Shown here one piece after another: positions 1-64,000 of a stretch of DNA of 64,000 nucleotides. The notes below the pieces were generated by a model. That model saw only the letters and a list, made by a program, of their open reading frames with translations. It did no database searches and had not been told where the DNA came from. The DNA comes from Fimbriimonadales bacterium (lineage in GTDB: Bacteria > Armatimonadota > Fimbriimonadia > Fimbriimonadales > GBS-DC), in the NCBI GenBank assembly GCA_025998675.1, contig AP024673.1:709221-773220 (forward strand). Reading direction: 5' to 3'. The stretch's first letter is position 1. Each line of letters begins with the position of its first letter. The position numbers were made by a program, and so were the translations under genes.

Positions 1-1
1 C

Positions 2-385
2 AACGCCAGCAATCAGCGACGCGCCTTTCGCTGGACGCCCACAGCCGGGATGATAGATCTCTCCGAAGCCTATACCAGCGTGCTGCCGCCCGGCGCGTAC
101 CTGGAGGCGGCTTACGACATTACCCCCGACGGGCGCTACATCGTGGGGCGCGGCTACAACGCCGAGAGGGGACGCTTCGAGGCGTTCCTGCTGGATACCC
201 TTTGCCTTGCGAACGATGGCGATGTGGACAATAACGGCTGCGTGGACGACGCTGACCTGCTCGCGGTGCTGTTCGCCTTTGGCAGTGCGGGGGAGATTCT
301 CGGGCGCGTGGATACCAACTGCGACGGCACTGTAGACGACGCGGATCTGCTTACGGTGTTGTTCAACTTTGGGAGTGGGTGCTGA
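2..385 (+). CDS. HAF-repeat / dockerin-tailed secreted protein, C-terminal part (5' end outside window)
   Basis: The reading frame is already open at base 2, so this is the 3' end of a longer gene and the ATG at 50 is internal. It holds the end of the HAF-type propeller region (AFRWTPTAGM, then SPDGRYIVG-like residues) and a C-terminal pair of EF-hand-like dockerin loops, DVDNNGCVDDADLL and DTNCDGTVDDADLL, ending FGSGC. The DNA is almost identical to 1331-1714 of the next gene (offset 1329), so the two genes are a recent tandem duplicate. Role unknown; the family is extracellular. Confidence 0.85.
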   Translation, partial: NASNQRRAFRWTPTAGMIDLSEAYTSVLPPGAYLEAAYDITPDGRYIVGRGYNAERGRFEAFLLDTLCLANDGDVDNNGCVDDADLLAVLFAFGSAGEILGRVDTNCDGTVDDADLLTVLFNFGSGC

Positions 386-421
386 GCTATGAGGCGGCAA
401 AGCACACTCTAAGGGAGACAC

Positions 422-1714
422 ATGATGAAACAGATGAGATTCAGCGCGGCAAAATCGCCGCCGCAGGGATTGCAGACGCGAAGAGGGCTGTTTGTACTCG
501 TGCTGAGCGGGATGCTTGGCGCACCGACCTTGCTCCACGCCCAGAGCCTCACCTGGCTGGGGACGCTGGGGCATCCCAGTAGCGTCGCGCGCGGCGTCTC
601 GGATAATGGCAGTGCGGTCACAGGCTGGTTTACACGCGCCGATGGGAAAAACTTCGCGTTTCGCTGGACGCAGAGTGGCGGGATGCAAAATCTGGGCACA
701 CTCCCGCAACACACAACCAGCGAGGCATACGGGATTTCTGGCGACGGGAACAGAGTCGTGGGCGTCGCTTTTTACATCATCCCTTACGGGGGAAGCTGGA
801 GAGGCTTTGAATGGACACCGCAAAACGGGATGCGCGATATTGGCAACCTGCCAGGCTCCCCCCTGAGCCGCGCCGATGCCATTTCAGCAAACGGCTCCGT
901 GATTGTTGGTACAGGCGAGGACTATGGACCAGTGCTGCGTGCTTTCCGCAGAACTTCAGGCGGCATGCAATCACTGGGCACGCTGGGCGGCTCCGAAAGT
1001 CGGGCGCTCGGCGTCTCGCGCGATGGCTCGGTCGTCGCTGGCTGGTCGTTCAACCACCTCAGCGAGCGATGGGCGTTCGTCTGGAAAGCGAACACCGGCA
1101 TGCAGGGGCTGTATCCCCTCGCTGTCTGTTGTGGCGAAGCCTACGGCGTCTCGGACGATGGACAGGTGATTGCAGGGCGCTCCCATTCCGCCACAACCGA
1201 ACGCTGGCACGCCTGTCTGTGGGTCTGGAATGCCTCCGACTATTCGCCCCGCGACTTAGGGACGCTGGGCGGCAACGAAAGCATCGCCTATGCCTGCACG
1301 AATAACCAGATTGCCGTCGGCTGGTCGCACAACGCCAGCGGTCAGCGACGCGCCTTTCGCTGGACGCCCACAGCGGGGATGATAGATCTCTCCGAAGCCT
1401 ATGCCAGCGTGCTGCCGCCCGGCGCGTACCTGGAGGCGGCTTACGACATTACCCCCGACGGGCGCTACATCGTGGGGCGCGGCTACAACGCCGAGAGGGG
1501 ACGCTTCGAGGCGTTCCTGCTGGATACCCTCTGCCTCGCACACGACGGTGATGTGGACAATAACGGCTGCGTGGACGACGCCGACCTGCTCGCGGTGCTG
1601 TTTGCGTTTGGCAACGCAGGAGAGATTCTCGGGCGCGTCGATACCAACTGCGACGGCACGGTGGACGACGCCGACCTGCTGACGGTGTTGTTTAGCTTTG
1701 GGAGTGGGTGTTAG
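422..1714 (+). CDS. HAF-repeat protein with C-terminal dockerin-like domain
   Basis: 430 aa. An N-terminal signal peptide ends near LLHAQS. It is followed by about seven HAF-type repeats (pattern GVSxDGSVVAGWS...RAFVW...GMxxLGTLGG) spanning roughly residues 35-330, probably a beta-propeller. The last ~60 residues form two Ca-binding-like dockerin loops and end FGSGC. A GGGAG site at 413-417 serves the ATG ATG start at 422/425. No cohesin is visible, so what the dockerin-like tail binds is unknown. It lies 36 nt after its truncated twin and may be co-transcribed with it. Confidence 0.85.
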   Translation: MMKQMRFSAAKSPPQGLQTRRGLFVLVLSGMLGAPTLLHAQSLTWLGTLGHPSSVARGVSDNGSAVTGWFTRADGKNFAFRWTQSGGMQNLGTLPQHTTSEAYGISGDGNRVVGVAFYIIPYGGSWRGFEWTPQNGMRDIGNLPGSPLSRADAISANGSVIVGTGEDYGPVLRAFRRTSGGMQSLGTLGGSESRALGVSRDGSVVAGWSFNHLSERWAFVWKANTGMQGLYPLAVCCGEAYGVSDDGQVIAGRSHSATTERWHACLWVWNASDYSPRDLGTLGGNESIAYACTNNQIAVGWSHNASGQRRAFRWTPTAGMIDLSEAYASVLPPGAYLEAAYDITPDGRYIVGRGYNAERGRFEAFLLDTLCLAHDGDVDNNGCVDDADLLAVLFAFGNAGEILGRVDTNCDGTVDDADLLTVLFSFGSGC

Positions 1715-2027
1715 GTGCTGTAGCACAATTTCAAACAGCGTCCTGTCCGCGCGTACGCGCAGACGCGTCCTTTTGGAGTGCGGAAGCGGAAGCTTCAACA
1801 AGAGGAAGCTCCACTTCCGCATCCATACAGAGGCGATCGACACACTTGTTGCAAATACAGCGCATCTGACTTCGTAATTGTGCGTGCCTACAGCCCGAGT
1901 CGCTCGTTTTCGCCCCAGTTCAGACTGAACCGCTGCACACGCGCGGGGTGCTTGTGCAACAGATACCCCAGATCCGTCGCAGGCGTACAGGTGGTGGTGA
2001 TGGTCAGCAGCACGGGAGAATTGTACG
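1715..2027. other. Intergenic region between convergent genes, with a palindromic repeat
   Basis: About 310 bp between the HAF gene and the oppositely oriented c-di-AMP receptor. It contains the imperfect inverted repeat at 1775-1824 described separately. No convincing ORF or RNA gene was seen; the open frames here are antisense shadows of neighbours. Confidence 0.6.
1775..1824. repeat. Dispersed palindromic element, copy 1
   Basis: The left arm GGAGTGCGGAAG pairs with the right arm CTTCCGCATCC, with one bulged base. The inner segment carries GGAAGCTTC and GGAAGCTCC. The same architecture and left arm recur at 32597-32650, so this is a family of small dispersed palindromes rather than a one-off terminator. 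Confidence 0.65.
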
Positions 2028-2357
2028 CTAAAACCGTTCGAAGCGTTCCACATTCAGCACGAACACGACCGCGCCGCCGACCTCGACGGCAATCGGTGTG
2101 GGCAGGAAGGTTCCTATCGGCGCGGCGTCGGGCGGCATCGGGTTCACATACTGCTCGCGCGTGCGGCAATTGCTCTCCAGCAGGCGCAGCAGTGGCTCCA
2201 GCTCGGAATCCTCAACGCCGATGAGCAGCGTGGTGTTCCCCTCGCGCAAAAAGCCGCCTGTGGAGGCGACCTGCGTGAACTTGAACTGGCTCTCCAGCAG
2301 GGCGTCCACCACGCGACCCTTGTCCCGATTGTGTATGACCGCAATCACCAGTTTCAT
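2028..2357 (-). CDS. Cyclic-di-AMP receptor (DarA/PstA family)
   Basis: 109 aa, the usual length of the DUF970 PII-like family. The N-terminus MKLVIAVIHNRD and the motif VASTGGFLREGNTTLLIGV match the c-di-AMP-binding trimer known as DarA/PstA in Firmicutes. The family is a cytoplasmic sensor of the second messenger c-di-AMP, with unknown downstream partner. It is the last gene of the minus-strand run from DUF177, 61 nt after the MBL hydrolase gene, and may be read through from it. Confidence 0.88.
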   Translation of the reverse strand: MKLVIAVIHNRDKGRVVDALLESQFKFTQVASTGGFLREGNTTLLIGVEDSELEPLLRLLESNCRTREQYVNPMPPDAAPIGTFLPTPIAVEVGGAVVFVLNVERFERF

Positions 2358-2418
2358 GCGATGTAAACTTTATTCGCGCCGCTTGCGAATTTTCCTGCTA
2401 ATTGCCCCGAACACCCAA

Positions 2419-3207
2419 TCACCGCCCATTTTCGCAGGGCGAGGCGCTTAGCTCAATCACCTGCCCATCGTATGCCAGTTCCATCCCATCGGGCAGCTCG
2501 GCGCTGGCGGTCGCGTAGTCCAGATCGTGCGTCAGGTGCGTGAAGAGCGTGCGCTGCGGCTGGAGTTGTTGCGCGACTTCAATCGCTTTTTCGAGGTGGA
2601 AGTGCGTGGGGTGCGGCTCGCGGCGCAGGGCGTCCAGTATCAGCACGCGCAGCCCCTGCAGCCGCTCCCAGGTGTCGGGCGGGATGTAGCTCACATCGGT
2701 CACATAGGCGAAGTCGCCGATACGGAACGCCAGTATCGGCATCTCGCCGTGAAACACCCGCAGGGGTTCAATTGCCAGCGTCCCAATCTGCAACATACCT
2801 GCAATCTCGCGGAACTCGATTTGCGGCGTGCTGACGCCGGGCGGATAGGGAAAAAAGATGTACCGGAACACGCGCCTGAGGTCGTCAAGCGCGCTCGGCT
2901 CCGCGTACACGGGCACGGTGCGCCCCGTGTAGATGGTGAACCCGCGGATGTCGTCCAGCCCCATGATGTGGTCGGCGTGCGTGTGGGTAATCAGCACGGC
3001 GTCGAGATGCTGGTCCAGCCCTGTACGCAGCAGTTGCAGGCGCAGTTCGGGCGGCGCGTCGATGAGAATCTGCGTCGCGCCCTGCTGGATGTGAACGCTG
3101 GGGCGCGTGCGGTGGTTGCGCGGGTCGCTGGAGGTGCAGACGGCGCATCGACAGCCCAGTTGCGGGACGCCCATCGAGGTGCCGCAGCCCAGAACCGTGA
3201 TGCGCAA
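2419..3207 (-). CDS. MBL-fold metallo-hydrolase (PhnP-like)
   Basis: 262 aa. It carries the metal-binding motif THTHADHIMGLDD near residue 67, a further His (VFHGE), an Asp at YVTDVS and HLTHD near the C-terminus, as expected for dinuclear beta-lactamase-fold phosphodiesterases of the PhnP/YycJ type. The GCGTSMGVP and CRCAVC N-terminus is typical of PhnP-like members. The substrate cannot be read from sequence. The start is TTG directly after the plsX stop (TAATTG), which implies translational coupling. Confidence 0.85.
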   Translation of the reverse strand: MRITVLGCGTSMGVPQLGCRCAVCTSSDPRNHRTRPSVHIQQGATQILIDAPPELRLQLLRTGLDQHLDAVLITHTHADHIMGLDDIRGFTIYTGRTVPVYAEPSALDDLRRVFRYIFFPYPPGVSTPQIEFREIAGMLQIGTLAIEPLRVFHGEMPILAFRIGDFAYVTDVSYIPPDTWERLQGLRVLILDALRREPHPTHFHLEKAIEVAQQLQPQRTLFTHLTHDLDYATASAELPDGMELAYDGQVIELSASPCENGR

Positions 3208-4215
3208 TTAGCCCTCCTTCTCTTGATGGAGCAGTGTGAGCGCGTGGCGCAGGGTCGGAATCAGACGGTTGGCGACCGCCTGAGCGGCGACGGAGATGGC
3301 TTGCCGCACCGCGTAGCGGTCGGAGCGCCCGTGCCCGATGATGCACACGCCGTTCACGCCCAGCAGCGGCGCGCCGCCCCACTCGCGGTAGTCCAACCGC
3401 CGCTTCAACCGTCCGAACGCCGGCTTGAGCAACGCCAGCGGCAGTTTGTTGAGCGCGTTGCGGGTCAATTCTTCCTTGACCACCTTCATCACCATCTCGG
3501 CGACGCCCTCGCTGGTCTTCAGGAAAATGTTGCCCACGAATCCGTCGCACACCACCACATCCGCCAGCCCCTCGTAGAAGGTCTTGCCCTCCACATTGCC
3601 GACAAATTCGTCCTTGAGCTGGCTCTGGAGCAACTGGTACGCCTCTTTGGTCAGGCTGTTGCCTTTGGTCGCCTCCTCGCCGATGTTGAGCAGCCCCACG
3701 CGCGGGTTGGGCATCTCCAGCACCTGCGCGGCGTAGATTTGCCCCATCAGCGCGAAGTCGAGCAGCTGGCGCGGGGAGCAGTCGACCGTCGCGCCGCTAT
3801 CGAGCAGCACGCAGCGCCCAGAGTAAGTCGGCAGCACGGTCGCGATTGCGGGGCGGTCCACATACGGCAGCCCGCCCCAGAGCAGTTTGGCGACCACGCC
3901 GACCGCGCCCGTGTTGCCCATCGAGACCAGCGCGTCCGCCTTGCCCTCCTTGACCAGCTTCGCCGCGACCACCAGCGACGAGTCGCGCTTTCGCCGAATT
4001 GCCATCACGGGCGCATCATCCATCGTGATGACCTGTGAGGCGTGGTACACTGTCAGGTTCGCAGGTCGCCCGCGCGCGGGCAGCAGGGCTTCAATCTGCT
4101 CCGTGTCGCCCACGAGCGCGATTTCGAAGCTCACCTGCCGCGCCGATTCGAGCGCGCCCAGCACAATCTCGTGGGGAGCGTGGTCGCCCCCCATCGCGTC
4201 GACAGCGATACGCAT
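3208..4215 (-). CDS. plsX: Phosphate acyltransferase PlsX
   Basis: 335 aa, full length. The start MRIAVDAMGGDHAP is the PlsX signature, and the GNTGA and LLDSGA motifs are present. It converts acyl-ACP and phosphate to acyl-phosphate, feeding PlsY in membrane phospholipid synthesis, and is peripherally membrane-bound. It follows rpmF by 3 nt in the conserved DUF177-rpmF-plsX order, so it is almost certainly co-transcribed with them. A long open frame on the opposite strand here is only a GC-rich shadow. Confidence 0.96.
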   Translation of the reverse strand: MRIAVDAMGGDHAPHEIVLGALESARQVSFEIALVGDTEQIEALLPARGRPANLTVYHASQVITMDDAPVMAIRRKRDSSLVVAAKLVKEGKADALVSMGNTGAVGVVAKLLWGGLPYVDRPAIATVLPTYSGRCVLLDSGATVDCSPRQLLDFALMGQIYAAQVLEMPNPRVGLLNIGEEATKGNSLTKEAYQLLQSQLKDEFVGNVEGKTFYEGLADVVVCDGFVGNIFLKTSEGVAEMVMKVVKEELTRNALNKLPLALLKPAFGRLKRRLDYREWGGAPLLGVNGVCIIGHGRSDRYAVRQAISVAAQAVANRLIPTLRHALTLLHQEKEG

Positions 4216-4218
4216 GCC

Positions 4219-4416
4219 TTATTCGCCCGCCACAGGCGCGACAATCGCGGCTTCGTACTTGCGCTTCTTATAATAGCCGCACACGGGGCACGCGCGATGC
4301 GGGCGCACCGCCGCGCCGCAGTGCGTGCAGCGGCTTGTACCAGGCGTCTCCAGTTTGTAGTGCGTGCGCCGTTTCGCGCCCCGCGCATGCGAATGTCGTC
4401 GTTTCGGGTTCGCCAT
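4219..4416 (-). CDS. rpmF: 50S ribosomal protein L32
   Basis: 65 aa. It starts MANPKRRHSHARG and has a zinc-ribbon pair CTHC...CPVC near residues 30-46, so this is the Cys4 (zinc-binding) form of L32. It lies between DUF177 and plsX, the usual bacterial order. The few extra residues after the KRKYE motif are ordinary variation. Confidence 0.97.
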   Translation of the reverse strand: MANPKRRHSHARGAKRRTHYKLETPGTSRCTHCGAAVRPHRACPVCGYYKKRKYEAAIVAPVAGE

Positions 4417-4434
4417 CGTTTGCCTCCTTGTGTT

Positions 4435-4971
4435 TCAGTCCTCGCTGTACCATGCGCGCGCCAGCGCCTCAAAGGCGGGATGCCCCTCTTTGGGCGCACA
4501 GGCGCAGCTGGCTTCGTTCAGGTTCTGTCCGCAGGTCGGACACAAGCCCTTGCACTCCTCCCTGCAGACGGGCGCCATCGGCAACTCCAGCAGCAGATAT
4601 TGCCGTAGCAAATCGTCGGCATAGAGCCAGTTCCCCTCGAACACGGGGAACGAGTCCCGATCTTCCACTTCGGCGTAGCCATACGCGCTCAGCCCTGCAG
4701 GCGTGCCCGCGAGCGGGAACTCCTCGTGTATTTCGAACGCCACAGGCAACTGGAAGTAGGTCAGGCATCGCCCGCACTCCAGCCACACTACTGTGTGAAA
4801 CGCGCCCGAAAGGCGCAGGATACGCCCGCCGCTTTCGGCAACCAGCGCGCCGCGTATCGGCTCTGCCAGCGGGGGAGCCTCTTCCCGCTCCAGCCAGAGT
4901 TCGATCGGGTACTCTACGCGCCGTCCCGGATGCTGGACGACATCATTCAAATCCAATCGATACACATTCAT
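4435..4971 (-). CDS. yceD: DUF177 (YceD) family protein
   Basis: 178 aa. Cys pairs CGRC (mid protein) and CREEC...CPTCG QNLN near the C-terminus are characteristic of DUF177/YceD, which is linked to 23S rRNA accumulation in some bacteria and plants. First gene of the rpmF-plsX operon. A GGGGGAG site lies just upstream of the ATG and GGTACACT further up gives a plausible promoter. Confidence 0.9.
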   Translation of the reverse strand: MNVYRLDLNDVVQHPGRRVEYPIELWLEREEAPPLAEPIRGALVAESGGRILRLSGAFHTVVWLECGRCLTYFQLPVAFEIHEEFPLAGTPAGLSAYGYAEVEDRDSFPVFEGNWLYADDLLRQYLLLELPMAPVCREECKGLCPTCGQNLNEASCACAPKEGHPAFEALARAWYSED

Positions 4972-5007
4972 CGCAGCTCCCCCTGTAGCCGCTGGCTACG
5001 GTTTATA

Positions 5008-5015
5008 AGTGTACC
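5008..5015 (-). promoter_or_regulatory. Extended -10 (GGTACACT) of the DUF177-rpmF-plsX operon
   Basis: Minus-strand GGTACACT lies 36 nt before the DUF177 start, which has its own ribosome-binding site. It matches the GGTAYAMT element seen throughout the window. Confidence 0.55.
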
Positions 5016-5044
5016 CCATCCCGACGCGATTCGCAAGATGGGCA

Positions 5045-5052
5045 GGTATACT
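5045..5052 (+). promoter_or_regulatory. Extended -10 (GGTATACT), leaderless type
   Basis: GGTATACT ends 5 nt before ATG 5058 and 8 nt before ATG 5061. No ribosome-binding site fits between, so the transcript should begin at or next to the start codon. Confidence 0.65.
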
Positions 5053-5057
5053 CCTTC

Positions 5058-5906
5058 ATGATGCGAAGGCGTCGATGGGGGTTTGTGCTGGGGTTATCGA
5101 GCGTCGCGCTGGTGCTCGCGGGGTTCGCCGTCGGGCGCTGGACGCGCACGCGCTGGGTGTCTGTGCCTGCGCCTGTCGCTGAACCCATCCGTATCGCCGT
5201 GCTGGGCGACTTTCACCTCGTCGACGAGACCAGCCTGCGCCATGCACGCGCCTGCCTGCAGACGGCGATGGCGCAACAGCCCGATGTGATTCTGCTGGTG
5301 GGCGACTATGTGCATTCGCGCCCCGGGCTGCCCTACCTCACGCGCGCGCTGGAGGGCGTGCGCGCGCCGCTGGGGGTCTACGCCGTGCTGGGCAACCACG
5401 ACCACTGGGCAGGCAGGGACGCCGTGATTCGCGCCCTGCGCGAGGCGGGCGTCGTCGTGCTATGCGAGGAGAGTCGCACCTTGCGCAAAGGGGACGCACG
5501 CCTGACGCTGATTGGCATCGACGATTTGTGGAGCCGCTCGCCAAACTGGGAGCGCGCCTTTCGCAGCGCGCCGTCGCGCCCTGACCATCCTGTGATTCTG
5601 CTCTCGCACAATCCTGACGCCGCGCTCTCGCCGTACCGCGACCGCACGACGCTCATCGTGGCGGGGCACACGCACGCGGGGCAGGTCTGGGCGCCCACGA
5701 CCGCCCACCGCGCGATGCAACGCCTCTTCGGACGCAGCTATATCCCCAAGACGCGCTACGGAACTGCGCATCCCTACGGGCTGTATCAGGAGGGCGACAC
5801 TTTCGTCTACATCACCAGCGGCGTCACGCACGGGCGCTCAGTGCCTCGCTGGTACACGCGCCCCGAAGTGAGCATTATCGAACTGACGCCTGAGCAATCG
5901 GATTGA
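5058..5906 (+). CDS. Membrane-anchored metallophosphoesterase (YkuE/YaeI-like)
   Basis: 282 aa. An N-terminal membrane segment (about residues 7-27) precedes a calcineurin-like phosphoesterase domain with all metal motifs: GDFH, GDYVH, GNHDHW, SHNPD and GHTHAGQV. YkuE/YaeI/LpxG relatives act on lipid or cell-envelope substrates; the substrate here is unknown. The start may be 5058 or the next codon pair, 5061, which fits a leaderless start better. It converges on the PIN-domain gene with 6 nt between the stops. Confidence 0.87.
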   Translation: MMRRRRWGFVLGLSSVALVLAGFAVGRWTRTRWVSVPAPVAEPIRIAVLGDFHLVDETSLRHARACLQTAMAQQPDVILLVGDYVHSRPGLPYLTRALEGVRAPLGVYAVLGNHDHWAGRDAVIRALREAGVVVLCEESRTLRKGDARLTLIGIDDLWSRSPNWERAFRSAPSRPDHPVILLSHNPDAALSPYRDRTTLIVAGHTHAGQVWAPTTAHRAMQRLFGRSYIPKTRYGTAHPYGLYQEGDTFVYITSGVTHGRSVPRWYTRPEVSIIELTPEQSD

Positions 5907-5912
5907 AGAAGG

Positions 5913-6365
5913 CTATATCAGCTGAATCCCATCAGCGGTAAACGCCTGAAAATCGCTTACATTCAGCGTGAATAGTTTGTCCAGCCCATGCCCGCGCATG
6001 TAGGCAATTAAACGCGCATCGTGCGCGCGGCGCCCTACAATCTGAAGTTTTACGCAGAGTCGCTGCCACTCATCGACCATACCTGGGGGGTCTTCAAGCA
6101 GAGTAAAGCTCTCTCGAACTGCTGTCAGGCATCGCTCAGCCGCCTCGCAACTCAACCCAAACCCGTTCCTATCTGTGGGGCGTGTCAGCACAACCCACAA
6201 CTCATACAAACACTGCGGTGCAATACAGAGCTGGTATCCCTGATGGCGCAGTGCGATGACTTTTTCGATTACAGAAAGATTCTGTGGGTGAACAGGATCG
6301 AGGTAGGCGATAAGAACGCAAGTGTCCAGCAAGACAGCTCTGCCGCTTTCAATAGCGTTCCTCAT
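5913..6365 (-). CDS. PIN-domain ribonuclease (VapC-like)
   Basis: 150 aa, a typical VapC length. The first acidic motif LLDTCVLIAYLD, the central YELWVVLTR and the late HDARLIAYM-LNVSDF motif match a PIN-domain Mg-dependent RNase, usually a toxin. Its start overlaps the end of the upstream unknown gene by 17 nt, so the two are translationally coupled. No small VapB-type antitoxin is present; the 274-aa partner occupies that position instead. Confidence 0.82.
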   Translation of the reverse strand: MRNAIESGRAVLLDTCVLIAYLDPVHPQNLSVIEKVIALRHQGYQLCIAPQCLYELWVVLTRPTDRNGFGLSCEAAERCLTAVRESFTLLEDPPGMVDEWQRLCVKLQIVGRRAHDARLIAYMRGHGLDKLFTLNVSDFQAFTADGIQLI

Positions 6366-7173
6366 AGAAGTTCTCGCTCCGTGAGGCGCTTATGGCTCCT
6401 GCAGCAGGCGCGGGTACGCTCCCTGCGAGTAGAAAAATGCGATAGGTACGCGCCAGCTCATCCTGTCCGTCATACACAACGACTGCCTCGCATTTCTGTG
6501 TGTCCCACTGCCAGACACAGTCGTAGATGCCCCAGAGTTCCTCTCCCCAGCGCACAGAAGCCCAGGGGTTCAGCAGAATTGTCATAACCGCTACCTCAAG
6601 GGACTTCCTCGACTGTACTGTTGCGCAAACTTCTTCCAGCGGCGTGAAGCGATGCTCTCTGCGGGAGTCGCGATCGAGGACTCGCTGGTAGACCTCTGCC
6701 GCGTCGACCTGTTCCAGAACTGCGAACGCGCTAATCTGGGGAGCGCGCTTCAGTTCGGCAACTATTCGGTCAGCCGCCAGAGGGACAGGAGGACACCCTG
6801 CCGTTGCCAGCAGGTAGGGTAGCCCGTGCTGCATCACAGGGAGTGCTTGCGCGGCTTTACGCGCGATTCTGCGGGCGATTTCTTTGAGAACTTCAGAAGG
6901 CTCCTGCTCAACGGGTAGCGCCCACAGATCTTCGGGCGCTGATTTTTCTGCATTGACCGCCAGATCTATCGTTGCCCTCTCGATAACGAGCGAGGCGTCA
7001 ATCGCTGCAACAGGGCTGCCCGCTTCCGAGAGAATCACCGCATCTGGTTTTTTGTCGCCGAATTGGTACTCTTCCCAGGCGTAGCGCCAGCCGCGCTCGC
7101 TCAGGTAGCGTTTCAACAGCGCCTCAAGCGCCTGCTGGTCAATCACGCTGCGACGCTCTTTTTGGACTGCCAT
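6349..7173 (-). CDS. Unknown protein coupled to PIN gene, possibly degenerate PD-(D/E)XK fold
   Basis: 274 aa from ATG 7173. Upstream codons would overlap sufT, so the later Met was chosen. The N-terminal 90 residues have the look of a restriction-type nuclease core: WRYAWEEYQFGDKKPDAVIL, then a strand ending VAAIDASL, where a nuclease would have E-x-K. The C-terminal half shows no family I recognise. Starting 10 nt after sufT and overlapping the PIN gene by 17 nt, it could be an unusual antitoxin-like partner, but this is inference from position only. Confidence 0.6.
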   Translation of the reverse strand: MAVQKERRSVIDQQALEALLKRYLSERGWRYAWEEYQFGDKKPDAVILSEAGSPVAAIDASLVIERATIDLAVNAEKSAPEDLWALPVEQEPSEVLKEIARRIARKAAQALPVMQHGLPYLLATAGCPPVPLAADRIVAELKRAPQISAFAVLEQVDAAEVYQRVLDRDSRREHRFTPLEEVCATVQSRKSLEVAVMTILLNPWASVRWGEELWGIYDCVWQWDTQKCEAVVVYDGQDELARTYRIFLLAGSVPAPAAGAISASRSENFYEERY

Positions 7174-7183
7174 TTCGCTTGTC

Positions 7184-7501
7184 TCATACGGGAAACCCAA
7201 ACGCCTGCAGCATCTGGCGACCTTCGTCCGAGATGCGTTCGGGCGTCCAGAGCGGGTCGAAGGTGAACTCCACATGCACCTCTTTGACGCCGGGGATGCT
7301 CATGGCGCGGTCGCGGATTTCGTCGGCGAGCATATCGCCGACGGGGCAGCCGGGCGAGGTAAGCGTCATCAGGATCGAAACCTCGCCCGCGTCGCTGACC
7401 TGCAGGTCATAGACAAGCCCGAGATCCGCGATGTTCAGCGGGATCTCGGGGTCGTACACATCGTGCAGGATTTCCCACACCTGGTCGTGCAGCGTGTTCA
7501 T
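7184..7501 (-). CDS. sufT: MIP18/DUF59 iron-sulfur assembly factor (SufT-like)
   Basis: 105 aa. DPEIPLNIADLGLVYD and the conserved LTSPGCPVGDML Cys motif, followed by VxVEFTFDPLWTPERIS, define the MIP18 family that helps deliver or mature Fe-S clusters. The start overlaps the htpX stop (ATGA), so it is translated as part of the htpX operon. Confidence 0.9.
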   Translation of the reverse strand: MNTLHDQVWEILHDVYDPEIPLNIADLGLVYDLQVSDAGEVSILMTLTSPGCPVGDMLADEIRDRAMSIPGVKEVHVEFTFDPLWTPERISDEGRQMLQAFGFPV

Positions 7502-8355
7502 GCGATGCGCACCCCTGAAGTCATCGCTTCCAGTCGGCGCACGCGCTCGGCGACGGGCGGGTGCGTGCTGAAGAGCGCCATCAAGCCGCCGCCGCGCAGC
7601 GGGTTCACGATATACATATGCGCGGTCGCAGGCTGGGCATGCTCGTTCGGGATACGGTGCGCCGCCGCCTCCAGCTTGCGCAGCGCAGACGCCAGTCCGA
7701 CGGGCGTGCCTGCAATCTCCGCGCCGACCTTATCCGCCTCGTACTCGCGGGCGCGGGAAATCGCCAGCTGCACAATCATCGCCGCAATCGGCGCGATAAT
7801 CACCAGCGCCAGCGCCGCCAGCGGGTTGCCCCCTCGATCGTCGCGGCTGCCAAACAGCAGCGTCGCGTAATAAAACATATGCGCCAGCGCGGAAATCGCG
7901 CCCGCAATCGTCGCCGCAATCGCCATAATCAGCGTGTCGCGATTCTTGATGTGCGCCAGCTCGTGCGCAATCACGCCCTTGACTTCCTCGTAGTTCATCA
8001 TCTGGAGCAAGCCCTGCGTGACGGCGACGACGCCATGCTGCGGGTCGCGCCCCGTCGCGAAAGCGTTCGGCTGCATCTCGGGAATCAAATACAGGCGGGG
8101 CATCGGCATGTTCGCGCGGTGCGTCATCTCACGCAACATCTGGTACAGTTCAGGCGCCTGCTGCTCCGAGAGCGGCTGCGCGCCCGTCATCGCAATCACC
8201 AGCTTATCGCTGAACCAGTATGAGCCGAGATTCATAATCGCCGCAAACACCAGCGCGACGATGATGCCCGTCTGACCACCCAGCATGTTGCCAATCCAGA
8301 CCAGTATCAGCGTCAGCCCTGTGAGCAACAGACCTGTTTTCAACATATTGAGCAT
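7498..8355 (-). CDS. htpX: M48 membrane zinc metalloprotease HtpX
   Basis: About 285 aa. Two N-terminal membrane segments are followed by the zinc motif HELAHIKN, another membrane hairpin and a downstream Glu in REYEADK, the standard HtpX layout. It degrades misfolded inner-membrane proteins. ATG 8355 was chosen because a GGAGGG site sits about 9 nt before it; the TTG two codons earlier would be too close to that site. GGTATAAT at 8377-8384 is the probable -10. Confidence 0.93.
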   Translation of the reverse strand: MLNMLKTGLLLTGLTLILVWIGNMLGGQTGIIVALVFAAIMNLGSYWFSDKLVIAMTGAQPLSEQQAPELYQMLREMTHRANMPMPRLYLIPEMQPNAFATGRDPQHGVVAVTQGLLQMMNYEEVKGVIAHELAHIKNRDTLIMAIAATIAGAISALAHMFYYATLLFGSRDDRGGNPLAALALVIIAPIAAMIVQLAISRAREYEADKVGAEIAGTPVGLASALRKLEAAAHRIPNEHAQPATAHMYIVNPLRGGGLMALFSTHPPVAERVRRLEAMTSGVRIA

Positions 8356-8376
8356 ACGCAATACCCTCCACGCCCT

Positions 8377-8384
8377 ATTATACC
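8377..8384 (-). promoter_or_regulatory. Extended -10 (GGTATAAT) of htpX operon
   Basis: Minus-strand GGTATAAT lies 21 nt before htpX ATG, with a GGAGGG site between. It is divergent from the promoter at 8413-8420, only about 30 bp away. Confidence 0.6.
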
Positions 8385-8412
8385 AGACCTGCGCGGGGGA
8401 GAGTTCCCATGA

Positions 8413-8420
8413 GGTATACT
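8413..8420 (+). promoter_or_regulatory. Extended -10 (GGTATACT), leaderless type, ahead of efflux operon
   Basis: GGTATACT ends 6 nt before the GTG at 8427. Putting the start there explains the lack of a ribosome-binding site; the ATG at 8409 would lie upstream of the promoter. Confidence 0.6.
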
Positions 8421-8426
8421 GGCAGC

Positions 8427-8837
8427 GTGGCAGTAAAGCGTATTCGCCTGTGGGCGCTGCTCTTCATCGCCCTGCTCAACAGCGGGGGGATGGGTTACTG
8501 GGTCTGCCACGAGCAGGTTCGGAGCGGCTGCTTCTGGCTGCGGGCGTGCAGCGACGATGTATCCCTCGTGCTGCAGGCGACTCAACCGCCCCTGCCCTCC
8601 AGTACGCCCGCGCTCCAGGCGCGCCCCTGCGACTGCGAGTTCGTCGCGCTCACGGCGCCCGTGCCCGCACCCAGCCAGGCGGACGCGCCTCTCGTGTGGG
8701 CAGACGCGCCGCTTCTACATACCCTGCACGAGCTGTCGGTCGCATACGAACGCCTGCCAATTCCAGCGAACCATTCCCCGCCCCCATCCTCATCATCTAT
8801 CCGTTCCCATCACCTGCGCGCGCCTCCTGTCGCCTGA
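8427..8837 (+). CDS. Small exported protein at the head of the efflux operon
   Basis: About 136 aa from GTG 8427. An N-terminal hydrophobic signal (RLWALLFIALLNSGG) precedes a region with five Cys (CHEQVRSGC, RAC, CDC) and a Pro/Ala-rich low-complexity tail ending near HHLRAPPVA. No family recognised. Small exported proteins with Cys or His often precede metal efflux operons, and 83 bp separate it from the tolC-like gene; a metal-binding role is only a guess. Confidence 0.55.
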   Translation: MAVKRIRLWALLFIALLNSGGMGYWVCHEQVRSGCFWLRACSDDVSLVLQATQPPLPSSTPALQARPCDCEFVALTAPVPAPSQADAPLVWADAPLLHTLHELSVAYERLPIPANHSPPPSSSSIRSHHLRAPPVA

Positions 8838-8920
8838 ACCCCCTGAACGCGCTGTCATAGCGCCCGTTTGTTCTCACAAGCTCCCATCTCAGCACATTTG
8901 GGTTCCAGGTAGGAGGCATT

Positions 8921-10123
8921 ATGAAACGAGTATGGTGGTATCTTACGGTAATAGGCATCTCTGGGCAGGTATATGCCCATTCGGAGACCGAGTCGCAGGT
9001 GATTGCGACGGTGATTACGCATCATCCGCAGGCGCGCGCGTTGCGGCAGGTGGTGGAAAGCGAGTCTCGATTACGGCGCAGCGCGCATGCGCTGCAATCG
9101 CCGACAGTTTTTCTCGCCCCGGAGTTGAGCGCGGGCGGCGTGGGCGAGCAGTTTCTGTTGCATCAGCCGCTGGAGATGAACGGCGCGCGCCGCGCACGGA
9201 TCGAGCGCGCCCATGCCGATTACACGCTCGCCCTCGCGCAGGCGCAGGCGGAACTGAATGACCTGCTGGCGAACGCGCTGGAGGCGTACTACGAGTATCT
9301 CTACCGCGCGCAGATAGCGGCGGTGGCGGAGGACGCGCTACGACTTGCCGAGCAAACCCGCGAGAAAGTGCGCCTGCAGGTAGAGGCAGGCGTGCGGGCA
9401 GGCATCGACCTGATTCAAGCCGAGATTGAGCAGGAGCGTGTGCGTCAGTACGCGCTGTTGCGTCAGGCGGAAGCCGCCATCGCCCGCGAACAGCTGCAGG
9501 CGGCGCTCGGGGGCGTCTCTCCAGAGACCCTGAACGCCGTCGACGCACGCACACCCCCGATGGCGACGCCCTCCCCCGACGATGCGCCTGTCGTGCGCAT
9601 CGAGCGCGCGCGGTTGCAACAGGAGCGGGCGCACATTCAGACGCTTCGGGCAACGGGCGTGCCTGATGTAGGCGTTCAGATACGCATCGAGCGGTTCCGC
9701 GGCGAGCGCACCCGCCCTGCGTTCGGGCTGAGCCTTAGCCTGCCCTTCGTGGACTACGGCGCGCGACAGGAGAGCCTTCGCGCAGCGCAACTGCGGATCG
9801 AGGCGCAACAGGGCTACCTGCGTGCGACGCAACTGCAAGCAAACAGCAACATTCGCGCCGCCGAACAGCGCGCCCAGCAGGCGCGCGCGCGTGCAGAAGC
9901 CTACCGCACGCAAATCCTGCCCAAAGCGCAACAACTCGCCCAGTCCGCCCAGATAGGGCTGGAATCGGGGCAATTTACACTCCTGCAACTGCTGGAGGCG
10001 CAACGCACCGCCCGACAGGTGCAGGAAGAAACCCTGCAGGCGGAGATGGAGTGGAAACTCGCGGAGGTGCAACTCCGCCAGCAGCAGGGAGCATTTGCAG
10101 TCTATCTGGAGGTGAACCGATGA
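8921..10123 (+). CDS. TolC-family outer-membrane efflux protein
   Basis: 400 aa. A signal peptide ends near VYAHS. The remainder is Ala/Gln/Glu-rich amphipathic helix in two internal repeats, as in outer-membrane factors of the TolC/CzcC type. It forms the exit duct of a tripartite pump with the next two genes. A GGAGG site precedes the ATG by 5-6 nt. The stop overlaps the adaptor start (ATGA). Confidence 0.87.
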   Translation: MKRVWWYLTVIGISGQVYAHSETESQVIATVITHHPQARALRQVVESESRLRRSAHALQSPTVFLAPELSAGGVGEQFLLHQPLEMNGARRARIERAHADYTLALAQAQAELNDLLANALEAYYEYLYRAQIAAVAEDALRLAEQTREKVRLQVEAGVRAGIDLIQAEIEQERVRQYALLRQAEAAIAREQLQAALGGVSPETLNAVDARTPPMATPSPDDAPVVRIERARLQQERAHIQTLRATGVPDVGVQIRIERFRGERTRPAFGLSLSLPFVDYGARQESLRAAQLRIEAQQGYLRATQLQANSNIRAAEQRAQQARARAEAYRTQILPKAQQLAQSAQIGLESGQFTLLQLLEAQRTARQVQEETLQAEMEWKLAEVQLRQQQGAFAVYLEVNR

Positions 10124-11682
10124 AAAGCGAAGTTGCAACGCCCCGCCGTTGGACGCGCTGGATCGGCGGCGTGCTCCTGATAGCGCTGGGCGGCGGTCTG
10201 CTGTGGTTGCTCAATCGCCCCGCGATGGAGACGCCCACGGCGGAAACGCCTGAACACGCGCTGCCCGAAACCATCACCCTGTCGCCTGAAAGCCTTCAAC
10301 TGGCGGAACTCTCAATAGAGACGCTTCGCCCGCGCGACCTGATACGCACCCTGCGCCTGTACGGACGCATAGAAGCCCTCCCCGCCAATCAGGTGAATCT
10401 CAACTCGCGCGTGACGGGGCGCGTGCTGGAAATCCGCGCGCAGGTAGGCGATAGGGTGCGTCAGGGGCAGACGCTTGCCGTGCTGGACAGCGAAGAAATC
10501 CATCGTGCGGAGGTCGCTTACGCTCAGGCGAAACGCCAGCTTGCGTTTGCGCGCGCCGAGTTGGAGCGGCGGCGGAAACTCGCGCAGATGGGCGTCTACA
10601 CGCACCCGATGGTGGAGGAGGCGCGCGCCCGTCTGGCGTCCGCCCGCGCGGAGCTGCAAACCGCACAGGCAGAGCAACGCGCCGCCCAAAACGCCGTGCA
10701 AACCGCCCAGGCGCAGCTGGCAAAAGCGAACACCGCGCTCCAGCAGGCGCAGGCTCAGCTTGCCCGCGCCGAACGGCTCCTGCAGGCGCAACTGATTGCC
10801 CGACAGGAGTACGAAACTCTTCAGGCGCAGGCGCGGCAGGCACAGGCGGATGTCGAGATTGCTGAGGCGCACCTGCAATCTGTCCGCGCCGCGCTCCAGT
10901 CCGCCGACGCGCGCCTCGAATCGGCGCAGCAAGCGTTCCAGCTCGCCCAGCAGCAGGCAGAACGCGCCGAGCAGGTCTTTCGCGGGCAGTACCTTGCCAG
11001 CAAGGAGGTCGCCGACGCCGAATCTGCCTACCGAGAGGCGCAACTCGCGCTTGAAGCGGCGCTGGACGAGCTGCGCCTGCTCGGCGGACGCCCGGACGGA
11101 GGACACCTCCTGACCATCCAGGCGCCCCTCAGCGGACGCATCGCCGCGCTGAATGTCACTGTCGGCGAGACGGTAACCCCCGACAAGCCGATGTTCCGTA
11201 TCGTGAACACCGACGCGGTGTGGGCGACCTTCGATCTCTATCCCGACGATTTACCCTATGTACGGGTCGGACAGCGCCTGCGCTTCACCTGCGACGCCAT
11301 CCCCAACAAAACTTTCGAGGCGACCATCCAGCAGATTATGCCTGAAGCGGAAGCGGGCAGTCGCCTCGTACGGGCGCACGGGATGGTGCCAAATCCCGAC
11401 TCGCGCCTGAAGCCGGGCGTCTTCCTGCAGGCGGAGCTGCCCATCGTGCTGCAACGCAACGCGCTGATTGTGCCTGCCGAAGCGGTGCAGACGCTGGAGG
11501 GCAAGCCGCATCTGTTCCTTGCGACCGGGCGCACAGGCGAGTTCACGCTCCGCCCCGTGCTTCTGGGACAGCAGGTCGACAATCAGGTCGTTGTGCGCAG
11601 TGGGGTACAGCCCGGCGAACAGTTCGTCTCGAAGAACGCCTCCCTGCTCACAGGCATGCTGTTTGGAGGAGGTGAGGAGTGA
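10120..11682 (+). CDS. RND efflux periplasmic adaptor (membrane fusion protein)
   Basis: About 520 aa from ATG 10120. One N-terminal membrane anchor, then a split biotinyl-lipoyl domain (VLEIRAQVGDRVRQGQTLAVLDS and IAALNVTVGETVTPDKP) around an unusually long Ala/Gln-rich coiled-coil hairpin of about 230 residues, and C-terminal beta-barrel domains. It bridges the RND pump and the TolC duct in the periplasm. It overlaps both neighbours by 1-4 nt, so the operon is tightly coupled. Confidence 0.9.
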   Translation: MKSEVATPRRWTRWIGGVLLIALGGGLLWLLNRPAMETPTAETPEHALPETITLSPESLQLAELSIETLRPRDLIRTLRLYGRIEALPANQVNLNSRVTGRVLEIRAQVGDRVRQGQTLAVLDSEEIHRAEVAYAQAKRQLAFARAELERRRKLAQMGVYTHPMVEEARARLASARAELQTAQAEQRAAQNAVQTAQAQLAKANTALQQAQAQLARAERLLQAQLIARQEYETLQAQARQAQADVEIAEAHLQSVRAALQSADARLESAQQAFQLAQQQAERAEQVFRGQYLASKEVADAESAYREAQLALEAALDELRLLGGRPDGGHLLTIQAPLSGRIAALNVTVGETVTPDKPMFRIVNTDAVWATFDLYPDDLPYVRVGQRLRFTCDAIPNKTFEATIQQIMPEAEAGSRLVRAHGMVPNPDSRLKPGVFLQAELPIVLQRNALIVPAEAVQTLEGKPHLFLATGRTGEFTLRPVLLGQQVDNQVVVRSGVQPGEQFVSKNASLLTGMLFGGGEE

Positions 11683-14600
11683 TGCTGGAGAGTATCATCC
11701 GCTTTTCGGTGCGCAACCGCGCGGTCGTGTTGATACTGACCCTGTTTCTTGCGGGCGCGGCTATCTATCAGGCGTTCCAGCTGCCGATTGACGCCGTGCC
11801 GGACATCACCAACAAACAGGTGGTGATTAACGCGCTCGCACCTGGGTTAGCCGCGCCTGAGGTGGAGCGCCAGATTACCTTCCCAATCGAGCTGGGGCTG
11901 GCGGGCATCCCCTACCTCAAAGAGACGCGCTCGACCTCCATGTTCGGGCTGTCGCAGGTCACGGTCGTGTTCGAGGATTCGGTAGACCTCTACTTCGCGC
12001 GTCAGCTGGTGAGTGAACGCCTGCAGGCAATCCAGGCGTCGCTGCCGTCTGGGGTACGCGCGGAGATGGGACCCGTCAGCACAGGGCTGGGCGAGCTGGC
12101 GCATATCGAGCTGCGCAACCCGAACCTGTCGCTGATGGAGCGCACGGCGCTGGCAGATTGGGTGGTGCGCCCGCAGCTACTGACCGTGCCGGGACTGGCG
12201 GAGGTCACACGCTGGGGCGGCGACACGCGCCAGTACCTGGTGGAGATTGATCCCCGACGGCTGGAGTCTTACGGTCTGACCCTGCGCGATGTGATGGACG
12301 CGCTGGCGACCAGCAATCAGAACGCAGGGGGCGCATACATCCTGCGCGGCGCGCAGCAGGCGATGGTGCGCGGCGTGGGGCAAATTACCCATCTGGAGGA
12401 CTTGCGCCGCATCGTGCTGACAACCGACGCGGGAACCCCCATCACGCTGGCGCAGGTGGCGTCTGTGCGCGAAGCGCCCGCCGTGCGCTACGGCGCATTC
12501 ACCCAAAACGGCGAGGGAGAGCAGGTCTACATCCTGAGCCTGTTGCTCATCGGCGAGAATGGGCGCGTGGTCGTCCAGCGCGTCAAAGACAAACTGCTCG
12601 CCATCGAGAAGTCGCTCCCCGCAGGCACGAAGCTTATCCCCCATCTGGATCGCTCGAAGCTGGTGAACGGTACCCTGCGCACCGTGCTGCGCAATCTGAC
12701 CGAGGGCGGCTTGCTGGTCATCGTGATGCTGTTCCTGTTCCTGCTGCAGCTGCGCGCTGGGCTGATTGTCAGCAGCGTCATCCCCCTTTCGATGATGGTC
12801 GCCGTGCTGGGCATGCGCCTGTTCGATGTCTCGGCGAACCTAATGAGTCTGGGCGCGATCGACTTCGGGCTGATTGTGGACGGCGCGGTGATTATCGTGG
12901 AGAACACCATTCGGCGCATTTCGGAGGTCGCGCGCGAGGCGTCTGCACCGCTCACCCGCGACGAGATGGAACGGCTGGTGCATGACAGCACGGTGGAGGT
13001 CATCCGCCCTGCGCTGTTCGGGGTGTTCATCATCATCGGCGCGTACATCCCCATCCTGACCCTGTCGGGCGTGGAGGGCAAGATGTTTCGTCCGATGGGG
13101 CTGACGGTCATCTTCGCGTTGCTGGGGGCGATGCTTCTGTCCCTGACCGTTGTGCCCGCGCTGTGCGCCCAGTTCCTCAAGCCGCAGGTGGAGCGTGAGA
13201 ACCGCGTGCTGGAACGGCTGACGCGCCTCTACGAGCGCGTTCTCCGCTGGCATCTCGACAGGCGCGCCCTCACAGTGGCGCTCGCGGTGCTGTTTGTGGC
13301 TGTCTGTTTCAGCCTCTTCCCGCGTCTGGGGAGCGTGTTCGTGCCTGAGCTGAACGAGGGCAACATCGCGATTTCGGGCTTCTATCCCCCCGATACCTCG
13401 CTGGAGGAGGTGGTGCGCCTGTCGGGGCGACTGGAACGCCGCCTGCGCGGGCAGTTCCCCGACGAAATCGCACACATCTTCACCCGCATCGGACGCCCCG
13501 AAGCGGCGACCGACCCGATGCTGAACAATCAGGTCGACATCATGGTCGAACTGCACTCGCCCGAACGCTGGAAGCGCGCCCGCACGAAAGACGCGCTGGT
13601 TGAGCAGGTCGCGCAGGTCGTCGCGCAGATGCCGGGGCTATCGGTCAGCTTCACACAGCCCATCAAAATGCGCATGGACGAGATGATCGAAGGACAGGGA
13701 GTGCGCGCCGACCTGGCGGTGAAGGTCTTCGGACCTGACCTGGCAGAGCTGAATCGGATTGGCAGACGCATCGAAGCGGAGTTGCGCAAGGTACAGGGGG
13801 CGACGGACATCTCGATGGAAACGCTGGAGGGTCTCCCCCAGCTGCAGATTACCCTCGATCGCGAGCGTGCAGCGCGGTATGGCTTGCACGCACAGGATGT
13901 GATGGACGCCATAGAAGCCGCCTTTGGGGGCAAAGTCGCGACAACGGTCGTGCAGGGCAATCAGACTATCGATGTCGCCCTGCGCCTGACGCACGACGCG
14001 CGGGGTACGCCCGACGCTATCGGGCGGCTGCTTCTGCCAACCAGCACGGGCGAGCGTGTGCCGCTGCGTCACATCGCAACTCTGGAGGTGATTGAGGGAC
14101 CCGTGCGCATCAATCGCGAGAACGGGCAGCGTCGGGTGCTGGTGCTGGCGAACGCGCGCGGACGCGATCTGGGCACGGTTGCTGAAGAGGCGCATGCGCG
14201 TATCGCACGCCTCAACCTGCCCGTCGGCTACTGGGTTGAGTACGGCGGCGCGTATGAGCATCTGGTGTCGGGACGCGCGCGGCTCAGCATCGTCGTGCCT
14301 GCGACCTTCGGCGCAATCCTGCTGCTGCTCGTGCTGGCGATGGGCAACATCCGCTATGCGCTGATGGTCTTCACGGCGATTCCCTTCGCGCTTACGGGCG
14401 GCATTCTTGCGCTCTGGGTACGCGGAATGCCCTTTTCGATGTCGGCTGGGGTCGGCTTCATCGCGCTGGGAGGCATCGCGGTGCTGAACGGGCTGGTGAT
14501 GATTACCGCCATCAACCAGCTGCGCCAGCGTGGAACCGTGTGCCGCGAGGCGGTGCTTACGGGCGCACGGCAGCGGATGCGTCCCGTGTTGATGACGGCG

Positions 14601-14810
14601 GCGGTCGCCAGCTTCGGCTTTCTGCCGATGGCGCTCTCGCACGGGATGGGCGCGGAGGTGCAGCGTCCGCTGGCGACTGTGGTCATCGGCGGTCTCATCA
14701 CCAGCACGCTGCTGACGCTAATCGTGCTGCCGACGCTGTATGCGTGGGTGGAAGGCGCACTGGAGCAGCGCCGCATGCGCCGCCTGCAGACCGCGCTGAC
14801 GCAGGAGTAA
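11682..14810 (+). CDS. Heavy-metal efflux RND transporter (CzcA/CusA family)
   Basis: About 1042 aa with 12 predicted membrane helices and two large periplasmic loops. Helix 4 carries the proton-relay signature DFGLIVDGAVIIVEN, the HME-RND pattern with DFG..D..E that resembles the divalent-metal CzcA class rather than CusA. Metal specificity is not proven by sequence. GGAGGTGAGG lies before ATG 11682, which overlaps the adaptor stop; the GTG one codon earlier is possible. Confidence 0.93.
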   Translation: MLESIIRFSVRNRAVVLILTLFLAGAAIYQAFQLPIDAVPDITNKQVVINALAPGLAAPEVERQITFPIELGLAGIPYLKETRSTSMFGLSQVTVVFEDSVDLYFARQLVSERLQAIQASLPSGVRAEMGPVSTGLGELAHIELRNPNLSLMERTALADWVVRPQLLTVPGLAEVTRWGGDTRQYLVEIDPRRLESYGLTLRDVMDALATSNQNAGGAYILRGAQQAMVRGVGQITHLEDLRRIVLTTDAGTPITLAQVASVREAPAVRYGAFTQNGEGEQVYILSLLLIGENGRVVVQRVKDKLLAIEKSLPAGTKLIPHLDRSKLVNGTLRTVLRNLTEGGLLVIVMLFLFLLQLRAGLIVSSVIPLSMMVAVLGMRLFDVSANLMSLGAIDFGLIVDGAVIIVENTIRRISEVAREASAPLTRDEMERLVHDSTVEVIRPALFGVFIIIGAYIPILTLSGVEGKMFRPMGLTVIFALLGAMLLSLTVVPALCAQFLKPQVERENRVLERLTRLYERVLRWHLDRRALTVALAVLFVAVCFSLFPRLGSVFVPELNEGNIAISGFYPPDTSLEEVVRLSGRLERRLRGQFPDEIAHIFTRIGRPEAATDPMLNNQVDIMVELHSPERWKRARTKDALVEQVAQVVAQMPGLSVSFTQPIKMRMDEMIEGQGVRADLAVKVFGPDLAELNRIGRRIEAELRKVQGATDISMETLEGLPQLQITLDRERAARYGLHAQDVMDAIEAAFGGKVATTVVQGNQTIDVALRLTHDARGTPDAIGRLLLPTSTGERVPLRHIATLEVIEGPVRINRENGQRRVLVLANARGRDLGTVAEEAHARIARLNLPVGYWVEYGGAYEHLVSGRARLSIVVPATFGAILLLLVLAMGNIRYALMVFTAIPFALTGGILALWVRGMPFSMSAGVGFIALGGIAVLNGLVMITAINQLRQRGTVCREAVLTGARQRMRPVLMTAAVASFGFLPMALSHGMGAEVQRPLATVVIGGLITSTLLTLIVLPTLYAWVEGALEQRRMRRLQTALTQE

Positions 14811-14817
14811 TCGCCGT

Positions 14818-14967
14818 TCAGGGCAGCAACTGGCTCACCGCAAGCACGGCGTCGGGCGCGAACACGCCCGACTCCAGCAGCGCCTCGAACTCGGAGTACT
14901 TTATTCGGCGGCGCATGGGCAGGCTGGCACGGCGTCGCGCTCTTGGCTCGCTCGCGATGCGGCTCAC
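14818..14967 (-). CDS. Possible small leaderless ORF, 49 aa
   Basis: A GTG-initiated frame: an Arg-rich N-terminus, then RRRIKYSEFEALLESG and a hydrophobic end AVSQLLP. The minus-strand GGTATGAT at 14974-14981 ends 6 nt before the GTG, matching the leaderless promoters of this genome. A homologous segment on the same strand occurs at 15551-15605. It may instead be the remnant of a longer gene. No family recognised. Confidence 0.35.
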   Translation of the reverse strand: MSRIASEPRARRRASLPMRRRIKYSEFEALLESGVFAPDAVLAVSQLLP

Positions 14968-14990
14968 GGGCAAATCATACCGCGCGGGGA
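14951..14990. repeat. Direct repeat left of HicBA
   Basis: Shares CTCACxGGCAAATCxTA and flanking bases with 15561-15605. Read on the minus strand both copies give YDLPVSRI; the five base differences in the RYDLPVSRI codons are all synonymous and the two indels are multiples of three. Confidence 0.6.
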
Positions 14991-15097
14991 TTTTTTCTCA
15001 TTCCATATACGCCCTGAGGTACAATTTGCGCGCCGTGCCGACCCCGCTGTGCGCGTTGCGCAGGGACAATCGGGTAGCCCACAGGCGAGGGAAAACC

Positions 15098-15340
15098 ATG
15101 CGAAGCAAGAAAACGCTTCTCCCATCGAGACGGTATACAGCGGTCATTCTCAAAGAGGATGCCTGGTACATCGCACGCTGCATCGAGCTGGGCGTCACGA
15201 CGCAGGGACGCACACTGGACGAGGCGCGCGCGAACCTGCAGGAAGCCGTCGAACTCTATCTGGAGAGCTTCGGCGAAGAGCTTCCCGACAGCACGCAAGA
15301 GGTGCTGCTGTACCCTCTGGAGGTTTCGATGCATGCCTAA
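15098..15340 (+). CDS. hicB: HicB-family antitoxin
   Basis: 80 aa. The partial RNase-H-like HicB fold is seen as YTAVILKEDAWYIARCIELGVTTQGRTLDEARANLQEAVELYLE. There is no C-terminal DNA-binding HTH or RHH domain, so this is a short HicB that may not autoregulate by itself. It overlaps hicA by 8 nt. Order hicB-hicA is the reverse of the E. coli operon but common elsewhere. Confidence 0.9.
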   Translation: MRSKKTLLPSRRYTAVILKEDAWYIARCIELGVTTQGRTLDEARANLQEAVELYLESFGEELPDSTQEVLLYPLEVSMHA

Positions 15341-15554
15341 ATTGCCCGTACTGTCTGGAAAGGAGCTGGTGCGCGCTCTCCAGCGGGCGGGATTCGAGGT
15401 TGTGCGTCAGAAGGGCAGTCATGTGAGTTTGCGCAAGGGCGACCGCAGAACGGTTGTCCCGTTACACGATGAGCTGGCAAAGGGGACCCTGAGAGACATT
15501 CTGAACCAGTGCGGTCTGACGCGCGAGGAACTGCAGCAGCTCTTGCAGGATTAG
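15333..15554 (+). CDS. hicA: HicA-family mRNA interferase toxin
   Basis: 73 aa. A double-stranded-RNA-binding-like fold with the catalytic His in QKGSHVSLRKGDRRTVVPLHDELAKGTLRDIL. It cleaves mRNA when free of HicB. ATG 15333 lies inside the hicB end, so translation is coupled. The HicBA pair sits between two short homologous repeats. Confidence 0.92.
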   Translation: MPKLPVLSGKELVRALQRAGFEVVRQKGSHVSLRKGDRRTVVPLHDELAKGTLRDILNQCGLTREELQQLLQD

Positions 15555-15560
15555 CGACAT

Positions 15561-15605
15561 CTCGCCGTGATTCGACTCACAGGCAAATCGTATCGCGCAC
15601 GGGGA
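15561..15605. repeat. Direct repeat right of HicBA
   Basis: Second copy of the segment at 14951-14990. On the minus strand it reads RYDLPVSRIT and stops within hicA at 15551. It also places a TACGAT box 6 nt before a GTG, mirroring the left copy. Confidence 0.6.
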
Positions 15606-15624
15606 ACCCTCGCGCGCCGATGGG

Positions 15625-15632
15625 GGTATACT
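15625..15632 (+). promoter_or_regulatory. Extended -10 (GGTATACT) of trmFO, leaderless type
   Basis: The box ends 8 nt before the trmFO ATG and no ribosome-binding site lies between. Confidence 0.65.
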
Positions 15633-15640
15633 GAATCGGT

Positions 15641-16951
15641 ATGCCGCGTGTGACGATTGTCGGCGGCGGGTTCGCAGGAGTCGAGGCGGCGTGGGCGGCG
15701 GCTCGGCTCGGAGTGCCCGTGCGCCTCTACGAAATGCGCCCCAAACGCTCCACACCCGCGCACAAAACAGGCTGGCTCGCCGAGCTGGTCTGCTCCAACT
15801 CCTTCAAGTCGATGTTGCCCACCACCCCGTCGGGACAGCTCAAATGGGAGATGGAGCGGCTCGGTTCGCTGGTTGTGCCCACCGCGCGCGAGTTCGCCGT
15901 GCCCGCAGGCGAGGCGCTCGCCGTCGATCGCGAGGCGTTCGCCAGAGCCATCACCGCGCGCATTGAACTCCACCCGCTGATTGAGGTCGTGCGCGAGGAG
16001 GTCGCCAGCCTGCCCGACGAGCGTCCCCTGATTATCGCGACGGGACCGCTCACCTCCGACGCGCTCGCAAGCGAAATCGCGCGGCTCACGGGCAAGCAGC
16101 ACCTCTACTTCTACGACGCCGTGTCGCCGATTGTAGACGCCAGCACCATCGATTACGATAGGGTCTTTTTCGGCAGTCGGCGCGAAAAGGGCGACCCCGC
16201 CTACATCAACTGCCCCTTCACTAAAGAAGAGTACGAACGCTTCTGGGAGGCGATTGTGTCGGCGGAGTGCGCGCCCCTGCACGAGTTTGAGGAGCCGCGC
16301 TTTTTCGAGGGCTGCACCCCGCTGGAGGAGCTGGCGTCGCGCGGCAAGGACACCCTGCGCTTCGGACCGCTCAAGCCGATTGGGCTGGTTGACCCGCGCA
16401 CAGGCAAGCGTCCCTACGCCGTGCTACAGCTGCGCCCCGAAAACAACGAGCGCACGCTCTACAGCCTCGTCGCGTGCCAGACGCGCATGAAATGGGGCGA
16501 GCAGAAGCGCGTGTTCCGCCTCGTGCCCGGACTGGAGAACGCCGAGTTCGTGCGCTACGGCGTCGTGCATCGGAATACCTATCTCGACTCGCCGCGCCTG
16601 CTGCAGCGCACGCTCCAGTTCTGCGACGACGGCAAACTTTTTTTCGCAGGGCAGCTGGTTGGCGTTGAGGGCTATCTGGAGTCGGCGGCGTCGGGGATTG
16701 TCGCGGGACTGAACGCCGCGCGGATTGCGCTGGGCAAGCCCACCGTTGCGCTCCCGCGCGAAAGCGTGCTTGGCTCCCTGCTGCATTACATCAGCGCCTA
16801 CCCGCACGCGGACTTCCCGCCGATGAACGCAAACTGGGGGCTGCTGCCCGACCCTGAGGACGCGCCCCGCGAGCGCGACCTGCGCCGCCAGCTCAAACTG
16901 CAACGCGCCCGCGACGCGATGGAACGCTTCGCACAGGCGTTGATGCTTTAG
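15641..16951 (+). CDS. trmFO: Folate-dependent tRNA (uracil-54-C5) methyltransferase
   Basis: 436 aa. The FAD-binding GGGFAGVEAA at the N-terminus, YEMRPKRSTPAHKT and ELVCSNSFKS identify TrmFO (GidA-related), which makes ribothymidine at position 54 of tRNA from methylenetetrahydrofolate. The later G-Q-L-V-G-V-E-G-Y-E-S-A-A-S-G FAD motif is also present. Its stop is 2 nt from the convergent aldehyde dehydrogenase stop. Confidence 0.96.
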   Translation: MPRVTIVGGGFAGVEAAWAAARLGVPVRLYEMRPKRSTPAHKTGWLAELVCSNSFKSMLPTTPSGQLKWEMERLGSLVVPTAREFAVPAGEALAVDREAFARAITARIELHPLIEVVREEVASLPDERPLIIATGPLTSDALASEIARLTGKQHLYFYDAVSPIVDASTIDYDRVFFGSRREKGDPAYINCPFTKEEYERFWEAIVSAECAPLHEFEEPRFFEGCTPLEELASRGKDTLRFGPLKPIGLVDPRTGKRPYAVLQLRPENNERTLYSLVACQTRMKWGEQKRVFRLVPGLENAEFVRYGVVHRNTYLDSPRLLQRTLQFCDDGKLFFAGQLVGVEGYLESAASGIVAGLNAARIALGKPTVALPRESVLGSLLHYISAYPHADFPPMNANWGLLPDPEDAPRERDLRRQLKLQRARDAMERFAQALML

Positions 16952-16953
16952 TG

Positions 16954-18426
16954 TCAGAACGCCACATACGCGCTCAAGCCGTGTATCCCGCCTTCGCGTC
17001 CGAAGCCGCTCTCCTTGTAGCCCCCGAACGGGCTGGCGGGATCGAACTTGTTGTAAGTGTTGCACCACACGACGCCCGCCTGCACGCGCGCGGCGAACTC
17101 CAGATAGCGGCTGCCCTTGTTCGTCCACACGCCCGCCGATAGCCCGTAGCGTGTGTTGTTCGCCATCTGCACCGCCTCGTCGGGCGTGCGGAAGGTCAGC
17201 ACGCTCAGCACGGGTCCGAAAATCTCCTCCCGCGCGACGATGTTCGCCGTGCTCACCCGCGTCAGCACCGTCGGGCGATACCAGTAGCCCCGTTCGGGCA
17301 GGACACAATCGCTCTGGTACAGCTCCGCCCCCTCACGCACGCCCAGCTCGACCAGATGTTCAATCTTGCGCAGCTGGGGCAGCGAGTTAATCGCGCCGAC
17401 ATCGGTGTTTTTGTCCAGCGGGTCGCCCACGCGCAGCAACTGAATGCGCCGACGCAGCTTGCGTATCACCAGATCGGCGATGCTCTCCTGCACCAGCAGC
17501 CGACTGCCCGCACAGCACACATGCCCCTGATTGAAGTAGATGCCATTCACGATGCCCTCGATTGCCTGGTCAATCGCGGCGTCTTCGAAAATCACATTCG
17601 CCGCCTTGCCGCCGAGTTCAAGCGTGAGTCGCTTGCGCGTGCCTGCGACCGCCTTCTGGATGAGCCTGCCCACCTCCGTGCTGCCCGTGAAGGCAATCTT
17701 GTCGATGTCGGGGTGTTGCACGAGCCACGCGCCCGTCTGCCCGTCGCCCGTGACGATGTTCACCACGCCGGGCGGCAGGTCTGCCTGCTGGAACACCTCG
17801 CACAGCAGCAGCGCGGTGAGCGGGGTCGTCTCGGCGGGCTTCAACACCACCGTATTGCCGCAGGCGAGCGCGGGCGCAATCTTCCATGCCGCCATCAGCA
17901 GCGGGAAGTTCCAAGGGATAATCTGTCCCGCGACGCCCAGCGGGCGCGGCGTGCGCCCCGGAAAGGCGTACCCCAGCTTGTCTGCCCAGCCCGCGTGATA
18001 GAAAAAGTGCGCCGCTGCAAGCGGGATGTCCACATCGCGCGACTCGCGAATCGGCTTGCCCCCGTCCAGGCTCTCCAGCACGGCGAACTCGCGCGAGCGC
18101 TCCTGCAGGATGCGGGCAATCCGAAACAGGTACTTCGCGCGTTCCTTGCCCGGCAGTTTGCCCCAGACGGTCTCGTAGGCGCGTCGGGCGGCGCGCACGG
18201 CGCGGTCGATGTCCTCCGCGTCGGCGTAGGCGACTTCGGCGAGCGTCTCTTCCGTCGCAGGATTGACGGTCGCGAAGGAGCGCCCGCTGTGCGGCTCGAC
18301 GAACGCGCCGTCGATGAACAGCCCGTAGCGCGGCTGAATTTTTACGATGTCGCGCGCTTCCGGGGCAGGCGCATATTCCCACGCGCCGCCGTCGGTCGCC
18401 TGCCCGTTGTGTCCATTCCGTCGCAT
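16954..18426 (-). CDS. NAD(P)-dependent aldehyde dehydrogenase
   Basis: 490 aa, full length. Rossmann motif FTGSTEVG, catalytic Glu in LELGGKAANV, catalytic Cys in NQGHVCCAG and EEIFGPV are intact. It oxidises aldehydes to acids in the cytoplasm; substrate unknown. It starts right after the BMP-type gene stop with no gap, so the two form an operon. Confidence 0.92.
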   Translation of the reverse strand: MRRNGHNGQATDGGAWEYAPAPEARDIVKIQPRYGLFIDGAFVEPHSGRSFATVNPATEETLAEVAYADAEDIDRAVRAARRAYETVWGKLPGKERAKYLFRIARILQERSREFAVLESLDGGKPIRESRDVDIPLAAAHFFYHAGWADKLGYAFPGRTPRPLGVAGQIIPWNFPLLMAAWKIAPALACGNTVVLKPAETTPLTALLLCEVFQQADLPPGVVNIVTGDGQTGAWLVQHPDIDKIAFTGSTEVGRLIQKAVAGTRKRLTLELGGKAANVIFEDAAIDQAIEGIVNGIYFNQGHVCCAGSRLLVQESIADLVIRKLRRRIQLLRVGDPLDKNTDVGAINSLPQLRKIEHLVELGVREGAELYQSDCVLPERGYWYRPTVLTRVSTANIVAREEIFGPVLSVLTFRTPDEAVQMANNTRYGLSAGVWTNKGSRYLEFAARVQAGVVWCNTYNKFDPASPFGGYKESGFGREGGIHGLSAYVAF

Positions 18427-19389
18427 TTACACCACTCCCGTCGGCACGCGCGGCGGCTTGAACTGACGGAAGGTCGCCTCGTCGTAGGGCGGCTTGAGCT
18501 TGCCCTGCGCAATCATCCCCTCCAGCATCCGCACGAGTTGCATCACATTCGCGGGCACATCCTTGCGGGTGAAGCGCATGGGGCTGAGTCCGACGCCCTT
18601 CTCCTTCACGCCGTACACAATCGTACCGCTGCGGAACTGCCTGCGCGCCACGCGCTGGCACACATCGAACACGGCGTTGTCCACGCGCTTCATCATGCTG
18701 GTCAGCACGCGCCCTGGCGCAAGGTGGTCCTGGTCGCTGTCGACGCCGATGGCGTAGTAGCCCTTGCCCTTCTGCTCGGCGGCGCGGATGACGCCCACCC
18801 CGCAGCGTCCCGCCGCGTGATAGATGATGTCCGCGCCCTGATTGAACTGCGTCAGCGCCAGCTCGCGCCCCTTGTTCACATCGTCCCAGTTGCCCGTGTA
18901 GCCCGTCAGCACCCGCGCGCGCGGATTGGTCGTCAGCACGCCCGCGCGGTAGCCGTACTCGAACTTCTTAATCAGGGGCACATTCATCCCGCCGATGAAG
19001 CCCACCGCGTTGCGTTTGGTCATCGCGCCTGCGAGCGCGCCCACCAGATAGGAACCCTCCTGCTCGTTGAAAATCAGCGACACGCAGTTGGGCAGGTTGG
19101 GCGCCTTGCCGTCCACAATCCCGAAGTAGACCCTCGGAAAGCGGGGCGCGACGCGCGCCAGCGCGTCTTCCATCAGGAACCCCACCGCGAAGACCACATT
19201 GAACCCCTGCCGCGCAAGGGTCGTCAGGTTGCGTATATAGTCGGCTGCCGTACGCGATTCGAGATAGCGCACCTCCGCGTTGAGTTCCTTCTGGGCGCGT
19301 TGCAGTCCGCGCCACGCCGACGCATTGAACGACTCGTCGCCAATCCCGCCGACATCGGTCACCATCGCTGCACGAATCCGTCCTTGCAT
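18427..19389 (-). CDS. BMP/PnrA-family substrate-binding-like protein, no signal peptide
   Basis: 320 aa. The Bmp fold is clear: MVTDVGGIGDESFNASAWRGL, FAVGF, EQEGSYLVGALAG, VGFIGGM and YAIGVDSDQ. Members are normally exported nucleoside-binding lipoproteins of ABC importers, but this one starts MQGRIRAAM with no signal peptide or lipobox. A GGGAGG site just upstream and GGTACACT at 19409-19416 support the start. No permease or ATPase is adjacent; it may be a cytoplasmic sensor paired with the aldehyde dehydrogenase. Confidence 0.82.
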   Translation of the reverse strand: MQGRIRAAMVTDVGGIGDESFNASAWRGLQRAQKELNAEVRYLESRTAADYIRNLTTLARQGFNVVFAVGFLMEDALARVAPRFPRVYFGIVDGKAPNLPNCVSLIFNEQEGSYLVGALAGAMTKRNAVGFIGGMNVPLIKKFEYGYRAGVLTTNPRARVLTGYTGNWDDVNKGRELALTQFNQGADIIYHAAGRCGVGVIRAAEQKGKGYYAIGVDSDQDHLAPGRVLTSMMKRVDNAVFDVCQRVARRQFRSGTIVYGVKEKGVGLSPMRFTRKDVPANVMQLVRMLEGMIAQGKLKPPYDEATFRQFKPPRVPTGVV

Positions 19390-19408
19390 AAGCCTCCCTC
19401 AGGGGGAT

Positions 19409-19416
19409 AGTGTACC
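19409..19416 (-). promoter_or_regulatory. Extended -10 (GGTACACT) of BMP-ALDH operon
   Basis: Minus-strand box about 20 nt before the ATG at 19389, with a GGGAGG ribosome-binding site between. Confidence 0.55.
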
Positions 19417-19444
19417 CAAATCAGGCGATGCGCGTCCATCCCCC

Positions 19445-19473
19445 TTGACAAACGGCGCAAAATGTGCTATAAT
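19445..19473 (+). promoter_or_regulatory. Consensus sigma-70-type promoter (TTGACA-17-TATAAT)
   Basis: TTGACA at 19445-19450 and TATAAT at 19468-19473 with exactly 17 bp between. It drives the dockerin-LacI-glucanase cluster. Strong consensus promoters of this kind usually need a repressor, and operator-like palindromes follow immediately. Confidence 0.85.
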
Positions 19474-19484
19474 AGAGACGCTAA

Positions 19485-19508
19485 TCGGTTAACGGCATTC
19501 GGTTAACC
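19485..19508 (+). promoter_or_regulatory. Paired LacI-type operator candidates
   Basis: GGTTAACG at 19487-19494 and the perfect palindrome GGTTAACC at 19501-19508 are centred 14 bp apart, just downstream of the -10. CG- or TTAA-centred palindromes are typical for LacI-family regulators, and one is encoded two genes on, at 20500. Confidence 0.6.
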
Positions 19509-19558
19509 TCAATCCACCGTACCGATTGGTTTACATTCCAACGAATGGAGGTAGAGCG

Positions 19559-20440
19559 ATGAAGCGATTGATGATGGTGTGGACGGTATTGAGCGCAACC
19601 GCACTGGTAGCGGGCGCGCAGAGCATCGTGGTGCGTCCCTATGTGTGGCACGACGACGCCTCGTCGGATTTCTCCGCGTCCTTTGCGAACGGCTGTCTGA
19701 CCCTCTCGGACACCTCGACCGATTGTCAGGGCAACTCGCCCGACTGGTATTCGCAGTGTGGCTGGGGCAACCGCCACCACTGGTTCCTCTCGCTGGACGG
19801 AATTAGCCCGACCTGGTTTGACCCCGATTCGGACGGCAGTTCTCTGGAGCTGGAGGTTACCTTCAACCTGACCCCTGTGATGCAGGCGAACCGCACGATG
19901 GAGGCGGGGCTGTTTGTACTGGAGCGCCCGTTCCCGCGCTATCCGCGTGATGTGAATGATCAGGGCAACTGGTGGGCGGACGGCGTGCTGATGGTCGCCA
20001 ACGAGTCGGCGGGCGGCAACGGCGGTGAGATTGCCGCGTTCGGCGGACGCATGCCCTTCTGGGGCGGGGGCGGCGTGCGCTATCAAGGCGGTCCGATTAC
20101 GCTCGTGTTCCGCTACGACGGCGCGCAGAAGCGCGTCCAGTACGAAGTGCGCTACGGCAACACGACGGCGACCAGCCCGTGGCTTGCGCCAGGCGACTCC
20201 GCCAGCACCTACAACAACGGTCCGCACGGGCTGCGCTACTTCCAGCTGGGCGGCTACCTGCAGATTAACGGCATCAATCAGGGCAACACACAGGGCGGCG
20301 TCGCGCAGTGGTGCAGCATCAAGCTCAACGGCAAGACTATCCTCGGACCGGGTTCGGGCGATGTGAACGGCGACGGCTGCGTCGACGACGCCGACCTGCT
20401 GACGGTGCTGTTCAACTTCGGCACGGGCTGCGGCAACTAA
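19559..20440 (+). CDS. Secreted protein with one C-terminal dockerin-like loop
   Basis: 293 aa from ATG 19559, chosen for the GGAGGT site 8 nt upstream. Signal peptide MKRLMMVWTVLSATALVAGA. The body is Trp/Gly/Asn-rich, suggesting a beta-sandwich (glycan-binding or LamG-like) domain, but I cannot name the family. The end is a single dockerin-like loop, DVNGDGCVDDADLL...FGTGCGN. First gene of the LacI/glucanase cluster, so a surface glycan-binding role is plausible but inferred. Confidence 0.75.
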   Translation: MKRLMMVWTVLSATALVAGAQSIVVRPYVWHDDASSDFSASFANGCLTLSDTSTDCQGNSPDWYSQCGWGNRHHWFLSLDGISPTWFDPDSDGSSLELEVTFNLTPVMQANRTMEAGLFVLERPFPRYPRDVNDQGNWWADGVLMVANESAGGNGGEIAAFGGRMPFWGGGGVRYQGGPITLVFRYDGAQKRVQYEVRYGNTTATSPWLAPGDSASTYNNGPHGLRYFQLGGYLQINGINQGNTQGGVAQWCSIKLNGKTILGPGSGDVNGDGCVDDADLLTVLFNFGTGCGN

Positions 20441-20449
20441 CCGCGTTTC

Positions 20450-20483
20450 AGGGGTATCCCCCAGCGTGCGTGGGGGAACCCCT
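20450..20483 (+). terminator. Hairpin between dockerin gene and lacI-type gene
   Basis: AGGGGT + CCCCCA pairs with TGGGGG + ACCCCT around a GCGTGCG loop, with one asymmetric bulge. No U-tract follows, so it may be a partial terminator or mRNA stabiliser between the highly expressed secreted-protein gene and the regulator. Confidence 0.5.
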
Positions 20484-20499
20484 CTTGCCTCAACGGGAT

Positions 20500-21537
20500 A
20501 TGAGCAAGCGGCGAATTACTCTGGACGATGTGGCACGGCGGGCGGGCGTTTCGAAGGTGACGGTCTCCAACATCCTCAACAACCGTCCGACGGCAGTGCC
20601 CATCAGCGAGGCGACGCGCCAGCGCGTGCTGTCGGCGGTGCAGGAGCTGGGCTACTACCCGAACGCAGTCGCGCGTGCGCTGGCGCGCCAGCGCGCCGAT
20701 ACAATTGCGATTGTTCTGCAGTTTCCCGCCATCTTTCAGGGCTGGTCGGGGTTCACCAACGAGCTGATGCGCGGCGTTTCGTACAAGGCGACCGAACTGG
20801 GCTACGACATCCTGCTGCACACGCGCGCGCAGCCAACCGTCGAGCAGGAGGCGCGCTCGCTGATGGACGGGCGTGTGGACGGCGCGCTGCTCCTGCGCGA
20901 TTATAACGACCCGCTCCATCCCCTGCTGCTGGAACGCGATTTCCCGCATGTGCTGTTCTTCACGCGCAGCGCGCACCCAGACGCCTGCTGGGTGGACTGC
21001 GACAATTATCGGGGCGCCCAGCTGGCGACGGAGCATCTGCTGCAGCTGGGACGCGCGCGCATCGTGCATCTGGCAGGCCCGCCGACCGCCTGCAGCGCCT
21101 TAGACCGCCTGCAGGGCTATCGCGAAACGCTCCAGCGGCATGGGATCTCCCTCCGCGAGGACTACATCATCCCTGCCCACTACGGCGGCGCAGACCTCAG
21201 CCGGCTGGTGCAGTTGCTGCACCAGCCGAAACGCCCCGACGCCATCTTCGCGTGGAGCGATGAGGTGGCGATTCGCGCGATGAACCTCTGCATCGAGCAG
21301 GGGCTGCGCGTGCCAGAAGACATCGCGGTCGTCGGGTTTGATTCCACCGAGATCTGCGAGCACACGAACCCGCCGCTGACCAGCGTGCGCCAGCCCATCG
21401 AGACGATGGCAGGCGCCGCGCTGGAGATGCTGGTGAACTGCATAGAGGGCAAGCCGCTGACCCACAGAACACAGGTCTTCGAGCCTGTGCTTCAGGTACG
21501 GGCTTCCTGCGGCGCAAACAGGGAGGCGCACCGATGA
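20500..21537 (+). CDS. LacI-family transcriptional regulator
   Basis: 345 aa from ATG 20500. N-terminal HTH and hinge: RITLDDVARRAGVSKVTVSNILNNR, then YYPNAVARALA. The periplasmic-binding-like effector domain runs from about residue 60 to the end with the usual DAIFAWSDEVAIRAM and EDIAVVGFDSTE motifs. Such proteins repress sugar genes and are released by the sugar. The palindromes at 19485-19508 are likely its targets. The longer upstream open frame is non-coding. Confidence 0.93.
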   Translation: MSKRRITLDDVARRAGVSKVTVSNILNNRPTAVPISEATRQRVLSAVQELGYYPNAVARALARQRADTIAIVLQFPAIFQGWSGFTNELMRGVSYKATELGYDILLHTRAQPTVEQEARSLMDGRVDGALLLRDYNDPLHPLLLERDFPHVLFFTRSAHPDACWVDCDNYRGAQLATEHLLQLGRARIVHLAGPPTACSALDRLQGYRETLQRHGISLREDYIIPAHYGGADLSRLVQLLHQPKRPDAIFAWSDEVAIRAMNLCIEQGLRVPEDIAVVGFDSTEICEHTNPPLTSVRQPIETMAGAALEMLVNCIEGKPLTHRTQVFEPVLQVRASCGANREAHR

Positions 21538-21752
21538 GAATGGAACTCGACCCCAAAATTGCATGGGGCGCGATTGCAATTCTGGTAGTTGTGGTCGCGC
21601 TGGGCTACTATTTCTTCTTCCGCACGCCTTCGGGCGAGCTGACGCCAGAGCAGGCGGGCGCGGGCAAGCCCGTGCGTCCGGGCGAACTGCCGCCGGGCAC
21701 GCCGCCCCCACCATGGCAGACGCCTGCGCCCAACCAATCCCAAACACAGTGA
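21534..21752 (+). CDS. Small single-pass membrane protein, unknown
   Basis: 72 aa. One membrane helix (AWGAIAILVVVVALGYYFFF), then a Pro/Gly-rich tail (ELPPGTPPPPW). No family recognised. It overlaps the LacI stop by 4 nt (ATGA) and is followed 10 nt later by a pseudopilin, so it may anchor or assist that secretion-type protein. Confidence 0.65.
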   Translation: MRMELDPKIAWGAIAILVVVVALGYYFFFRTPSGELTPEQAGAGKPVRPGELPPGTPPPPWQTPAPNQSQTQ

Positions 21753-21761
21753 GGTGCAACA

Positions 21762-22589
21762 ATGCGCAAATATGGCTTCACACTGATTGAACTGCTGGTC
21801 GTTATCGCGATTATCGCTATTCTGGCAGCGATTCTGTTCCCCGTGTTTGCACAGGCGCGTGAGTCGGCGCGCTTGACAACCTGTACCAGCAACGCCCGCC
21901 AGATTGGACTGGGCATGATGATGTACGCCGACGACTTTGACGAGGTGCTGCCGCCGCGCCGCGACGAATCAGCGCCTACCTGCCAGGCGCAAATCTGGCA
22001 GCCGGGCGGCACGGACACATGGACGGTATATACCCGCAACTGGAAGCATCTGGTGAACGCCTACATCAAGAACACCGACCTGTACCGATGCCCGACGAAC
22101 CCCGCCGCGCGAATCGCCGACGAGCAAGCCAGCTGCGCCAACACGACAGAGCCTCGATTCATGCGCGGCTACTTCTACTACCATGCTTTCTTCCGCGTCG
22201 GCGGCGCGCCGGGCAGCAGTGAATGGTGGGCAGGACGCGGCTACGGGCTGCGCCATATCGAAAGCCCTGCCAACGCGCTCATCGTCGCCGAGAGCAAGGA
22301 TGTGTACCCCGACTACGGACCCTGGATGTCGTTTTTCGCGAACTGGGGCGCGATTGGCGCGAACTGGGGCGCGAAGCATCGCGGCAGCGACAGGCACAGC
22401 ACCATCATCTTCGCGGATGGGCACGCCAAATACCTGCCTTACGAGCGCACCTGCACCCAGAGCGCGGGCACACTCAATATGTGGCAATACAATCCGTGCA
22501 ATCCGAACGACATCACGGGCGGCAACCCCGACATCCGCTGGCTGAACACCTTCTGCTACACGCTGATGAACCGAGTGCCATGCCCGTGA
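21762..22589 (+). CDS. Pseudopilin-like secreted protein (DUF1559 / H-x9-DG type)
   Basis: 275 aa. The class III prepilin motif [22 protein letters not shown], cut after Gly with Glu at +5, is followed by an Ala/Ser/Asn-rich core and the late [14 protein letters not shown] motif of the H-X9-DG family. Armatimonadota and Planctomycetes have many of these. The GAGGTG site and overlap with the glucanase gene make it part of the LacI-controlled operon. Confidence 0.85.
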
Positions 22590-23812
22590 TGGATACGCCT
22601 ACTCTGCTGGAGCAGCTGGCGCGTCGCGCGTTCGACTTTTTCTGGCGCGAGACGCATCCCGACAGCGGGCTGACCAAAGACCGCGCCAACAATCACACGC
22701 GCGACGCCTTCGAAGTCTGCAGTATCGCGGCGAGCGGCTACGCGCTGGCGAGCCTGCCGATAGCCGTTCGCCGCGGCTGGATTACGCGCGCGCAAGCCCT
22801 CCGCCGCGCCCACCTGATGCTGGATGGGCACCTCCAGCTGGAGCATCAGCGCGGCTGGCTGTACCACTTCATCCACTGGGAGAGCGGCGAGCGGATGTGG
22901 CAGAGCGAAATCTCCTCTATCGACACGGGGCTGTTCGTGATGGGCGCGCTGTTCGCCGCCCACGCGCTGGAAGACGCCTCCCTCACCCGCAAGGTGAACC
23001 GATTCTACGAGCGGATGGACTTCCAGTGGATGCTCACGGACGGCGGCGCGCGCCCCAGCGAACGGACGCTTGGACACGGCTGGAAACCCGAAACGGGGTT
23101 CCTCAAGAACCGCTGGGACGAGTACGCCGAGCATATGTTTTTGTATGTGCTGGCGCTGGGCGCGCCGAACCCGATTCCCAGCGCGTGCTGGGACGCCTGG
23201 CGACGCCCGGTGGTGCGCTACAAAGACTACGAGCTGTTGCTGGGCGGACCGCTGTTCATCCATCAGATGAGCCATCTGTACCTTGATTTGCGCGGGCGGC
23301 GCGATCGGCTGGGCTACAACTACTGGGTCTCGTCACGCAACGCCACGCTCGCGCAACGAGCGTTCTGCATCGAGCATCGCGCCCGCTACAAGACCTACGA
23401 CGAGGATGTGTGGGGGCTGACCGCCAGCGACGGACCCGACGGCTACCGCGCCTACGGCGCGCCCGGTTGGGTGGAACACGACGGCACCGTCGCGCCCACC
23501 GCCGCGATTACTTCCATCATCTTCACGCCCGACCTCAGCCAGCGCGCCGCAAAAGCCATCTACGACCGACACGGCGCGCGGCTCTGGGGACGCTACGGGT
23601 TCGGCAACGCCTTCAATGTCGACCGCGACTGGTACGACCCGGAGGTAATCGGCATCGATCTGGGGATGATGCTGCTGGGGCTGGAGAACTACCGCACGGG
23701 CTATGTGTGGGAGGTCTGCAAAAAGATCCCTGCTGTCCAGCGCGGGATGGCGGCGGCAGGCTTCCGCGCCACAGGCGAACGCGACGAAACCGCGCCGCTC
23801 CGGGTGAGCTGA
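22589..23812 (+). CDS. Glucoamylase-family protein (GH144-like beta-1,2-glucanase)
   Basis: About 407 aa from ATG 22589, which overlaps the pseudopilin stop (TGATG). The N-terminal helical half begins LLEQLARRAFDFFWRETHP-SGLTKDRANN and the C-terminal half carries WVEHDGTVAPTAAITSIIFTP and YGFGNAFNVDRDWYDPEVIGIDLGMMLLGLEN, the PF10091 signature. The family includes endo-beta-1,2-glucanases. No signal peptide is seen, so it may act in the cytoplasm on imported oligosaccharides. Confidence 0.85.
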   Translation: MDTPTLLEQLARRAFDFFWRETHPDSGLTKDRANNHTRDAFEVCSIAASGYALASLPIAVRRGWITRAQALRRAHLMLDGHLQLEHQRGWLYHFIHWESGERMWQSEISSIDTGLFVMGALFAAHALEDASLTRKVNRFYERMDFQWMLTDGGARPSERTLGHGWKPETGFLKNRWDEYAEHMFLYVLALGAPNPIPSACWDAWRRPVVRYKDYELLLGGPLFIHQMSHLYLDLRGRRDRLGYNYWVSSRNATLAQRAFCIEHRARYKTYDEDVWGLTASDGPDGYRAYGAPGWVEHDGTVAPTAAITSIIFTPDLSQRAAKAIYDRHGARLWGRYGFGNAFNVDRDWYDPEVIGIDLGMMLLGLENYRTGYVWEVCKKIPAVQRGMAAAGFRATGERDETAPLRVS

Positions 23813-23848
23813 GGCAGGGCTATCCCACACAACCCTATCCCGAACCCA

Positions 23849-23864
23849 TAGAATCGCACTCTAG
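23849..23864 (+). repeat. Inverted 16-nt copy of the tRNA-Ala anticodon arm
   Basis: TAGAATCGCACTCTAG lies on the plus strand downstream of the tRNA gene and is identical to the anticodon arm of the minus-strand tRNA at 23942-24017. It is self-complementary as a hairpin with the same loop. Confidence 0.7.
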
Positions 23865-23941
23865 CACTCGCTAAGGCGCACAGGTGTACGGAAAACGAGC
23901 CATACAGCAGGAAGGCAAAATGCAGGAGATAAGGGGATTCA

Positions 23942-24017
23942 TGGTGGAGCGGAGGGGATTCGAACCCCCGACCTCTAGAGTGCGATTCTAGCGCTCTCCC
24001 AGCTGAGCTACCGCCCC
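23942..24017 (-). tRNA. tRNA-Ala (anticodon CGC), CCA encoded
   Basis: A full cloverleaf reads on the minus strand: acceptor GGGGCGG/CCGCTCC, D-arm GCTC..GAGC, anticodon arm CTAGA/TCTAG with loop ATCGCAC (anticodon CGC, codon GCG), T-arm with TTCGAAT, and genomic CCA. The acceptor has G3:U70, the alanine identity pair. A promoter GGTATACT with TTGAAT 18 bp upstream lies at 24030-24059. Confidence 0.96.
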
Positions 24018-24029
24018 ACAGCAACGCAT

Positions 24030-24059
24030 AGTATACCATGCCCGCGCGGCGCAATTCAA
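24030..24059 (-). promoter_or_regulatory. Promoter of tRNA-Ala
   Basis: Minus-strand TTGAAT (24054-24059), 18 bp, then TATACT (24030-24035), preceded by GG. The -10 is about 13 nt from the tRNA 5' end. Confidence 0.6.
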
Positions 24060-24130
24060 GGGGGCAGGAGTTGCGACGCGCGGGGCGAATCAGAAACGCC
24101 GCCATGATACACGACGAACGCCCATCATCG

Positions 24131-24433
24131 ATGCCCCCGCTGCTGAATGTGGGGTTCTACAACTTCGTGCTGACGGACAAAATCGTCGCGCTGGTGCGCA
24201 TCGACTCGGCGCCTGTGAAGCGACTGGTGCAGCAGTTGCGTCGGGAGGGCACGCGCCTGATTGACGCCACGCAGGGACGCCGCACCCGATGCGTGGTGTT
24301 CCTCAACAGCGGGCAGATTGTGCTGTCCGCGCTCACGCAGGAGACGCTCGCCAAACGACTGAGTCGTCCCGACGCCCTCTTCACGCCCGAACCCACCGAA
24401 GAGGAGCTGCCCGACGAAGAGCCTGCCGAATAG
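24131..24433 (+). CDS. RemA-like regulator (DUF370 family)
   Basis: 100 aa from ATG 24131; ATG 24104 would add nine residues. LLNVGFYNFVLTDKIVALVRIDSAPVKRLVQQLRREGTRLIDATQGRRTR is diagnostic of the DUF370/RemA family, a ring-forming DNA-binding regulator of matrix genes in Bacillus. The C-terminus adds an acidic tail (EELPDEEPAE). No ribosome-binding site is visible for either start. It is 27 bp from the LCP gene. Confidence 0.82.
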   Translation: MPPLLNVGFYNFVLTDKIVALVRIDSAPVKRLVQQLRREGTRLIDATQGRRTRCVVFLNSGQIVLSALTQETLAKRLSRPDALFTPEPTEEELPDEEPAE

Positions 24434-24445
24434 CTGTCGCCAGCG

Positions 24446-24453
24446 GGTACACT
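24446..24453 (+). promoter_or_regulatory. Extended -10 (GGTACACT), leaderless type, for LCP operon
   Basis: The box ends 7 nt before ATG 24461, with no ribosome-binding site between. Confidence 0.6.
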
Positions 24454-24460
24454 CTTAATA

Positions 24461-25459
24461 ATGGCGCGCGAAATCAGCAGGCAAGGGATGGCGACGCCGA
24501 AACGGCGGATCTCTCGGACGAGGCGAGTCTTTTGGGCAGTGTTCTGGTTGCTCTTCTGGACAGGCGGGCTCCTTCTGGGAACCGCGCTCGGCTATCTGCA
24601 CTTCGCCAGTGAGGGCACGGTCAGCCGCGCCGTCGTCGCCTACATCACAGGCGAGACCATACCCGAAAACGCCTTCCCCGGCAGGCGCAAGCTCACGATT
24701 CTGGTGGTCGGCGCGGACGAGAACCGCGACAACCGCAAGCGCATCGTGGACACGATGGCGCGCACGGACACCATCCTCGTCGCACAGGTGGACTTCGTGA
24801 ACCGGCGCATCCACGCGCTCTCCATCCCCCGCGACACGCTCGTGCGCATCCCGCGCCACGGCTGGGGCAAAATCAACTCCGCCCACGCGCTCGGCGGACC
24901 CCGCCTGCTGGTGGAGACCGTCAGCACGCTGCTGGGCAACCTGCAGATTGACGAGGTGGTCATCGTCAGCTACAAAGCCTTCGAAGAAGCCATCGACGCG
25001 CTCGGCGGCGTCACCATCGAGGTCGAAAAACGCATGCGCTACCACGACAACTGGGGCGACCTGCATGTCGACCTGCAGCCCGGCGTGCAGCATCTGAACG
25101 GCAAGCAGGCGCTGGGCTATGTGCGCTACCGACACTCCGACAGCGACTTCCACCGCATCGAGCGCCAGCAGAAGTTTATGCGCGCGGTCAAGGAACGTCT
25201 CAAGGACCCCAGCGTGTGGATGCGCGCCCCGCAAGTGCTGGCGACAGGGCTGCGCCACACCCGCACCACGATGGAGTTCGAGCAACTGCTCGCGCTCGCC
25301 CTGTTCGCCCGCCAGCTCAGCGACGAACAAATCCGCACCGAGACCCTGCCCGTGCGCAACGGACCGGGCACGAGCCTGCTGGTGCAGCGCGACGAGGCGA
25401 CCCAGCTCATCCGCGAACTCGGCTTCTGGGACACAGACGCCTACTCTTACGCCCGATGA
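24461..25459 (+). CDS. LytR-CpsA-Psr (LCP) family envelope glycopolymer ligase
   Basis: 332 aa. One N-terminal membrane helix (FWAVFWLLFWTGGLLLGTALGY), then the LCP domain: TILVVGADENRD, RTDTILVAQVD, LSIPRDTLVRIP, the KINSAHALGGP helix, and YVRYRHSDSDFHRIERQQKF. Arg residues of LSIPRD and RYRH..R bind the polyprenyl pyrophosphate. The family transfers glycopolymers to the cell wall. First of four overlapping genes. Confidence 0.92.
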   Translation: MAREISRQGMATPKRRISRTRRVFWAVFWLLFWTGGLLLGTALGYLHFASEGTVSRAVVAYITGETIPENAFPGRRKLTILVVGADENRDNRKRIVDTMARTDTILVAQVDFVNRRIHALSIPRDTLVRIPRHGWGKINSAHALGGPRLLVETVSTLLGNLQIDEVVIVSYKAFEEAIDALGGVTIEVEKRMRYHDNWGDLHVDLQPGVQHLNGKQALGYVRYRHSDSDFHRIERQQKFMRAVKERLKDPSVWMRAPQVLATGLRHTRTTMEFEQLLALALFARQLSDEQIRTETLPVRNGPGTSLLVQRDEATQLIRELGFWDTDAYSYAR

Positions 25460-26259
25460 GAACCTACGGACTGACCCAACTGGAGAAGCTCGCGATTGCC
25501 CTCGCCGTCGCGGCGGTGCTGGCGATTCTCATCCCGCTCTATCGGCAGCTGGTGGACATCAAGCGCACAGCGGACTGCCTTTCGAACCTGAAGGACATCG
25601 CGACCGCGATTAACCTCTACCAGCTGGACTACTCGAACACGCTCCCGCTGGCGTACTACGCCAATCCCGACGGCTCGCCGCAGACCGACGCCGCCGGTCG
25701 CCCGCTCACATGGGTGTTGTGTATCAGCAGCTATATGCGGCGCGATTTGCAGCGCGCGCTCGCCTGCCCCGCCGACCCCACAGGCGGCAGCACGGTGATT
25801 ACGCATCCGCGCGATTCCAACCGAACGCTGCGCCTCTCGTATGGCTTCTATGCGCCCCTGTCGGCGGCGCGCCTCGAAGACCTGCCCAATCCCGGACTGA
25901 GCGTGCTGATTGCCGACAGCCTCGCCGGCGGACAGCTCGGCTCGCTGAACCCCAATCCCCTGCTGGGGGGCAACGACGGCTTCGTGCTGGGCTACGACGA
26001 CGGGACGCTCCGACCGACGGACAGCACCCGCTATATCACACGCCTGTCGGTCTGGCGACGGCGCGCCGAAGGCGACTGGACGCCCGACAACCTGCGCAGC
26101 GTTCACGGCAAGGGCGTCAATGTGCTGCACGCCGACGGGCATGTCGCCACGCGCGCGCCCAGCCTCATGATTCTGACGCGCGACTCGCAGGGTAAACTCG
26201 AACCGCCCTGGACACTGCCTGAACCGCGCAAGCGGAACGACACGGAGAATCAGCCATGA
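25456..26259 (+). CDS. Pseudopilin-like protein with divergent prepilin signal
   Basis: 267 aa from ATG 25456, overlapping the LCP stop (ATGA). N-terminus MRTYG-LTQLEKLAIALAVAAVLAIL keeps the Gly cleavage site and Glu at +5 although FTLIE has become LTQLE. The VNVLHADGHV motif places it in the same H-x-DG family as 21762-22589. It is presumably processed by a prepilin peptidase and exported. Confidence 0.78.
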   Translation: MRTYGLTQLEKLAIALAVAAVLAILIPLYRQLVDIKRTADCLSNLKDIATAINLYQLDYSNTLPLAYYANPDGSPQTDAAGRPLTWVLCISSYMRRDLQRALACPADPTGGSTVITHPRDSNRTLRLSYGFYAPLSAARLEDLPNPGLSVLIADSLAGGQLGSLNPNPLLGGNDGFVLGYDDGTLRPTDSTRYITRLSVWRRRAEGDWTPDNLRSVHGKGVNVLHADGHVATRAPSLMILTRDSQGKLEPPWTLPEPRKRNDTENQP

Positions 26260-26810
26260 CACGCGATGAGGCATGGAACCTGCTCTGTGAATACACACAG
26301 TCGGAGAATCTGCGCCGCCACGCGCTGGCGGTCGAAGCCTGCATGCGCTATTACGCCCGCCTGTTCGAGCAAGATGAGGAACTCTGGGGCGTCGTCGGGC
26401 TACTGCACGATTTTGATTACGATCGCTACCCCTCGCTGGAAGAGCATCCGTTTCGCGGAATGGAGATTCTGCGCGCGCGGGGCGTCCCGGAGGAGATTGT
26501 CCGCGCCGTCGGCGCACATGCGAACCACACGGGCATCCCCCGCGAGAGCCTGCTGGAGCGCGCCATCTTCGCCTGCGACGAGATTTCGGGCTTCGTGATT
26601 GCGGTCGCGCTGGTCAAAGGGCGCACGCTCAGCGCGGTCACGCCCGAATCGGTGCGCAAGCGCATGAAAGAGAAAAGCTTCGCGCGGGGGGTCAACCGCG
26701 ACGACCTGCTGCAGGGCGCCGACGAGCTGGGCGTCCCGTTCGATGAGCATGTCGAGCATATCGTGCGCGCGCTGCGGAAGATTGCCCCCGAACTGGGTTT
26801 GACCCCCTGA
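26256..26810 (+). CDS. HD-domain phosphohydrolase
   Basis: 184 aa. His in LRRHALAVEACM, the HD pair in LLHDFDYDRYP, then AHANHTGIPRES and an Asp in ACDEISG form the metal site of a small HD hydrolase, similar to HDIG-type proteins near nucleotide metabolism. Substrate unknown. It overlaps the preceding pseudopilin stop by 4 nt and precedes the permease by 3 nt. Confidence 0.85.
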   Translation: MTRDEAWNLLCEYTQSENLRRHALAVEACMRYYARLFEQDEELWGVVGLLHDFDYDRYPSLEEHPFRGMEILRARGVPEEIVRAVGAHANHTGIPRESLLERAIFACDEISGFVIAVALVKGRTLSAVTPESVRKRMKEKSFARGVNRDDLLQGADELGVPFDEHVEHIVRALRKIAPELGLTP

Positions 26811-26813
26811 CCC

Positions 26814-28583
26814 ATGTCTCCCTCGGCGGCGCGCGTGGTGCTGTATATAACGGCGCGCAGCGTGTATCATGGCGTCCGTCGCGCGCTTGCCCGCCCGCTC
26901 CGCGCCCTGCTCACCCTCGCGATTCTGGGCTACCTCGCGTATGAGCAGGTCGATGAGTTGCAGGGCGCGCAGGAGGACGCCGATACGCTCCAGTGGCTCA
27001 CGAACCTGCTGGAGACGCAGCAGCCCCTTCTGGCTCTAACGGCGATTGCAGTGGTCGTTCACTGGTGGCATCTCGTCTTTCGGATTGCGCCCGCCGCTAT
27101 GGATGCGACGCGGGGCGTTGTGCGCCCCAGCGATGTGGATTTCCTGTTTGCGACGCCGCTGTCGCCTGTGCGCCTGTTTCGCGGGCTGGCGCTGGCGCGC
27201 GCGATGACAAGCGCGTTTTCCCTCCTGCTGCCGATGGCGCTCTATGTGCTGCTGCTGGTCGAGAGCGCGCTGGCGCAGACGCCGCACGCGCGCGCCGCGC
27301 CTGCGGTTGCCTTTCTCGGCTACCCCGCGATGTGCCTGCTGGCGTTCAGCGCAGTGCTGCTGTGGGGCGCAGCGCTGGAAGCGATCGAACTATCGGGACG
27401 ACAGACACGGCGCTGGGTTCGATGGGGCGTGCGGGCATGGGCAGCGGCGTGCTTCGGGCTGGTGGTCGGGCGCGCTGTGTGGCTTGCGCTTGCGCCCAAC
27501 GCCGCCGCGCCGCTGGACGCGCTGGGACAGGCGATGAACTGGCTGCCCGCCTATGCGCTCCTGCTGCCTGTGCGCGGGCTGGCGGACGCCGCGATGGTTC
27601 TCCATCAGGGCGTCACGCCCGCGATTGGGATGGGGTTTCTGCTGTGGCTCGGCGTGCTGCTGGGAGCGAACCGCGTGCTGGCGCGACGCCAGCCGTGGCT
27701 CTACGAGGTGGGCGCGTCTAAGGCGCACGAACACGCCGCCGAGCAAGCCGCCGCCCGCGACCCCTATGGCGCATGCCTGCAACAACTCGCCCAGCAACAC
27801 GAGAACCAGCCGTGTCGCACGCCGCGCCTCTGGGCGCGCTGGACGCCGCGCGGCGCAGGCGCGCTGCTGTGGCGCGACCTGCTGATTGCCTGGCGCGCGC
27901 GACCGCTGGCGACGCTGCTCAGCCTGTTGGGTATGACGCTTGCGCCCCCTGTGGCGGCGACGCTTCTGTATGCAACGGCGCAGGCAGCCCTCGCGCAGAA
28001 CGCCCGTGAGTCAGGCGACTGGGCGCGCCTGCTCAGCGACGAGCAGGGGCGTCTGGCGGCGCAACGCCTGATATATGCTCTTACCCAAGGCGCACTGGCA
28101 ATCGCGGTTGCGCTCGGCGCGTACAGGAGCTTCGTCTACACACTCCGTCGCGCTCTATGGCAAAAGTCGCTGCCCCTCAGGCGGCGGGCAATGGTCGTCG
28201 CGCCAGTGGCGTCGCGCACGCTGCCGTTCGCCCTCGCCCAGCTGACGGCGGCGCTGCTGGCGTGCCTGTGGCAGCCACGCGAAGCCCTTAGCTGGCTGGG
28301 CAGCAGCGCGGCGGCGATCTCCTGGGCGTTCGCGCTGATGTCCGCCCTGCTCACGACTGCGCTCGTTATCCCCAACCCTGCGGAACTCCTGCACAGACTC
28401 CTGCTGGGGCTGTTTCAGGGCGTTGCAATCATCTTCAGCGGCGCGCTGGGGCTTCTCCTCTGGCTGATGGGTGCGCTGTTCCCAGGAGTGCTGGCGCTGG
28501 CGTGCGCGGCGAACCTGATGACGGCGCTCGCGCTCACCGCCCTCAACGCCCGCCTGTACGCCAACTTCTGCCTGCGCGAGTGA
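26814..28583 (+). CDS. ABC-exporter-type membrane protein, copy 1
   Basis: 589 aa, about 12 hydrophobic segments. I see no ATPase motif. VDFLFATPLSPVRLFRGLALARAM, LPAYALLLPVRGLADAAMVL and RWTPRGAGALLWRDLLIAWRA match the putative ABC exporter domain family (PF16962-like). A clear paralogue, with the same three blocks, is at 34382-36109 on the other side of the CRISPR locus. It ends the LCP operon; its ATPase partner is elsewhere. Confidence 0.75.
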   Translation: MSPSAARVVLYITARSVYHGVRRALARPLRALLTLAILGYLAYEQVDELQGAQEDADTLQWLTNLLETQQPLLALTAIAVVVHWWHLVFRIAPAAMDATRGVVRPSDVDFLFATPLSPVRLFRGLALARAMTSAFSLLLPMALYVLLLVESALAQTPHARAAPAVAFLGYPAMCLLAFSAVLLWGAALEAIELSGRQTRRWVRWGVRAWAAACFGLVVGRAVWLALAPNAAAPLDALGQAMNWLPAYALLLPVRGLADAAMVLHQGVTPAIGMGFLLWLGVLLGANRVLARRQPWLYEVGASKAHEHAAEQAAARDPYGACLQQLAQQHENQPCRTPRLWARWTPRGAGALLWRDLLIAWRARPLATLLSLLGMTLAPPVAATLLYATAQAALAQNARESGDWARLLSDEQGRLAAQRLIYALTQGALAIAVALGAYRSFVYTLRRALWQKSLPLRRRAMVVAPVASRTLPFALAQLTAALLACLWQPREALSWLGSSAAAISWAFALMSALLTTALVIPNPAELLHRLLLGLFQGVAIIFSGALGLLLWLMGALFPGVLALACAANLMTALALTALNARLYANFCLRE

Positions 28584-28653
28584 AGGGAGTATCACGGGGG
28601 AGTTAAGCAAAAGATAACTCGATAGCGCGGGAACCCACAACGCCCGATTCTCG

Positions 28654-28659
28654 TACAAT
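28654..28659 (+). promoter_or_regulatory. Candidate -10 (TACAAT) of cas1
   Basis: TACAAT ends 26 nt before the cas1 ATG. It lies in the 100 bp after the permease stop, so cas1-cas2 have their own promoter. Confidence 0.45.
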
Positions 28660-28685
28660 TGCACTGCTGTCACTGTTCAATCGTT

Positions 28686-29726
28686 ATGGAACAGAACGCT
28701 ATATACGAACTGAACAACACCGTCTACATCGCAACGCAGAACACCCACCTGCGCTTGAGCAACGAGAACCTGGTGGTGGAGCTGCCCGACCAGCCGATGC
28801 GCTATGTGCCCCTGCATCACCTGTCGTCGATAGTGCTGCTGGGCAATATTCAGGTCTCCACGCCGCTGATTGCCCACTGCGCGCATCATGGAATCGACAT
28901 CGTGTGGTGCGATTCGTATGGGCGGTTCCGCGCGCGGCTGGAGGGGATGCATTCGGGCAGCGTGTGGCTGCGCAAGGCGCAACACGACGCGCTGAACGAC
29001 CCCGACCGCGCGCTCGCGTTCGCGCGGCGGTTCGTGGCGGGTAAAATCGCCAACCAGTCGCACGTGATGCAGCGCCACATCCGCGACTACGCCGACGCCG
29101 CCGAACGCCTGCAGCCCGCCGTCGCCTCCCTCGACGCCTACTACACACACGCCCTGCAGGCGCGCACGATGGACGCCCTACGCGGCGTCGAAGGCAGCGC
29201 CTCGCGCGTCTACTTCGGACACTTCGACGCGCTCATCCGCAACCAGCGCGACGCCTTCCGCTTCCAGGGACGCAATCGCCGCCCACCCGCCGACCGCACC
29301 AACGCGCTCCTCTCCTTCTTCTACACCCTCCACGCACAGGAACACATCAGCGCGCTCTGCGCCGTCGGCTTGGACCCGAATGTCGGCTTGATGCACGCCT
29401 TGCGCGCGGGCAGACCCGCCCTCGCCTTAGACCTCATGGAAGAGATGCGCCCCGCGTTCATCGACCGATTCGTGCTGCGCCTGATCAACACGCGCCAGAT
29501 CCAGCCCGACCACTTCGACTTTTTGCCCCATAACGCCGTCTACCTCAACGACGCGGGCAGACGCGTCGCCCTGCACGCCTACCAGGAGCGCAGGCGCGAG
29601 CAGGTCTCCCACCCCGACGCCGCCCAGCCCGTGCCATGGGGCGTCGTGCCCCACCTGCAGGCGCGCCGACTCGCACGCGCCCTGCGCGACCCCGAAGCCG
29701 CCTACGAGCCGTATCAGATACGCTGA
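28686..29726 (+). CDS. cas1: CRISPR integrase Cas1, type I-C-like
   Basis: 346 aa from ATG 28686. The catalytic triad positions E169 (GVEGSASR), H237 (DPNVGLMH) and E252 (DLMEEMRP) are intact. Blocks such as AGKIANQ, FRFQGRNRRPPADRTNALLSF and LINTRQI match type I-C (Dvulg) Cas1. With Cas2 it inserts new spacers into the array that starts 0.8 kb downstream. No cas3, cas5, cas7, cas8 or cas4 is next to it. Confidence 0.95.
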   Translation: MEQNAIYELNNTVYIATQNTHLRLSNENLVVELPDQPMRYVPLHHLSSIVLLGNIQVSTPLIAHCAHHGIDIVWCDSYGRFRARLEGMHSGSVWLRKAQHDALNDPDRALAFARRFVAGKIANQSHVMQRHIRDYADAAERLQPAVASLDAYYTHALQARTMDALRGVEGSASRVYFGHFDALIRNQRDAFRFQGRNRRPPADRTNALLSFFYTLHAQEHISALCAVGLDPNVGLMHALRAGRPALALDLMEEMRPAFIDRFVLRLINTRQIQPDHFDFLPHNAVYLNDAGRRVALHAYQERRREQVSHPDAAQPVPWGVVPHLQARRLARALRDPEAAYEPYQIR

Positions 29727-29738
29727 CGGAGAGAGCCT

Positions 29739-30035
29739 ATGCGACTGAACATCCTGATTACCTACGATGTCAGCACCACAACCCCGCAGGGGCGCAAACG
29801 CCTCAGGCAGGTCGCCAAAGCCTGCGAAGCCTACGGTCAGCGCGTGCAAAAATCGGTCTTCGAATGCCGGGTCACTGAGACCCAGCTGAATGTGCTGAAA
29901 CTGAAACTGCTGCGCATCATCAATCGCCAGGAGGACAGCCTGCGCTTCTACCGACTGCCCGGCGACCGCGACCAGTGGGTGGAATCACACGGCAGGGATA
30001 CCTATGTAGACTTCGAGGAGCCAATGATACTCTGA
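29739..30035 (+). CDS. cas2: CRISPR-associated Cas2, type I-C-like
   Basis: 98 aa. The LITYDVSTTTPQGRKRLRQVAKACEAYGQRVQKSVFEC N-terminus is the I-C Cas2 pattern, with the Asp of YDVS. The C-terminus ends SLRFYRLPGD...VDFEEPMIL. It is the structural partner of Cas1. It starts 12 nt after cas1; the array leader follows. Confidence 0.95.
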   Translation: MRLNILITYDVSTTTPQGRKRLRQVAKACEAYGQRVQKSVFECRVTETQLNVLKLKLLRIINRQEDSLRFYRLPGDRDQWVESHGRDTYVDFEEPMIL

Positions 30036-30521
30036 TTCTACCGCGCCTGAATCCTTAGCCACGCTAAACTTTGCGCGAACCCCCCGCCAAATCACACCCC
30101 ACAAACCCAAACCTCAAGCATCACTTCAACTTCATACCCCAAAACCCTGAACTCAAACCACCTCAACTCCTTAGCTACGCTAAACTCTGCGCGAACCTCC
30201 ACACCACTTGAACTTGAATCAAATGTCTACTGACCTTCGCGCAACACTTAGCCACGCTAACTATCTGAACTCAACACCCGAAACACCCCCAAATAACCTC
30301 ACACCACACCCCTAAATCTGAACTCAAAAACACCCCAAAAACACACCCCCACACCAACCGCCGCCCAACGATACTTTTTGCGCGAACCTCCCCGAAATTC
30401 TCAGTTGAGTTCAAATCGAGTCGAGGTTCGCGCAAAGCGTTGAGTTCAAATCGGGGGGTCAATTGTTAAGAAGCGCGCGCAGGACTTGACAAAGGGGGGG
30501 TGTGATGAGGTAGACTATACC
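30036..30521 (+). promoter_or_regulatory. CRISPR leader, G-poor and built from interleaved repeats
   Basis: 486 bp with no gene. Three copies of the palindrome TTAGCYACGCTAA (30055, 30171, 30248) alternate with TGCGCGAACC or its inverse (30072, 30188, 30235, 30377, 30425) and TGAACTCAA or its inverse (30148, 30266, 30319, 30405, 30440). Between 30080 and 30370 the top strand is C/A-rich with very few G. A TTGACA at 30486 with TAGACT at 30511 could be the array promoter. Confidence 0.75.
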
Positions 30522-32506
30522 GTAGCATTCACCCCCAAGGGTGGGTGCTAATTGAAACTGGTTTCCACGACGGGGCTATCGCGCTCCAGCAGGGGCACTT
30601 GTAGCATTCACCCCCAAGGGTGGGTGCTAATTGAAACACCTTCGGCCAGATGCCGAGCCTGAGCGAGCAACATCAGCGTAGCATTCACCCCCAAGGGTGG
30701 GTGCTAATTGAAACCCCTCGCACTGGGGGCATTCCAGCACCTCGACGCGCGCTTGTAGCATTCACCCCCAAGGGTGGGTGCTAATTGAAACCCCGACTTT
30801 GTCCTCGGGGAGAATCACTTCGATCTCCCCGGTAGCATTCACCCCCAAGGGTGGGTGCTAATTGAAACTTTCTGTTAGGGTATATAGAAAAAGGAAAAGG
30901 GATAGTTTTGGTAGCATTCACCCCCAAGGGTGGGTGCTAATTGAAACCTGTTCACTCTCTCCTGCAGCGGAGTCTGACTCCACTGCAAGTAGCATTCACC
31001 CCCAAGGGTGGGTGCTAATTGAAACGAGAAGCCTTGTCCTCTCTTCATGGGACAGGATGAAGACAGCGTAGCATTCACCCCCAAGGGTGGGTGCTAATTG
31101 AAACTTCAGCGACAGGGCGGAACCGCTCCTTTCCACCTTGTAGCATTCACCCCCAAGGGTGGGTGCTAATTGAAACGGAGTGAGTCCGGACCAAGTCAGC
31201 TGCGCCATAAGCAGTCCGGTAGCATTCACCCCCAAGGGTGGGTGCTAATTGAAACTACTACCTCAACTAGGCCATTGGGTGGCACTGTAACCTGGACCTG
31301 GTAGCATTCACCCCCAAGGGTGGGTGCTAATTGAAACTGCCGAGCTGACCCTGCGCGCGACGGCGTTCAAGCTCGCCCGTAGCATTCACCCCCAAGGGTG
31401 GGTGCTAATTGAAACGGGGCCCGCAGGTTTTTGCCCCCTGTTGCGCTGCAATCTGTCCAGTAGCATTCACCCCCAAGGGTGGGTGCTAATTGAAACAAAG
31501 CGCTGCTTCTTCTACCCCCTCTGAGTATAAACACTCGTAGCATTCACCCCCAAGGGTGGGTGCTAATTGAAACGTCCCTGGAATGATTGGATAATCTTTA
31601 ATATTAAACATGTAGCATTCACCCCCAAGGGTGGGTGCTAATTGAAACAAGGGCTGCTGGGCTGCTGGTGCTAACGGCGACGGCTGGTCTTCGTAGCATT
31701 CACCCCCAAGGGTGGGTGCTAATTGAAACATCAGGGTCGTGTGCCTGCTGTTGCTATCTTTTTCAATGGTAGCATTCACCCCCAAGGGTGGGTGCTAATT
31801 GAAACGCGTTCCTCCTGTGCCCCAGCCTCCCTTGCGGTGAGGGCTTAGTAGCATTCACCCCCAAGGGTGGGTGCTAATTGAAACGAACTGGGCCCCGGCT
31901 TTTGCCTTGGTGTTGGCCAAGTTCGTAGCATTCACCCCCAAGGGTGGGTGCTAATTGAAACTCTCCGTCAAGCAGAAACAGATCACCCTCCTTGGGAATC
32001 CAGTAGCATTCACCCCCAAGGGTGGGTGCTAATTGAAACCCAGTCCCAGCGCTCATCTCGACCTCAAAGCGGTAAACGTGTAGCATTCACCCCCAAGGGT
32101 GGGTGCTAATTGAAACGGCGAATTACTAATAAAATCAAAGTGAGAATCATTAAAATCAGTAGCATTCACCCCCAAGGGTGGGTGCTAATTGAAACGAGGT
32201 TAAGGAATGCTAACCCTTATTAGCGTCGCTCCAGTAGCATTCACCCCCAAGGGTGGGTGCTAATTGAAACATCGCATGGTATGCTGATACCGCTGGAACA
32301 TCACACACACGTAGCATTCACCCCCAAGGGTGGGTGCTAATTGAAACCCGTCCTCATCTTTGAAGATTTTGATGAGCTTCTGCAAGTCGGGTAGCATTCA
32401 CCCCCAAGGGTGGGTGCTAATTGAAACTACTTTTGGGGCAGCACGGCCCTAGCCTGAGCTAGGTCTTTCGTAGCATTCACCCCCAAGGGTGGGCGCCCAC
32501 TGAAAC
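30522..32506 (+). CRISPR. CRISPR array, 26 repeats of 37 nt, 25 spacers
   Basis: Each repeat begins GTAGCATTCACCCCC and ends TGCTAATTGAAAC, with an inner CACCC-CCAA-GGGTG stem. Starts run from 30522 to 32470. Spacers range from 35 to 45 nt (mostly 40-42) and vary widely in AT content (e.g. 31574-31611 and 32117-32158 are AT-rich). The repeat at 32470-32506 has four changes, so the array runs left to right from the leader. The 37-nt ATTGAAAC repeat is unlike the ~32-nt I-C repeats expected for these cas genes. Confidence 0.98.
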
Positions 32507-32596
32507 CGTTGAGGATACGGTCGGCGAGACGAGGGGCTATTCCCCCTAAGTGTCCTTGCGCGAGAATTGCGACATGCGCGCGCAGCACTGTATTTA

Positions 32597-32650
32597 TGGA
32601 GTGCGGAAGCGGAGCTTCCGCGAGGCTGAAGCTCCCGCTTCAGCACTCCA
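32597..32650. repeat. Dispersed palindromic element, copy 2
   Basis: Ends TGGAGTGC and GCACTCCA are perfect inverses. The inner part alternates GAAGCGG and GAAGC/GCTTC words, as in 1775-1824. Confidence 0.7.
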
Positions 32651-32776
32651 GATTACGCGCATGCGCGGATAGAGGCGCTGTTGAAAATTTACTGCAACGG
32701 CACTTAAAAGGATAGGTTTTTTTGAGGTGTGCGCTGCTTACGGGCGTACCCAGAATATGGAGAAGCGCGTTCGCGC

Positions 32777-32870
32777 GACGGCTGAAGCCGTTTCTACAAC
32801 ACAAAGCCAGCCTGCGCTGGCTATAGCCGACGAAGGTCGGTTTTGTGGGATGGGAACGGCTTCAGCCGTC
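32777..32870. repeat. 94-bp element with 16-bp terminal inverted repeats
   Basis: GACGGCTGAAGCCGTT (32777-32792) and AACGGCTTCAGCCGTC (32855-32870) are exact inverses, and each is itself partly palindromic. Inside lie further hairpins AGCCAGC/GCTGGCT and GCCGACGAAGGTCGG. It resembles REP/BIME-type or small MITE elements; no transposase is near. Confidence 0.75.
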
Positions 32871-32934
32871 TTTCTGCAGGCAGGTCGCGAAAAAACCTAC
32901 CTCTTTGAGGGGTATTCCCCACTCCCCGAAAACA

Positions 32935-32942
32935 GGTACAAT
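32935..32942 (+). promoter_or_regulatory. Extended -10 (GGTACAAT) of xerC, leaderless type
   Basis: The box ends 7 nt before ATG 32950. It decides the start: the frame extends 105 nt further upstream but that part would lie before the promoter. Confidence 0.65.
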
Positions 32943-32949
32943 ACGCGCG

Positions 32950-33849
32950 ATGCATCTGGATGAGGCGGTGGAACGGTTCCTGACGCGCCTGAGCGCCACG
33001 CGCGCGCCCCACACGGTCAAAGCGTATGGAACCGACCTCGCGCAGTTGGCAGCGTATGCGCTGGAGGCGGGCATCGAGCGGGTGGAGCATCTGAACGAGC
33101 GGCTCGTGCGCAGCTGGCTCGATTCGCACCGCGCCGCGAGCCGTCGTACGCGCGAGCGCAAGCTCAGTAGCCTGCGGGCGTTCTTGAAGTTCTGTCGCAC
33201 GATGGGCTGGCTGACGCATGACCCCAGCGTGAACATCGCCCTGCCTGTGCATCGGCGTCCGCTGCCGCGCGTGCTGACGCAGCCGCAGGCGGAGCAGCTG
33301 ATGCAGGCGACTGAGCCCGACGACGAGCCGTTGCGCCTGCGCGACCGCGCGATACTGGAGCTGCTGTACGCGACGGGCGTGCGCGTGAGCGAGCTGGCGG
33401 GGCTGGATGTGGACGCGCTGGACATGGCGCAGTCGGCGGCGCGCGTGCGGGGCAAGGGCGGGCGCGAGCGGTTCGTGCTGTTTGGGCAGGCGGCGCACGA
33501 GGCGCTCGTGGAGTATCTCCAGCGCGCGCGCCCGCAACTCATGAACCCCCACAAACCCACCCGCGCGCTGTTTCTGAACGCGCAGGGCGGCAGGCTCACC
33601 ACGCGCAGCCTGCACCGCCTCGTGAAGCGCTACGGCGCGCGCATCGGCGTGGACATCAGCCCGCACGCGCTGCGCCACTCGTTCGCCACCCATATGTTGG
33701 ACGGCGGCGCAGACCTGCGTACCGTGCAGGAGCTGCTCGGACACCGCCGACTGACCACTACGCAGATGTATACGCACCTGACGCTGGACAGGCTGCGCCA
33801 GACTGTGCGCCGCGCCCTGCCCAGCCTGACGATGGAGGACGACGAATGA
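32950..33849 (+). CDS. xerC: Tyrosine recombinase XerC/XerD
   Basis: 299 aa. The core-binding domain (about residues 1-90) and catalytic domain are complete: R145 (TGVRVSE), K169, H239 and R242 (HALRHSFATHML), H265 (LLGHRRL) and Y274. The size and motifs fit chromosome-dimer resolution by XerC/D at dif. It overlaps hslV by 4 nt, as in the xerC-hslV order of Firmicutes. It could also be a standalone recombinase. Confidence 0.92.
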   Translation: MHLDEAVERFLTRLSATRAPHTVKAYGTDLAQLAAYALEAGIERVEHLNERLVRSWLDSHRAASRRTRERKLSSLRAFLKFCRTMGWLTHDPSVNIALPVHRRPLPRVLTQPQAEQLMQATEPDDEPLRLRDRAILELLYATGVRVSELAGLDVDALDMAQSAARVRGKGGRERFVLFGQAAHEALVEYLQRARPQLMNPHKPTRALFLNAQGGRLTTRSLHRLVKRYGARIGVDISPHALRHSFATHMLDGGADLRTVQELLGHRRLTTTQMYTHLTLDRLRQTVRRALPSLTMEDDE

Positions 33850-34385
33850 CCATGCACGCCACTACTGTACTGGCGGTCCGCAGGGACGGGCAGACCGCTT
33901 TCGCCGCCGATGGGCAGGTGACCTTCGGCGAGGTCGTGATGAAGCACACCGCACGCAAGGTGCGCTGGCTCTACCAGAACCGCGTGCTGGCGGGGATAGC
34001 CGGCTCCGCCGCCGACGCACAGGCGCTGATGGATCGGTTCGAATCGAAGCTGGAGTCGGTCGGGGGCAACCTGCGCCGCGCGGCGGTCGAGTTCGCCAAA
34101 GACTGGCGCACGGATCGCGTGCTGCGCCATCTGAACGCGCTGATGGTGGTCGCCGACGCCGACTCGATGCTGGTCGTCGCGGGCGACGGGAATGTGCTGG
34201 AGCCTGACGAGGGTGTGGTGGGCATTGGTTCGGGCGGCGCGTATGCGCAGGCGGCGGCGCAGGCGCTGCTGAAACACACGACGCTCTCCGCCCATGAAAT
34301 CGCCGAAGAGGCGCTGCGCATCGCCGCGCGGCTGTGCATCTACACCAACGACTCCATCACCGTCGAGGTGCTGGACGCCCGATGA
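33846..34385 (+). CDS. hslV: HslV/ClpQ proteasome-like peptidase
   Basis: 179 aa. HATTVLAVRRDGQTAFAADGQVTFGEVVMKHTARKVR and GSGGAYAQAAAQALL identify HslV. The protein begins MTMHATT rather than MTT, so Met removal would expose Thr2 three residues before the TT usually used as the nucleophile; Bacillus ClpQ also has a longer N-terminus. No hslU ATPase follows; a permease overlaps the stop instead. Confidence 0.93.
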   Translation: MTMHATTVLAVRRDGQTAFAADGQVTFGEVVMKHTARKVRWLYQNRVLAGIAGSAADAQALMDRFESKLESVGGNLRRAAVEFAKDWRTDRVLRHLNALMVVADADSMLVVAGDGNVLEPDEGVVGIGSGGAYAQAAAQALLKHTTLSAHEIAEEALRIAARLCIYTNDSITVEVLDAR

Positions 34386-36109
34386 CGCGCGCTGTCGCTC
34401 GTGTGCTGGTGTACCTGACCGTGCGGGTAGTGGTCAACAGCATCCGCCGCGCGTTCGCCAACCCGCTGCGCGCCGTGCTGACCACGATGGTGATGGTGTT
34501 CGTGCTATGCGGCTGGGGCGGCGCGTTGTTCGCTTCGCTCTCCGAAAGCCCCGCACGCAACCAGCCCGACCTATTGCAGCCCCAGCAATTACTGCTCCGC
34601 ACGATGGGACTGGTGGTGATGATTCACTGGTTTTATGTGGCGTTCACAGTGGTTCCGTCGGTGTTCCGCCCGCCGCAGATTCTGGTGCTGGAAAGCGATG
34701 TGCATTACCTGTTCACGACGCCGCTCAAGCCGCTGACGCTCTTTCGGGGGATGATTCTGATTCGGGGGCTGTTTGGGGCGCTCTTTTTCCTGTTGATGCT
34801 GATACTTTACATGTTAATGGGCGGCGTGGGGGTGCGTCCGAGGGCGATGATTGTTGAGCCTGCCGCGCCCGCGATTGCTCTGCTCAGCTACCCGATTCTG
34901 TACCTGCTGGTGTTCGGCGCCGCGCTGTTGTGGAGCATCTCGATGGAGGCGATGGAGATTGCGGGGCGCGGTGTGCGTCGCTGGGCGGCGCGCCTGTTGA
35001 TTGGCTGGGCGCTGCTTAGTTTCGGACTGACTGCAGGCTACCTGGTGTACCTGCACCGCCTGCCAGAAGAGTTCACTTTTCTGACCGCGCTCGGCAAGGC
35101 GGTGGACTGGCTGCCCGCGTATCTGCTGCTGTTGCCTGTGCGGGGTCTGGCGGACGCGACGCTGGTGTTATATAACGGCTTCACGCCTGCGATGGGCGTC
35201 GGTTTTGCGCTGTGGCTGACGGCGGCGCTGCTGGCGAATCGGACGCTCGTGCGCTATCAGGGCGTGTTGTACGAAGTGGGCGCGTCGCTGGCGCGCAAGA
35301 GCGCCGCCGCGCGCGCCTCGCAACGCGATCCGCTCAGAACCTACCTGCAGCGCAAGGCGGAGATCACGGCTTCAAAACCGCTGCGCACTCTGCGCTGGCT
35401 GGAGCGGTGGACGCCGCGCGGCGCGCTCGCGCTTTTATGGCGCGACCTGCTGATTACCTGGCGCGCCAGCGGCTGGGGCAACATTCTCATGGTGGGCATC
35501 ATGGCGGCTGCGCCTGTGGGACTGATGCTGCTGGTTCACTACACCGCCTCGCCCGAACGGGATATACGCCTCGCGCTCAAGATTGCCTACGCCGCCGCGC
35601 AGTCGATTACCGCCTTTTTCATCTCGTTTGGGGCGTTCTACGGCTTCACCGACATGCTGCGCCGCGTGGAGTGGCAGAAGCCGTTGCCCTTCTCGCCGCG
35701 CGCGGTGATGGTGGTGGAGGCGTTGCCCAGCGTGGTCTTTTTTGCCCTCGCGCAACTGACGGCGGCGCTTGTGGCGAGCCTGTGGTTCCCCGCCGAGTGG
35801 CTCTTCTGGCTGAGCAGCGGCGTCGCGACGACCATGTGGGCAATCGCGCTGATGATGGCGATGCTCGCAATTGCGCTGATTAACCCCGACCCGAACGACT
35901 ACGCACAGCGACTGCTCTCAGGCGTGCTGATTGTGCCCGCGCTGCTGCTCACGGGCGCGCCGGGACTGGGAATCTGGCTGCTTGGCGTCGCGTTGCAGTG
36001 GAACCTTGCGCTGGCGCTGGGACTGGCGTGCCTGACGAACCTGTTTGTCGCGCTCGCGCTCACCGCCTTCAACAGCGCGCTCTACGAAAAATTCAGTCCG
36101 ATTGACTAA
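34382..36109 (+). CDS. ABC-exporter-type membrane protein, copy 2
   Basis: 575 aa from ATG 34382, overlapping the hslV stop. It is a paralogue of 26814-28583: VHYLFTTPLKPLTLFRGMIL, LPAYLLLLPVRGLADATLVLYNG and RWTPRGALALLWRDLLITWRA align block by block. Multiple membrane helices, no ATPase. It uses the position where hslU would normally be. Substrate unknown. Confidence 0.75.
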   Translation: MTRAVARVLVYLTVRVVVNSIRRAFANPLRAVLTTMVMVFVLCGWGGALFASLSESPARNQPDLLQPQQLLLRTMGLVVMIHWFYVAFTVVPSVFRPPQILVLESDVHYLFTTPLKPLTLFRGMILIRGLFGALFFLLMLILYMLMGGVGVRPRAMIVEPAAPAIALLSYPILYLLVFGAALLWSISMEAMEIAGRGVRRWAARLLIGWALLSFGLTAGYLVYLHRLPEEFTFLTALGKAVDWLPAYLLLLPVRGLADATLVLYNGFTPAMGVGFALWLTAALLANRTLVRYQGVLYEVGASLARKSAAARASQRDPLRTYLQRKAEITASKPLRTLRWLERWTPRGALALLWRDLLITWRASGWGNILMVGIMAAAPVGLMLLVHYTASPERDIRLALKIAYAAAQSITAFFISFGAFYGFTDMLRRVEWQKPLPFSPRAVMVVEALPSVVFFALAQLTAALVASLWFPAEWLFWLSSGVATTMWAIALMMAMLAIALINPDPNDYAQRLLSGVLIVPALLLTGAPGLGIWLLGVALQWNLALALGLACLTNLFVALALTAFNSALYEKFSPID

Positions 36110-36110
36110 A

Positions 36111-36140
36111 CGGGGCAGGAAGCGTCCGCTCCCTGCCCCG
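36111..36140. terminator. Bidirectional terminator-like hairpin
   Basis: CGGGGCAGG pairs with CCTGCCCCG, and AGCG with CGCT inside, between the convergent stops of the permease (36109) and the HTH gene (36166). No long T-run. Confidence 0.6.
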
Positions 36141-36165
36141 CCGTTCGTCTGGGCGTCCCCCCAGC

Positions 36166-36426
36166 TCAGTCTGCCGCCTCGCCGAAGAAGGCTTCCACCG
36201 GAATCAGCCCCATCTGCGCCGCGCGTCGGAACGCCTTCACACGGTTGTTCACATTCAGTTTCTCGTAGATGTTCGCCAGATGAAAGTCCACCGTGCGCTT
36301 GCTCACAAAGAGCGCGTCCGCCACTTCCTGCGAGGAGCGTCCCTGCGCGATAAGGCTCAGCACCTCGATCTCGCGCTTCGTCAACCGTACCGGCTTGTTG
36401 CGGTTCTGCCAGTTCCCTTGGCTCAT
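36166..36426 (-). CDS. Stand-alone LuxR/GerE-type HTH regulator
   Basis: 86 aa. The whole protein is one GerE HTH: LTKREIEVLSLIAQGRSSQEVADALFVSKRTVDFHLANIYEKLNVNNRVKAFRRAAQMGLI. There is no receiver or ligand domain, as in Bacillus GerE. A GAGGTG site precedes the ATG. Target unknown; it is divergent from obgE with 143 bp between. Confidence 0.9.
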   Translation of the reverse strand: MSQGNWQNRNKPVRLTKREIEVLSLIAQGRSSQEVADALFVSKRTVDFHLANIYEKLNVNNRVKAFRRAAQMGLIPVEAFFGEAAD

Positions 36427-36556
36427 CGTCGTATCACCTCGTTCCGTGAGATTTCGCCGCCCGCAACAGCCTTATTCCACATACCTGCGCAAAATTCACA
36501 GTCGCGTCTCTCCACCCCTGCTTAGACACACAGAGGCTCCTGCGTGTTTCCCAGAC

Positions 36557-36564
36557 GGTATAAT
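36557..36564 (+). promoter_or_regulatory. Extended -10 (GGTATAAT) of obgE, leaderless type
   Basis: The box ends 5 nt before the GTG start at 36570, without a ribosome-binding site. Confidence 0.65.
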
Positions 36565-36569
36565 ACCCC

Positions 36570-37847
36570 GTGTTTATTGATGAAGCGGTGATTGAGGTTG
36601 AGGCGGGGCGCGGCGGGGATGGGTGCGTGTCGTTTCGGCGCGAGAAGCATGTGCCGCGCGGCGGTCCCGACGGCGGCGACGGCGGCAACGGCGGAAGCAT
36701 CCTGCTGGTCGCCGATACGCACCTCAGCACCCTGCTCGATTTTCACTACAAACGCCGCTACAAAGCCGAGAATGGGGGGCACGGCAGCGGCAGCACGCGC
36801 AAAGGGCGCAACGGCAAGTCGATTACGCTGCGTGTGCCCGTCGGCACGCTGGTCTACGACGCCGACACGGGCGCGCTGCTAACAGACCTCTCGCGCCCGG
36901 GAATGAAGTTCGTCGCGGCGCGCGGAGGCAAGGGCGGACGCGGCAACGCGCACTTCACCACCCCCACCCGCCAGACGCCCCGCTTCGCCGAGAAAGGCTT
37001 GCCCGGCGAGCGGCGCACCCTGCGACTGGAGCTGAAACTGCTCGCCGATGTGGGCATCGTCGGCATGCCCAACGCAGGCAAAAGCACGCTGATTAGCCGA
37101 ATCTCCGCCGCCAAGCCCAAAATCGCCGACTACCCGTTCACCACGCTTGTACCCAACCTCGGCGTGGCGCAGTATCAGGAGCATAGCTTTGTGGTCGCCG
37201 ATATTCCCGGGCTGATTGAGGGCGCGCACGCGGGCGTCGGGCTGGGGCATCAGTTCCTGCGCCATGTGGAGCGCGCGCGGCTGCTGCTGTACCTGCTCGA
37301 TGTCTCGCCGTTTGCGACTGCGCCGCCGCTGGAGGCGTTCGAGACCCTGCGGCGCGAGCTGGAACTCTACAACCCCGCGCTGGCGCAAAAGCCCGCCCTG
37401 ATTGCGCTGAACAAGATTGACGCCATCGCCCCCGACGCCCGCGAGTCGCTGGACGCCGTGCGGAATGCGCTGGAGGCGCAGGGCTATGAGGTGTTCCTCC
37501 TCTCGGCGTACACGGGCGAGGGTCTGGAGCCGTTGCTGGCGCGGCTGGCGCAGCGCGTCGCCGAGCTGCCCCCGCCAGAGCCGCTGCTGGAGCCGACCCC
37601 GGAGGCGGTCAAGCCGAGCCGTCAGCCCACCCGCGTCTACAAAGACGGCGACGTGTTCGTCGTAGAGGGCGCGCTGCCGCTGGAGATTGTGCAGCGCACC
37701 GACTTCGGCAACCACGAAGCCATCCTGCGCATGCAAAAGCGGCTCAAGGGGCTGGGTATCTTCCGCCGCCTGCAGGAGCTGGGCGCGCAGGAGGGCGACA
37801 CCGTGCGCATTGGCGAAGTCGAGCTGGAGTATGTGCCCGATGTGTAG
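36570..37847 (+). CDS. obgE: Obg-family GTPase (ObgE/CgtA)
   Basis: 425 aa from GTG 36570. The N-terminal Gly-rich Obg fold starts [25 protein letters not shown]. The G domain has [11 protein letters not shown], the switch near [18 protein letters not shown] and NKID, and there is a C-terminal OCT domain after [12 protein letters not shown]. It acts in 50S ribosome assembly and stringent control. Start is leaderless. Confidence 0.95.
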
Positions 37848-37889
37848 CCACCCACAATCCGCTTCACCAGGAAGTATCTTTGACCACAA

Positions 37890-38135
37890 TCACGGCTGTT
37901 CAACCGCCTGCAGGTTGGCAAGGTCTTCCTGCAGGTCGTCCGCTGTGTAGTGAATGGGAATGCCCCGCTCGTGCAGGGCGCGCTGGAACTCGATTCGCGT
38001 GAGTCCTGCGAACTGGCTCGCCAGCGCCAGCGTGAGTCGCTCCTGCTGGTACAGCCAGAGCGCCAGCTCCAGCCGAAACTCCGATTCGCTCATCTGCGCG
38101 GCTTGCAAGAGCGTATCCGGGATAATCACACTCAT
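37890..38135 (-). CDS. UPF0175-family protein (antitoxin-like)
   Basis: 81 aa. The pattern MSESEFRLELALWLYQQERLTLALASQFAGLTRIEFQRALHERGIPIHYTADDL matches UPF0175, small helical proteins usually next to DUF3368/PIN toxins and treated as their antitoxins. No toxin is adjacent here. GGTACAAT at 38145-38152 ends 9 nt before the ATG. Confidence 0.82.
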   Translation of the reverse strand: MSVIIPDTLLQAAQMSESEFRLELALWLYQQERLTLALASQFAGLTRIEFQRALHERGIPIHYTADDLQEDLANLQAVEQP

Positions 38136-38144
38136 GGCGATACG

Positions 38145-38152
38145 ATTGTACC
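38145..38152 (-). promoter_or_regulatory. Extended -10 (GGTACAAT) of UPF0175 gene
   Basis: Minus-strand box 9 nt before ATG 38135; nearly leaderless. Confidence 0.55.
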
Positions 38153-38190
38153 TTGCTCAGGGCGCGCGTTGGCAGGCGGGGTTCGCCGCT

Positions 38191-40968
38191 TTACTCCCCC
38201 GCCTCCATCTGTTTCAGGATGGCTTCCAGGCGGCGCATGCGCTCGCCGTAGGCAGCCCAGTCGCCGTTTTTGAGGGCGTCCTGCGCCTCGCGATAGAGTC
38301 GGTTCGCCTGTCGCGCCAGGCTGCGCAGGTCGGTCGGGATGGGGGGCGCGGCGGGCTGGACGGCGGCGGCGCCGTCGCGGGCGGCGCGCGGCGTCGTGCG
38401 CCCCGCACGCTCCGCAAGCAGCAACTGTAGCCCCTCCTCCACCGTGTCGGTCATCACCACGCGGTCGCCGCTGGCAAGCACCACCTTCTTCAGTTCGGGA
38501 ATCGCGCCCTCCGAACGCGCCCGCAAATAGATGGGCTTGAAGTAAAGCATCGTCCGCCCCAGCGGGATGACCAGCAGGTTGCCCCGAAACACCTGCGACC
38601 CCTGCTGGTTCCACAGGTTCAGCTGCTGCGCGATTTCGGGGTTCTGGTTGACGCGCGCCTCAATCTGTTCGGGTCCGTACACCAGCCGCTGGTTGGGGAA
38701 TCGGTACAGCACCAGCTCGCCGTAGCGGTCGGGGTCGCAGTGCGCCGCCAGCCACGCGACCAGATTCTTGCGCTGCTGGGGGGTGAACGGCAGGGTCAGC
38801 ATAAAGCGCGGCTGCTGCTCGCCCGGCGGCTGCATAATCACATAGTAGGGCGTCATCGGCTCGGTCTCGTTGTTCTGCAGGATTTCGCGGGCAATCGCCC
38901 ATGCGTCCGCCTTGTTGAAAAACACGCGCCCGTCCGTCGTGTTATACAGCTCCAGCAGCTGCGCCTGCACCTCGAACAGGTCAATCGGGTAGCGCACATG
39001 CTCGCGCAAGCCTGCGGGCATTTCAGACATCGGCTTGAACACGCCCGGATACGCCCGCGCGTAGGCGCGAATGATGGGGTCGTTCTCGTCGGCGATGTAG
39101 AAGTTCACCGCGCCCGTGTAGGCGTGAATGGTCGCCTTGACCGAGTTGCGCAGGTAGTTGAACTGACGCACCACCCTATCGCGCGAGAAGAAGGGGCGAC
39201 TGTAGGGGTAGTTGCGCGTGAAGGTGTAGCCGTCGTAAATCCAGACGATTTCGCCCTCGTGAATGACGGGGTAGGCGTCGTCGTCCCAGCGGATGAACGG
39301 CAGCATCGCCTGCACGCGCTCGCGAATGTTGCGTCGAAACAGCAGGCGCGACTCGCCCGTCAAATCGCCCGTCAGCAGAATGTTCTGGTCGGACAGGCGT
39401 ATCGCGAACAGCATCCGCGTCAACCAGCCGCCAATCGGCACGCCGCCGTCGCCGCTGTAGGTCGTGTAGACATTCTCCTCGCCCTCCTCGCCCGTCAGGC
39501 GCGGGTAGTCAAACTCCTGCAGCCGCGTGCGCACGATGGAGTAGCGGTCAAGGTTCTCGCCGAAGTAAATGGCGGGGTTTTTCAGCGGCAGGTAGTCGGG
39601 CGTGCTGGGGGGCAGGTCGCGCATCCAGAACACGGGCTGCCCCTCGCTGGTCGCCTCGTTCACGGGGTTCATCACCACGCCGTAGCCGTGCGTATACAGC
39701 AGGTGCAGGTTCTGCCAGCGCTGGGCGGCGGGCGGCAACCCCTGCAGGTTCAACTCGCGCACGGACAGCAGCACCTGCCGCAGCGACCCGTTCACCCGAT
39801 AGCGATCCACATCGATATCAACGAAGGCGTAGTAGGGCTTGAGCGCCTGCAGCCCGTTGTAGACCTGTCCCAGCGGGCGGAAGTCCCACAACCGCAGGTT
39901 CTCCAGCGTGCCCTCCGCCCCGCGCAAATCGGCGGCGGTCAAATCCTCACGCACATCCATCGGCTGCACGCGAATCTTGTCCAAATTGTAGGCGCGGCGC
40001 GTGAACTCCAGATGGCGCTCGATATACTCCGTCTCACGCTCCAGCTGGTTGGGCACGACCACGAACCGCTGCACCAGCGGCGGATAAAAGAGCGTCGCCG
40101 CAATCCAGAACAGCAACACCACCGCGAAGCCGCCAATCGGCAGCAGCAGCCCCGCCCCGCGCCGCAGGCTAATCAGGCACAGCGCCGCCGCAATCAGCAA
40201 TCCGAACACGGTGATGGTCAAGATCGGCAGCCGCGCATGCACATCCGTATAGCCCGCGCCAAAAAACTGGTCATGCTCCGAAAACACTAGGTCATACCGC
40301 GCCAGCCACAGATACCACGCGAACGACAGCAAAAACAGCGTCGCCAGAATCAGCATGTGCGGCTTGACCGACGGTAGAAAGGTCGGCATCCCGCCCAGCC
40401 AGCCCAGCGCACGGTTGAAGTAATAGAACGCGCCAATCCCCACCAGCGCAATCAGCGTTGTGAACACCACCAGCCCCGACACGAACGACAAAAACGGCAG
40501 CCGAAACACATAGAAGCCGACATCCATCCCGAACAGGGGGTCTTTGACGCCGAACGATTGCGCATTCTGGAACAGCATCAGGTCGTTCCAGTACGCGCTT
40601 GCACTCAGCCCTACGAACAGCGCGAACACCAGCGCGCCCAGAATCAGCAGATAGTAGGTTCCCCGTCGCACGGCGCGCGTGATGCGCACGATTCGCCCGC
40701 CGCGCACCGCCAGGTCAGGCGCGTCCGCCGCCCCTGCCACACGATTCGCAATCAGCAGGTTCACCAGCGCGAACAGGAAAAAGCCAATCGCCGTCGCCAG
40801 AAACAGCACCCAGCGCAACGCGAGGATACGCCCAAAAATCTGGGGGTGTTTGACATCATGCACAAACCACAGGTAATCGGTGTACAGGTTCACCAAAACG
40901 CCCCCAAACAGCATCACGAACAGGACGACCGCAATCACACCTGTCGCGACTCTCTGACGGGTTTCCAT
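38191..40968 (-). CDS. UPF0182 family large membrane protein
   Basis: 925 aa from ATG 40968. About seven N-terminal membrane helices (up to residue ~290) precede a long extracytoplasmic domain with YNLDKIRVQPMDVREDLT, NLRLWDFRPLGQVYNGLQALKPYYAFVDIDVDRY and AYTGAVNFYIADENDPIIRAYARAYPGVF, all UPF0182 hallmarks. The tail (residues ~860-925) is Ala/Pro-rich and coiled coil. Function unknown in the family. The 516-aa frame opposite it is a shadow. Confidence 0.92.
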   Translation of the reverse strand: METRQRVATGVIAVVLFVMLFGGVLVNLYTDYLWFVHDVKHPQIFGRILALRWVLFLATAIGFFLFALVNLLIANRVAGAADAPDLAVRGGRIVRITRAVRRGTYYLLILGALVFALFVGLSASAYWNDLMLFQNAQSFGVKDPLFGMDVGFYVFRLPFLSFVSGLVVFTTLIALVGIGAFYYFNRALGWLGGMPTFLPSVKPHMLILATLFLLSFAWYLWLARYDLVFSEHDQFFGAGYTDVHARLPILTITVFGLLIAAALCLISLRRGAGLLLPIGGFAVVLLFWIAATLFYPPLVQRFVVVPNQLERETEYIERHLEFTRRAYNLDKIRVQPMDVREDLTAADLRGAEGTLENLRLWDFRPLGQVYNGLQALKPYYAFVDIDVDRYRVNGSLRQVLLSVRELNLQGLPPAAQRWQNLHLLYTHGYGVVMNPVNEATSEGQPVFWMRDLPPSTPDYLPLKNPAIYFGENLDRYSIVRTRLQEFDYPRLTGEEGEENVYTTYSGDGGVPIGGWLTRMLFAIRLSDQNILLTGDLTGESRLLFRRNIRERVQAMLPFIRWDDDAYPVIHEGEIVWIYDGYTFTRNYPYSRPFFSRDRVVRQFNYLRNSVKATIHAYTGAVNFYIADENDPIIRAYARAYPGVFKPMSEMPAGLREHVRYPIDLFEVQAQLLELYNTTDGRVFFNKADAWAIAREILQNNETEPMTPYYVIMQPPGEQQPRFMLTLPFTPQQRKNLVAWLAAHCDPDRYGELVLYRFPNQRLVYGPEQIEARVNQNPEIAQQLNLWNQQGSQVFRGNLLVIPLGRTMLYFKPIYLRARSEGAIPELKKVVLASGDRVVMTDTVEEGLQLLLAERAGRTTPRAARDGAAAVQPAAPPIPTDLRSLARQANRLYREAQDALKNGDWAAYGERMRRLEAILKQMEAGE

Positions 40969-40975
40969 ACGGGAT

Positions 40976-40983
40976 ATTGTACC
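40976..40983 (-). promoter_or_regulatory. Extended -10 (GGTACAAT) of UPF0182 gene, leaderless type
   Basis: Minus-strand box ends 7 nt before the ATG at 40968. It sets the start six codons inside the longest frame. Confidence 0.65.
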
Positions 40984-41017
40984 CATCGGGTGAAGGAAGC
41001 AGGAGTCGCGCCTTCAG

Positions 41018-41025
41018 GGTACAAT
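41018..41025 (+). promoter_or_regulatory. Extended -10 (GGTACAAT) of GAF gene
   Basis: Ends 24 nt before TTG 41050, with GGGAG at 41034-41038 between. Divergent from the UPF0182 promoter about 35 bp away. Confidence 0.55.
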
Positions 41026-41049
41026 CTGTTCACGGGAGACAAACGACCG

Positions 41050-42441
41050 TTGGGCGACGCGGGTCAGCCTGCGTGGGGCGTGTGGTTATCGGGCATCCAT
41101 CAGGGCGCGCCCCCAGGCGAGGCGATTGAGAACGCGCTGCGCTGGTTGCAACAGGCGACTGGCGCGCAGGTAGGGGTTCTCTTTTTGCCCGACCCCAGCG
41201 GCGAGCAGGTCGAGTTCGCCTATGTCGCGGGCGCGCGCGCCGATGAGCTGCGCGGGTTCCGCCTGCGCCCCAGCGACGCGCTCGTTGCCCCCACCCTGCT
41301 GAACCGCGAAGTATGGCGCTATCACGCCGAGACCTATCAGGAGCCGATTGGCGCGATTGCGACCGGGATTGCTGTTCCCCTGTCGGGCTTGCCCCACAGC
41401 GCGATTGCACTGCTGAACCGCGACGCGCCGTTTGAGGACGCCCACCTTGCCCTGCTGGAACAGACGGCGACGCCCATTGAACTGCTCCTGCGCCTGCAAC
41501 AGACCCAGACGCAGCTGGAACAGCGCGAGCGCGCGCTCAAGTGGCTCAGCCGCCTGCCCCGACGCCTGGGCGCGGATCTCAGCCTGCAGCACGCGCTGGA
41601 AGCCATCGAGTCGCTGATGCGCAAGGTCGCGCCCGAAGGCGGCGGCGTGTGGCTCTACGATGAGAACCGCCGCACGCTGCTGCTCGCGATGCAATACGGC
41701 GCAGACGCCCTGCCCGAACAAGTCGCGCTGGACGCGCTGCCGTCGGGCTGGACGGACGCGCCTGTTGAGACCTTCTGGGGCGGGCGACGCTATCGCGCCT
41801 ACCCACTCGCGCTCGCCGAGCAACCGATGGGGCTGCTCGCGCTCGCCCTGCCCGCCGACGCGCCCGACGCGCTGGAGTGGCTGCCTCCCCTGCTGGGGCA
41901 TATCGCGCTCACGCTCTCCAACGCGCTGCTCTACGAGCAGACCGCCCAGCGCGCGCAACACATGGCGAAGCTGTACGACCTGTCGCTGCAGCTGGGCGAG
42001 ACGCAGGGCTTGCGCGAGGTACTGCGCCTGCTCTGCCGCACCGCGCACGAACTCATCCCGCATGACTACACCATCGTGTACCTGCCCAGCCGCCGCGAGC
42101 CAGACCGACTCGCGCCCGTCTACACGGAGCCGTTGAACGAGGCGCTGCTCGCCCACAGCCCCGACGCGCAGTATAGCCTGCCGGGCTGGGTGTTCGCCTT
42201 CAACGCGCCCATCGCCGCGCCCGACCTGCCCCAGCACCCGCAGAATCTCAAGGAGCCGCTGCCCGGCGGGTTCGCCTCCGCGCTCGCCGCGCCGCTGCAG
42301 GTCGCCGAGCGCACGCTGGGGACTATCCTGTTGCTGACCGAGTCGCCGCGCGAGTTCACCCTCTCGGAGGTGGAGCTGCTGTTCACCCTCGCGAACACGG
42401 GCGCGCTGCGCCTGCACACGCTGGAGCGCACGCATGCGTAA
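41050..42441 (+). CDS. Multi-GAF domain protein
   Basis: 463 aa from a probable TTG start; the longer frame runs back over the opposite promoter and is unlikely. Three GAF-like segments are seen: residues ~15-140 (NALRWLQQATGAQVGVLFL...), ~165-300 (LEAIESLMRKVAPEGGGVWLYDENRRTLLLAMQYG) and ~310-460 (VLRLLCRTAHELIPHDYTIVYLP). No kinase, GGDEF or HD output domain is attached, so it is a sensor or a scaffold only. It overlaps the nuclease gene by 8 nt. Confidence 0.75.
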   Translation: MGDAGQPAWGVWLSGIHQGAPPGEAIENALRWLQQATGAQVGVLFLPDPSGEQVEFAYVAGARADELRGFRLRPSDALVAPTLLNREVWRYHAETYQEPIGAIATGIAVPLSGLPHSAIALLNRDAPFEDAHLALLEQTATPIELLLRLQQTQTQLEQRERALKWLSRLPRRLGADLSLQHALEAIESLMRKVAPEGGGVWLYDENRRTLLLAMQYGADALPEQVALDALPSGWTDAPVETFWGGRRYRAYPLALAEQPMGLLALALPADAPDALEWLPPLLGHIALTLSNALLYEQTAQRAQHMAKLYDLSLQLGETQGLREVLRLLCRTAHELIPHDYTIVYLPSRREPDRLAPVYTEPLNEALLAHSPDAQYSLPGWVFAFNAPIAAPDLPQHPQNLKEPLPGGFASALAAPLQVAERTLGTILLLTESPREFTLSEVELLFTLANTGALRLHTLERTHA

Positions 42442-43198
42442 GCCGACCTTCAGCCCCACGAAACTCACCACCTACCTCACCTGCCGCATCAAGTATCACT
42501 GGGCGTACATGACCCCTTACGGCAGGTGGATGCGCCGCCCTAATCCTGCATTCACTTTCGGCGCGAACCTGCACCGCGCACTGGACTACTTCCACACAGC
42601 GGGCGGAGCGGAGAAACTCTCGCCCGACGCGCTCCACCACGCGCTGGAACAGCTCTGGAGCGACGCGGGCTTCGAAAACGCCCAGCAGAGCGAGGCGTTC
42701 AAACAGCACGGACGCGAACTCGTGAGCCAGTATTATCAGGCGCAGGCGGAGCAGCCCCCCGAAGCGGTCGTCCTTTTCACGGAGCGCATGCTGCGCCGCG
42801 ATATGGGACGCTACATCCTCACGGGGCGCATCGATCGCCTGGACGAACATCCCGACGGCTCGTTGGAGATTATCGACTACAAGAGCGGGCGCGCCGATGT
42901 GGACGAAACACAGGTGCAGAACGACCTCGCGCTCCACTGCTACGCGCTGCTCGTGCAGGAGCTTTACCCCGACCGCCCGCTCTGGATAGCCATCTACGCC
43001 CTGCGCCCCAACAAAAAGGTCGCCGTGCCGCTCGATGCAGACGCGCTTGAGGAGTTTCGCGCGCTGCTGGACGGGCTGGTCGCACAGATACTGGACGAGG
43101 ACTGGGAGATACTGACCCCGCGCTGGATTCCCCACTGCGCGGGGTGCGAGTTTCTGGAACTCTGCGTGCGCAAGCTGGGACTCACGCACGCAGAGTAG
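42434..43198 (+). CDS. Stand-alone RecB/Cas4-like PD-(D/E)XK nuclease with Fe-S cysteines
   Basis: 254 aa. Catalytic motif H47 (GANLHRAL), D134 (TGRIDRLDE), D148-Y-K150 (EIIDYKSG) and Q163-x6-Y170 make an intact nuclease core. C17 (YLTCRIKYHW) and C235-x2-C238-x5-C244 form a Cas4/AddB-type 4Fe-4S site. Members process DNA ends or spacer precursors. It is coupled to a GAF protein, about 10 kb from cas1-cas2, which lack their own cas4. Confidence 0.85.
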   Translation: MRKPTFSPTKLTTYLTCRIKYHWAYMTPYGRWMRRPNPAFTFGANLHRALDYFHTAGGAEKLSPDALHHALEQLWSDAGFENAQQSEAFKQHGRELVSQYYQAQAEQPPEAVVLFTERMLRRDMGRYILTGRIDRLDEHPDGSLEIIDYKSGRADVDETQVQNDLALHCYALLVQELYPDRPLWIAIYALRPNKKVAVPLDADALEEFRALLDGLVAQILDEDWEILTPRWIPHCAGCEFLELCVRKLGLTHAE

Positions 43199-43205
43199 GA
43201 GTCGC

Positions 43206-44084
43206 TTAGCAGCCGTTGCCGAAGCTGAACAGCACCGCCAGCAGGTCCGCGTCGTCCACCACGCCGTCGTCGTTCACATCGTTGGCGATGTCGTCCGAGC
43301 CGAAGCTGAACAGCACCGCCAGCAGATCCGCGTCGTCCACACAGCCGTCGCCGTTCACATCGCCCTCGACCACCGCACGTATCGCCGCCACATAGTAGTT
43401 ATCGTAGTTGCCCGAATCGTTGGAGTCGCCGCCCAGATTCACGAAATAGATGTCCGCATCGCCAAACACATTGCCCGCTGCGGTCTGAATCTGGTTCGTC
43501 TCAGTGGGAGCGACATCCACGCCGTTCAGGTACACCTTGAAGGTGCGCGTGGTGTAGTCGATGTCCAGCCGAAAGCGGTTCCACGCATCGCGCGACGCCT
43601 CCACCTCTGTTGTGAATACCTCTTGGGTAGCGCCTCCTGCAAAGCGTATCAGCTGCACAGTATTATCATCCAGCACACGCACAGTGCAGACTCGCGCCAG
43701 CGCCCCAGCGCCGTTGTAGACATCGATGCCGTAAATCCCCTGCAGCGACGACGCCGTGAGGTACATGTCCCACTTGATGCGGATAATCTTGTTGGGGCTT
43801 GCATCCGTGTCGTGGGGAATAAACTTCCACCACCAGTTGCTACCTGTCGTTGTTCCTGCAACGGGTGTAATCTTGAGCGACTTGCTTCCTGAGCGCGCAA
43901 GGCTGTCTACGATACTGCCGTCGCCCCGTCCGCCAGAGCTTGAGAGCTCATGCTCCCAGCCGAACTGGTTCAGGATTGCCCCAAGATTGAACTCCTCAAA
44001 GCCCGTTGAATAGAGAACCTGCGCGTTTGCAGTCATGCATGCCGCCGCATAGAGCGCGGCAATCGGTAATAGGGTCCGTCTCAT
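43206..44084 (-). CDS. Secreted LamG/concanavalin-like protein with two dockerin-like loops
   Basis: 292 aa. Signal peptide MRRTLLPIAALYAAACMTANA. A beta-sandwich-like body (WDMYLTASSLQGIYGIDVYNG, RLDIDYTTRTFKVYLNGVDVAP) is followed by DVNGDGCVDDADLL and DVNDDGVVDDADLL loops, ending FGNGC. Glycan or surface binding is plausible. A GGAGG site precedes the ATG; a consensus promoter lies at 44120-44148. Confidence 0.83.
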   Translation of the reverse strand: MRRTLLPIAALYAAACMTANAQVLYSTGFEEFNLGAILNQFGWEHELSSSGGRGDGSIVDSLARSGSKSLKITPVAGTTTGSNWWWKFIPHDTDASPNKIIRIKWDMYLTASSLQGIYGIDVYNGAGALARVCTVRVLDDNTVQLIRFAGGATQEVFTTEVEASRDAWNRFRLDIDYTTRTFKVYLNGVDVAPTETNQIQTAAGNVFGDADIYFVNLGGDSNDSGNYDNYYVAAIRAVVEGDVNGDGCVDDADLLAVLFSFGSDDIANDVNDDGVVDDADLLAVLFSFGNGC

Positions 44085-44119
44085 CGCCTTTCCTCCGATC
44101 AGATACCTGACCAGTCTAT

Positions 44120-44148
44120 ATTATACACTACTTTGCGGTTTTGTGCAA
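44120..44148 (-). promoter_or_regulatory. Promoter of dockerin gene (TTGCAC-17-TATAAT)
   Basis: On the minus strand TTGCAC (44143-44148) and TATAAT (44120-44125) are 17 bp apart, about 36 nt before the ATG. Confidence 0.7.
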
Positions 44149-44214
44149 GCGCTCTTTTTTCCACGATTTCCACCCAACTGCTTGTAAAATTTGCAGGAAT
44201 CGTATACAGCCTGT

Positions 44215-44222
44215 GGTATAGT
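44215..44222 (+). promoter_or_regulatory. Extended -10 (GGTATAGT) of FtsB-like gene
   Basis: The box ends 20 nt before ATG 44243; a GGAG-rich ribosome-binding site lies between. Confidence 0.5.
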
Positions 44223-44242
44223 TAGGGCAACGGAGCGGAGAG

Positions 44243-44533
44243 ATGGCACGAACAGGGAGGGTTCATAGCTTGTGGAGCCTTGCGCTCTGGCTGATTGTGG
44301 CTGGAGTTGTTCTCAGCACGACCCCGCGCACGGCGCAGCGGTTCGCAGAGTGGCGGAAGCTACGCACAGAGACGGCGGATATGGAGCGAACACTGGCGCA
44401 CCTGCGCGCTCAGGAACAGTCGCTCGAGCAAGAGTTGCGCCGCGTGCAGACAGACCTGGGACGCGAGTCGCTGGCGCGTCAGCGCGGCTGGCTGCGCAAA
44501 GGTGAGGAGCCGCTGCGGATTGACCGCGACTAA
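44243..44533 (+). CDS. FtsB/DivIC-like septum protein
   Basis: 96 aa. One membrane helix (SLALWLIVAGVVLSTTP) and a Leu/Glu/Arg-rich periplasmic coiled coil (LRTETADMERTLAHLRAQEQSLEQELRRVQTDLGRE) fit the FtsB/DivIC family of divisome proteins. No other division gene is near, so the call rests on architecture. It overlaps the cupin gene stop by 4 nt, tail to tail. Confidence 0.68.
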   Translation: MARTGRVHSLWSLALWLIVAGVVLSTTPRTAQRFAEWRKLRTETADMERTLAHLRAQEQSLEQELRRVQTDLGRESLARQRGWLRKGEEPLRIDRD

Positions 44534-45048
44534 AATACATACGGCGCGGTCTCTGGATTCGCGCGCAGAGCATTCCACTCGTCCTCAGAGACGGGCTGCG
44601 GTTTGTCGCGCTCGGCGTCCGCAGGGCACAAAAACCCGAACGGCTCGTTGTAGGGATTGACCCAGCGGTGCGGCGTACTGGGCGGCACATACAGCACATC
44701 CAGCGGCTGGAGTTCGAACACGCGCTCTCCCACCAGCGCGCGCCCGCGCCCGCGCACGACCACCACCAGATGCACATGCGCGTGCTTCTCCAAGCTGGAG
44801 TAGCCGTCAGGCGCAATCTCGAAGTAGCGCAATGCGAACCGCGCGTCGATGTACGGCGGGCGACCAAGGCTGTAGCGCGTCACGCCACGCCAGCCCATCC
44901 CGCGCGCGTCGCCCGCGTACTCCTTGTACGGCACAGGCACAATCCCCTCCCACTGGAATCGCGCCGCGTCGAAGGGGATATGCAGGCGTTGCAACGCTTC
45001 CTGCAACGCCTGCGCCGCATGCGCCATCGTCTCTGCGCTCGGTTTCAT
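44530..45048 (-). CDS. Cupin-domain protein
   Basis: 172 aa from ATG 45048, which overlaps the M28 peptidase stop (ATGA). The cupin motif is EKHAHVHLVVVVRGRGRALVGERVFELQPLDVLYVPPSTPHRWVNPYNEPFGF, with metal-type His residues in KHAHVH and PHRW. Small cupins of this kind bind a metal or small molecule; the role is unknown. A longer N-terminal frame lies inside the peptidase gene and is unlikely. Confidence 0.82.
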   Translation of the reverse strand: MKPSAETMAHAAQALQEALQRLHIPFDAARFQWEGIVPVPYKEYAGDARGMGWRGVTRYSLGRPPYIDARFALRYFEIAPDGYSSLEKHAHVHLVVVVRGRGRALVGERVFELQPLDVLYVPPSTPHRWVNPYNEPFGFLCPADAERDKPQPVSEDEWNALRANPETAPYVF

Positions 45049-46634
45049 CGCCGTCGCTGCAAGCCCTGCAGGTTCACCCGCGCGGGTCGCTCCGGCGCGT
45101 CTGCCACTTCCCACGCCAGCCCGAACACCGTGCGCGCCACCCGCGCCATCTTCTCGTAGTCGATCTTCTCCACCGTGTCCGTCACCTGATGATAGTCCGC
45201 GTGCAACCCGCTGAAGAAAAAGACCGCAGGGATGCCCTTGCCCACGAAGCTGTAGTGGTCGCTGCGGAAATAGAGCTGCTCGGGATGGCTCAGCGAGTCG
45301 TACATCGGGTTCAGCTCCATACGCAGGTACTGCTCATTCACGCGCTTCAGCACCGCGCCGAGGTCAGGGCTGGCGACATTCGGACCAATCACATACACCT
45401 CGTTCGGACCCGACAGCTCGCGGTTGCGCGGGTTGGTATCGCCCGGCTGCTTGCTGCGCCCCACCATGTCCATGTTAATGTTCACGATGATGTTCTCCAG
45501 CGGCACGGTCGGTCGCTCCACGAACAGGCGCGAGCCGAGCAGCCCCTTCTCCTCGCCCGCGTACCAGAGCAGCAGGATCGAGCGTTTCGGGCGCGGTCCT
45601 GTGGCGAACGCCTCAGCAATCTCCAGCAGGGCAACGGAGCCAGAGCCGTTGTCGTCCGCGCCGTTGAAGATGCGATTGGTTCCCTCCCCCCGCGCCGCGA
45701 CGCCCACATGGTCTAAATGCGCCCCTATCGAGACATACTCGCGCTTGAGTTCCGGGTCGGCGCCTTCAATCACGCCAATCACGCTCCGGGCGGCTTCCAC
45801 GCGCGACTGCACGCTGAGCGTGATGGCAATCTGCTTGCTGGGGTTGAGCGCGAACGGCTCGGCGGGCGCGTTCTCCTCTGCGCGGCGGATGAGTTCGGAC
45901 GCTGCAATGCGCTCCCCCTCAAACAACGCGTTCAGCATCGGCGCGGAGGCGACGATAATTGGCACACGCCCCATCGACTGCAGCCCCTCCACCCCGCGCC
46001 GCTGGCTCCACGCGCGGGCAATTCGCTCGATGCGCCCCATGTCCGACGGGTCGATGCGCACAATTGCCAACGCGCCCTTCTGCTCGGCGTTTTGTTCGGG
46101 CGAACGCCAGCCCGCAGCCGCCGACTGCTCGATCCCCTGCTCAAGCACCTCTTTCGGGTAGCCCGCCTGCACCACCAGCACCTTGCCCTGCACATCCAGC
46201 CCCGCATAGGGATCGATTCCCTTTTCAGGGTTCGACCAGCCGTCGCCGACATAGACCAGGGCGGCGGTCGCATTCAGTGCAACGGGACGCGCTACAAAGC
46301 CCACCCCGTACTCAAAACTCTGCTGCCCTATCCGAATGCGCGACTCGGTGGGGTTAATCGCATCCGTTCGGTAGTTGAGCGTCTGGTAGTAGGTTCCGTT
46401 CTCGCCTGCGGGTTTCACGCCCCAGCGCTGCAGGTGCGACACAATATACATGCCCGCCAGATCCAGCCCACGCGAGGGGGTGTCGCGCCCTTCCAGTTCA
46501 TCGGAAGCGATAAACTCCAGGTGCGCACGCAGGTCAGATGGGGTAATGGTCTCCGCACGGCTGATCCACAGGGGCGCGTCCGCCCACGCCCACAACAGCC
46601 ACACACTGAGGCTCAGCGACAGCAATCGTCTCAT
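45045..46634 (-). CDS. M28-family aminopeptidase, secreted
   Basis: 529 aa from ATG 46634. A signal peptide (LLSLSLSVWLLWAWA) is followed by a protease-associated insert and the M28 zinc core: SIGAHLDHVG, NGADDNGSGSVALLEIAEA, LWYAGEEKGLLGSRLFVE, NINMDMVGR and a late FRSDHYSFVGKGIPAVFFF. All five metal ligands are present. It cleaves N-terminal residues from peptides outside the cytoplasm. Confidence 0.9.
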   Translation of the reverse strand: MRRLLSLSLSVWLLWAWADAPLWISRAETITPSDLRAHLEFIASDELEGRDTPSRGLDLAGMYIVSHLQRWGVKPAGENGTYYQTLNYRTDAINPTESRIRIGQQSFEYGVGFVARPVALNATAALVYVGDGWSNPEKGIDPYAGLDVQGKVLVVQAGYPKEVLEQGIEQSAAAGWRSPEQNAEQKGALAIVRIDPSDMGRIERIARAWSQRRGVEGLQSMGRVPIIVASAPMLNALFEGERIAASELIRRAEENAPAEPFALNPSKQIAITLSVQSRVEAARSVIGVIEGADPELKREYVSIGAHLDHVGVAARGEGTNRIFNGADDNGSGSVALLEIAEAFATGPRPKRSILLLWYAGEEKGLLGSRLFVERPTVPLENIIVNINMDMVGRSKQPGDTNPRNRELSGPNEVYVIGPNVASPDLGAVLKRVNEQYLRMELNPMYDSLSHPEQLYFRSDHYSFVGKGIPAVFFFSGLHADYHQVTDTVEKIDYEKMARVARTVFGLAWEVADAPERPARVNLQGLQRRR

Positions 46635-46640
46635 GGCGTT

Positions 46641-46648
46641 ATTGTACC
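46641..46648 (-). promoter_or_regulatory. Extended -10 (GGTACAAT) of M28 peptidase, leaderless type
   Basis: Minus-strand box 6 nt before ATG 46634. Only 32 bp from the oppositely oriented box at 46681. Confidence 0.65.
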
Positions 46649-46680
46649 CCCTTGCATCAAAAAAACAATCTTCACACTGG

Positions 46681-46688
46681 GGTACAAT
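46681..46688 (+). promoter_or_regulatory. Extended -10 (GGTACAAT) of acyl-CoA ligase
   Basis: Ends 33 nt before ATG 46722; a GAGGTGG ribosome-binding site follows. Confidence 0.6.
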
Positions 46689-46721
46689 TCGTTCCACTGA
46701 ACAGTCGGTCGAGGTGGAGCG

Positions 46722-48482
46722 ATGGCAACGAACTATCTCAAGGGCGAGCCGTTAGAGTTGCGCTGGCGCAGCAGCTGGTGTGAGCATCAGGCGCGCGCCA
46801 TCCCGTCGCTGTTTCAATCGCAGGCAGACACACTGGGCGATACGACGCTCTATCTGGTCAAGCGCGACGGGGTGTATCAGCCTGTATCCTGGCAGACGGT
46901 CCGACGCGATGTGGAGACGCTCGCAGCGGCGCTCATCGCGCGGGGCGTGCAGCCGGGCGATCGGGTCGCGATTCTCTCTGAGAACCGCTATGAATGGGTC
47001 GTTGCAGACCTCGCGATCCTGCATGCTGGCGCGGCGTCCGTGACCCTGCACTTTCCCCTTACCCCCGAACAGGTCGAGGAGCAACTGCGCGATTCGGAAT
47101 CGTGCGCGATTTTCGTGTCCACCTCCCAGCAGGCGCAGAAAGTCGAGGCGATTCGCGAACGCCTGCCCGCCCTCAAGCACTATTTCAGTTTCGACTCCAT
47201 CAGCGGCTGGACGCCCCTCGCGCAGCTGCAGCAGGAAGGCGAACAGCTCCTGCGCGACAAGCCCACCCTCGTGCGTGAGACGGCGGAACTGAACCACTGG
47301 GAGAGCCTCGCCACCATCATCTACACCTCGGGCACCACAGGCGACAGCAAGGGCGTGATGCTCTCGCACGGAAACCTGCTCGCGAACATGTACGCCTGTA
47401 TGCAGGTGTTCCCACCGCCCGGACGCGACTATGTGATGTTCAACTTTTTGCCCTTAAGTCATATTTACGCGCACACCTGCGACCACCTGGTGGCGATTGC
47501 TCTGGGGGTGCAGATGGCGTTCGCCGAGAGCTTCGACACGCTGGCGCAGAACATGCAGGAAGTGCGTCCGCACGCGATTAACGGCGTGCCGCGCTTCTAC
47601 GAAAAAGTGCGCGAGCGGGTGATGCAGGTGATTGGCAGCAAGCCGTTCCTGCGCCTGCTGGGCGGCTACGCACGCAAGAAGGGCATGCGCCGCGCGTTCG
47701 GCGGCAGGCTCATCTGGGCGATCAGCGGCGGCGCGGCGTTAGACCCCCAGGTCGCTGAATTCTACTGGGAGAACGGAATCCAGCTCTTTCAGGGCTACGG
47801 GCTGACCGAAACCTCGCCCGTGCTGACGGGCAACACCCCCCAGCATAACAAAATCGGCACAGCGGGCATCCCATTCCCCGGCGTGGAAATCAAAATCGCG
47901 GACGACGGCGAAATCCTCGCGCGCGGACCGAACATCATGAAGGGCTACTGGCGCAAGCCCGAAGCGACGGCGCAGGCGATTGACGCCGACGGCTGGTTCC
48001 ATACGGGCGATGTTGGCGAGATTGTGGACGGCAAGTACCTGCGCATCACGGACCGCAAGAAGGACATCTTCGTGCTGGCGGGCGGGAAGAACATCGCCCC
48101 CGTCGCCCTCGAAAACGCGCTCATTCGCAATCCCTACATCGAACAGGCGGTCATCTACGGCGACAAGAAGAAGTTCGTCTCCGCGCTGATTGTGCCCGAC
48201 TTCGTGCAACTTGAAGAATGGGCGCACCAGCAGGGCATCGAGTACGCCTCACGCGAGGAACTGGTGCAAAACCCCAGTGTGTACGCGTTTATCGCCCAGC
48301 AGGTCGAAGAGGCGATGCGTCCGTTTGCGAACTATGAGCGCGTCAAGCGGTTCCTTTTGCTGCCGCAGGCGTTCACTTTCGAGGCGGGCGATGTGACCAT
48401 CACCCTCAAGATGCGTCGCGCCCGTATTATCGAACGCTACCGCGAGCAGCTGGACTCACTTTACGACACAGAGCGGGTATAA
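46722..48482 (+). CDS. Long-chain acyl-CoA synthetase (AMP-forming)
   Basis: 586 aa. The P-loop YTSGTTGDSKGVMLSHGN, the GYGLTETSPV motif, GEILARGPNIMKGYW, DGWFHTGDVG and DRKKDIFVLAGGKNIAP are all intact, as in the FadD15-type long-chain acyl-CoA synthetases. It activates fatty acids for degradation or lipid synthesis. Cytoplasmic or membrane-associated. The GGTATAAT box for rpsP overlaps its stop. Confidence 0.93.
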   Translation: MATNYLKGEPLELRWRSSWCEHQARAIPSLFQSQADTLGDTTLYLVKRDGVYQPVSWQTVRRDVETLAAALIARGVQPGDRVAILSENRYEWVVADLAILHAGAASVTLHFPLTPEQVEEQLRDSESCAIFVSTSQQAQKVEAIRERLPALKHYFSFDSISGWTPLAQLQQEGEQLLRDKPTLVRETAELNHWESLATIIYTSGTTGDSKGVMLSHGNLLANMYACMQVFPPPGRDYVMFNFLPLSHIYAHTCDHLVAIALGVQMAFAESFDTLAQNMQEVRPHAINGVPRFYEKVRERVMQVIGSKPFLRLLGGYARKKGMRRAFGGRLIWAISGGAALDPQVAEFYWENGIQLFQGYGLTETSPVLTGNTPQHNKIGTAGIPFPGVEIKIADDGEILARGPNIMKGYWRKPEATAQAIDADGWFHTGDVGEIVDGKYLRITDRKKDIFVLAGGKNIAPVALENALIRNPYIEQAVIYGDKKKFVSALIVPDFVQLEEWAHQQGIEYASREELVQNPSVYAFIAQQVEEAMRPFANYERVKRFLLLPQAFTFEAGDVTITLKMRRARIIERYREQLDSLYDTERV

Positions 48483-48483
48483 T
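48476..48483 (+). promoter_or_regulatory. Extended -10 (GGTATAAT) of rpsP operon
   Basis: It overlaps the ligase stop. The AGGAGG site at 48503-48508 and ATG 48516 give a leader of about 25 nt. Confidence 0.65.
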
Positions 48484-48515
48484 AGCCCGTCGATGACACT
48501 ACAGGAGGCGTATCG

Positions 48516-48800
48516 ATGCTGAGAATTCGGTTAATGCGCGTCGGCAAAAAGAAGAAACCTGTGTATCGGGTCGTGGTCACGCCGAGCCAGAGCCCCCGCT
48601 CGGGCAAGTGCGTGGAGATTGTTGGGCACTACAACCCGATTACCGACCCGGCGGACATCCGGTTCAACGAGGAGCGTGTGCTGCACTGGCTCCGCACGGG
48701 CGCACAGCCGACCGATACTGTTGAGCATCTATTGAAAATCACAGGCGTTTGGGAGAAGTTCCGAACCGAATCGTCGCAGAACGCGGCGTCTACCAACTAA
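48516..48800 (+). CDS. rpsP: 30S ribosomal protein S16
   Basis: 94 aa. LRIRLMRVGKKKKPVYRVVV, HYNPITDP and RVLHWLRTGAQPTDTV identify S16. It begins the standard rpsP-khpA-rimM ribosome-maturation cluster. Confidence 0.97.
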   Translation: MLRIRLMRVGKKKKPVYRVVVTPSQSPRSGKCVEIVGHYNPITDPADIRFNEERVLHWLRTGAQPTDTVEHLLKITGVWEKFRTESSQNAASTN

Positions 48801-48812
48801 GGGGAACCAACT

Positions 48813-49091
48813 ATGCTACGGGAGTTTCTGGAAGCGTCGATTCGCGCGCTGGTGGAGGATCAGCAGGCGGTGCAGATTAAGGAGGAGCGCAACGGCTCGA
48901 TGCTCCGCTACACGATTCAGGTCGCCGAGAGCGATCGCGGGCGCGTGATTGGCAAGCAGGGGCGCATTGTGAACGCGCTGCGCACTGTCGCGCAGGCGGT
49001 TGGCGCGAAGAACCGCGTCCGCGTGCAGGTGATTGTCATCACCGACGGCGCGCCTGCCGACACGGGCGAGCACGACGCAGACGAAGAGTAA
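48813..49091 (+). CDS. khpA: KH-domain RNA-binding protein KhpA
   Basis: 92 aa. A single KH domain with the GRVIGKQGRIVNALRTVAQAVG loop. KhpA binds RNA and works with KhpB in cell-size control in Gram-positives. It sits in its usual place between rpsP and rimM, 12 nt after rpsP; the last residues are acidic. Confidence 0.93.
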   Translation: MLREFLEASIRALVEDQQAVQIKEERNGSMLRYTIQVAESDRGRVIGKQGRIVNALRTVAQAVGAKNRVRVQVIVITDGAPADTGEHDADEE

Positions 49092-49094
49092 ACG

Positions 49095-49673
49095 ATGGCG
49101 CAGGCGTATATCCCGAAAATCGCCCGACGCTGGGTGACGGTGGGCGTCATCGTGCGCCCATTCGGGATACGCGGCGAACTGAAAGTGCGCTCGGAGACCG
49201 ACTTCCCCGAAGCCCGGTTCCATCCGGGCGCGCGTTTGCACTGGTGGCTGCCGCCCAAACCGCAAACCGACGACGCGGAACTCACCCAGACACGCAAACG
49301 CCCGCCCCGCACACGCCCACCGCAGGAATGCTTCATCAAAAGCGCGCGCTGGCACGGCGAACACCTCATCATCGAACTGGAGGGCGTCGACACGCGCGAC
49401 CAGGCGGAAGCCCTGCGCGGCGCATGGCTGCTCATCCCTCCTGAAGAGCGCATGCCGCTCGAGGAGGGGCAGTATTACATCGATGACCTCATCGGCATGG
49501 AGGTCTTCACCGAGTCGGGCGAGCGAATTGGCAAACTCAAAAATGTGCGTCAGGGCGCGGCGTATGATTTCTACGACATCGGCGCGTACACGATACCCGC
49601 CGTCGAGGAGTATATCCTCGAAGTCGATGTGCCCAACAAGCGCATGGTGGTGCGCCTGCCAGAGATTGACTAA
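49095..49673 (+). CDS. rimM: Ribosome maturation factor RimM
   Basis: 192 aa. The N-terminal RimM domain (VGVIVRPFGIRGELKVRSETDFPE) is interrupted by a Pro/Arg-rich insert (residues ~50-75), then the PRC-barrel EEGQYYIDDLIGMEVFTESGERIGKLKNVRQGAAYDFYDI. It assists 30S head assembly with S19. It starts 3 nt after khpA. The usual trmD does not follow; nfo converges with overlapping stops. Confidence 0.94.
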   Translation: MAQAYIPKIARRWVTVGVIVRPFGIRGELKVRSETDFPEARFHPGARLHWWLPPKPQTDDAELTQTRKRPPRTRPPQECFIKSARWHGEHLIIELEGVDTRDQAEALRGAWLLIPPEERMPLEEGQYYIDDLIGMEVFTESGERIGKLKNVRQGAAYDFYDIGAYTIPAVEEYILEVDVPNKRMVVRLPEID

Positions 49674-50506
49674 GCCTCCGCGACATAGCTCCAGAGTTTC
49701 GCCAGGTCCTCGGCGAAGCGTTTTTCGTCGGGCGTCTCGATGAGCATCGGCAACGCGGCGAAGGCAGGGTCGTTCAGCAGCAGGCGGAAGGCGTCCTCGC
49801 CCAGCTCGCCCTCGCCGATATGCTCGTGCCGATCCACGCGCGAACCGAGCGGTTTCTTCGAATCGTTCAAATGCCACACCTGCAGGCGCGACAGCCCAAT
49901 CAGGCGGTCAAACTCGTCCCACACCGCGCGGTAGGTCTCCTCCGTGCGCAGGTCGTACCCTGCGGCAAATAGGTGGCAAGTGTCGGCGCAGATGACCAGT
50001 CGCTCATCGGGCAGCGCGTCCAGCAGTCGCGCGAAATGCTCGAATCGGTAGCAGAGCGCGCTCCCCTGTCCCGCCATCGTCTCCATCGCGATGTTCACGC
50101 CGTCGGGCATCTCGGCGAGCAGATTGCGCAGGTTTTCCTTCAGAAGTTGCATACCCGCCTCAAAATCGGGATGCGAACCCATATGCAGCACGGCGTACTG
50201 GATGCCCAGCTTCGCGCAGCGGCGCAGTTCGGCTAAGTAGGCGTCGTAGGACTTGCGCCGCGTGTCGGGGTCCGGCGAGGCGAGGTTTATCAGATACGCC
50301 GCGTGCGACACCACGCAGTGAATGCCCGTCTCTTGCTGCGCCGCGTGGAGTCTCTGCGCCTGCTCGTCGGACACATCGGCGGGTTTCCACTGGCGGGGGC
50401 TGGAAGTAAAGATTTGCACGGCGGTACAGCCCAATCGTTTGCCCTCGTAGACCGCGTTCTGCAGACCGCCTGCAGTGGAGGTGTGTGCGCCAATTAGTCG
50501 CTGCAT
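49670..50506 (-). CDS. nfo: Endonuclease IV (AP endonuclease Nfo)
   Basis: 278 aa from ATG 50506. IGAHTSTAGGLQNAV, AVQIFTSSPRQW, HAAYLINLASPD, NIAMETMAGQG, DTCHLFAAGYDL, HLNDSKKPLGSRVDRHEHIGEGELG and the terminal IETP are all zinc-site motifs of endonuclease IV. It repairs abasic sites in DNA. Confidence 0.95.
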   Translation of the reverse strand: MQRLIGAHTSTAGGLQNAVYEGKRLGCTAVQIFTSSPRQWKPADVSDEQAQRLHAAQQETGIHCVVSHAAYLINLASPDPDTRRKSYDAYLAELRRCAKLGIQYAVLHMGSHPDFEAGMQLLKENLRNLLAEMPDGVNIAMETMAGQGSALCYRFEHFARLLDALPDERLVICADTCHLFAAGYDLRTEETYRAVWDEFDRLIGLSRLQVWHLNDSKKPLGSRVDRHEHIGEGELGEDAFRLLLNDPAFAALPMLIETPDEKRFAEDLAKLWSYVAEA

Positions 50507-50528
50507 GGCGCGCCCTGTTCGGCGCGGG

Positions 50529-52043
50529 TCAGCTCTTTCCTGCCGGGAGGGCTTCAAAGCGCAGCGTGAGTGTGTCGGCGGCGTAGGTAGTCTTCGCCGC
50601 GCGCGCAATCAGCGCCACGCGCTCCGAGCGGCACTGGCGCACGCGCTCCATCAGCTCGACCAGCGTTTCAGGCGAGGTCTCGCCGACAGTCGGCGGCGCG
50701 CCCGCCTGCTCCTGTCGCGGCAGAATGCCCGCCTCCACCGCGCGCGAACGCACATCCGTCTGCAGGAACCGAAGAACCTGCTCCAGCGGTCGGCTCTGGG
50801 GGCGACAGTCCAGCGTGATTCGCGCAATCTCCTCGCCTTCGTCGAACACCTTGCGGTTGCGGTACAGGCGCAGTTCAATCGGTACAGGCTCGCCCTGCGC
50901 GGCGTTCATCAGCGCGGTGGCAATCACAACCACCGACTCGCCCGACGCGCGAATGTTCTGCTGGATGGCTTCGAGGCTCTCGCTCTCGGTGATTTCGGCC
51001 TGCTCGCCGCTCACCAGGCGCACGCGCTTGTCGGGGATAAAGGCGGCGCGCGCTTGCCCTGCGGCAGGCGCGGCGCCCCGCGCCCGAGCGGTACGATCGG
51101 CAAGGGTCAGCAAGTCCTGCAGTCCCTGCCGCACGCGCACCTCGCTCCAGCCAGCGGGAAACACGACGCGCCCCAGCTCCTCGCCCAGTTGTACCGCGAT
51201 GGGGCTCAGCCGAATGTTCGCCAGCTGCGCCAACTCGCGCGAAGCGCGCTCCAGCTCCTCCAACTGCAGGCGGAGCGCCGCCGCGCGCTCCAGCAGGTAG
51301 GTGTTCTGCAACTCGAGTTGTTCATTTGTCTGGGTCAGTTGACGGTTCTGCTCGGCAAGCTGGGCGTTTTGCGACTGCAGGCGACGGTTCTCCCCATCGA
51401 GTTTCGCGTTCTCGGAGGCGAGCGCGGCGCCCTGCTCGGCGAACTCGTCGTTCTGGGCGCGCAACTGCGCCTGCTGACGCTCCAGCGCGGCAATCTGCAC
51501 ACGCACAGCTCGGATTTGCGCTTGCAACGCCTCCCGCGCCTGACGCGCCTGCTGTAAACGCGCCTGCGCCAGGCGGAGCAGTTGTCGGTTCTCGCGCAGT
51601 TGCTCGCGCGCCTGCCCCAGTTGCGCTTCCAGCTGTTGCACCTGCTGCAATCGCGCCTGATACTCGCGCTCCAGCGCCTTCAGTTCGTCGCCAAGGCGCG
51701 TCCCCTCGCGTTGAAGCGTGTCGTTCGTCTGTTGCAGCGCGGTGTTGCGCGCCTGAAGCTCCTTGAGCCGCGCCTCATTTTCGCGCAGCTCAACAAGGAT
51801 TCGGTCGCCGCGCGTAATCCATGCGCGGAACGACTCGTTGACCAGTGTCATCCCGACGACGGTAATCGCGACGGTGAGGCAGCCCGTGAGGGTCGTGATG
51901 AGCGTTGCGGTATGGCGCGGGCGGATTCCAAACAGGCTCAGCCGCTGTTTGCCCAACCGCCTACCCAGCCAGTCGCCCGCATACGCCAGCGCGCCCCCGA
52001 ACACCACCAGCAGCGCGAAAATCATCAACATCGTCGGGGTCAT
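50529..52043 (-). CDS. DUF3084 membrane protein
   Basis: 504 aa from ATG 52043. Two membrane segments (LMIFALLVVFGGALAYAGDWLG and LTGCLTVAITVVGMTLVNE) are followed by a coiled coil of ~230 residues (Gln/Leu/Glu/Arg-rich) and a C-terminal domain with LRLYRNRKVFDEGEEIARI. DUF3084 occurs in cyanobacteria and thermophilic bacteria; function unknown. Its start is leaderless. Confidence 0.85.
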   Translation of the reverse strand: MTPTMLMIFALLVVFGGALAYAGDWLGRRLGKQRLSLFGIRPRHTATLITTLTGCLTVAITVVGMTLVNESFRAWITRGDRILVELRENEARLKELQARNTALQQTNDTLQREGTRLGDELKALEREYQARLQQVQQLEAQLGQAREQLRENRQLLRLAQARLQQARQAREALQAQIRAVRVQIAALERQQAQLRAQNDEFAEQGAALASENAKLDGENRRLQSQNAQLAEQNRQLTQTNEQLELQNTYLLERAAALRLQLEELERASRELAQLANIRLSPIAVQLGEELGRVVFPAGWSEVRVRQGLQDLLTLADRTARARGAAPAAGQARAAFIPDKRVRLVSGEQAEITESESLEAIQQNIRASGESVVVIATALMNAAQGEPVPIELRLYRNRKVFDEGEEIARITLDCRPQSRPLEQVLRFLQTDVRSRAVEAGILPRQEQAGAPPTVGETSPETLVELMERVRQCRSERVALIARAAKTTYAADTLTLRFEALPAGKS

Positions 52044-52051
52044 CTTAACCA

Positions 52052-52059
52052 AGTATACC
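52052..52059 (-). promoter_or_regulatory. Extended -10 (GGTATACT) of DUF3084 gene, leaderless type
   Basis: Minus-strand box 8 nt before ATG 52043; it rules out the TTG start three codons earlier. Confidence 0.65.
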
Positions 52060-52075
52060 TGCAGAGGCGCAACGG

Positions 52076-53248
52076 TTAGCGCGAGTAGGCATGCGCGCCG
52101 ACCCTGCGTGCGGGACTTGTCGGCGCGACGGAGACGACGCCTGCCTCGTCAACCGTAATCTGTGGATCAACGCCGTAGACGCCCCCCACCTCGGGAGTCG
52201 GCAGCGACGGCGTGCTGCGGGTAGGGTCATCCCAGCAGTACCAGAAGTTGCGCGCGAAGCGGAAGGTGTGCGGCGCGACGCCGTCGCCGATGTTCACCCC
52301 GCCCGACGCCCAATGGCTGGAACGAAACAGGATCAGGTTATCCTCAAACACGCCGTCTCGACAGGAGACAAACCCCTCCGCGCGGGTCTCCTGCAGGATA
52401 CGAATAACCCAGCGGTCGGGGTCATAGAAGGTGTTGAAGCGCACGATTGCCCCGTCCGCGCCCACAAACGCGATGGGCGCGCCGCCGCCCACAAAGGTGC
52501 AGCCCTCAACGCGGACGGCGCGCGCTTCGGAGCGTCTGCCCGCAGGCGTCTCACGCACTGGCGGACGAAAATAGTCCAGCCCCGTGCTACCGCCGATGTT
52601 GACGCCCCGCCTGCCGAACGCCACGAACTGACTGGCGCGTATCGTGATGTTGCTGGAGCCGCCTTTCACCTGCACCGCGCTATCGCCCCCGTTGCGGAGG
52701 CGGCACGCCTCGATGACTCCGTCGTGGCAGCCCACCATATCGATTGCTGAGCCGCCCCACCGTTCGACGCGGCATCCCACCACACGGAACCCACGCACGC
52801 CCGAAAGCTTGACGCCGTCGTAGTTGCCCTCTGGCGCGCCGCTCACCCATACGCGCTCCACCACGATATGGCGCGTTGGGGTCGCAGGGTTGCCCGTGTC
52901 GTCGATGTTCAAGCCGTTGGCGCGGGTCTCCACAATGTGCAGGTCGCGCACCACCAGATGGCTCGCGCCCGAAATCTGCACCCCTGTCCCGCCAACAAAT
53001 CGCGGCGGGTTCTCACGGTGCTGTCCCGCAATCACTATTGGACGCCCCGACTTGCCATGCAGCCCCTTCAAAAGGACGCCGCCCGTGTAATCGCCCGGCG
53101 CAATCAGAATCGTCGTTCCGGGTTTGGCGTCCGCCGCCGCATGCCGCAGCTCGGCAACCGTGGAGACGAGGATTACGGCGTCTCTGCTCGTGCCCTGCCC
53201 CAGAAACATCCATCCCACTGCAAGCATGCTTAGAAGCCGTGTTTTCAT
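52076..53248 (-). CDS. Secreted right-handed beta-helix protein
   Basis: 390 aa from ATG 53248. Signal peptide LLSMLAVGWMFLGQG. VSTVAELRHAAADAKPGTTILIAPGDYTGGVLLKGLHGKSGRPIVIAG, then repeated strands (LVVRDLHIVETRANGLNIDD, FRVVGCRVERWGGSAIDMVGC, VIEACRLRNGGDSAVQVKGGSS) make a parallel beta-helix (pectate-lyase-like fold). Catalytic residues cannot be assigned. A GGTATACT box lies at 53281-53288. Confidence 0.83.
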   Translation of the reverse strand: MKTRLLSMLAVGWMFLGQGTSRDAVILVSTVAELRHAAADAKPGTTILIAPGDYTGGVLLKGLHGKSGRPIVIAGQHRENPPRFVGGTGVQISGASHLVVRDLHIVETRANGLNIDDTGNPATPTRHIVVERVWVSGAPEGNYDGVKLSGVRGFRVVGCRVERWGGSAIDMVGCHDGVIEACRLRNGGDSAVQVKGGSSNITIRASQFVAFGRRGVNIGGSTGLDYFRPPVRETPAGRRSEARAVRVEGCTFVGGGAPIAFVGADGAIVRFNTFYDPDRWVIRILQETRAEGFVSCRDGVFEDNLILFRSSHWASGGVNIGDGVAPHTFRFARNFWYCWDDPTRSTPSLPTPEVGGVYGVDPQITVDEAGVVSVAPTSPARRVGAHAYSR

Positions 53249-53280
53249 AGGTTTCTTCGCCCCACCCGCAATCCAACGGG

Positions 53281-53288
53281 AGTATACC
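53281..53288 (-). promoter_or_regulatory. Extended -10 (GGTATACT) of beta-helix gene
   Basis: Minus-strand box ~32 nt before the ATG at 53248. Confidence 0.55.
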
Positions 53289-53392
53289 TGCACTGCGCCG
53301 CACGCTCCAGAGGATTGAGCGCGAGCGAGGGACGAACACCCCCGTTTACGGGAAGGCTGGAGGGTTCTGGGCGCGCCCGCTGCAGCAAGTCG

Positions 53393-53420
53393 GTAGGGGC
53401 GCACCGCCGTGCGCCCCTAC
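53393..53420. repeat. Perfect 12-bp stem palindrome
   Basis: GTAGGGGCGCAC, loop CGCC, then GTGCGCCCCTAC. Related GGGGCGC...GCGCCCC hairpins occur at 59298-59319 and 63216-63241. It lies upstream of the beta-helix gene promoter and downstream of the HAF gene stop, so it could also end that transcript. Confidence 0.8.
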
Positions 53421-53466
53421 AAAACATCCCCCCTAACCCCCTGTAAGGGACAAAGGAGGTGAAGGC

Positions 53467-54705
53467 TCAACATCCACTGCCGAAGTTGAACAACACGATT
53501 AGCAGATCCGCATCGTCCACAGTGCCGTCGCAGTTGACATCCACACGCCCCAGATTGGAGCCGCTGCTGCCAAACGCGAACAGCACCGTCAGCAGGTCGG
53601 CGTCGTCAATACAGCCGTTGTTATCCACATCGCCGTTGTGCTCGCAGATCGGTCCTGCATCCAGCAGATAGCCCTCGACACGCCCCGTCGCCGCGTTGTA
53701 GCCATAACCCACAATGTAGCGTCCGTCGGGGCTGACGGCGAAGGCTGTCTCCAGATACGAACCGTTGAGCAAGCTGGCATAAGTCTGGGTCAGGTCTTCC
53801 ATCCCCCCAGCCTGCGTCCAGCGAAAGGCGCGTTGACCGCTGGTTTTGAGTGCATAGCCCACCACAACCGAGCCATCCGCCGAAGCGCCCCAAGCCCAGC
53901 TCCAACGGCTGTTAGGGAGCGTGCCGAGGTCTTGCATGCCTGTCGCCTGCGTCCAGCGAAAAGCGCGATCCTGACCGCTGGCGTTGATTGCCCTGCCCAC
54001 CACGACCGAGCCATCCGCCGAAACGCCGAAAGCCTCGCTCCTGTTGCCGCCAAGCGTGCCGAGGTCTTGCATGCCTGTCGCCTGCGTCCAGCGAAAAGCG
54101 CGTGTTTGACCGCTGGCGTTGTTTGCCCAGCCCACCACGACCGAGCCGTCCGCCGATACGCCGTACGCATGGTCCCGACCACCGCCGAGCGTGTTGGGGA
54201 TTTGTACTATCCCCGTCGCCTGCGTCCAGCGAAAAGCGCGCGGCTCACCGTAGACGTACGACACGCCCACTACAACCGAGCCGTCCGCCGATACGCCCCA
54301 AGCCGTGCTGTGTCGACCGTTGGGCAGCCAGCCGAGGCTTTGCATGCCTGTCGCCTGCGTCCAGCGAGTGGCGAGCGACCCATAAGTTGGATGGAATGAT
54401 GCGCCCACCACGGCCGAGCCGTCCGCCGAAACGCCACGAGCCTCGCTTTGATCCCACTGGAGCGCGCCGAGGTCTTGCATCCCGGTTGCCTGAGTCCAGC
54501 GAATGGCGCGTGTCTGATTGAGGACGTTGTTTGCCCTGCCCACCACGACCGAGCCATCCGCCGAAACGCCGAAAGCCTCGCTCCTGTTGCCGTTAGGGAA
54601 CGCTCCTAACCAGGTCACACCCTGCGACCAGCCGGCGGTCGTTACTACCGATAACAGCACACTCGCGCTCACAAGCGCACAGCTCCGATACCATTCTCGT
54701 CTCAT
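53467..54705 (-). CDS. HAF-repeat protein with C-terminal dockerin-like domain, third copy
   Basis: 412 aa from ATG 54705 (17 codons shorter than the longest frame, GGAG site upstream). Signal peptide, then HAF repeats with the unit ADGSVVVGxANNASGQxRAFRWTQATGMQDLGTLGG, near-identical in several consecutive units even at the DNA level, then DVDNNGCIDDADLL and DVNCDGTVDDADLL and FGSGC. Same architecture as 422-1714 but a different repeat sequence, so an older paralogue. Confidence 0.87.
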   Translation of the reverse strand: MRREWYRSCALVSASVLLSVVTTAGWSQGVTWLGAFPNGNRSEAFGVSADGSVVVGRANNVLNQTRAIRWTQATGMQDLGALQWDQSEARGVSADGSAVVGASFHPTYGSLATRWTQATGMQSLGWLPNGRHSTAWGVSADGSVVVGVSYVYGEPRAFRWTQATGIVQIPNTLGGGRDHAYGVSADGSVVVGWANNASGQTRAFRWTQATGMQDLGTLGGNRSEAFGVSADGSVVVGRAINASGQDRAFRWTQATGMQDLGTLPNSRWSWAWGASADGSVVVGYALKTSGQRAFRWTQAGGMEDLTQTYASLLNGSYLETAFAVSPDGRYIVGYGYNAATGRVEGYLLDAGPICEHNGDVDNNGCIDDADLLTVLFAFGSSGSNLGRVDVNCDGTVDDADLLIVLFNFGSGC

Positions 54706-54757
54706 TCGCCTATCTCCTACGATGTGAGTTGAGTTGTCCTGCGCAAGGACTTGCATT

Positions 54758-54786
54758 ATTATAATTCACTTTTCGCCCACTGTCAA
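54758..54786 (-). promoter_or_regulatory. Consensus promoter of HAF gene (TTGACA-17-TATAAT)
   Basis: Minus-strand TTGACA (54781-54786) and TATAAT (54758-54763) with 17 bp between; ~53 nt before the ATG. Confidence 0.8.
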
Positions 54787-54890
54787 GGTATTCCGTGGCA
54801 AAACGGGGGAAAATGCGGTCAAATCGGCGTGTCGCAGTGCATGTCTGTCCTACGCGGGAGAGTTCTCCCCGCCTGCGGGAGACGCCATCA

Positions 54891-54898
54891 GGTACAAT
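54891..54898 (+). promoter_or_regulatory. Extended -10 (GGTACAAT) of pheT, leaderless type
   Basis: The box ends 7 nt before ATG 54906; the longer upstream frame would lie before the promoter. Confidence 0.65.
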
Positions 54899-54905
54899 CC
54901 TGCCG

Positions 54906-57002
54906 ATGCGTGTACCCATCGAATGGCTAAAGGACTTCGTGCAGATAGACCTTGCGCCCGACGCGCTTGCCGAACGGCTGACGATGGCGGGGCTGGAGGT
55001 CGAAGAGGCGCTGGACACGCCGCAGGGCGCGGTGCTGTCGATGTACCTCACGCCCAATCGCGGCGACTGCCTGAGCATTTTCGGGATTGCGCGGGAGGTG
55101 TACGCGCTGCTGGGCGAGGCGGCGCGCCCGACTGAGCTGTTCCATCGGCTGAACGCGCAGATTCTGAACCCGCCCGTCGCCGAGCCGCAGGAGGCGGCGC
55201 GCCATGCCCGCGTCGAGATACGCGACCCCGACCTGTGCCCGCGCTACGCGGCGCGCATCATCCGCGACATCGCGCCCATCCCCGCGCCCGCCCATGTGCA
55301 ACATCGCCTGCTTGCCGCGGGCATGCGCCCCATCAACGCCATCGTCGACGCCACCAACTATGTGATGCTCGAACTGGGACAGCCCCTGCACGCCTTCGAC
55401 CTGCACACCCTGCGCGAGCATCAGATTATCGTGCGCCGCGCCGAGCCGGGCGAACGCATCACCACGCTGGACGGACAAACGCACACCCTCACGCCCGAGA
55501 TGCTGATGATTTGCGACGCGGAGCGACCCGTCGCCGTCGCGGGCATGATGGGCGGCGCCGAGACCGAAGTGTCCGACGACACGCGCCATATCTTAATCGA
55601 ATCGGCGCACTTCAGCCCGACCTCCATCCGCGCGACCGCCCGCACGCTGGGACTGCGCACCGAGTCGTCGTATCGCTTCGAGCGGTTCGTCGACCCCAAT
55701 CTGGTGATAGTCGCCCAGCATCGCGTGTGCGAGTTGCTGCAGGAATGGACGGGCGTCGCCGCCGTGTCGGGCGTGATTGATGTCTATCCGCGCCCGTTTC
55801 AGACGCGCACGCTGACGGTGCGCCTGAGCCGTGCGTCGCGCCTGCTGGGGTTCGAAGTGCGTCCCGACGAGGCGCACGGCGTGCTGACGCGGCTGAACCT
55901 GCGCCCGGAGCCGATCGAGGACGGCTTCCGCGTGCAGGCGCCCCTCTACCGCGCCGACCTGCAGCGCGAGGAAGACCTGATTGAGGAGCTGGGGCGCATA
56001 CTGGGCTACGAGCGCATTCCCGCCGTGCCGCCCGCAGGCTTCACCACGCAGGGCAAGGACAGCCCCGAAGGCGCGTTCGCCGAGCGCGTGCGCACGATTC
56101 TGCTGAGCGCGGGACTGCAGGAGATTGTCGGGCACACGCTGGAGGCGCCCAACCCGCTGCAGAGCGGCGGCGAGGGCGTCGGCGAATGGATGTATCAGCC
56201 CGTGCCGCTGCAAAACCCCATGAGCGACGAGCTGAGTTGCCTGCGCCATTCGCTGCTGTCGAGCCTGATGCGCGCCGCCGACCATAACCGCCGTCGCAAC
56301 CGTCGCGACCTGCACCTGTTCGAGATTGGGCGCGTGTTCGCCCAGGACGAGCGCGGCGACTATCACGAATGGACGCATTTAGGCGTGCTGATGACGGGGC
56401 TGCTGCACGCGCCGCACTGGGCGAGCAAACCGCAACCCGCCGACTTCTACGCGCTGAAGGGCGTCGTCGAGCATCTGCTGCACGAGCTGGGCATCGAGGC
56501 GCGTTTCGTGCCTGCGGAGGGGCGCGACCATCGGCTGCATCCCGCCCGCGCCGCGTATGTGCATGACGCCGACGACCAGCGGCTGGGCGTGCTGGGCGAG
56601 CTGCACCCGGAGTTGCAGAAGCAGTACGAGTTCCGCCAGCGGGTCTATCTGGCGGAGTTCGGGCTGAACGCGCTGATGCGGGCGGCGGCGCACACGGTAC
56701 GCTACCGTCCCCTGCCTGCCTTCCCGCCTGTGTTGCGCGATATTGCGATTGTCGTCGCGCAGGATGTGCCCTACGCTGCGCTGGAGCAGACGATTCGGGC
56801 GGCGGGCGGCGACTGGCTGGAGTCGGTGCGCCTGTTTGACCGCTACACGGGCGCGCCGGTGCCCGAGGGGGCGCACAGCCTTGCGTTCGCGCTGGTGTTC
56901 CGCGACCCCACGCGCACGCTGACGGACGAGGAGGTCAACGCGCGCGTCGAGGCTATCTTCGCCGCGCTGGAGACCCAGCACGGCGCGCAGCGGCGGGGCT
57001 AA
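54906..57002 (+). CDS. pheT: Phenylalanyl-tRNA synthetase beta subunit, lacking the B2 domain
   Basis: 698 aa, versus about 790 in most bacteria. [14 protein letters not shown] opens the B1 domain, but [29 protein letters not shown] joins B1 directly to the post-B2 part, so the EMAPII/OB-like tRNA-binding B2 domain (~100-120 residues) is absent. B3/B4 editing ([33 protein letters not shown]), B5 and the C-terminal anticodon-binding FDX-ACB domain ([11 protein letters not shown]) are present. pheS is not adjacent. Confidence 0.93.
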   Translation: [698 protein letters not shown]

Positions 57003-57031
57003 GGGGGTATCATGCGCCCACAGGAGGGCGT

Positions 57032-58009
57032 ATGCTGTTTCGCAGAGACCCTGAGCAACTGATCGAAGCCGCCGAGCGCGCGCTGGAGCAGGGCGACCCC
57101 CGCAAAGCCGTGCAGATTGCCGAGCAACTGTTCCGCATGCGCCACACGGCGGGATTCGAAATCAAGGCGCGCGCCCTCTGGGACATGGGACGCCCCGAAG
57201 ACGCCATCGCCACCCTGCAGGAAGGCGTCGAGATTGCCCCCGAAGTCTGGGTTCTCTGGGAGTATCTGGGGCGCTACCTTTCGGATATGGAGCGCTACGG
57301 CGACGCGCTGGAGGCGTTCCGCAACGGCATGGCGTGCCCGAACGCGCCGCAGGACAGCTTCCTGTTCAACCTTGCGATTGCTTACCAGCGGCTGGGCGAG
57401 TACGACGCCGCGCTGCAGATGCTGGAGCAGGCGGAGCGAGTTCTGAACCGCCTGCCCGTTGCCTGGCTGGAGACGGCGCGCGCCTACAGCCTGATTCAAC
57501 AGAAGCGATACGCTGAGGCAGAGCGGTCGCTGGAGCGCGCCCAACGCGCCCTTGACGCGCTGGACGACCCATGGTCGCACGGCGTTGTAGCGGCGATGGT
57601 GCATGCGTACAGGGGGCTAATCTGCTGGCGGCGCGACGGCGACCTTGCCCGCGCCAGAGAGCATGCCGAACGCGCCCTGCGCTGGGACAAAACCAACCCC
57701 GACGCCGTCGCGCTAATGCGGGCGGGCAACCCGATTGCGGACAAGCCGACCCCGCTCTGGCACATTCTGGTCGAAGGCGTCTGGCGCGAGCCGCTGGAAG
57801 GCGCGCGCACGCCGATAGGCTTTTTCGCCAACTACTGGGTGATTGCCGACACGCCCGACGAGGCGCTGGACTACATTCGCCCGTTCGAGCCGCCCTCCGC
57901 GCGCGACAGCCTCAAAGTGTCGGAGGCGACCCTCGAAGAAACCGTGCAGGGCGAGCGCAAGGGCGTCGTGCGCGCCCTTGCAGGCTACACCTTCTACGAA
58001 GGGGATTAG
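57032..58009 (+). CDS. TPR-repeat protein, unknown
   Basis: 325 aa. Five or six TPR-like helical hairpins (LIEAAERALEQGDPRKAVQIAEQL, ALWDMGRPEDAIATLQEGVEI, VLWEYLGRYLSDMERYGDALEAFRNG, NLAIAYQRLGEYDAALQMLEQAE) span residues ~8-230. The C-terminal ~90 residues (WHILVEGVW...GFFANYWVIADTPDEALDYIRPF) form a separate domain I do not recognise. AGGAGGG precedes the start. It sits between pheT and dnaN. Confidence 0.75.
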   Translation: MLFRRDPEQLIEAAERALEQGDPRKAVQIAEQLFRMRHTAGFEIKARALWDMGRPEDAIATLQEGVEIAPEVWVLWEYLGRYLSDMERYGDALEAFRNGMACPNAPQDSFLFNLAIAYQRLGEYDAALQMLEQAERVLNRLPVAWLETARAYSLIQQKRYAEAERSLERAQRALDALDDPWSHGVVAAMVHAYRGLICWRRDGDLARAREHAERALRWDKTNPDAVALMRAGNPIADKPTPLWHILVEGVWREPLEGARTPIGFFANYWVIADTPDEALDYIRPFEPPSARDSLKVSEATLEETVQGERKGVVRALAGYTFYEGD

Positions 58010-58201
58010 CCGCCGTGCAGGCGTCGCAGCTTCGCCTCCAGAGCGGCAGCGTTCCTGTTCCAGTGCCTTCTCCTTCGCTGCCCGCTGTCTCTGCCCCCTC
58101 CCCCCGTACATGCGCCATCTTCGCTATAGCGTTCGCGGTGTACCCGCGCGCTCGTATGGGGTACAATTGCTATCCTCATCAGAGGAGAGGAGGACACTCG
58201 C
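58010..58201. other. Intergenic region upstream of dnaN
   Basis: 192 bp. Holds the dnaN promoter GGTACAAT at 58160-58167 and the GGAGG site at 58189-58193. A minus-strand frame ending LEAKLRRLHGG* here lacks a start and support. Confidence 0.6.
58160..58167 (+). promoter_or_regulatory. Extended -10 (GGTACAAT) of dnaN
   Basis: 34 nt before ATG 58202, with a GGAGG site 8 nt before the start. Confidence 0.65.
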
Positions 58202-59293
58202 ATGAAAGTTCAGCTCAATCGGAAACAGTTTGACGATGCGTTAGGCGTTGTGGCGGGCGCGGCGGCGGCGCGCGCCTCCCTACCCATCCTGAGCCACCTC
58301 TATATCGAGGCGCAGAGCGATAGCGTGCGTCTGGTCGGCAGCGACCTCGAGCAGTGGGTGGAGTGCCGCATTCCCGCGCTGGTCGGCGAGGACGGCGCGA
58401 CGACCCTGCCCGCGCGCCTGCTGACCGAGCTGGTCGGCTCGCTCGGCGGCGACGAGATTCATATCGAATCGGGCGAGCGCCATCAGGCAATTCTGACCAG
58501 CGGCGACTCGCGCTACCAGCTGATGGGGCTGCCCGCCGAAGAATATCCGCCTATCCCCGCGATCGAATCGCCCAGCGAGCTTGCCCTGCCCGCGAAGCAC
58601 TTTCTGGAGATGGTCGACTCGGTCGAGTTCGCCGTGTCCAAAGAGGAGGCGCGCCAGACGCTCACGGGCATTCGCATGGAGTTCGAGGGCGACACGCTGC
58701 GCCTGGTGGCGACCGATACACACCGTCTCGCCGTGCGCACGGAGCGCATCGATTCGGGCGCGGGCGAACCGACGGCAGCCATCGTACCCCTGAAAGCCAT
58801 TCAGCTCGTGCAGAAAATCCCCGCTGGCGAGACGATTACCCTGCAACTGGGGATGCACCGCGCCGCATTTCTGGGCGAGAACGCCGCCGTCTACACTCAG
58901 CTCATCGAGGGGCAGTACCCGAACTACCAGCGCGTGATTCCGCAGGAGTTTTCGCGCCAGTGGACGCTGATGACGCAGGACTTCCGCAACGCGCTGCGCC
59001 GCGCGTATCTGGTCGCCCGCAGCAATTCGAACAAGGTCTACCTGCGCACGGAGGGCGAGAAGCTGGTAATCAGCGCGCGCGGCGATGTCGGCGAGGCGAC
59101 CGAGCGCGTGGACATCGTGCGCACGGGCGACGACCTCGAAATCGCCTTCAACGCCCGCTACCTGCTCGATGTGCTGGAGGTGGTCAAGAGCGAGGGCGTC
59201 GTGCTGGAGCTGACTGAAGCGCTGCGCCCCGCCGTCATCAAGCCCGCCGAAGTCGACGACTACCTCTGCGTGATTATGCCGATGGCGCTGTGA
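58202..59293 (+). CDS. dnaN: DNA polymerase III beta clamp
   Basis: 363 aa. Three clamp domains: MKVQLNRKQFDDALGVVAGAAAARASLPILSHLYIEA, FLEMVDSVEFAVSKEEARQTLTGIRMEFEGDTLRLVATDTHRLAVR and the final VVKSEGVVLELTEALRPAVIKPAEVDDYLCVIMPM. The end MPM is the usual C-terminal pattern. It is not next to dnaA here. Confidence 0.96.
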   Translation: MKVQLNRKQFDDALGVVAGAAAARASLPILSHLYIEAQSDSVRLVGSDLEQWVECRIPALVGEDGATTLPARLLTELVGSLGGDEIHIESGERHQAILTSGDSRYQLMGLPAEEYPPIPAIESPSELALPAKHFLEMVDSVEFAVSKEEARQTLTGIRMEFEGDTLRLVATDTHRLAVRTERIDSGAGEPTAAIVPLKAIQLVQKIPAGETITLQLGMHRAAFLGENAAVYTQLIEGQYPNYQRVIPQEFSRQWTLMTQDFRNALRRAYLVARSNSNKVYLRTEGEKLVISARGDVGEATERVDIVRTGDDLEIAFNARYLLDVLEVVKSEGVVLELTEALRPAVIKPAEVDDYLCVIMPMAL

Positions 59294-59297
59294 ATTT

Positions 59298-59330
59298 GCG
59301 GGGGCGCGCGTTGCGCCCCTGCCGTTTTTT
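59298..59330 (+). terminator. Intrinsic terminator of dnaN
   Basis: GCGGGGGCGC pairs with GCGCCCCTGC (one G:U) around a short loop, followed by CCG and six T. It starts a few bases after the dnaN stop. Confidence 0.8.
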
Positions 59331-59384
59331 ATCAAGCCCCATTCCACTGTCTCCCGCCCCCAACCGCGAGCCACAGGCAGAGCA

Positions 59385-59392
59385 GGTACAAT
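59385..59392 (+). promoter_or_regulatory. Extended -10 (GGTACAAT) of recN, leaderless type
   Basis: The box ends 8 nt before ATG 59401; earlier in-frame codons lie upstream of it. Confidence 0.65.
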
Positions 59393-59400
59393 TCCCCGCG

Positions 59401-61068
59401 ATGCTCCACGCGCTGCACATCGAGAACCTGGCGATTATCGATCGGCTGGAGGTCGCCTTCGAGCCCGGTTTCAACGCGCTCACGGGCGAAACGGGCGCGG
59501 GCAAATCGATTCTGATTGACGCGCTGAATCTGGCGCTGGGCGAACGCGCCGACGCCAGCCTGATTCGCACAGGCGCGGACAAACTGCGCGTGACCGCCGT
59601 GTTCGAACTGCCCGACGACCCCGAATTGCACGCGCTGCTCAACGAACTGGGCGTCGCGCCCGAAGACGGCATGCTCTACCTCAGCCGCGAAGTGCAGGCA
59701 GGCGGACGCTCCCTCGCACGCATCAACGGGCAACCCGTACCCATCAGCGCGCTCAAAGCCGTCGGCGACTTCCTGATTGATATGCACGGGCAGCACGAAC
59801 ACCAGTCGCTGCTCAACCCCAGCAGCCATCTGGACTTTCTGGATCGCTGGCTGGGCGAGCCTGCGCTGACGCTGCGCCAGCAGGCGCGCCTGACGGTCAG
59901 CGCCCTGCGCCAGACTGAGCGCGAACTGCAGGAGCTGATTGCCCGCGAACGCGAGCGCGAACAGATGCTAGACCTGTACCGCTTCCAGGTGGACGAGATA
60001 CGCGCGGCGGACCTGCAGGTCGGCGAGGACGAGCAACTGGAGACCGAAGCGCGTCGCCTGACGCACGCCGAGAAGCTCATCGCGCTGGCGGGCAACGCCT
60101 ACGACGCGCTGATGGGCGAAAACAGCGCGTATGACCAGACCGCCGCCGCGTCGCGTAGCCTGACCGAAATCGCGCGGATTGACCCCAGCGCCGCCGCGTG
60201 GGGCGAACTGCTGGAGGGCGCGCTGGCGCAAATCGAAGAAACCGCCCGCAACCTGCGCGCCTACGCCGAGAGCATCGAGTACGACCCTGCCCGACTGGAA
60301 GCGGTCATCGAGCGGCAGGAGCTGATCAAGCGGCTCAAGCGCAAATACGGCGACACGATAGAAGCCGTGCTACAGTACGCGGACGAGGCGGCGTCGAAGC
60401 TGCACACGCTGGAAACGCAGACCGAACGACGCGCCGTGCTGGAGACGGAGCAGGCGCGGCTGCAGGCGGAGGCGCAGACGCTGAGCGAGCAGCTCTCCGC
60501 CCTGCGCCAAGAGGGGGCGCACCGCTTCGCGGAGGCGGTACAGGCGTCGCTGCGCGCGCTGGCGATGGAACGCGCCCAGTTCGTGGTGGAGGTGCGCCCC
60601 AAGCCGCTGGATGGGTCAGGCGTCGACAGCGTGGAGTTCCTGTTCAGTGCGAATCCGGGCGAGCCGCCGCGTCCCCTGAGCAAAATCGCGTCGGGCGGCG
60701 AGATGGCGCGTGTGATGCTCGCGCTCAAGACTGCCTTAGCCGACGCCGCGCCTGTGCCCACCCTCGTGTTCGACGAAATCGACGCGGGCATCGGCGGGCG
60801 CACCGCGCACGCCGTCGGCGAGCAGATTGCCCAGCTCGCTCAACATTTCCAGATTCTGTGTATCACGCACCTGCCCCAGATTGCCTCACGCGCCCGCCGC
60901 CACCTGCTGATAGAAAAACACACTGACGGCGCGGCGACGCGCGTGTGCGTGCAGCCGCTGCAGGGCGAGGCGCGCGTGCAGGAGATTGCCCGCATGCTCG
61001 CTGGCGCGCCCACCGAAACCGCCCTGCAACACGCGCGGGAGCTGCTGCTGGGCGCGTCCACCCAATAG
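59401..61068 (+). CDS. recN: DNA repair protein RecN
   Basis: 555 aa. SMC-like: HIENLAIIDRLEVAFEPGFNALTGETGAGKSIL (Walker A), two coiled-coil stretches around residues 160-380, KIASGGEMARVMLALK signature and PTLVFDEIDAGIGGRTA (Walker B). RecN organises DNA at double-strand breaks. It is 48 nt before the S9 peptidase. Confidence 0.95.
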   Translation: MLHALHIENLAIIDRLEVAFEPGFNALTGETGAGKSILIDALNLALGERADASLIRTGADKLRVTAVFELPDDPELHALLNELGVAPEDGMLYLSREVQAGGRSLARINGQPVPISALKAVGDFLIDMHGQHEHQSLLNPSSHLDFLDRWLGEPALTLRQQARLTVSALRQTERELQELIAREREREQMLDLYRFQVDEIRAADLQVGEDEQLETEARRLTHAEKLIALAGNAYDALMGENSAYDQTAAASRSLTEIARIDPSAAAWGELLEGALAQIEETARNLRAYAESIEYDPARLEAVIERQELIKRLKRKYGDTIEAVLQYADEAASKLHTLETQTERRAVLETEQARLQAEAQTLSEQLSALRQEGAHRFAEAVQASLRALAMERAQFVVEVRPKPLDGSGVDSVEFLFSANPGEPPRPLSKIASGGEMARVMLALKTALADAAPVPTLVFDEIDAGIGGRTAHAVGEQIAQLAQHFQILCITHLPQIASRARRHLLIEKHTDGAATRVCVQPLQGEARVQEIARMLAGAPTETALQHARELLLGASTQ

Positions 61069-61116
61069 CAGGAAATCCCTACGCCCGCGCGAACCCCATC
61101 CTGCGGAGGCAAACCT

Positions 61117-63117
61117 ATGAAACGCGCTATCACGATTGACGACCTGTTCCGTATCAAGCTGCTCGCCAGCCCGCAAATCGCGCCCGACGGCGAGCAGGTG
61201 GTGTTCGTCTATAAGTGGATTGATACCGAGAAAAACAAATACTTCTCCAACCTGTGGCGCGTGCGCGTCGGCGAAGAGCCCCAGCCCTTCACTTACGGCA
61301 AATGGAGCGACTCGCAGCCCCGCTGGTCGCCCGACGGCAGGCAGATTGCGTTCGTGAGCAACCGCCAGAAACCGAAAGCGCAGATTTATGTGATTCCCAT
61401 CGACGGCGGCGAGGCGCGCCCCATCACGAATCTGGAAGAAGGCAGCATCGGCAGCTTCGCGTGGTCGCCCGACGGAACGCGAATCGCCTTCACCTACCGC
61501 GAGACCGCGCCCGAATGGCGCGAAGCCGCTCGCAAAGAGCGTCAGGAGAAGGGACTTTCTAACCCACCGCGCATCATCCGCCGCCCCTACTGGCGACTGG
61601 ACGGCGACGGCGCGTTTGTGGATCAGCGCTACCATCTCTATGTGGTCGATGTACGCACGGGTGAGACGCAGCAACTCGTCGCCGATCCTGAATTCAGCGA
61701 ATCGAGCCCTGTGTGGTCGCCCGACGGCGCGCAGATTGCCTTCATCAGCAACCGCACGCCCGATCCAGACAATCATCCGGGCTACGACGCCATCTGGGTC
61801 GTGTCCGCTGAGGGCGGCGAGCTGCGACGCATTCCCGCGCCTGATGGACCCAAGTACCAGCTCGCGTGGTCGCCCGACGGACGGTACATCGCCTATATCG
61901 GCAACCCTTATCCCGACGACTCGTACCCACGCAACGACCATGTGTGGCTGGTCTCACTGGAGACGAGCGAGACGGTGGATTTGATTCCGAATCTGGACAA
62001 CACGGTCGGTGTGGGCACACTGACCGATGTGCGCGAGTTCGGCGGCGGCGCGCCCCTGCTCTGGAGCGCAGACAGCCAGCACCTTTACTTTCTGGTGAGC
62101 GAGCGCGGCGGCGTCTATCCGTACCGTGTGAAGGTGGACGGCACGCATCTGGACAAATTGCAGGACGGCGATTTTGAAGTTGCCGACCTCAGCCTGTCGC
62201 AGGACGAGCATCGCTTCGCGCTGCTGAAGGGCGACGCGACTCACCCGCACGAAGTGTTTCTTGGCGAGCGCACGGGCAACACGCTGGAGGCGCGCCCGCT
62301 AACTGCGTTCAACCAGCCCCTGCTGGACGAGGTGCAGATTGTCGCGCCCGAGGAGTTCGAGGTGCAGGCGGACGACGGCGTGAGCGTTCACGGCTGGCTG
62401 CTCAAGCCGCCCGATTTTGACCCCAGCCGCCAGTATCCGACGATTCTGATGATACACGGCGGTCCGCACGCGATGTACGGGCGCGTGTTTTTCCATGAGT
62501 TCCAGCTGCACGCGGCGCAGGGCTACATCGTGGCGTACACCAACCCGCGCGGCAGCGTCGGCTACGGCGAAGCGTTCGCCCGCGCCATCAAAGGCGACTG
62601 GGGCAACCGCGACTTCAAAGACCTGATGACCGTCGCCGACTATCTGGAGAGCCTGCCGTTCGTGGACAAAACGCGCATGGGCGTCGCAGGCGGCAGCTAC
62701 GGCGGCTACATGACCAACTGGATTGTGGGGCACACCAACCGCTTCAAGGCAGCCATCACTGACCGAAGCGTGGTGAACCTGGTGAGCATGGGCGGCACTT
62801 CCGACTTCCCGCAGATTCCCAATCGGTACTGGCAGGGCAACTTCTGGGACGAGCCCCAAAAACTCTGGGAGTGTTCGCCGCTGGCGTATGCGGGGCGCAT
62901 CCAGACCCCACTGCTGATTGTGCATAGCGAGGGCGACCTGCGCTGCCCGATTACCGAAGCCGACCAGCTGTTCGCCGCGCTGGCGCGTCAGGGCAAGGAA
63001 GCGCTGTATGTACGCTACCCCGCCGAGTCGAGTCATGGGCTATCGCGCAGCGGTCCGCCCGACCTGCGCCGCCATCGGCTGGAGCAGTACCTTGCCTGGT
63101 GGCGCGAGAAGCTGTGA
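61117..63117 (+). CDS. S9-family peptidase (acylaminoacyl-peptidase-like)
   Basis: 666 aa. An N-terminal seven-blade propeller with repeated W/SPDGxxIAFxS motifs (residues ~20-400) gates an alpha/beta-hydrolase domain. Nucleophile Ser in GGSYGGYMT, Asp in HSEGDLRCPI and His in ESSHGLSRSG are intact. Oligopeptidase or acylaminoacyl peptidase activity in the cytoplasm is expected; no signal peptide. GGAGG lies before the ATG. Confidence 0.92.
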   Translation: MKRAITIDDLFRIKLLASPQIAPDGEQVVFVYKWIDTEKNKYFSNLWRVRVGEEPQPFTYGKWSDSQPRWSPDGRQIAFVSNRQKPKAQIYVIPIDGGEARPITNLEEGSIGSFAWSPDGTRIAFTYRETAPEWREAARKERQEKGLSNPPRIIRRPYWRLDGDGAFVDQRYHLYVVDVRTGETQQLVADPEFSESSPVWSPDGAQIAFISNRTPDPDNHPGYDAIWVVSAEGGELRRIPAPDGPKYQLAWSPDGRYIAYIGNPYPDDSYPRNDHVWLVSLETSETVDLIPNLDNTVGVGTLTDVREFGGGAPLLWSADSQHLYFLVSERGGVYPYRVKVDGTHLDKLQDGDFEVADLSLSQDEHRFALLKGDATHPHEVFLGERTGNTLEARPLTAFNQPLLDEVQIVAPEEFEVQADDGVSVHGWLLKPPDFDPSRQYPTILMIHGGPHAMYGRVFFHEFQLHAAQGYIVAYTNPRGSVGYGEAFARAIKGDWGNRDFKDLMTVADYLESLPFVDKTRMGVAGGSYGGYMTNWIVGHTNRFKAAITDRSVVNLVSMGGTSDFPQIPNRYWQGNFWDEPQKLWECSPLAYAGRIQTPLLIVHSEGDLRCPITEADQLFAALARQGKEALYVRYPAESSHGLSRSGPPDLRRHRLEQYLAWWREKL

Positions 63118-63300
63118 GGGGGCGATTCGTTTCGCGCCTGCCCGTGCGAAAGACGACCCAAGCGACCTTGTTGCAAGGATACTTGTTCCGTCCTCGACAC
63201 AGCATATTCCGTCGCGTGGGGCGCGGCAACCGCGCCCCTACCCTTGCCCAGCAACGATGCGTGGTAGGAATTCCTCTCTCACCCGCGAAATATACAGCCG
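63118..63300. other. Intergenic region with palindrome
   Basis: 183 bp between the peptidase and the permease. The GTGGGGCGCGG/CCGCGCCCCTAC palindrome at 63216-63241 belongs to the family at 53393. TATACA at 63291-63296 may be the permease -10. Confidence 0.55.
63216..63241. repeat. GGGGCGC-type palindrome
   Basis: GTGGGGCGCGG and CCGCGCCCCTAC with a CAA loop; one base is missing on the left side compared with a perfect stem. Same family as 53393-53420. Confidence 0.65.
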
Positions 63301-64000
63301 ATGACTGGCGCGCTTCGATGGGCGACGATGGCGCTACTGACGGCGATTGCGGCGCTCACCTTCACGCCGCTGGTGTGGCTGCTCGCCGCCGCGCTCAAAG
63401 CGCCCGAAGACCTCTTCTCATACACCTTCTTCTCGCCGAACCCCAGCCTCAAAAACTTCTACGACCTGTTCACGCAGGTGGATTTCATGCGCTTCGTCGC
63501 CAATAGCGTGTTTGTCGCCTGCGCAGGGGTGGTGATTCAGCTCTTTTTCTCCTCGCTGGCGGGCTACGCGCTCGCCAAGTACGAGTTTCGGGGCAAAAAG
63601 GCGATTACGCTGTTGATGCTCGCGACGCTGCTCATCCCGGGACAGGTGACCCTCGCGCCGACCTACGAGCTGATTTATCGGATGGGACTGGTGGACACCT
63701 ACGCGGGGCTACTGGTGCCAGGCGCGGTGAGTGTGTTCGGCATCTTCCTGTTTCGGCAGGCGATGCTGAGCGTGCCGACCGAGCTGATTCACGCCGCGCG
63801 CATCGACGGCTGCTCCGAGTTCCAGATTTACTGGCAAATCGTGATTCCGACCGTGCGCCCGATGATTGGCGCGTTCGTACTGATCGCGTTCATGGGGCAG
63901 TGGAACTCGTTCCTGTGGCCGCAAATTATCCTGCACAGTGCGGAGCGGTTCACCCTGCCGATTGCGCTCACGCAGATGGTGGGCATCTATCAGCAGCAGT
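63301..64000 (+). CDS. Sugar ABC transporter permease (MalG/CUT1 type), 3' end outside window
   Basis: The frame from ATG 63301 stays open to the last base (233 codons). Several membrane helices, first around WATMALLTAIAALTFTPLVWLLAAAL; then SLAGYALAKYEFRGKK, LATLLIPGQVTLAPTYELI, and the EAA loop AARIDGCSEFQIYWQIVIPTVRP that contacts the ATPase. The MalG-type C-terminal helices are cut off. It may be the last gene of an importer whose other genes lie beyond the window. Confidence 0.92.
   Translation, partial: MTGALRWATMALLTAIAALTFTPLVWLLAAALKAPEDLFSYTFFSPNPSLKNFYDLFTQVDFMRFVANSVFVACAGVVIQLFFSSLAGYALAKYEFRGKKAITLLMLATLLIPGQVTLAPTYELIYRMGLVDTYAGLLVPGAVSVFGIFLFRQAMLSVPTELIHAARIDGCSEFQIYWQIVIPTVRPMIGAFVLIAFMGQWNSFLWPQIILHSAERFTLPIALTQMVGIYQQQ

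Follow-up and report, generated by a model that had tools for sequence, protein, structure and literature searches.

What a 274-amino-acid protein does in the place of a small antitoxin is the question raised by a cassette at positions 5907–7183 (minus strand) of the window, the 64,000-nucleotide stretch of a Fimbriimonadales genome analyzed here. The downstream gene (5913–6365, minus strand) encodes a PIN-domain protein of 150 amino acids, a predicted VapC-like RNase toxin, and the upstream gene (6349–7173, minus strand; ATG at 7173, stop codon ending at 6349) encodes the 274-amino-acid partner, a predicted antitoxin. As the initial annotation held, both open reading frames (ORFs) lie at these positions and on this strand and overlap by 17 nt (6349–6365), the PIN ATG being located within the Tyr-Glu codons of the C-terminal tail of the partner. 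This layout is that of VapBC systems with small antitoxins, in which the PIN toxin gene likewise lies downstream of, and overlaps, the antitoxin gene in a two-gene cassette; unlike in those systems, the antitoxin would have 274 residues rather than about 80, and its body is predicted to be restriction-endonuclease-like. The pair is probably a VapBC-type (type II) toxin–antitoxin module, the antitoxin of which joins a degenerate PD-(D/E)XK body to a VapB-like tail.

The partner and PIN genes belong to a minus-strand run of four close genes that also includes those for an M48 peptidase (7498–8361) and an FeS-assembly protein that we take to be SufT-like (7184–7501). The partner ORF starts 10 nt past the stop of the SufT-like gene, and on the other side of the cassette lies a metallophosphatase gene (5058–5906, plus strand) that is convergent with the run. 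Three other pairs have the same gene order as the window, with overlaps of 17, 11, and 11 nt (the G014 overlap is 11 nt from the first ATG and 14 nt from a codon upstream), so that the two genes overlap in all four pairs. The gaps between the upstream same-strand gene and the partner start are 10, 51, 6, and 4 nt in the four pairs (12 nt in G014 if the partner ATG is used instead of TTG). Because these gaps are so short, there would be little room for a promoter of the partner's own, and an autoregulating DNA-binding domain would find little target. Conservation at the first, second, and third codon positions between the window and G008 alleles is 0.635/0.738/0.433 for the partner and 0.74/0.74/0.393 for the PIN gene; the third position is the least conserved, and both ORFs therefore look selected. 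We also considered whether a small antitoxin might be concealed in a different reading frame ahead of the PIN gene, and rejected this: apart from the large gene, the only ORF called there has 42 amino acids and ends near the PIN start.

The PIN protein scores above the Pfam cut-offs of PF01850 (26.5 bits; cut-off, 23.6) and PF13470 (28 bits; cut-off, 27) and below that of NCBIfam TIGR00028 (30.4 bits; cut-off, 73.6). Asp14, Glu55, Asp116, and Asp138 (D14, E55, D116, and D138), which we take to be the catalytic acids, are unchanged across the PINs of all four pairs. In PDB sequence searches, the PIN profile gave no match at E ≤ 0.01, and one PIN that is paired with a small antitoxin matches VapC 5k8j at E 0.0024. 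We infer that the protein is an RNase and that it is toxic.

At E ≤ 1e-18, 113 genomes of the order yield 28 PINs of this clade, a G012 fragment at a contig end (L054) being left out. The expectation that a large protein takes the place of a small antitoxin at this locus agrees with their distribution: the ORF upstream of the PIN gene is small in 24 of the 28 (75–157 amino acids, counted from the first start and in some cases probably over-extended) and encodes the large partner in the other four. Among eight small ORFs scanned, one has an AF2212-like match over the Pfam cut-off, one a UPF0175 match just under it (26 versus 27.9 bits), and one a sub-threshold match of ribbon-helix-helix type, and matches of the others are weak or absent; a PDB sequence search with one small antitoxin gave chance-level rows alone. 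The bodies of the small ORFs differ, and their ends are alike, for example LRREHLYDE, SREAIYED, and KRDSFYVEESK. The pattern [FLIM]Y with at most seven residues after it is present in 23 of the 24. With an Arg shortly before, it is found in 17 of the 24 small ORFs (the Arg is missing from seven tails and the Tyr from one), in all four large partners, which represent two related pairs rather than four independent cases, and in none of five stand-alone homologues of the partner. The window partner ends in SRSENFYEERY and the other large partners in SRSEDFYEERY, SRASGFYDE, and SRASGFYDE. In the window, the tail corresponds to residues 261–274 (ISASRSENFYEERY; 6352–6393, minus strand).

In two background sets of mechanically called ORFs of at least 100 amino acids, which may overlap by a few proteins, the pattern with Arg fits 3 of 140 ends, all of them copies of the partner (hence 0 of 137), and 2 of 149 ends, namely one antitoxin and the window partner (hence 0 of 147). 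A profile built from 23 small tails alone gives the window partner tail 14.68 bits, a score that 7 of 100,000 random 24-mers match or exceed; it is the top score among 140 background proteins, the partner itself included, and lies inside the leave-one-out range of the small tails. The G008 tail is intermediate (8.44 bits, equaled by 249 of 100,000 random 24-mers), and those of G016 (4.67 bits; 1744 of 100,000) and G014 (1.25 bits; 8203 of 100,000) are weak when taken alone. The stand-alone homologues score from −3.7 to −5.6, except that of G068, where a score of 7.3 is due to the inner LLYDG stretch of the family, not to the C-terminal end; the tail profile is therefore not fully specific.

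As an independent check, 31 genomes from another class of the phylum yield 11 PINs, two of them without an upstream ORF; the tail with Arg is present in eight of the nine upstream ORFs (two of the nine were called at 233 and 238 amino acids and are possibly over-extended), and the ninth has Cys for Tyr. Among the best 8 of 11 PF01850 matches in the window's own genome, one belongs to the clade and has the tail, and the ORFs upstream of the seven non-clade PINs, a few of which may not be true antitoxins, have no such tail. The overlapping PIN ATG could explain part of the Tyr-Asp/Glu conservation. The [FLIM]Y pair is also kept in seven small antitoxins that do not overlap their PIN genes (L055, L050, L074, L081, L082, L079, and L084), and three of these (L055, L050, and L082) keep the Arg as well. 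In the AlphaFold2 model of the partner, residues 257–274, which include the tail, have a pLDDT below 50. The tail is thus predicted, on the strength of its sequence, to be the toxin-binding segment of the partner. The proposal of a new toxin–antitoxin type in the initial annotation stands as regards the body of the antitoxin; because small antitoxins paired with PINs of this clade have a similar C-terminal tail, the system is probably of VapBC type and not a new type.

The partner has no match in Pfam, NCBIfam, or PADLOC up to E 10, and the Pfam scan at this limit finds in its 274 residues no sign of the small DNA-binding N-terminal domain of usual VapB. The AlphaFold2 model, made from four sequences, has a mean pLDDT of 76 and a pTM of 0.76 and contains helices at residues 13–26, 94–115, and 130–142 and strands at residues 30–33, 45–48, 54–60, 120–124, and 149–157, in the order H13–26, E30–33, E45–48, E54–60, H94–115, E120–124, H130–142, E149–157. 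That order fits the PD-(D/E)XK core, and residues 12–224 (6502–7140, minus strand) form the predicted restriction-endonuclease-like body. Placing the G016 protein first gave a second, poor model (pLDDT 50), which was set aside. The best structural match is 2inb of the XisH family (Z 9.0, rmsd 3.1, 118 aligned), followed by 2okf (Z 8.9), AF1548 (8.2), a CdiA-CT domain (8.1), NucC (7.8), and many restriction enzymes. A Z of 9 lies little above 7–8, the usual range of the tool without a clear relative, and unrelated folds (acetyl-CoA carboxylase and ketopantoate reductase) also appear in the list at Z about 5–6. Foldseek with the partner model returned nothing at E ≤ 0.001, and a PDB sequence search with the partner profile gave chance-level rows alone. 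The predicted restriction-endonuclease-like fold is made persuasive by the consistency of the match list, its individual rows being modest.

Glu17, Pro43, Asp44, and Gln109 (E17, P43, D44, and Q109) are the same in all nine homologues aligned. In the eroded nuclease motif of the window partner (6991–7047, minus strand), P43-D44 is kept and the expected E-x-K reads D59-A60-S61, the Lys being gone; the replacement of E-x-K by D-A-S, as initially annotated, is thereby confirmed in the alignments, and the nuclease-like N-terminus proposed there fits the structural matches. At the same place, the G008 partner has G-A and then a gap, so that the acid is lost too; E-V-S is found in G014, G016, and a further G008 copy (G008:C36), E-V-E in G092, E-V-T in G068 and G170, E-I-A in G052, and E-V-K in G138, the most distant homologue. 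No PIN-coupled copy has a Lys there. The likeliest superfamily of the body is PD-(D/E)XK, with members of which (XisH, AF1548, and NucC) it shares the predicted core order, the P-D motif, and the first-helix Glu; unlike them, it has an eroded E-x-K, an extra C-terminal tail, and a coupled PIN gene. DNA cleavage by the window partner is doubtful.

A possible mode of action is provided by Shigella VapBC, in which the C-terminal tail of VapB wraps VapC, with Arg64 reaching into the acidic active site and aromatic residues packing there (PMC3384007). By analogy, the 274-amino-acid partner would be the antitoxin that neutralizes the PIN RNase toxin, its disordered C-terminal tail SRSENFYEERY lying at the active site of the PIN protein or close to it and Arg265 and Phe269-Tyr270 blocking the pocket in the fashion of a VapB tail. 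The order of the residues differs, as the Shigella tail has the aromatic and then the Arg, whereas the tail of the present partner has the Arg and then the aromatic (PMC3384007). The degenerate PD-(D/E)XK domain would have taken the place of the usual small N-terminal antitoxin domain in this PIN clade; it probably does not cleave DNA and may stabilize or position the antitoxin, or bind nucleic acid. The 17-nt overlap may couple translation of the toxin to that of the antitoxin. Release of the PIN protein could occur via proteolysis of the partner, antitoxin proteolysis having been reported for VapB15 of Synechocystis (PMC5924515), or via a ligand of the body.

That PIN genes are paired with diverse antitoxins is already apparent from the PIN-associated families of Makarova et al. 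(2009), the tables of which include RHH, AbrB, PHD, COG2442, COG2886, COG2856, COG5302, COG2880, COG1753, and MerR; unlike in the present pair, none of these is a restriction-endonuclease-like partner (PMC2701414). Nor does a restriction-endonuclease-like VapC antitoxin appear in the titles and opening lines of abstracts among the matches listed from the open-licence PMC literature. In antitoxin domain exchange of the Panacea type, parts of antitoxins likewise join other domains, and one antitoxin domain neutralizes dozens of toxin domains (PMC8832971, PMC10440598); the present case, in contrast, has a short tail common to different bodies for one PIN clade. The pair suggests that evolution transferred a short segment able to block the toxin to a body of different, enzymatic origin, and because the tail sits on such a body, antitoxin searches confined to small DNA-binding proteins would miss pairs of this kind. 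The tail motif offers a simple handle for finding more hidden antitoxins of this PIN clade.

A search for the same gene pair in other genomes, as the initial annotation proposed, finds it in 4 of 18 genomes of the family (Armatimonadota), namely those of the window, G008, G014, and G016. The pairs occupy three different sites; G008 shares the window site, and those of G014 and G016 are elsewhere. Among genome contigs, an alignment of the partner (A1) retrieves three named relatives, two Armatimonadetes MAGs and 'Bacterium HR15' (HRbin15), and a single sequence (P0001) gives 132 pattern matches and no relative. Viral contigs searched with A1 give 21 pattern matches and no relative, and tblastn finds no match in plasmids with three family members or in phages with one. 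In 291 genomes of the phylum, a profile search brings in five more homologues, all of them distant (G092, G068, G052, G170, and G138), besides weak matches in G255 and G276; those in G075 and G095 (E 0.002–0.004) were dropped, being absent at E ≤ 0.01 in later searches and surrounded by ORFs that look unrelated. Within the 4.9–9 kb examined around each of the five, there is no match to the PIN-clade profile (best E 0.57). Homologues without the PIN gene, named in the initial annotation as evidence against the pairing, thus exist at a distance; because the tail is missing at their end, they do not refute it. Two further copies look damaged: that of G008:C36 has its C-terminus cut off, and in G007 a C-terminal piece of the partner alone is found. 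Neither has the tail, and the 9.3 and 7.2 kb examined, respectively, contain no match to the PIN-clade profile. Directly behind the G008:C36 homologue lie a DNA methylase gene and a TdeIII-type restriction enzyme gene (L020, 4159–7160). The stand-alone homologue of G092 shares 32 nt with the SLFN_AlbA_2 gene downstream of it (L041, 2934–4857). The partner body family may pair with other effectors.

The anatomy of the pair would be identical if it were a sensor–effector system, in which the dead nuclease domain binds a trigger, such as DNA that is foreign or damaged, and then frees the PIN protein, leading to abortive infection. As this is a special case of the VapBC-type module favored here, the odds of the two overlap. 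NA-iREase1, a Pfam family of inactive restriction-endonuclease defence domains, is matched by a neighbor of the G170 homologue, and defence-type genes lie near some stand-alone or truncated homologues; the neighbors in the window (FeS-assembly protein, M48 peptidase, and metallophosphatase), however, are not defence genes, and a sensor role is rather unlikely. If the dead nuclease body does sense something, restriction-type domains and RNase toxins would be joined in one switch, and an ordinary toxin–antitoxin pair would become a nucleic-acid-triggered immune switch.

Nearby genes also bear on a two-nuclease defence module, envisaged in the initial annotation, in which the partner would cut nucleic acid and the PIN protein RNA, jointly against phages or plasmids. 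The stand-alone homologues of G092 and G170 adjoin an SLFN_AlbA_2 gene and a DNA methylase/Mrr gene, respectively, and the truncated G008 copy adjoins the TdeIII-type restriction system; the body is nuclease-like by its structural matches and keeps the four invariant residues, the distant G138 homologue retains E-V-K, and a Lys elsewhere in the partner could in principle replace that of E-x-K. This module is nevertheless improbable and finds no support in the motif: catalytic residues are lost in the window partner (D-A-S) and more so in that of G008 (G-A and a gap), the PIN-coupled copies are all without the Lys, and, given the tail, an antitoxin role is the simpler interpretation.

The VapBC-type reading, in which partner and PIN form one unit, fits the behavior of the cassette at its site. 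The SufT-like gene was found in 15 of the 18 family genomes searched; it is followed by the cassette in two (G000 and G008), by other sequence in ten, by a contig end in one, and in the remaining two (G009 and G011) directly by the metallophosphatase gene, with 4 nt between the stops. Presence of the cassette in G000 and G008 and its absence from G009 and G011 indicate that the partner and PIN genes come and go together at this site. Codon 197 of the large gene is an in-frame ATG, from which a short internal product of about 78 amino acids, a size that would fit the usual VapB, could in principle be made, and this product could be the real antitoxin, with the body incidental; the body is, however, kept in all four pairs with conserved residues of its own, which makes such a product quite improbable. 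That the genes are chance operon neighbors, the large one unrelated to the PIN gene, as the five stand-alone homologues in the phylum might suggest, is the least probable reading of all, because the order is the same and the genes overlap in all four pairs at three different sites, the pair is absent as a unit from two genomes, the tail is shared, and the truncated G008:C36 copy and the G007 fragment lack both the tail and a nearby PIN gene.

For the VapBC-type module, the divergence of its alleles bears on its history. Between G000 and G008, synonymous differences amount to 73% in the partner and 80% in the PIN gene (pS 0.73 and 0.80), compared with 32–40% in the flanking SufT-like, metallophosphatase, and plsX-like genes, and amino-acid identity is 56% for the partner and 59% for the PIN protein, compared with 85–96% for the three flanking genes. 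Such values point to the exchange of older alleles and not to descent in place, or else to unusually rapid divergence. The four PINs with large partners form two pairs in the PIN tree; both lie in a cluster of seven with low support (81/89), the other three members of which (L060, L075, and L078) have small antitoxins. Most simply, the tail of a small antitoxin would have been acquired by, or fused with, a degenerate PD-(D/E)XK protein that had stood alone, and this protein would then have displaced the antitoxin. G017 carries two near-identical antitoxin–PIN copies (L056 and L059), in one of which the PIN gene has two stop codons.

Two other features of the window may be recorded. Adjoining plus-strand ORFs at 50–385 and 422–1714 have near-identical C-terminal ends with a repeated segment of the DNNGCVDDADLLAVLFAFG type, and are apparently a tandem duplication, the first copy of which may start outside the window; the longer ORF (422–1714) has no Pfam match at E ≤ 0.001. 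At 15098–15554 (plus strand) lies a HicBA-like pair, in which a 73-amino-acid HicA (PF07927, 72.9 bits) is encoded behind a protein of 80 amino acids that matches DUF7387 over the cut-off (36.8 bits) and UPF0150 below threshold, and that presumably plays the role of HicB.
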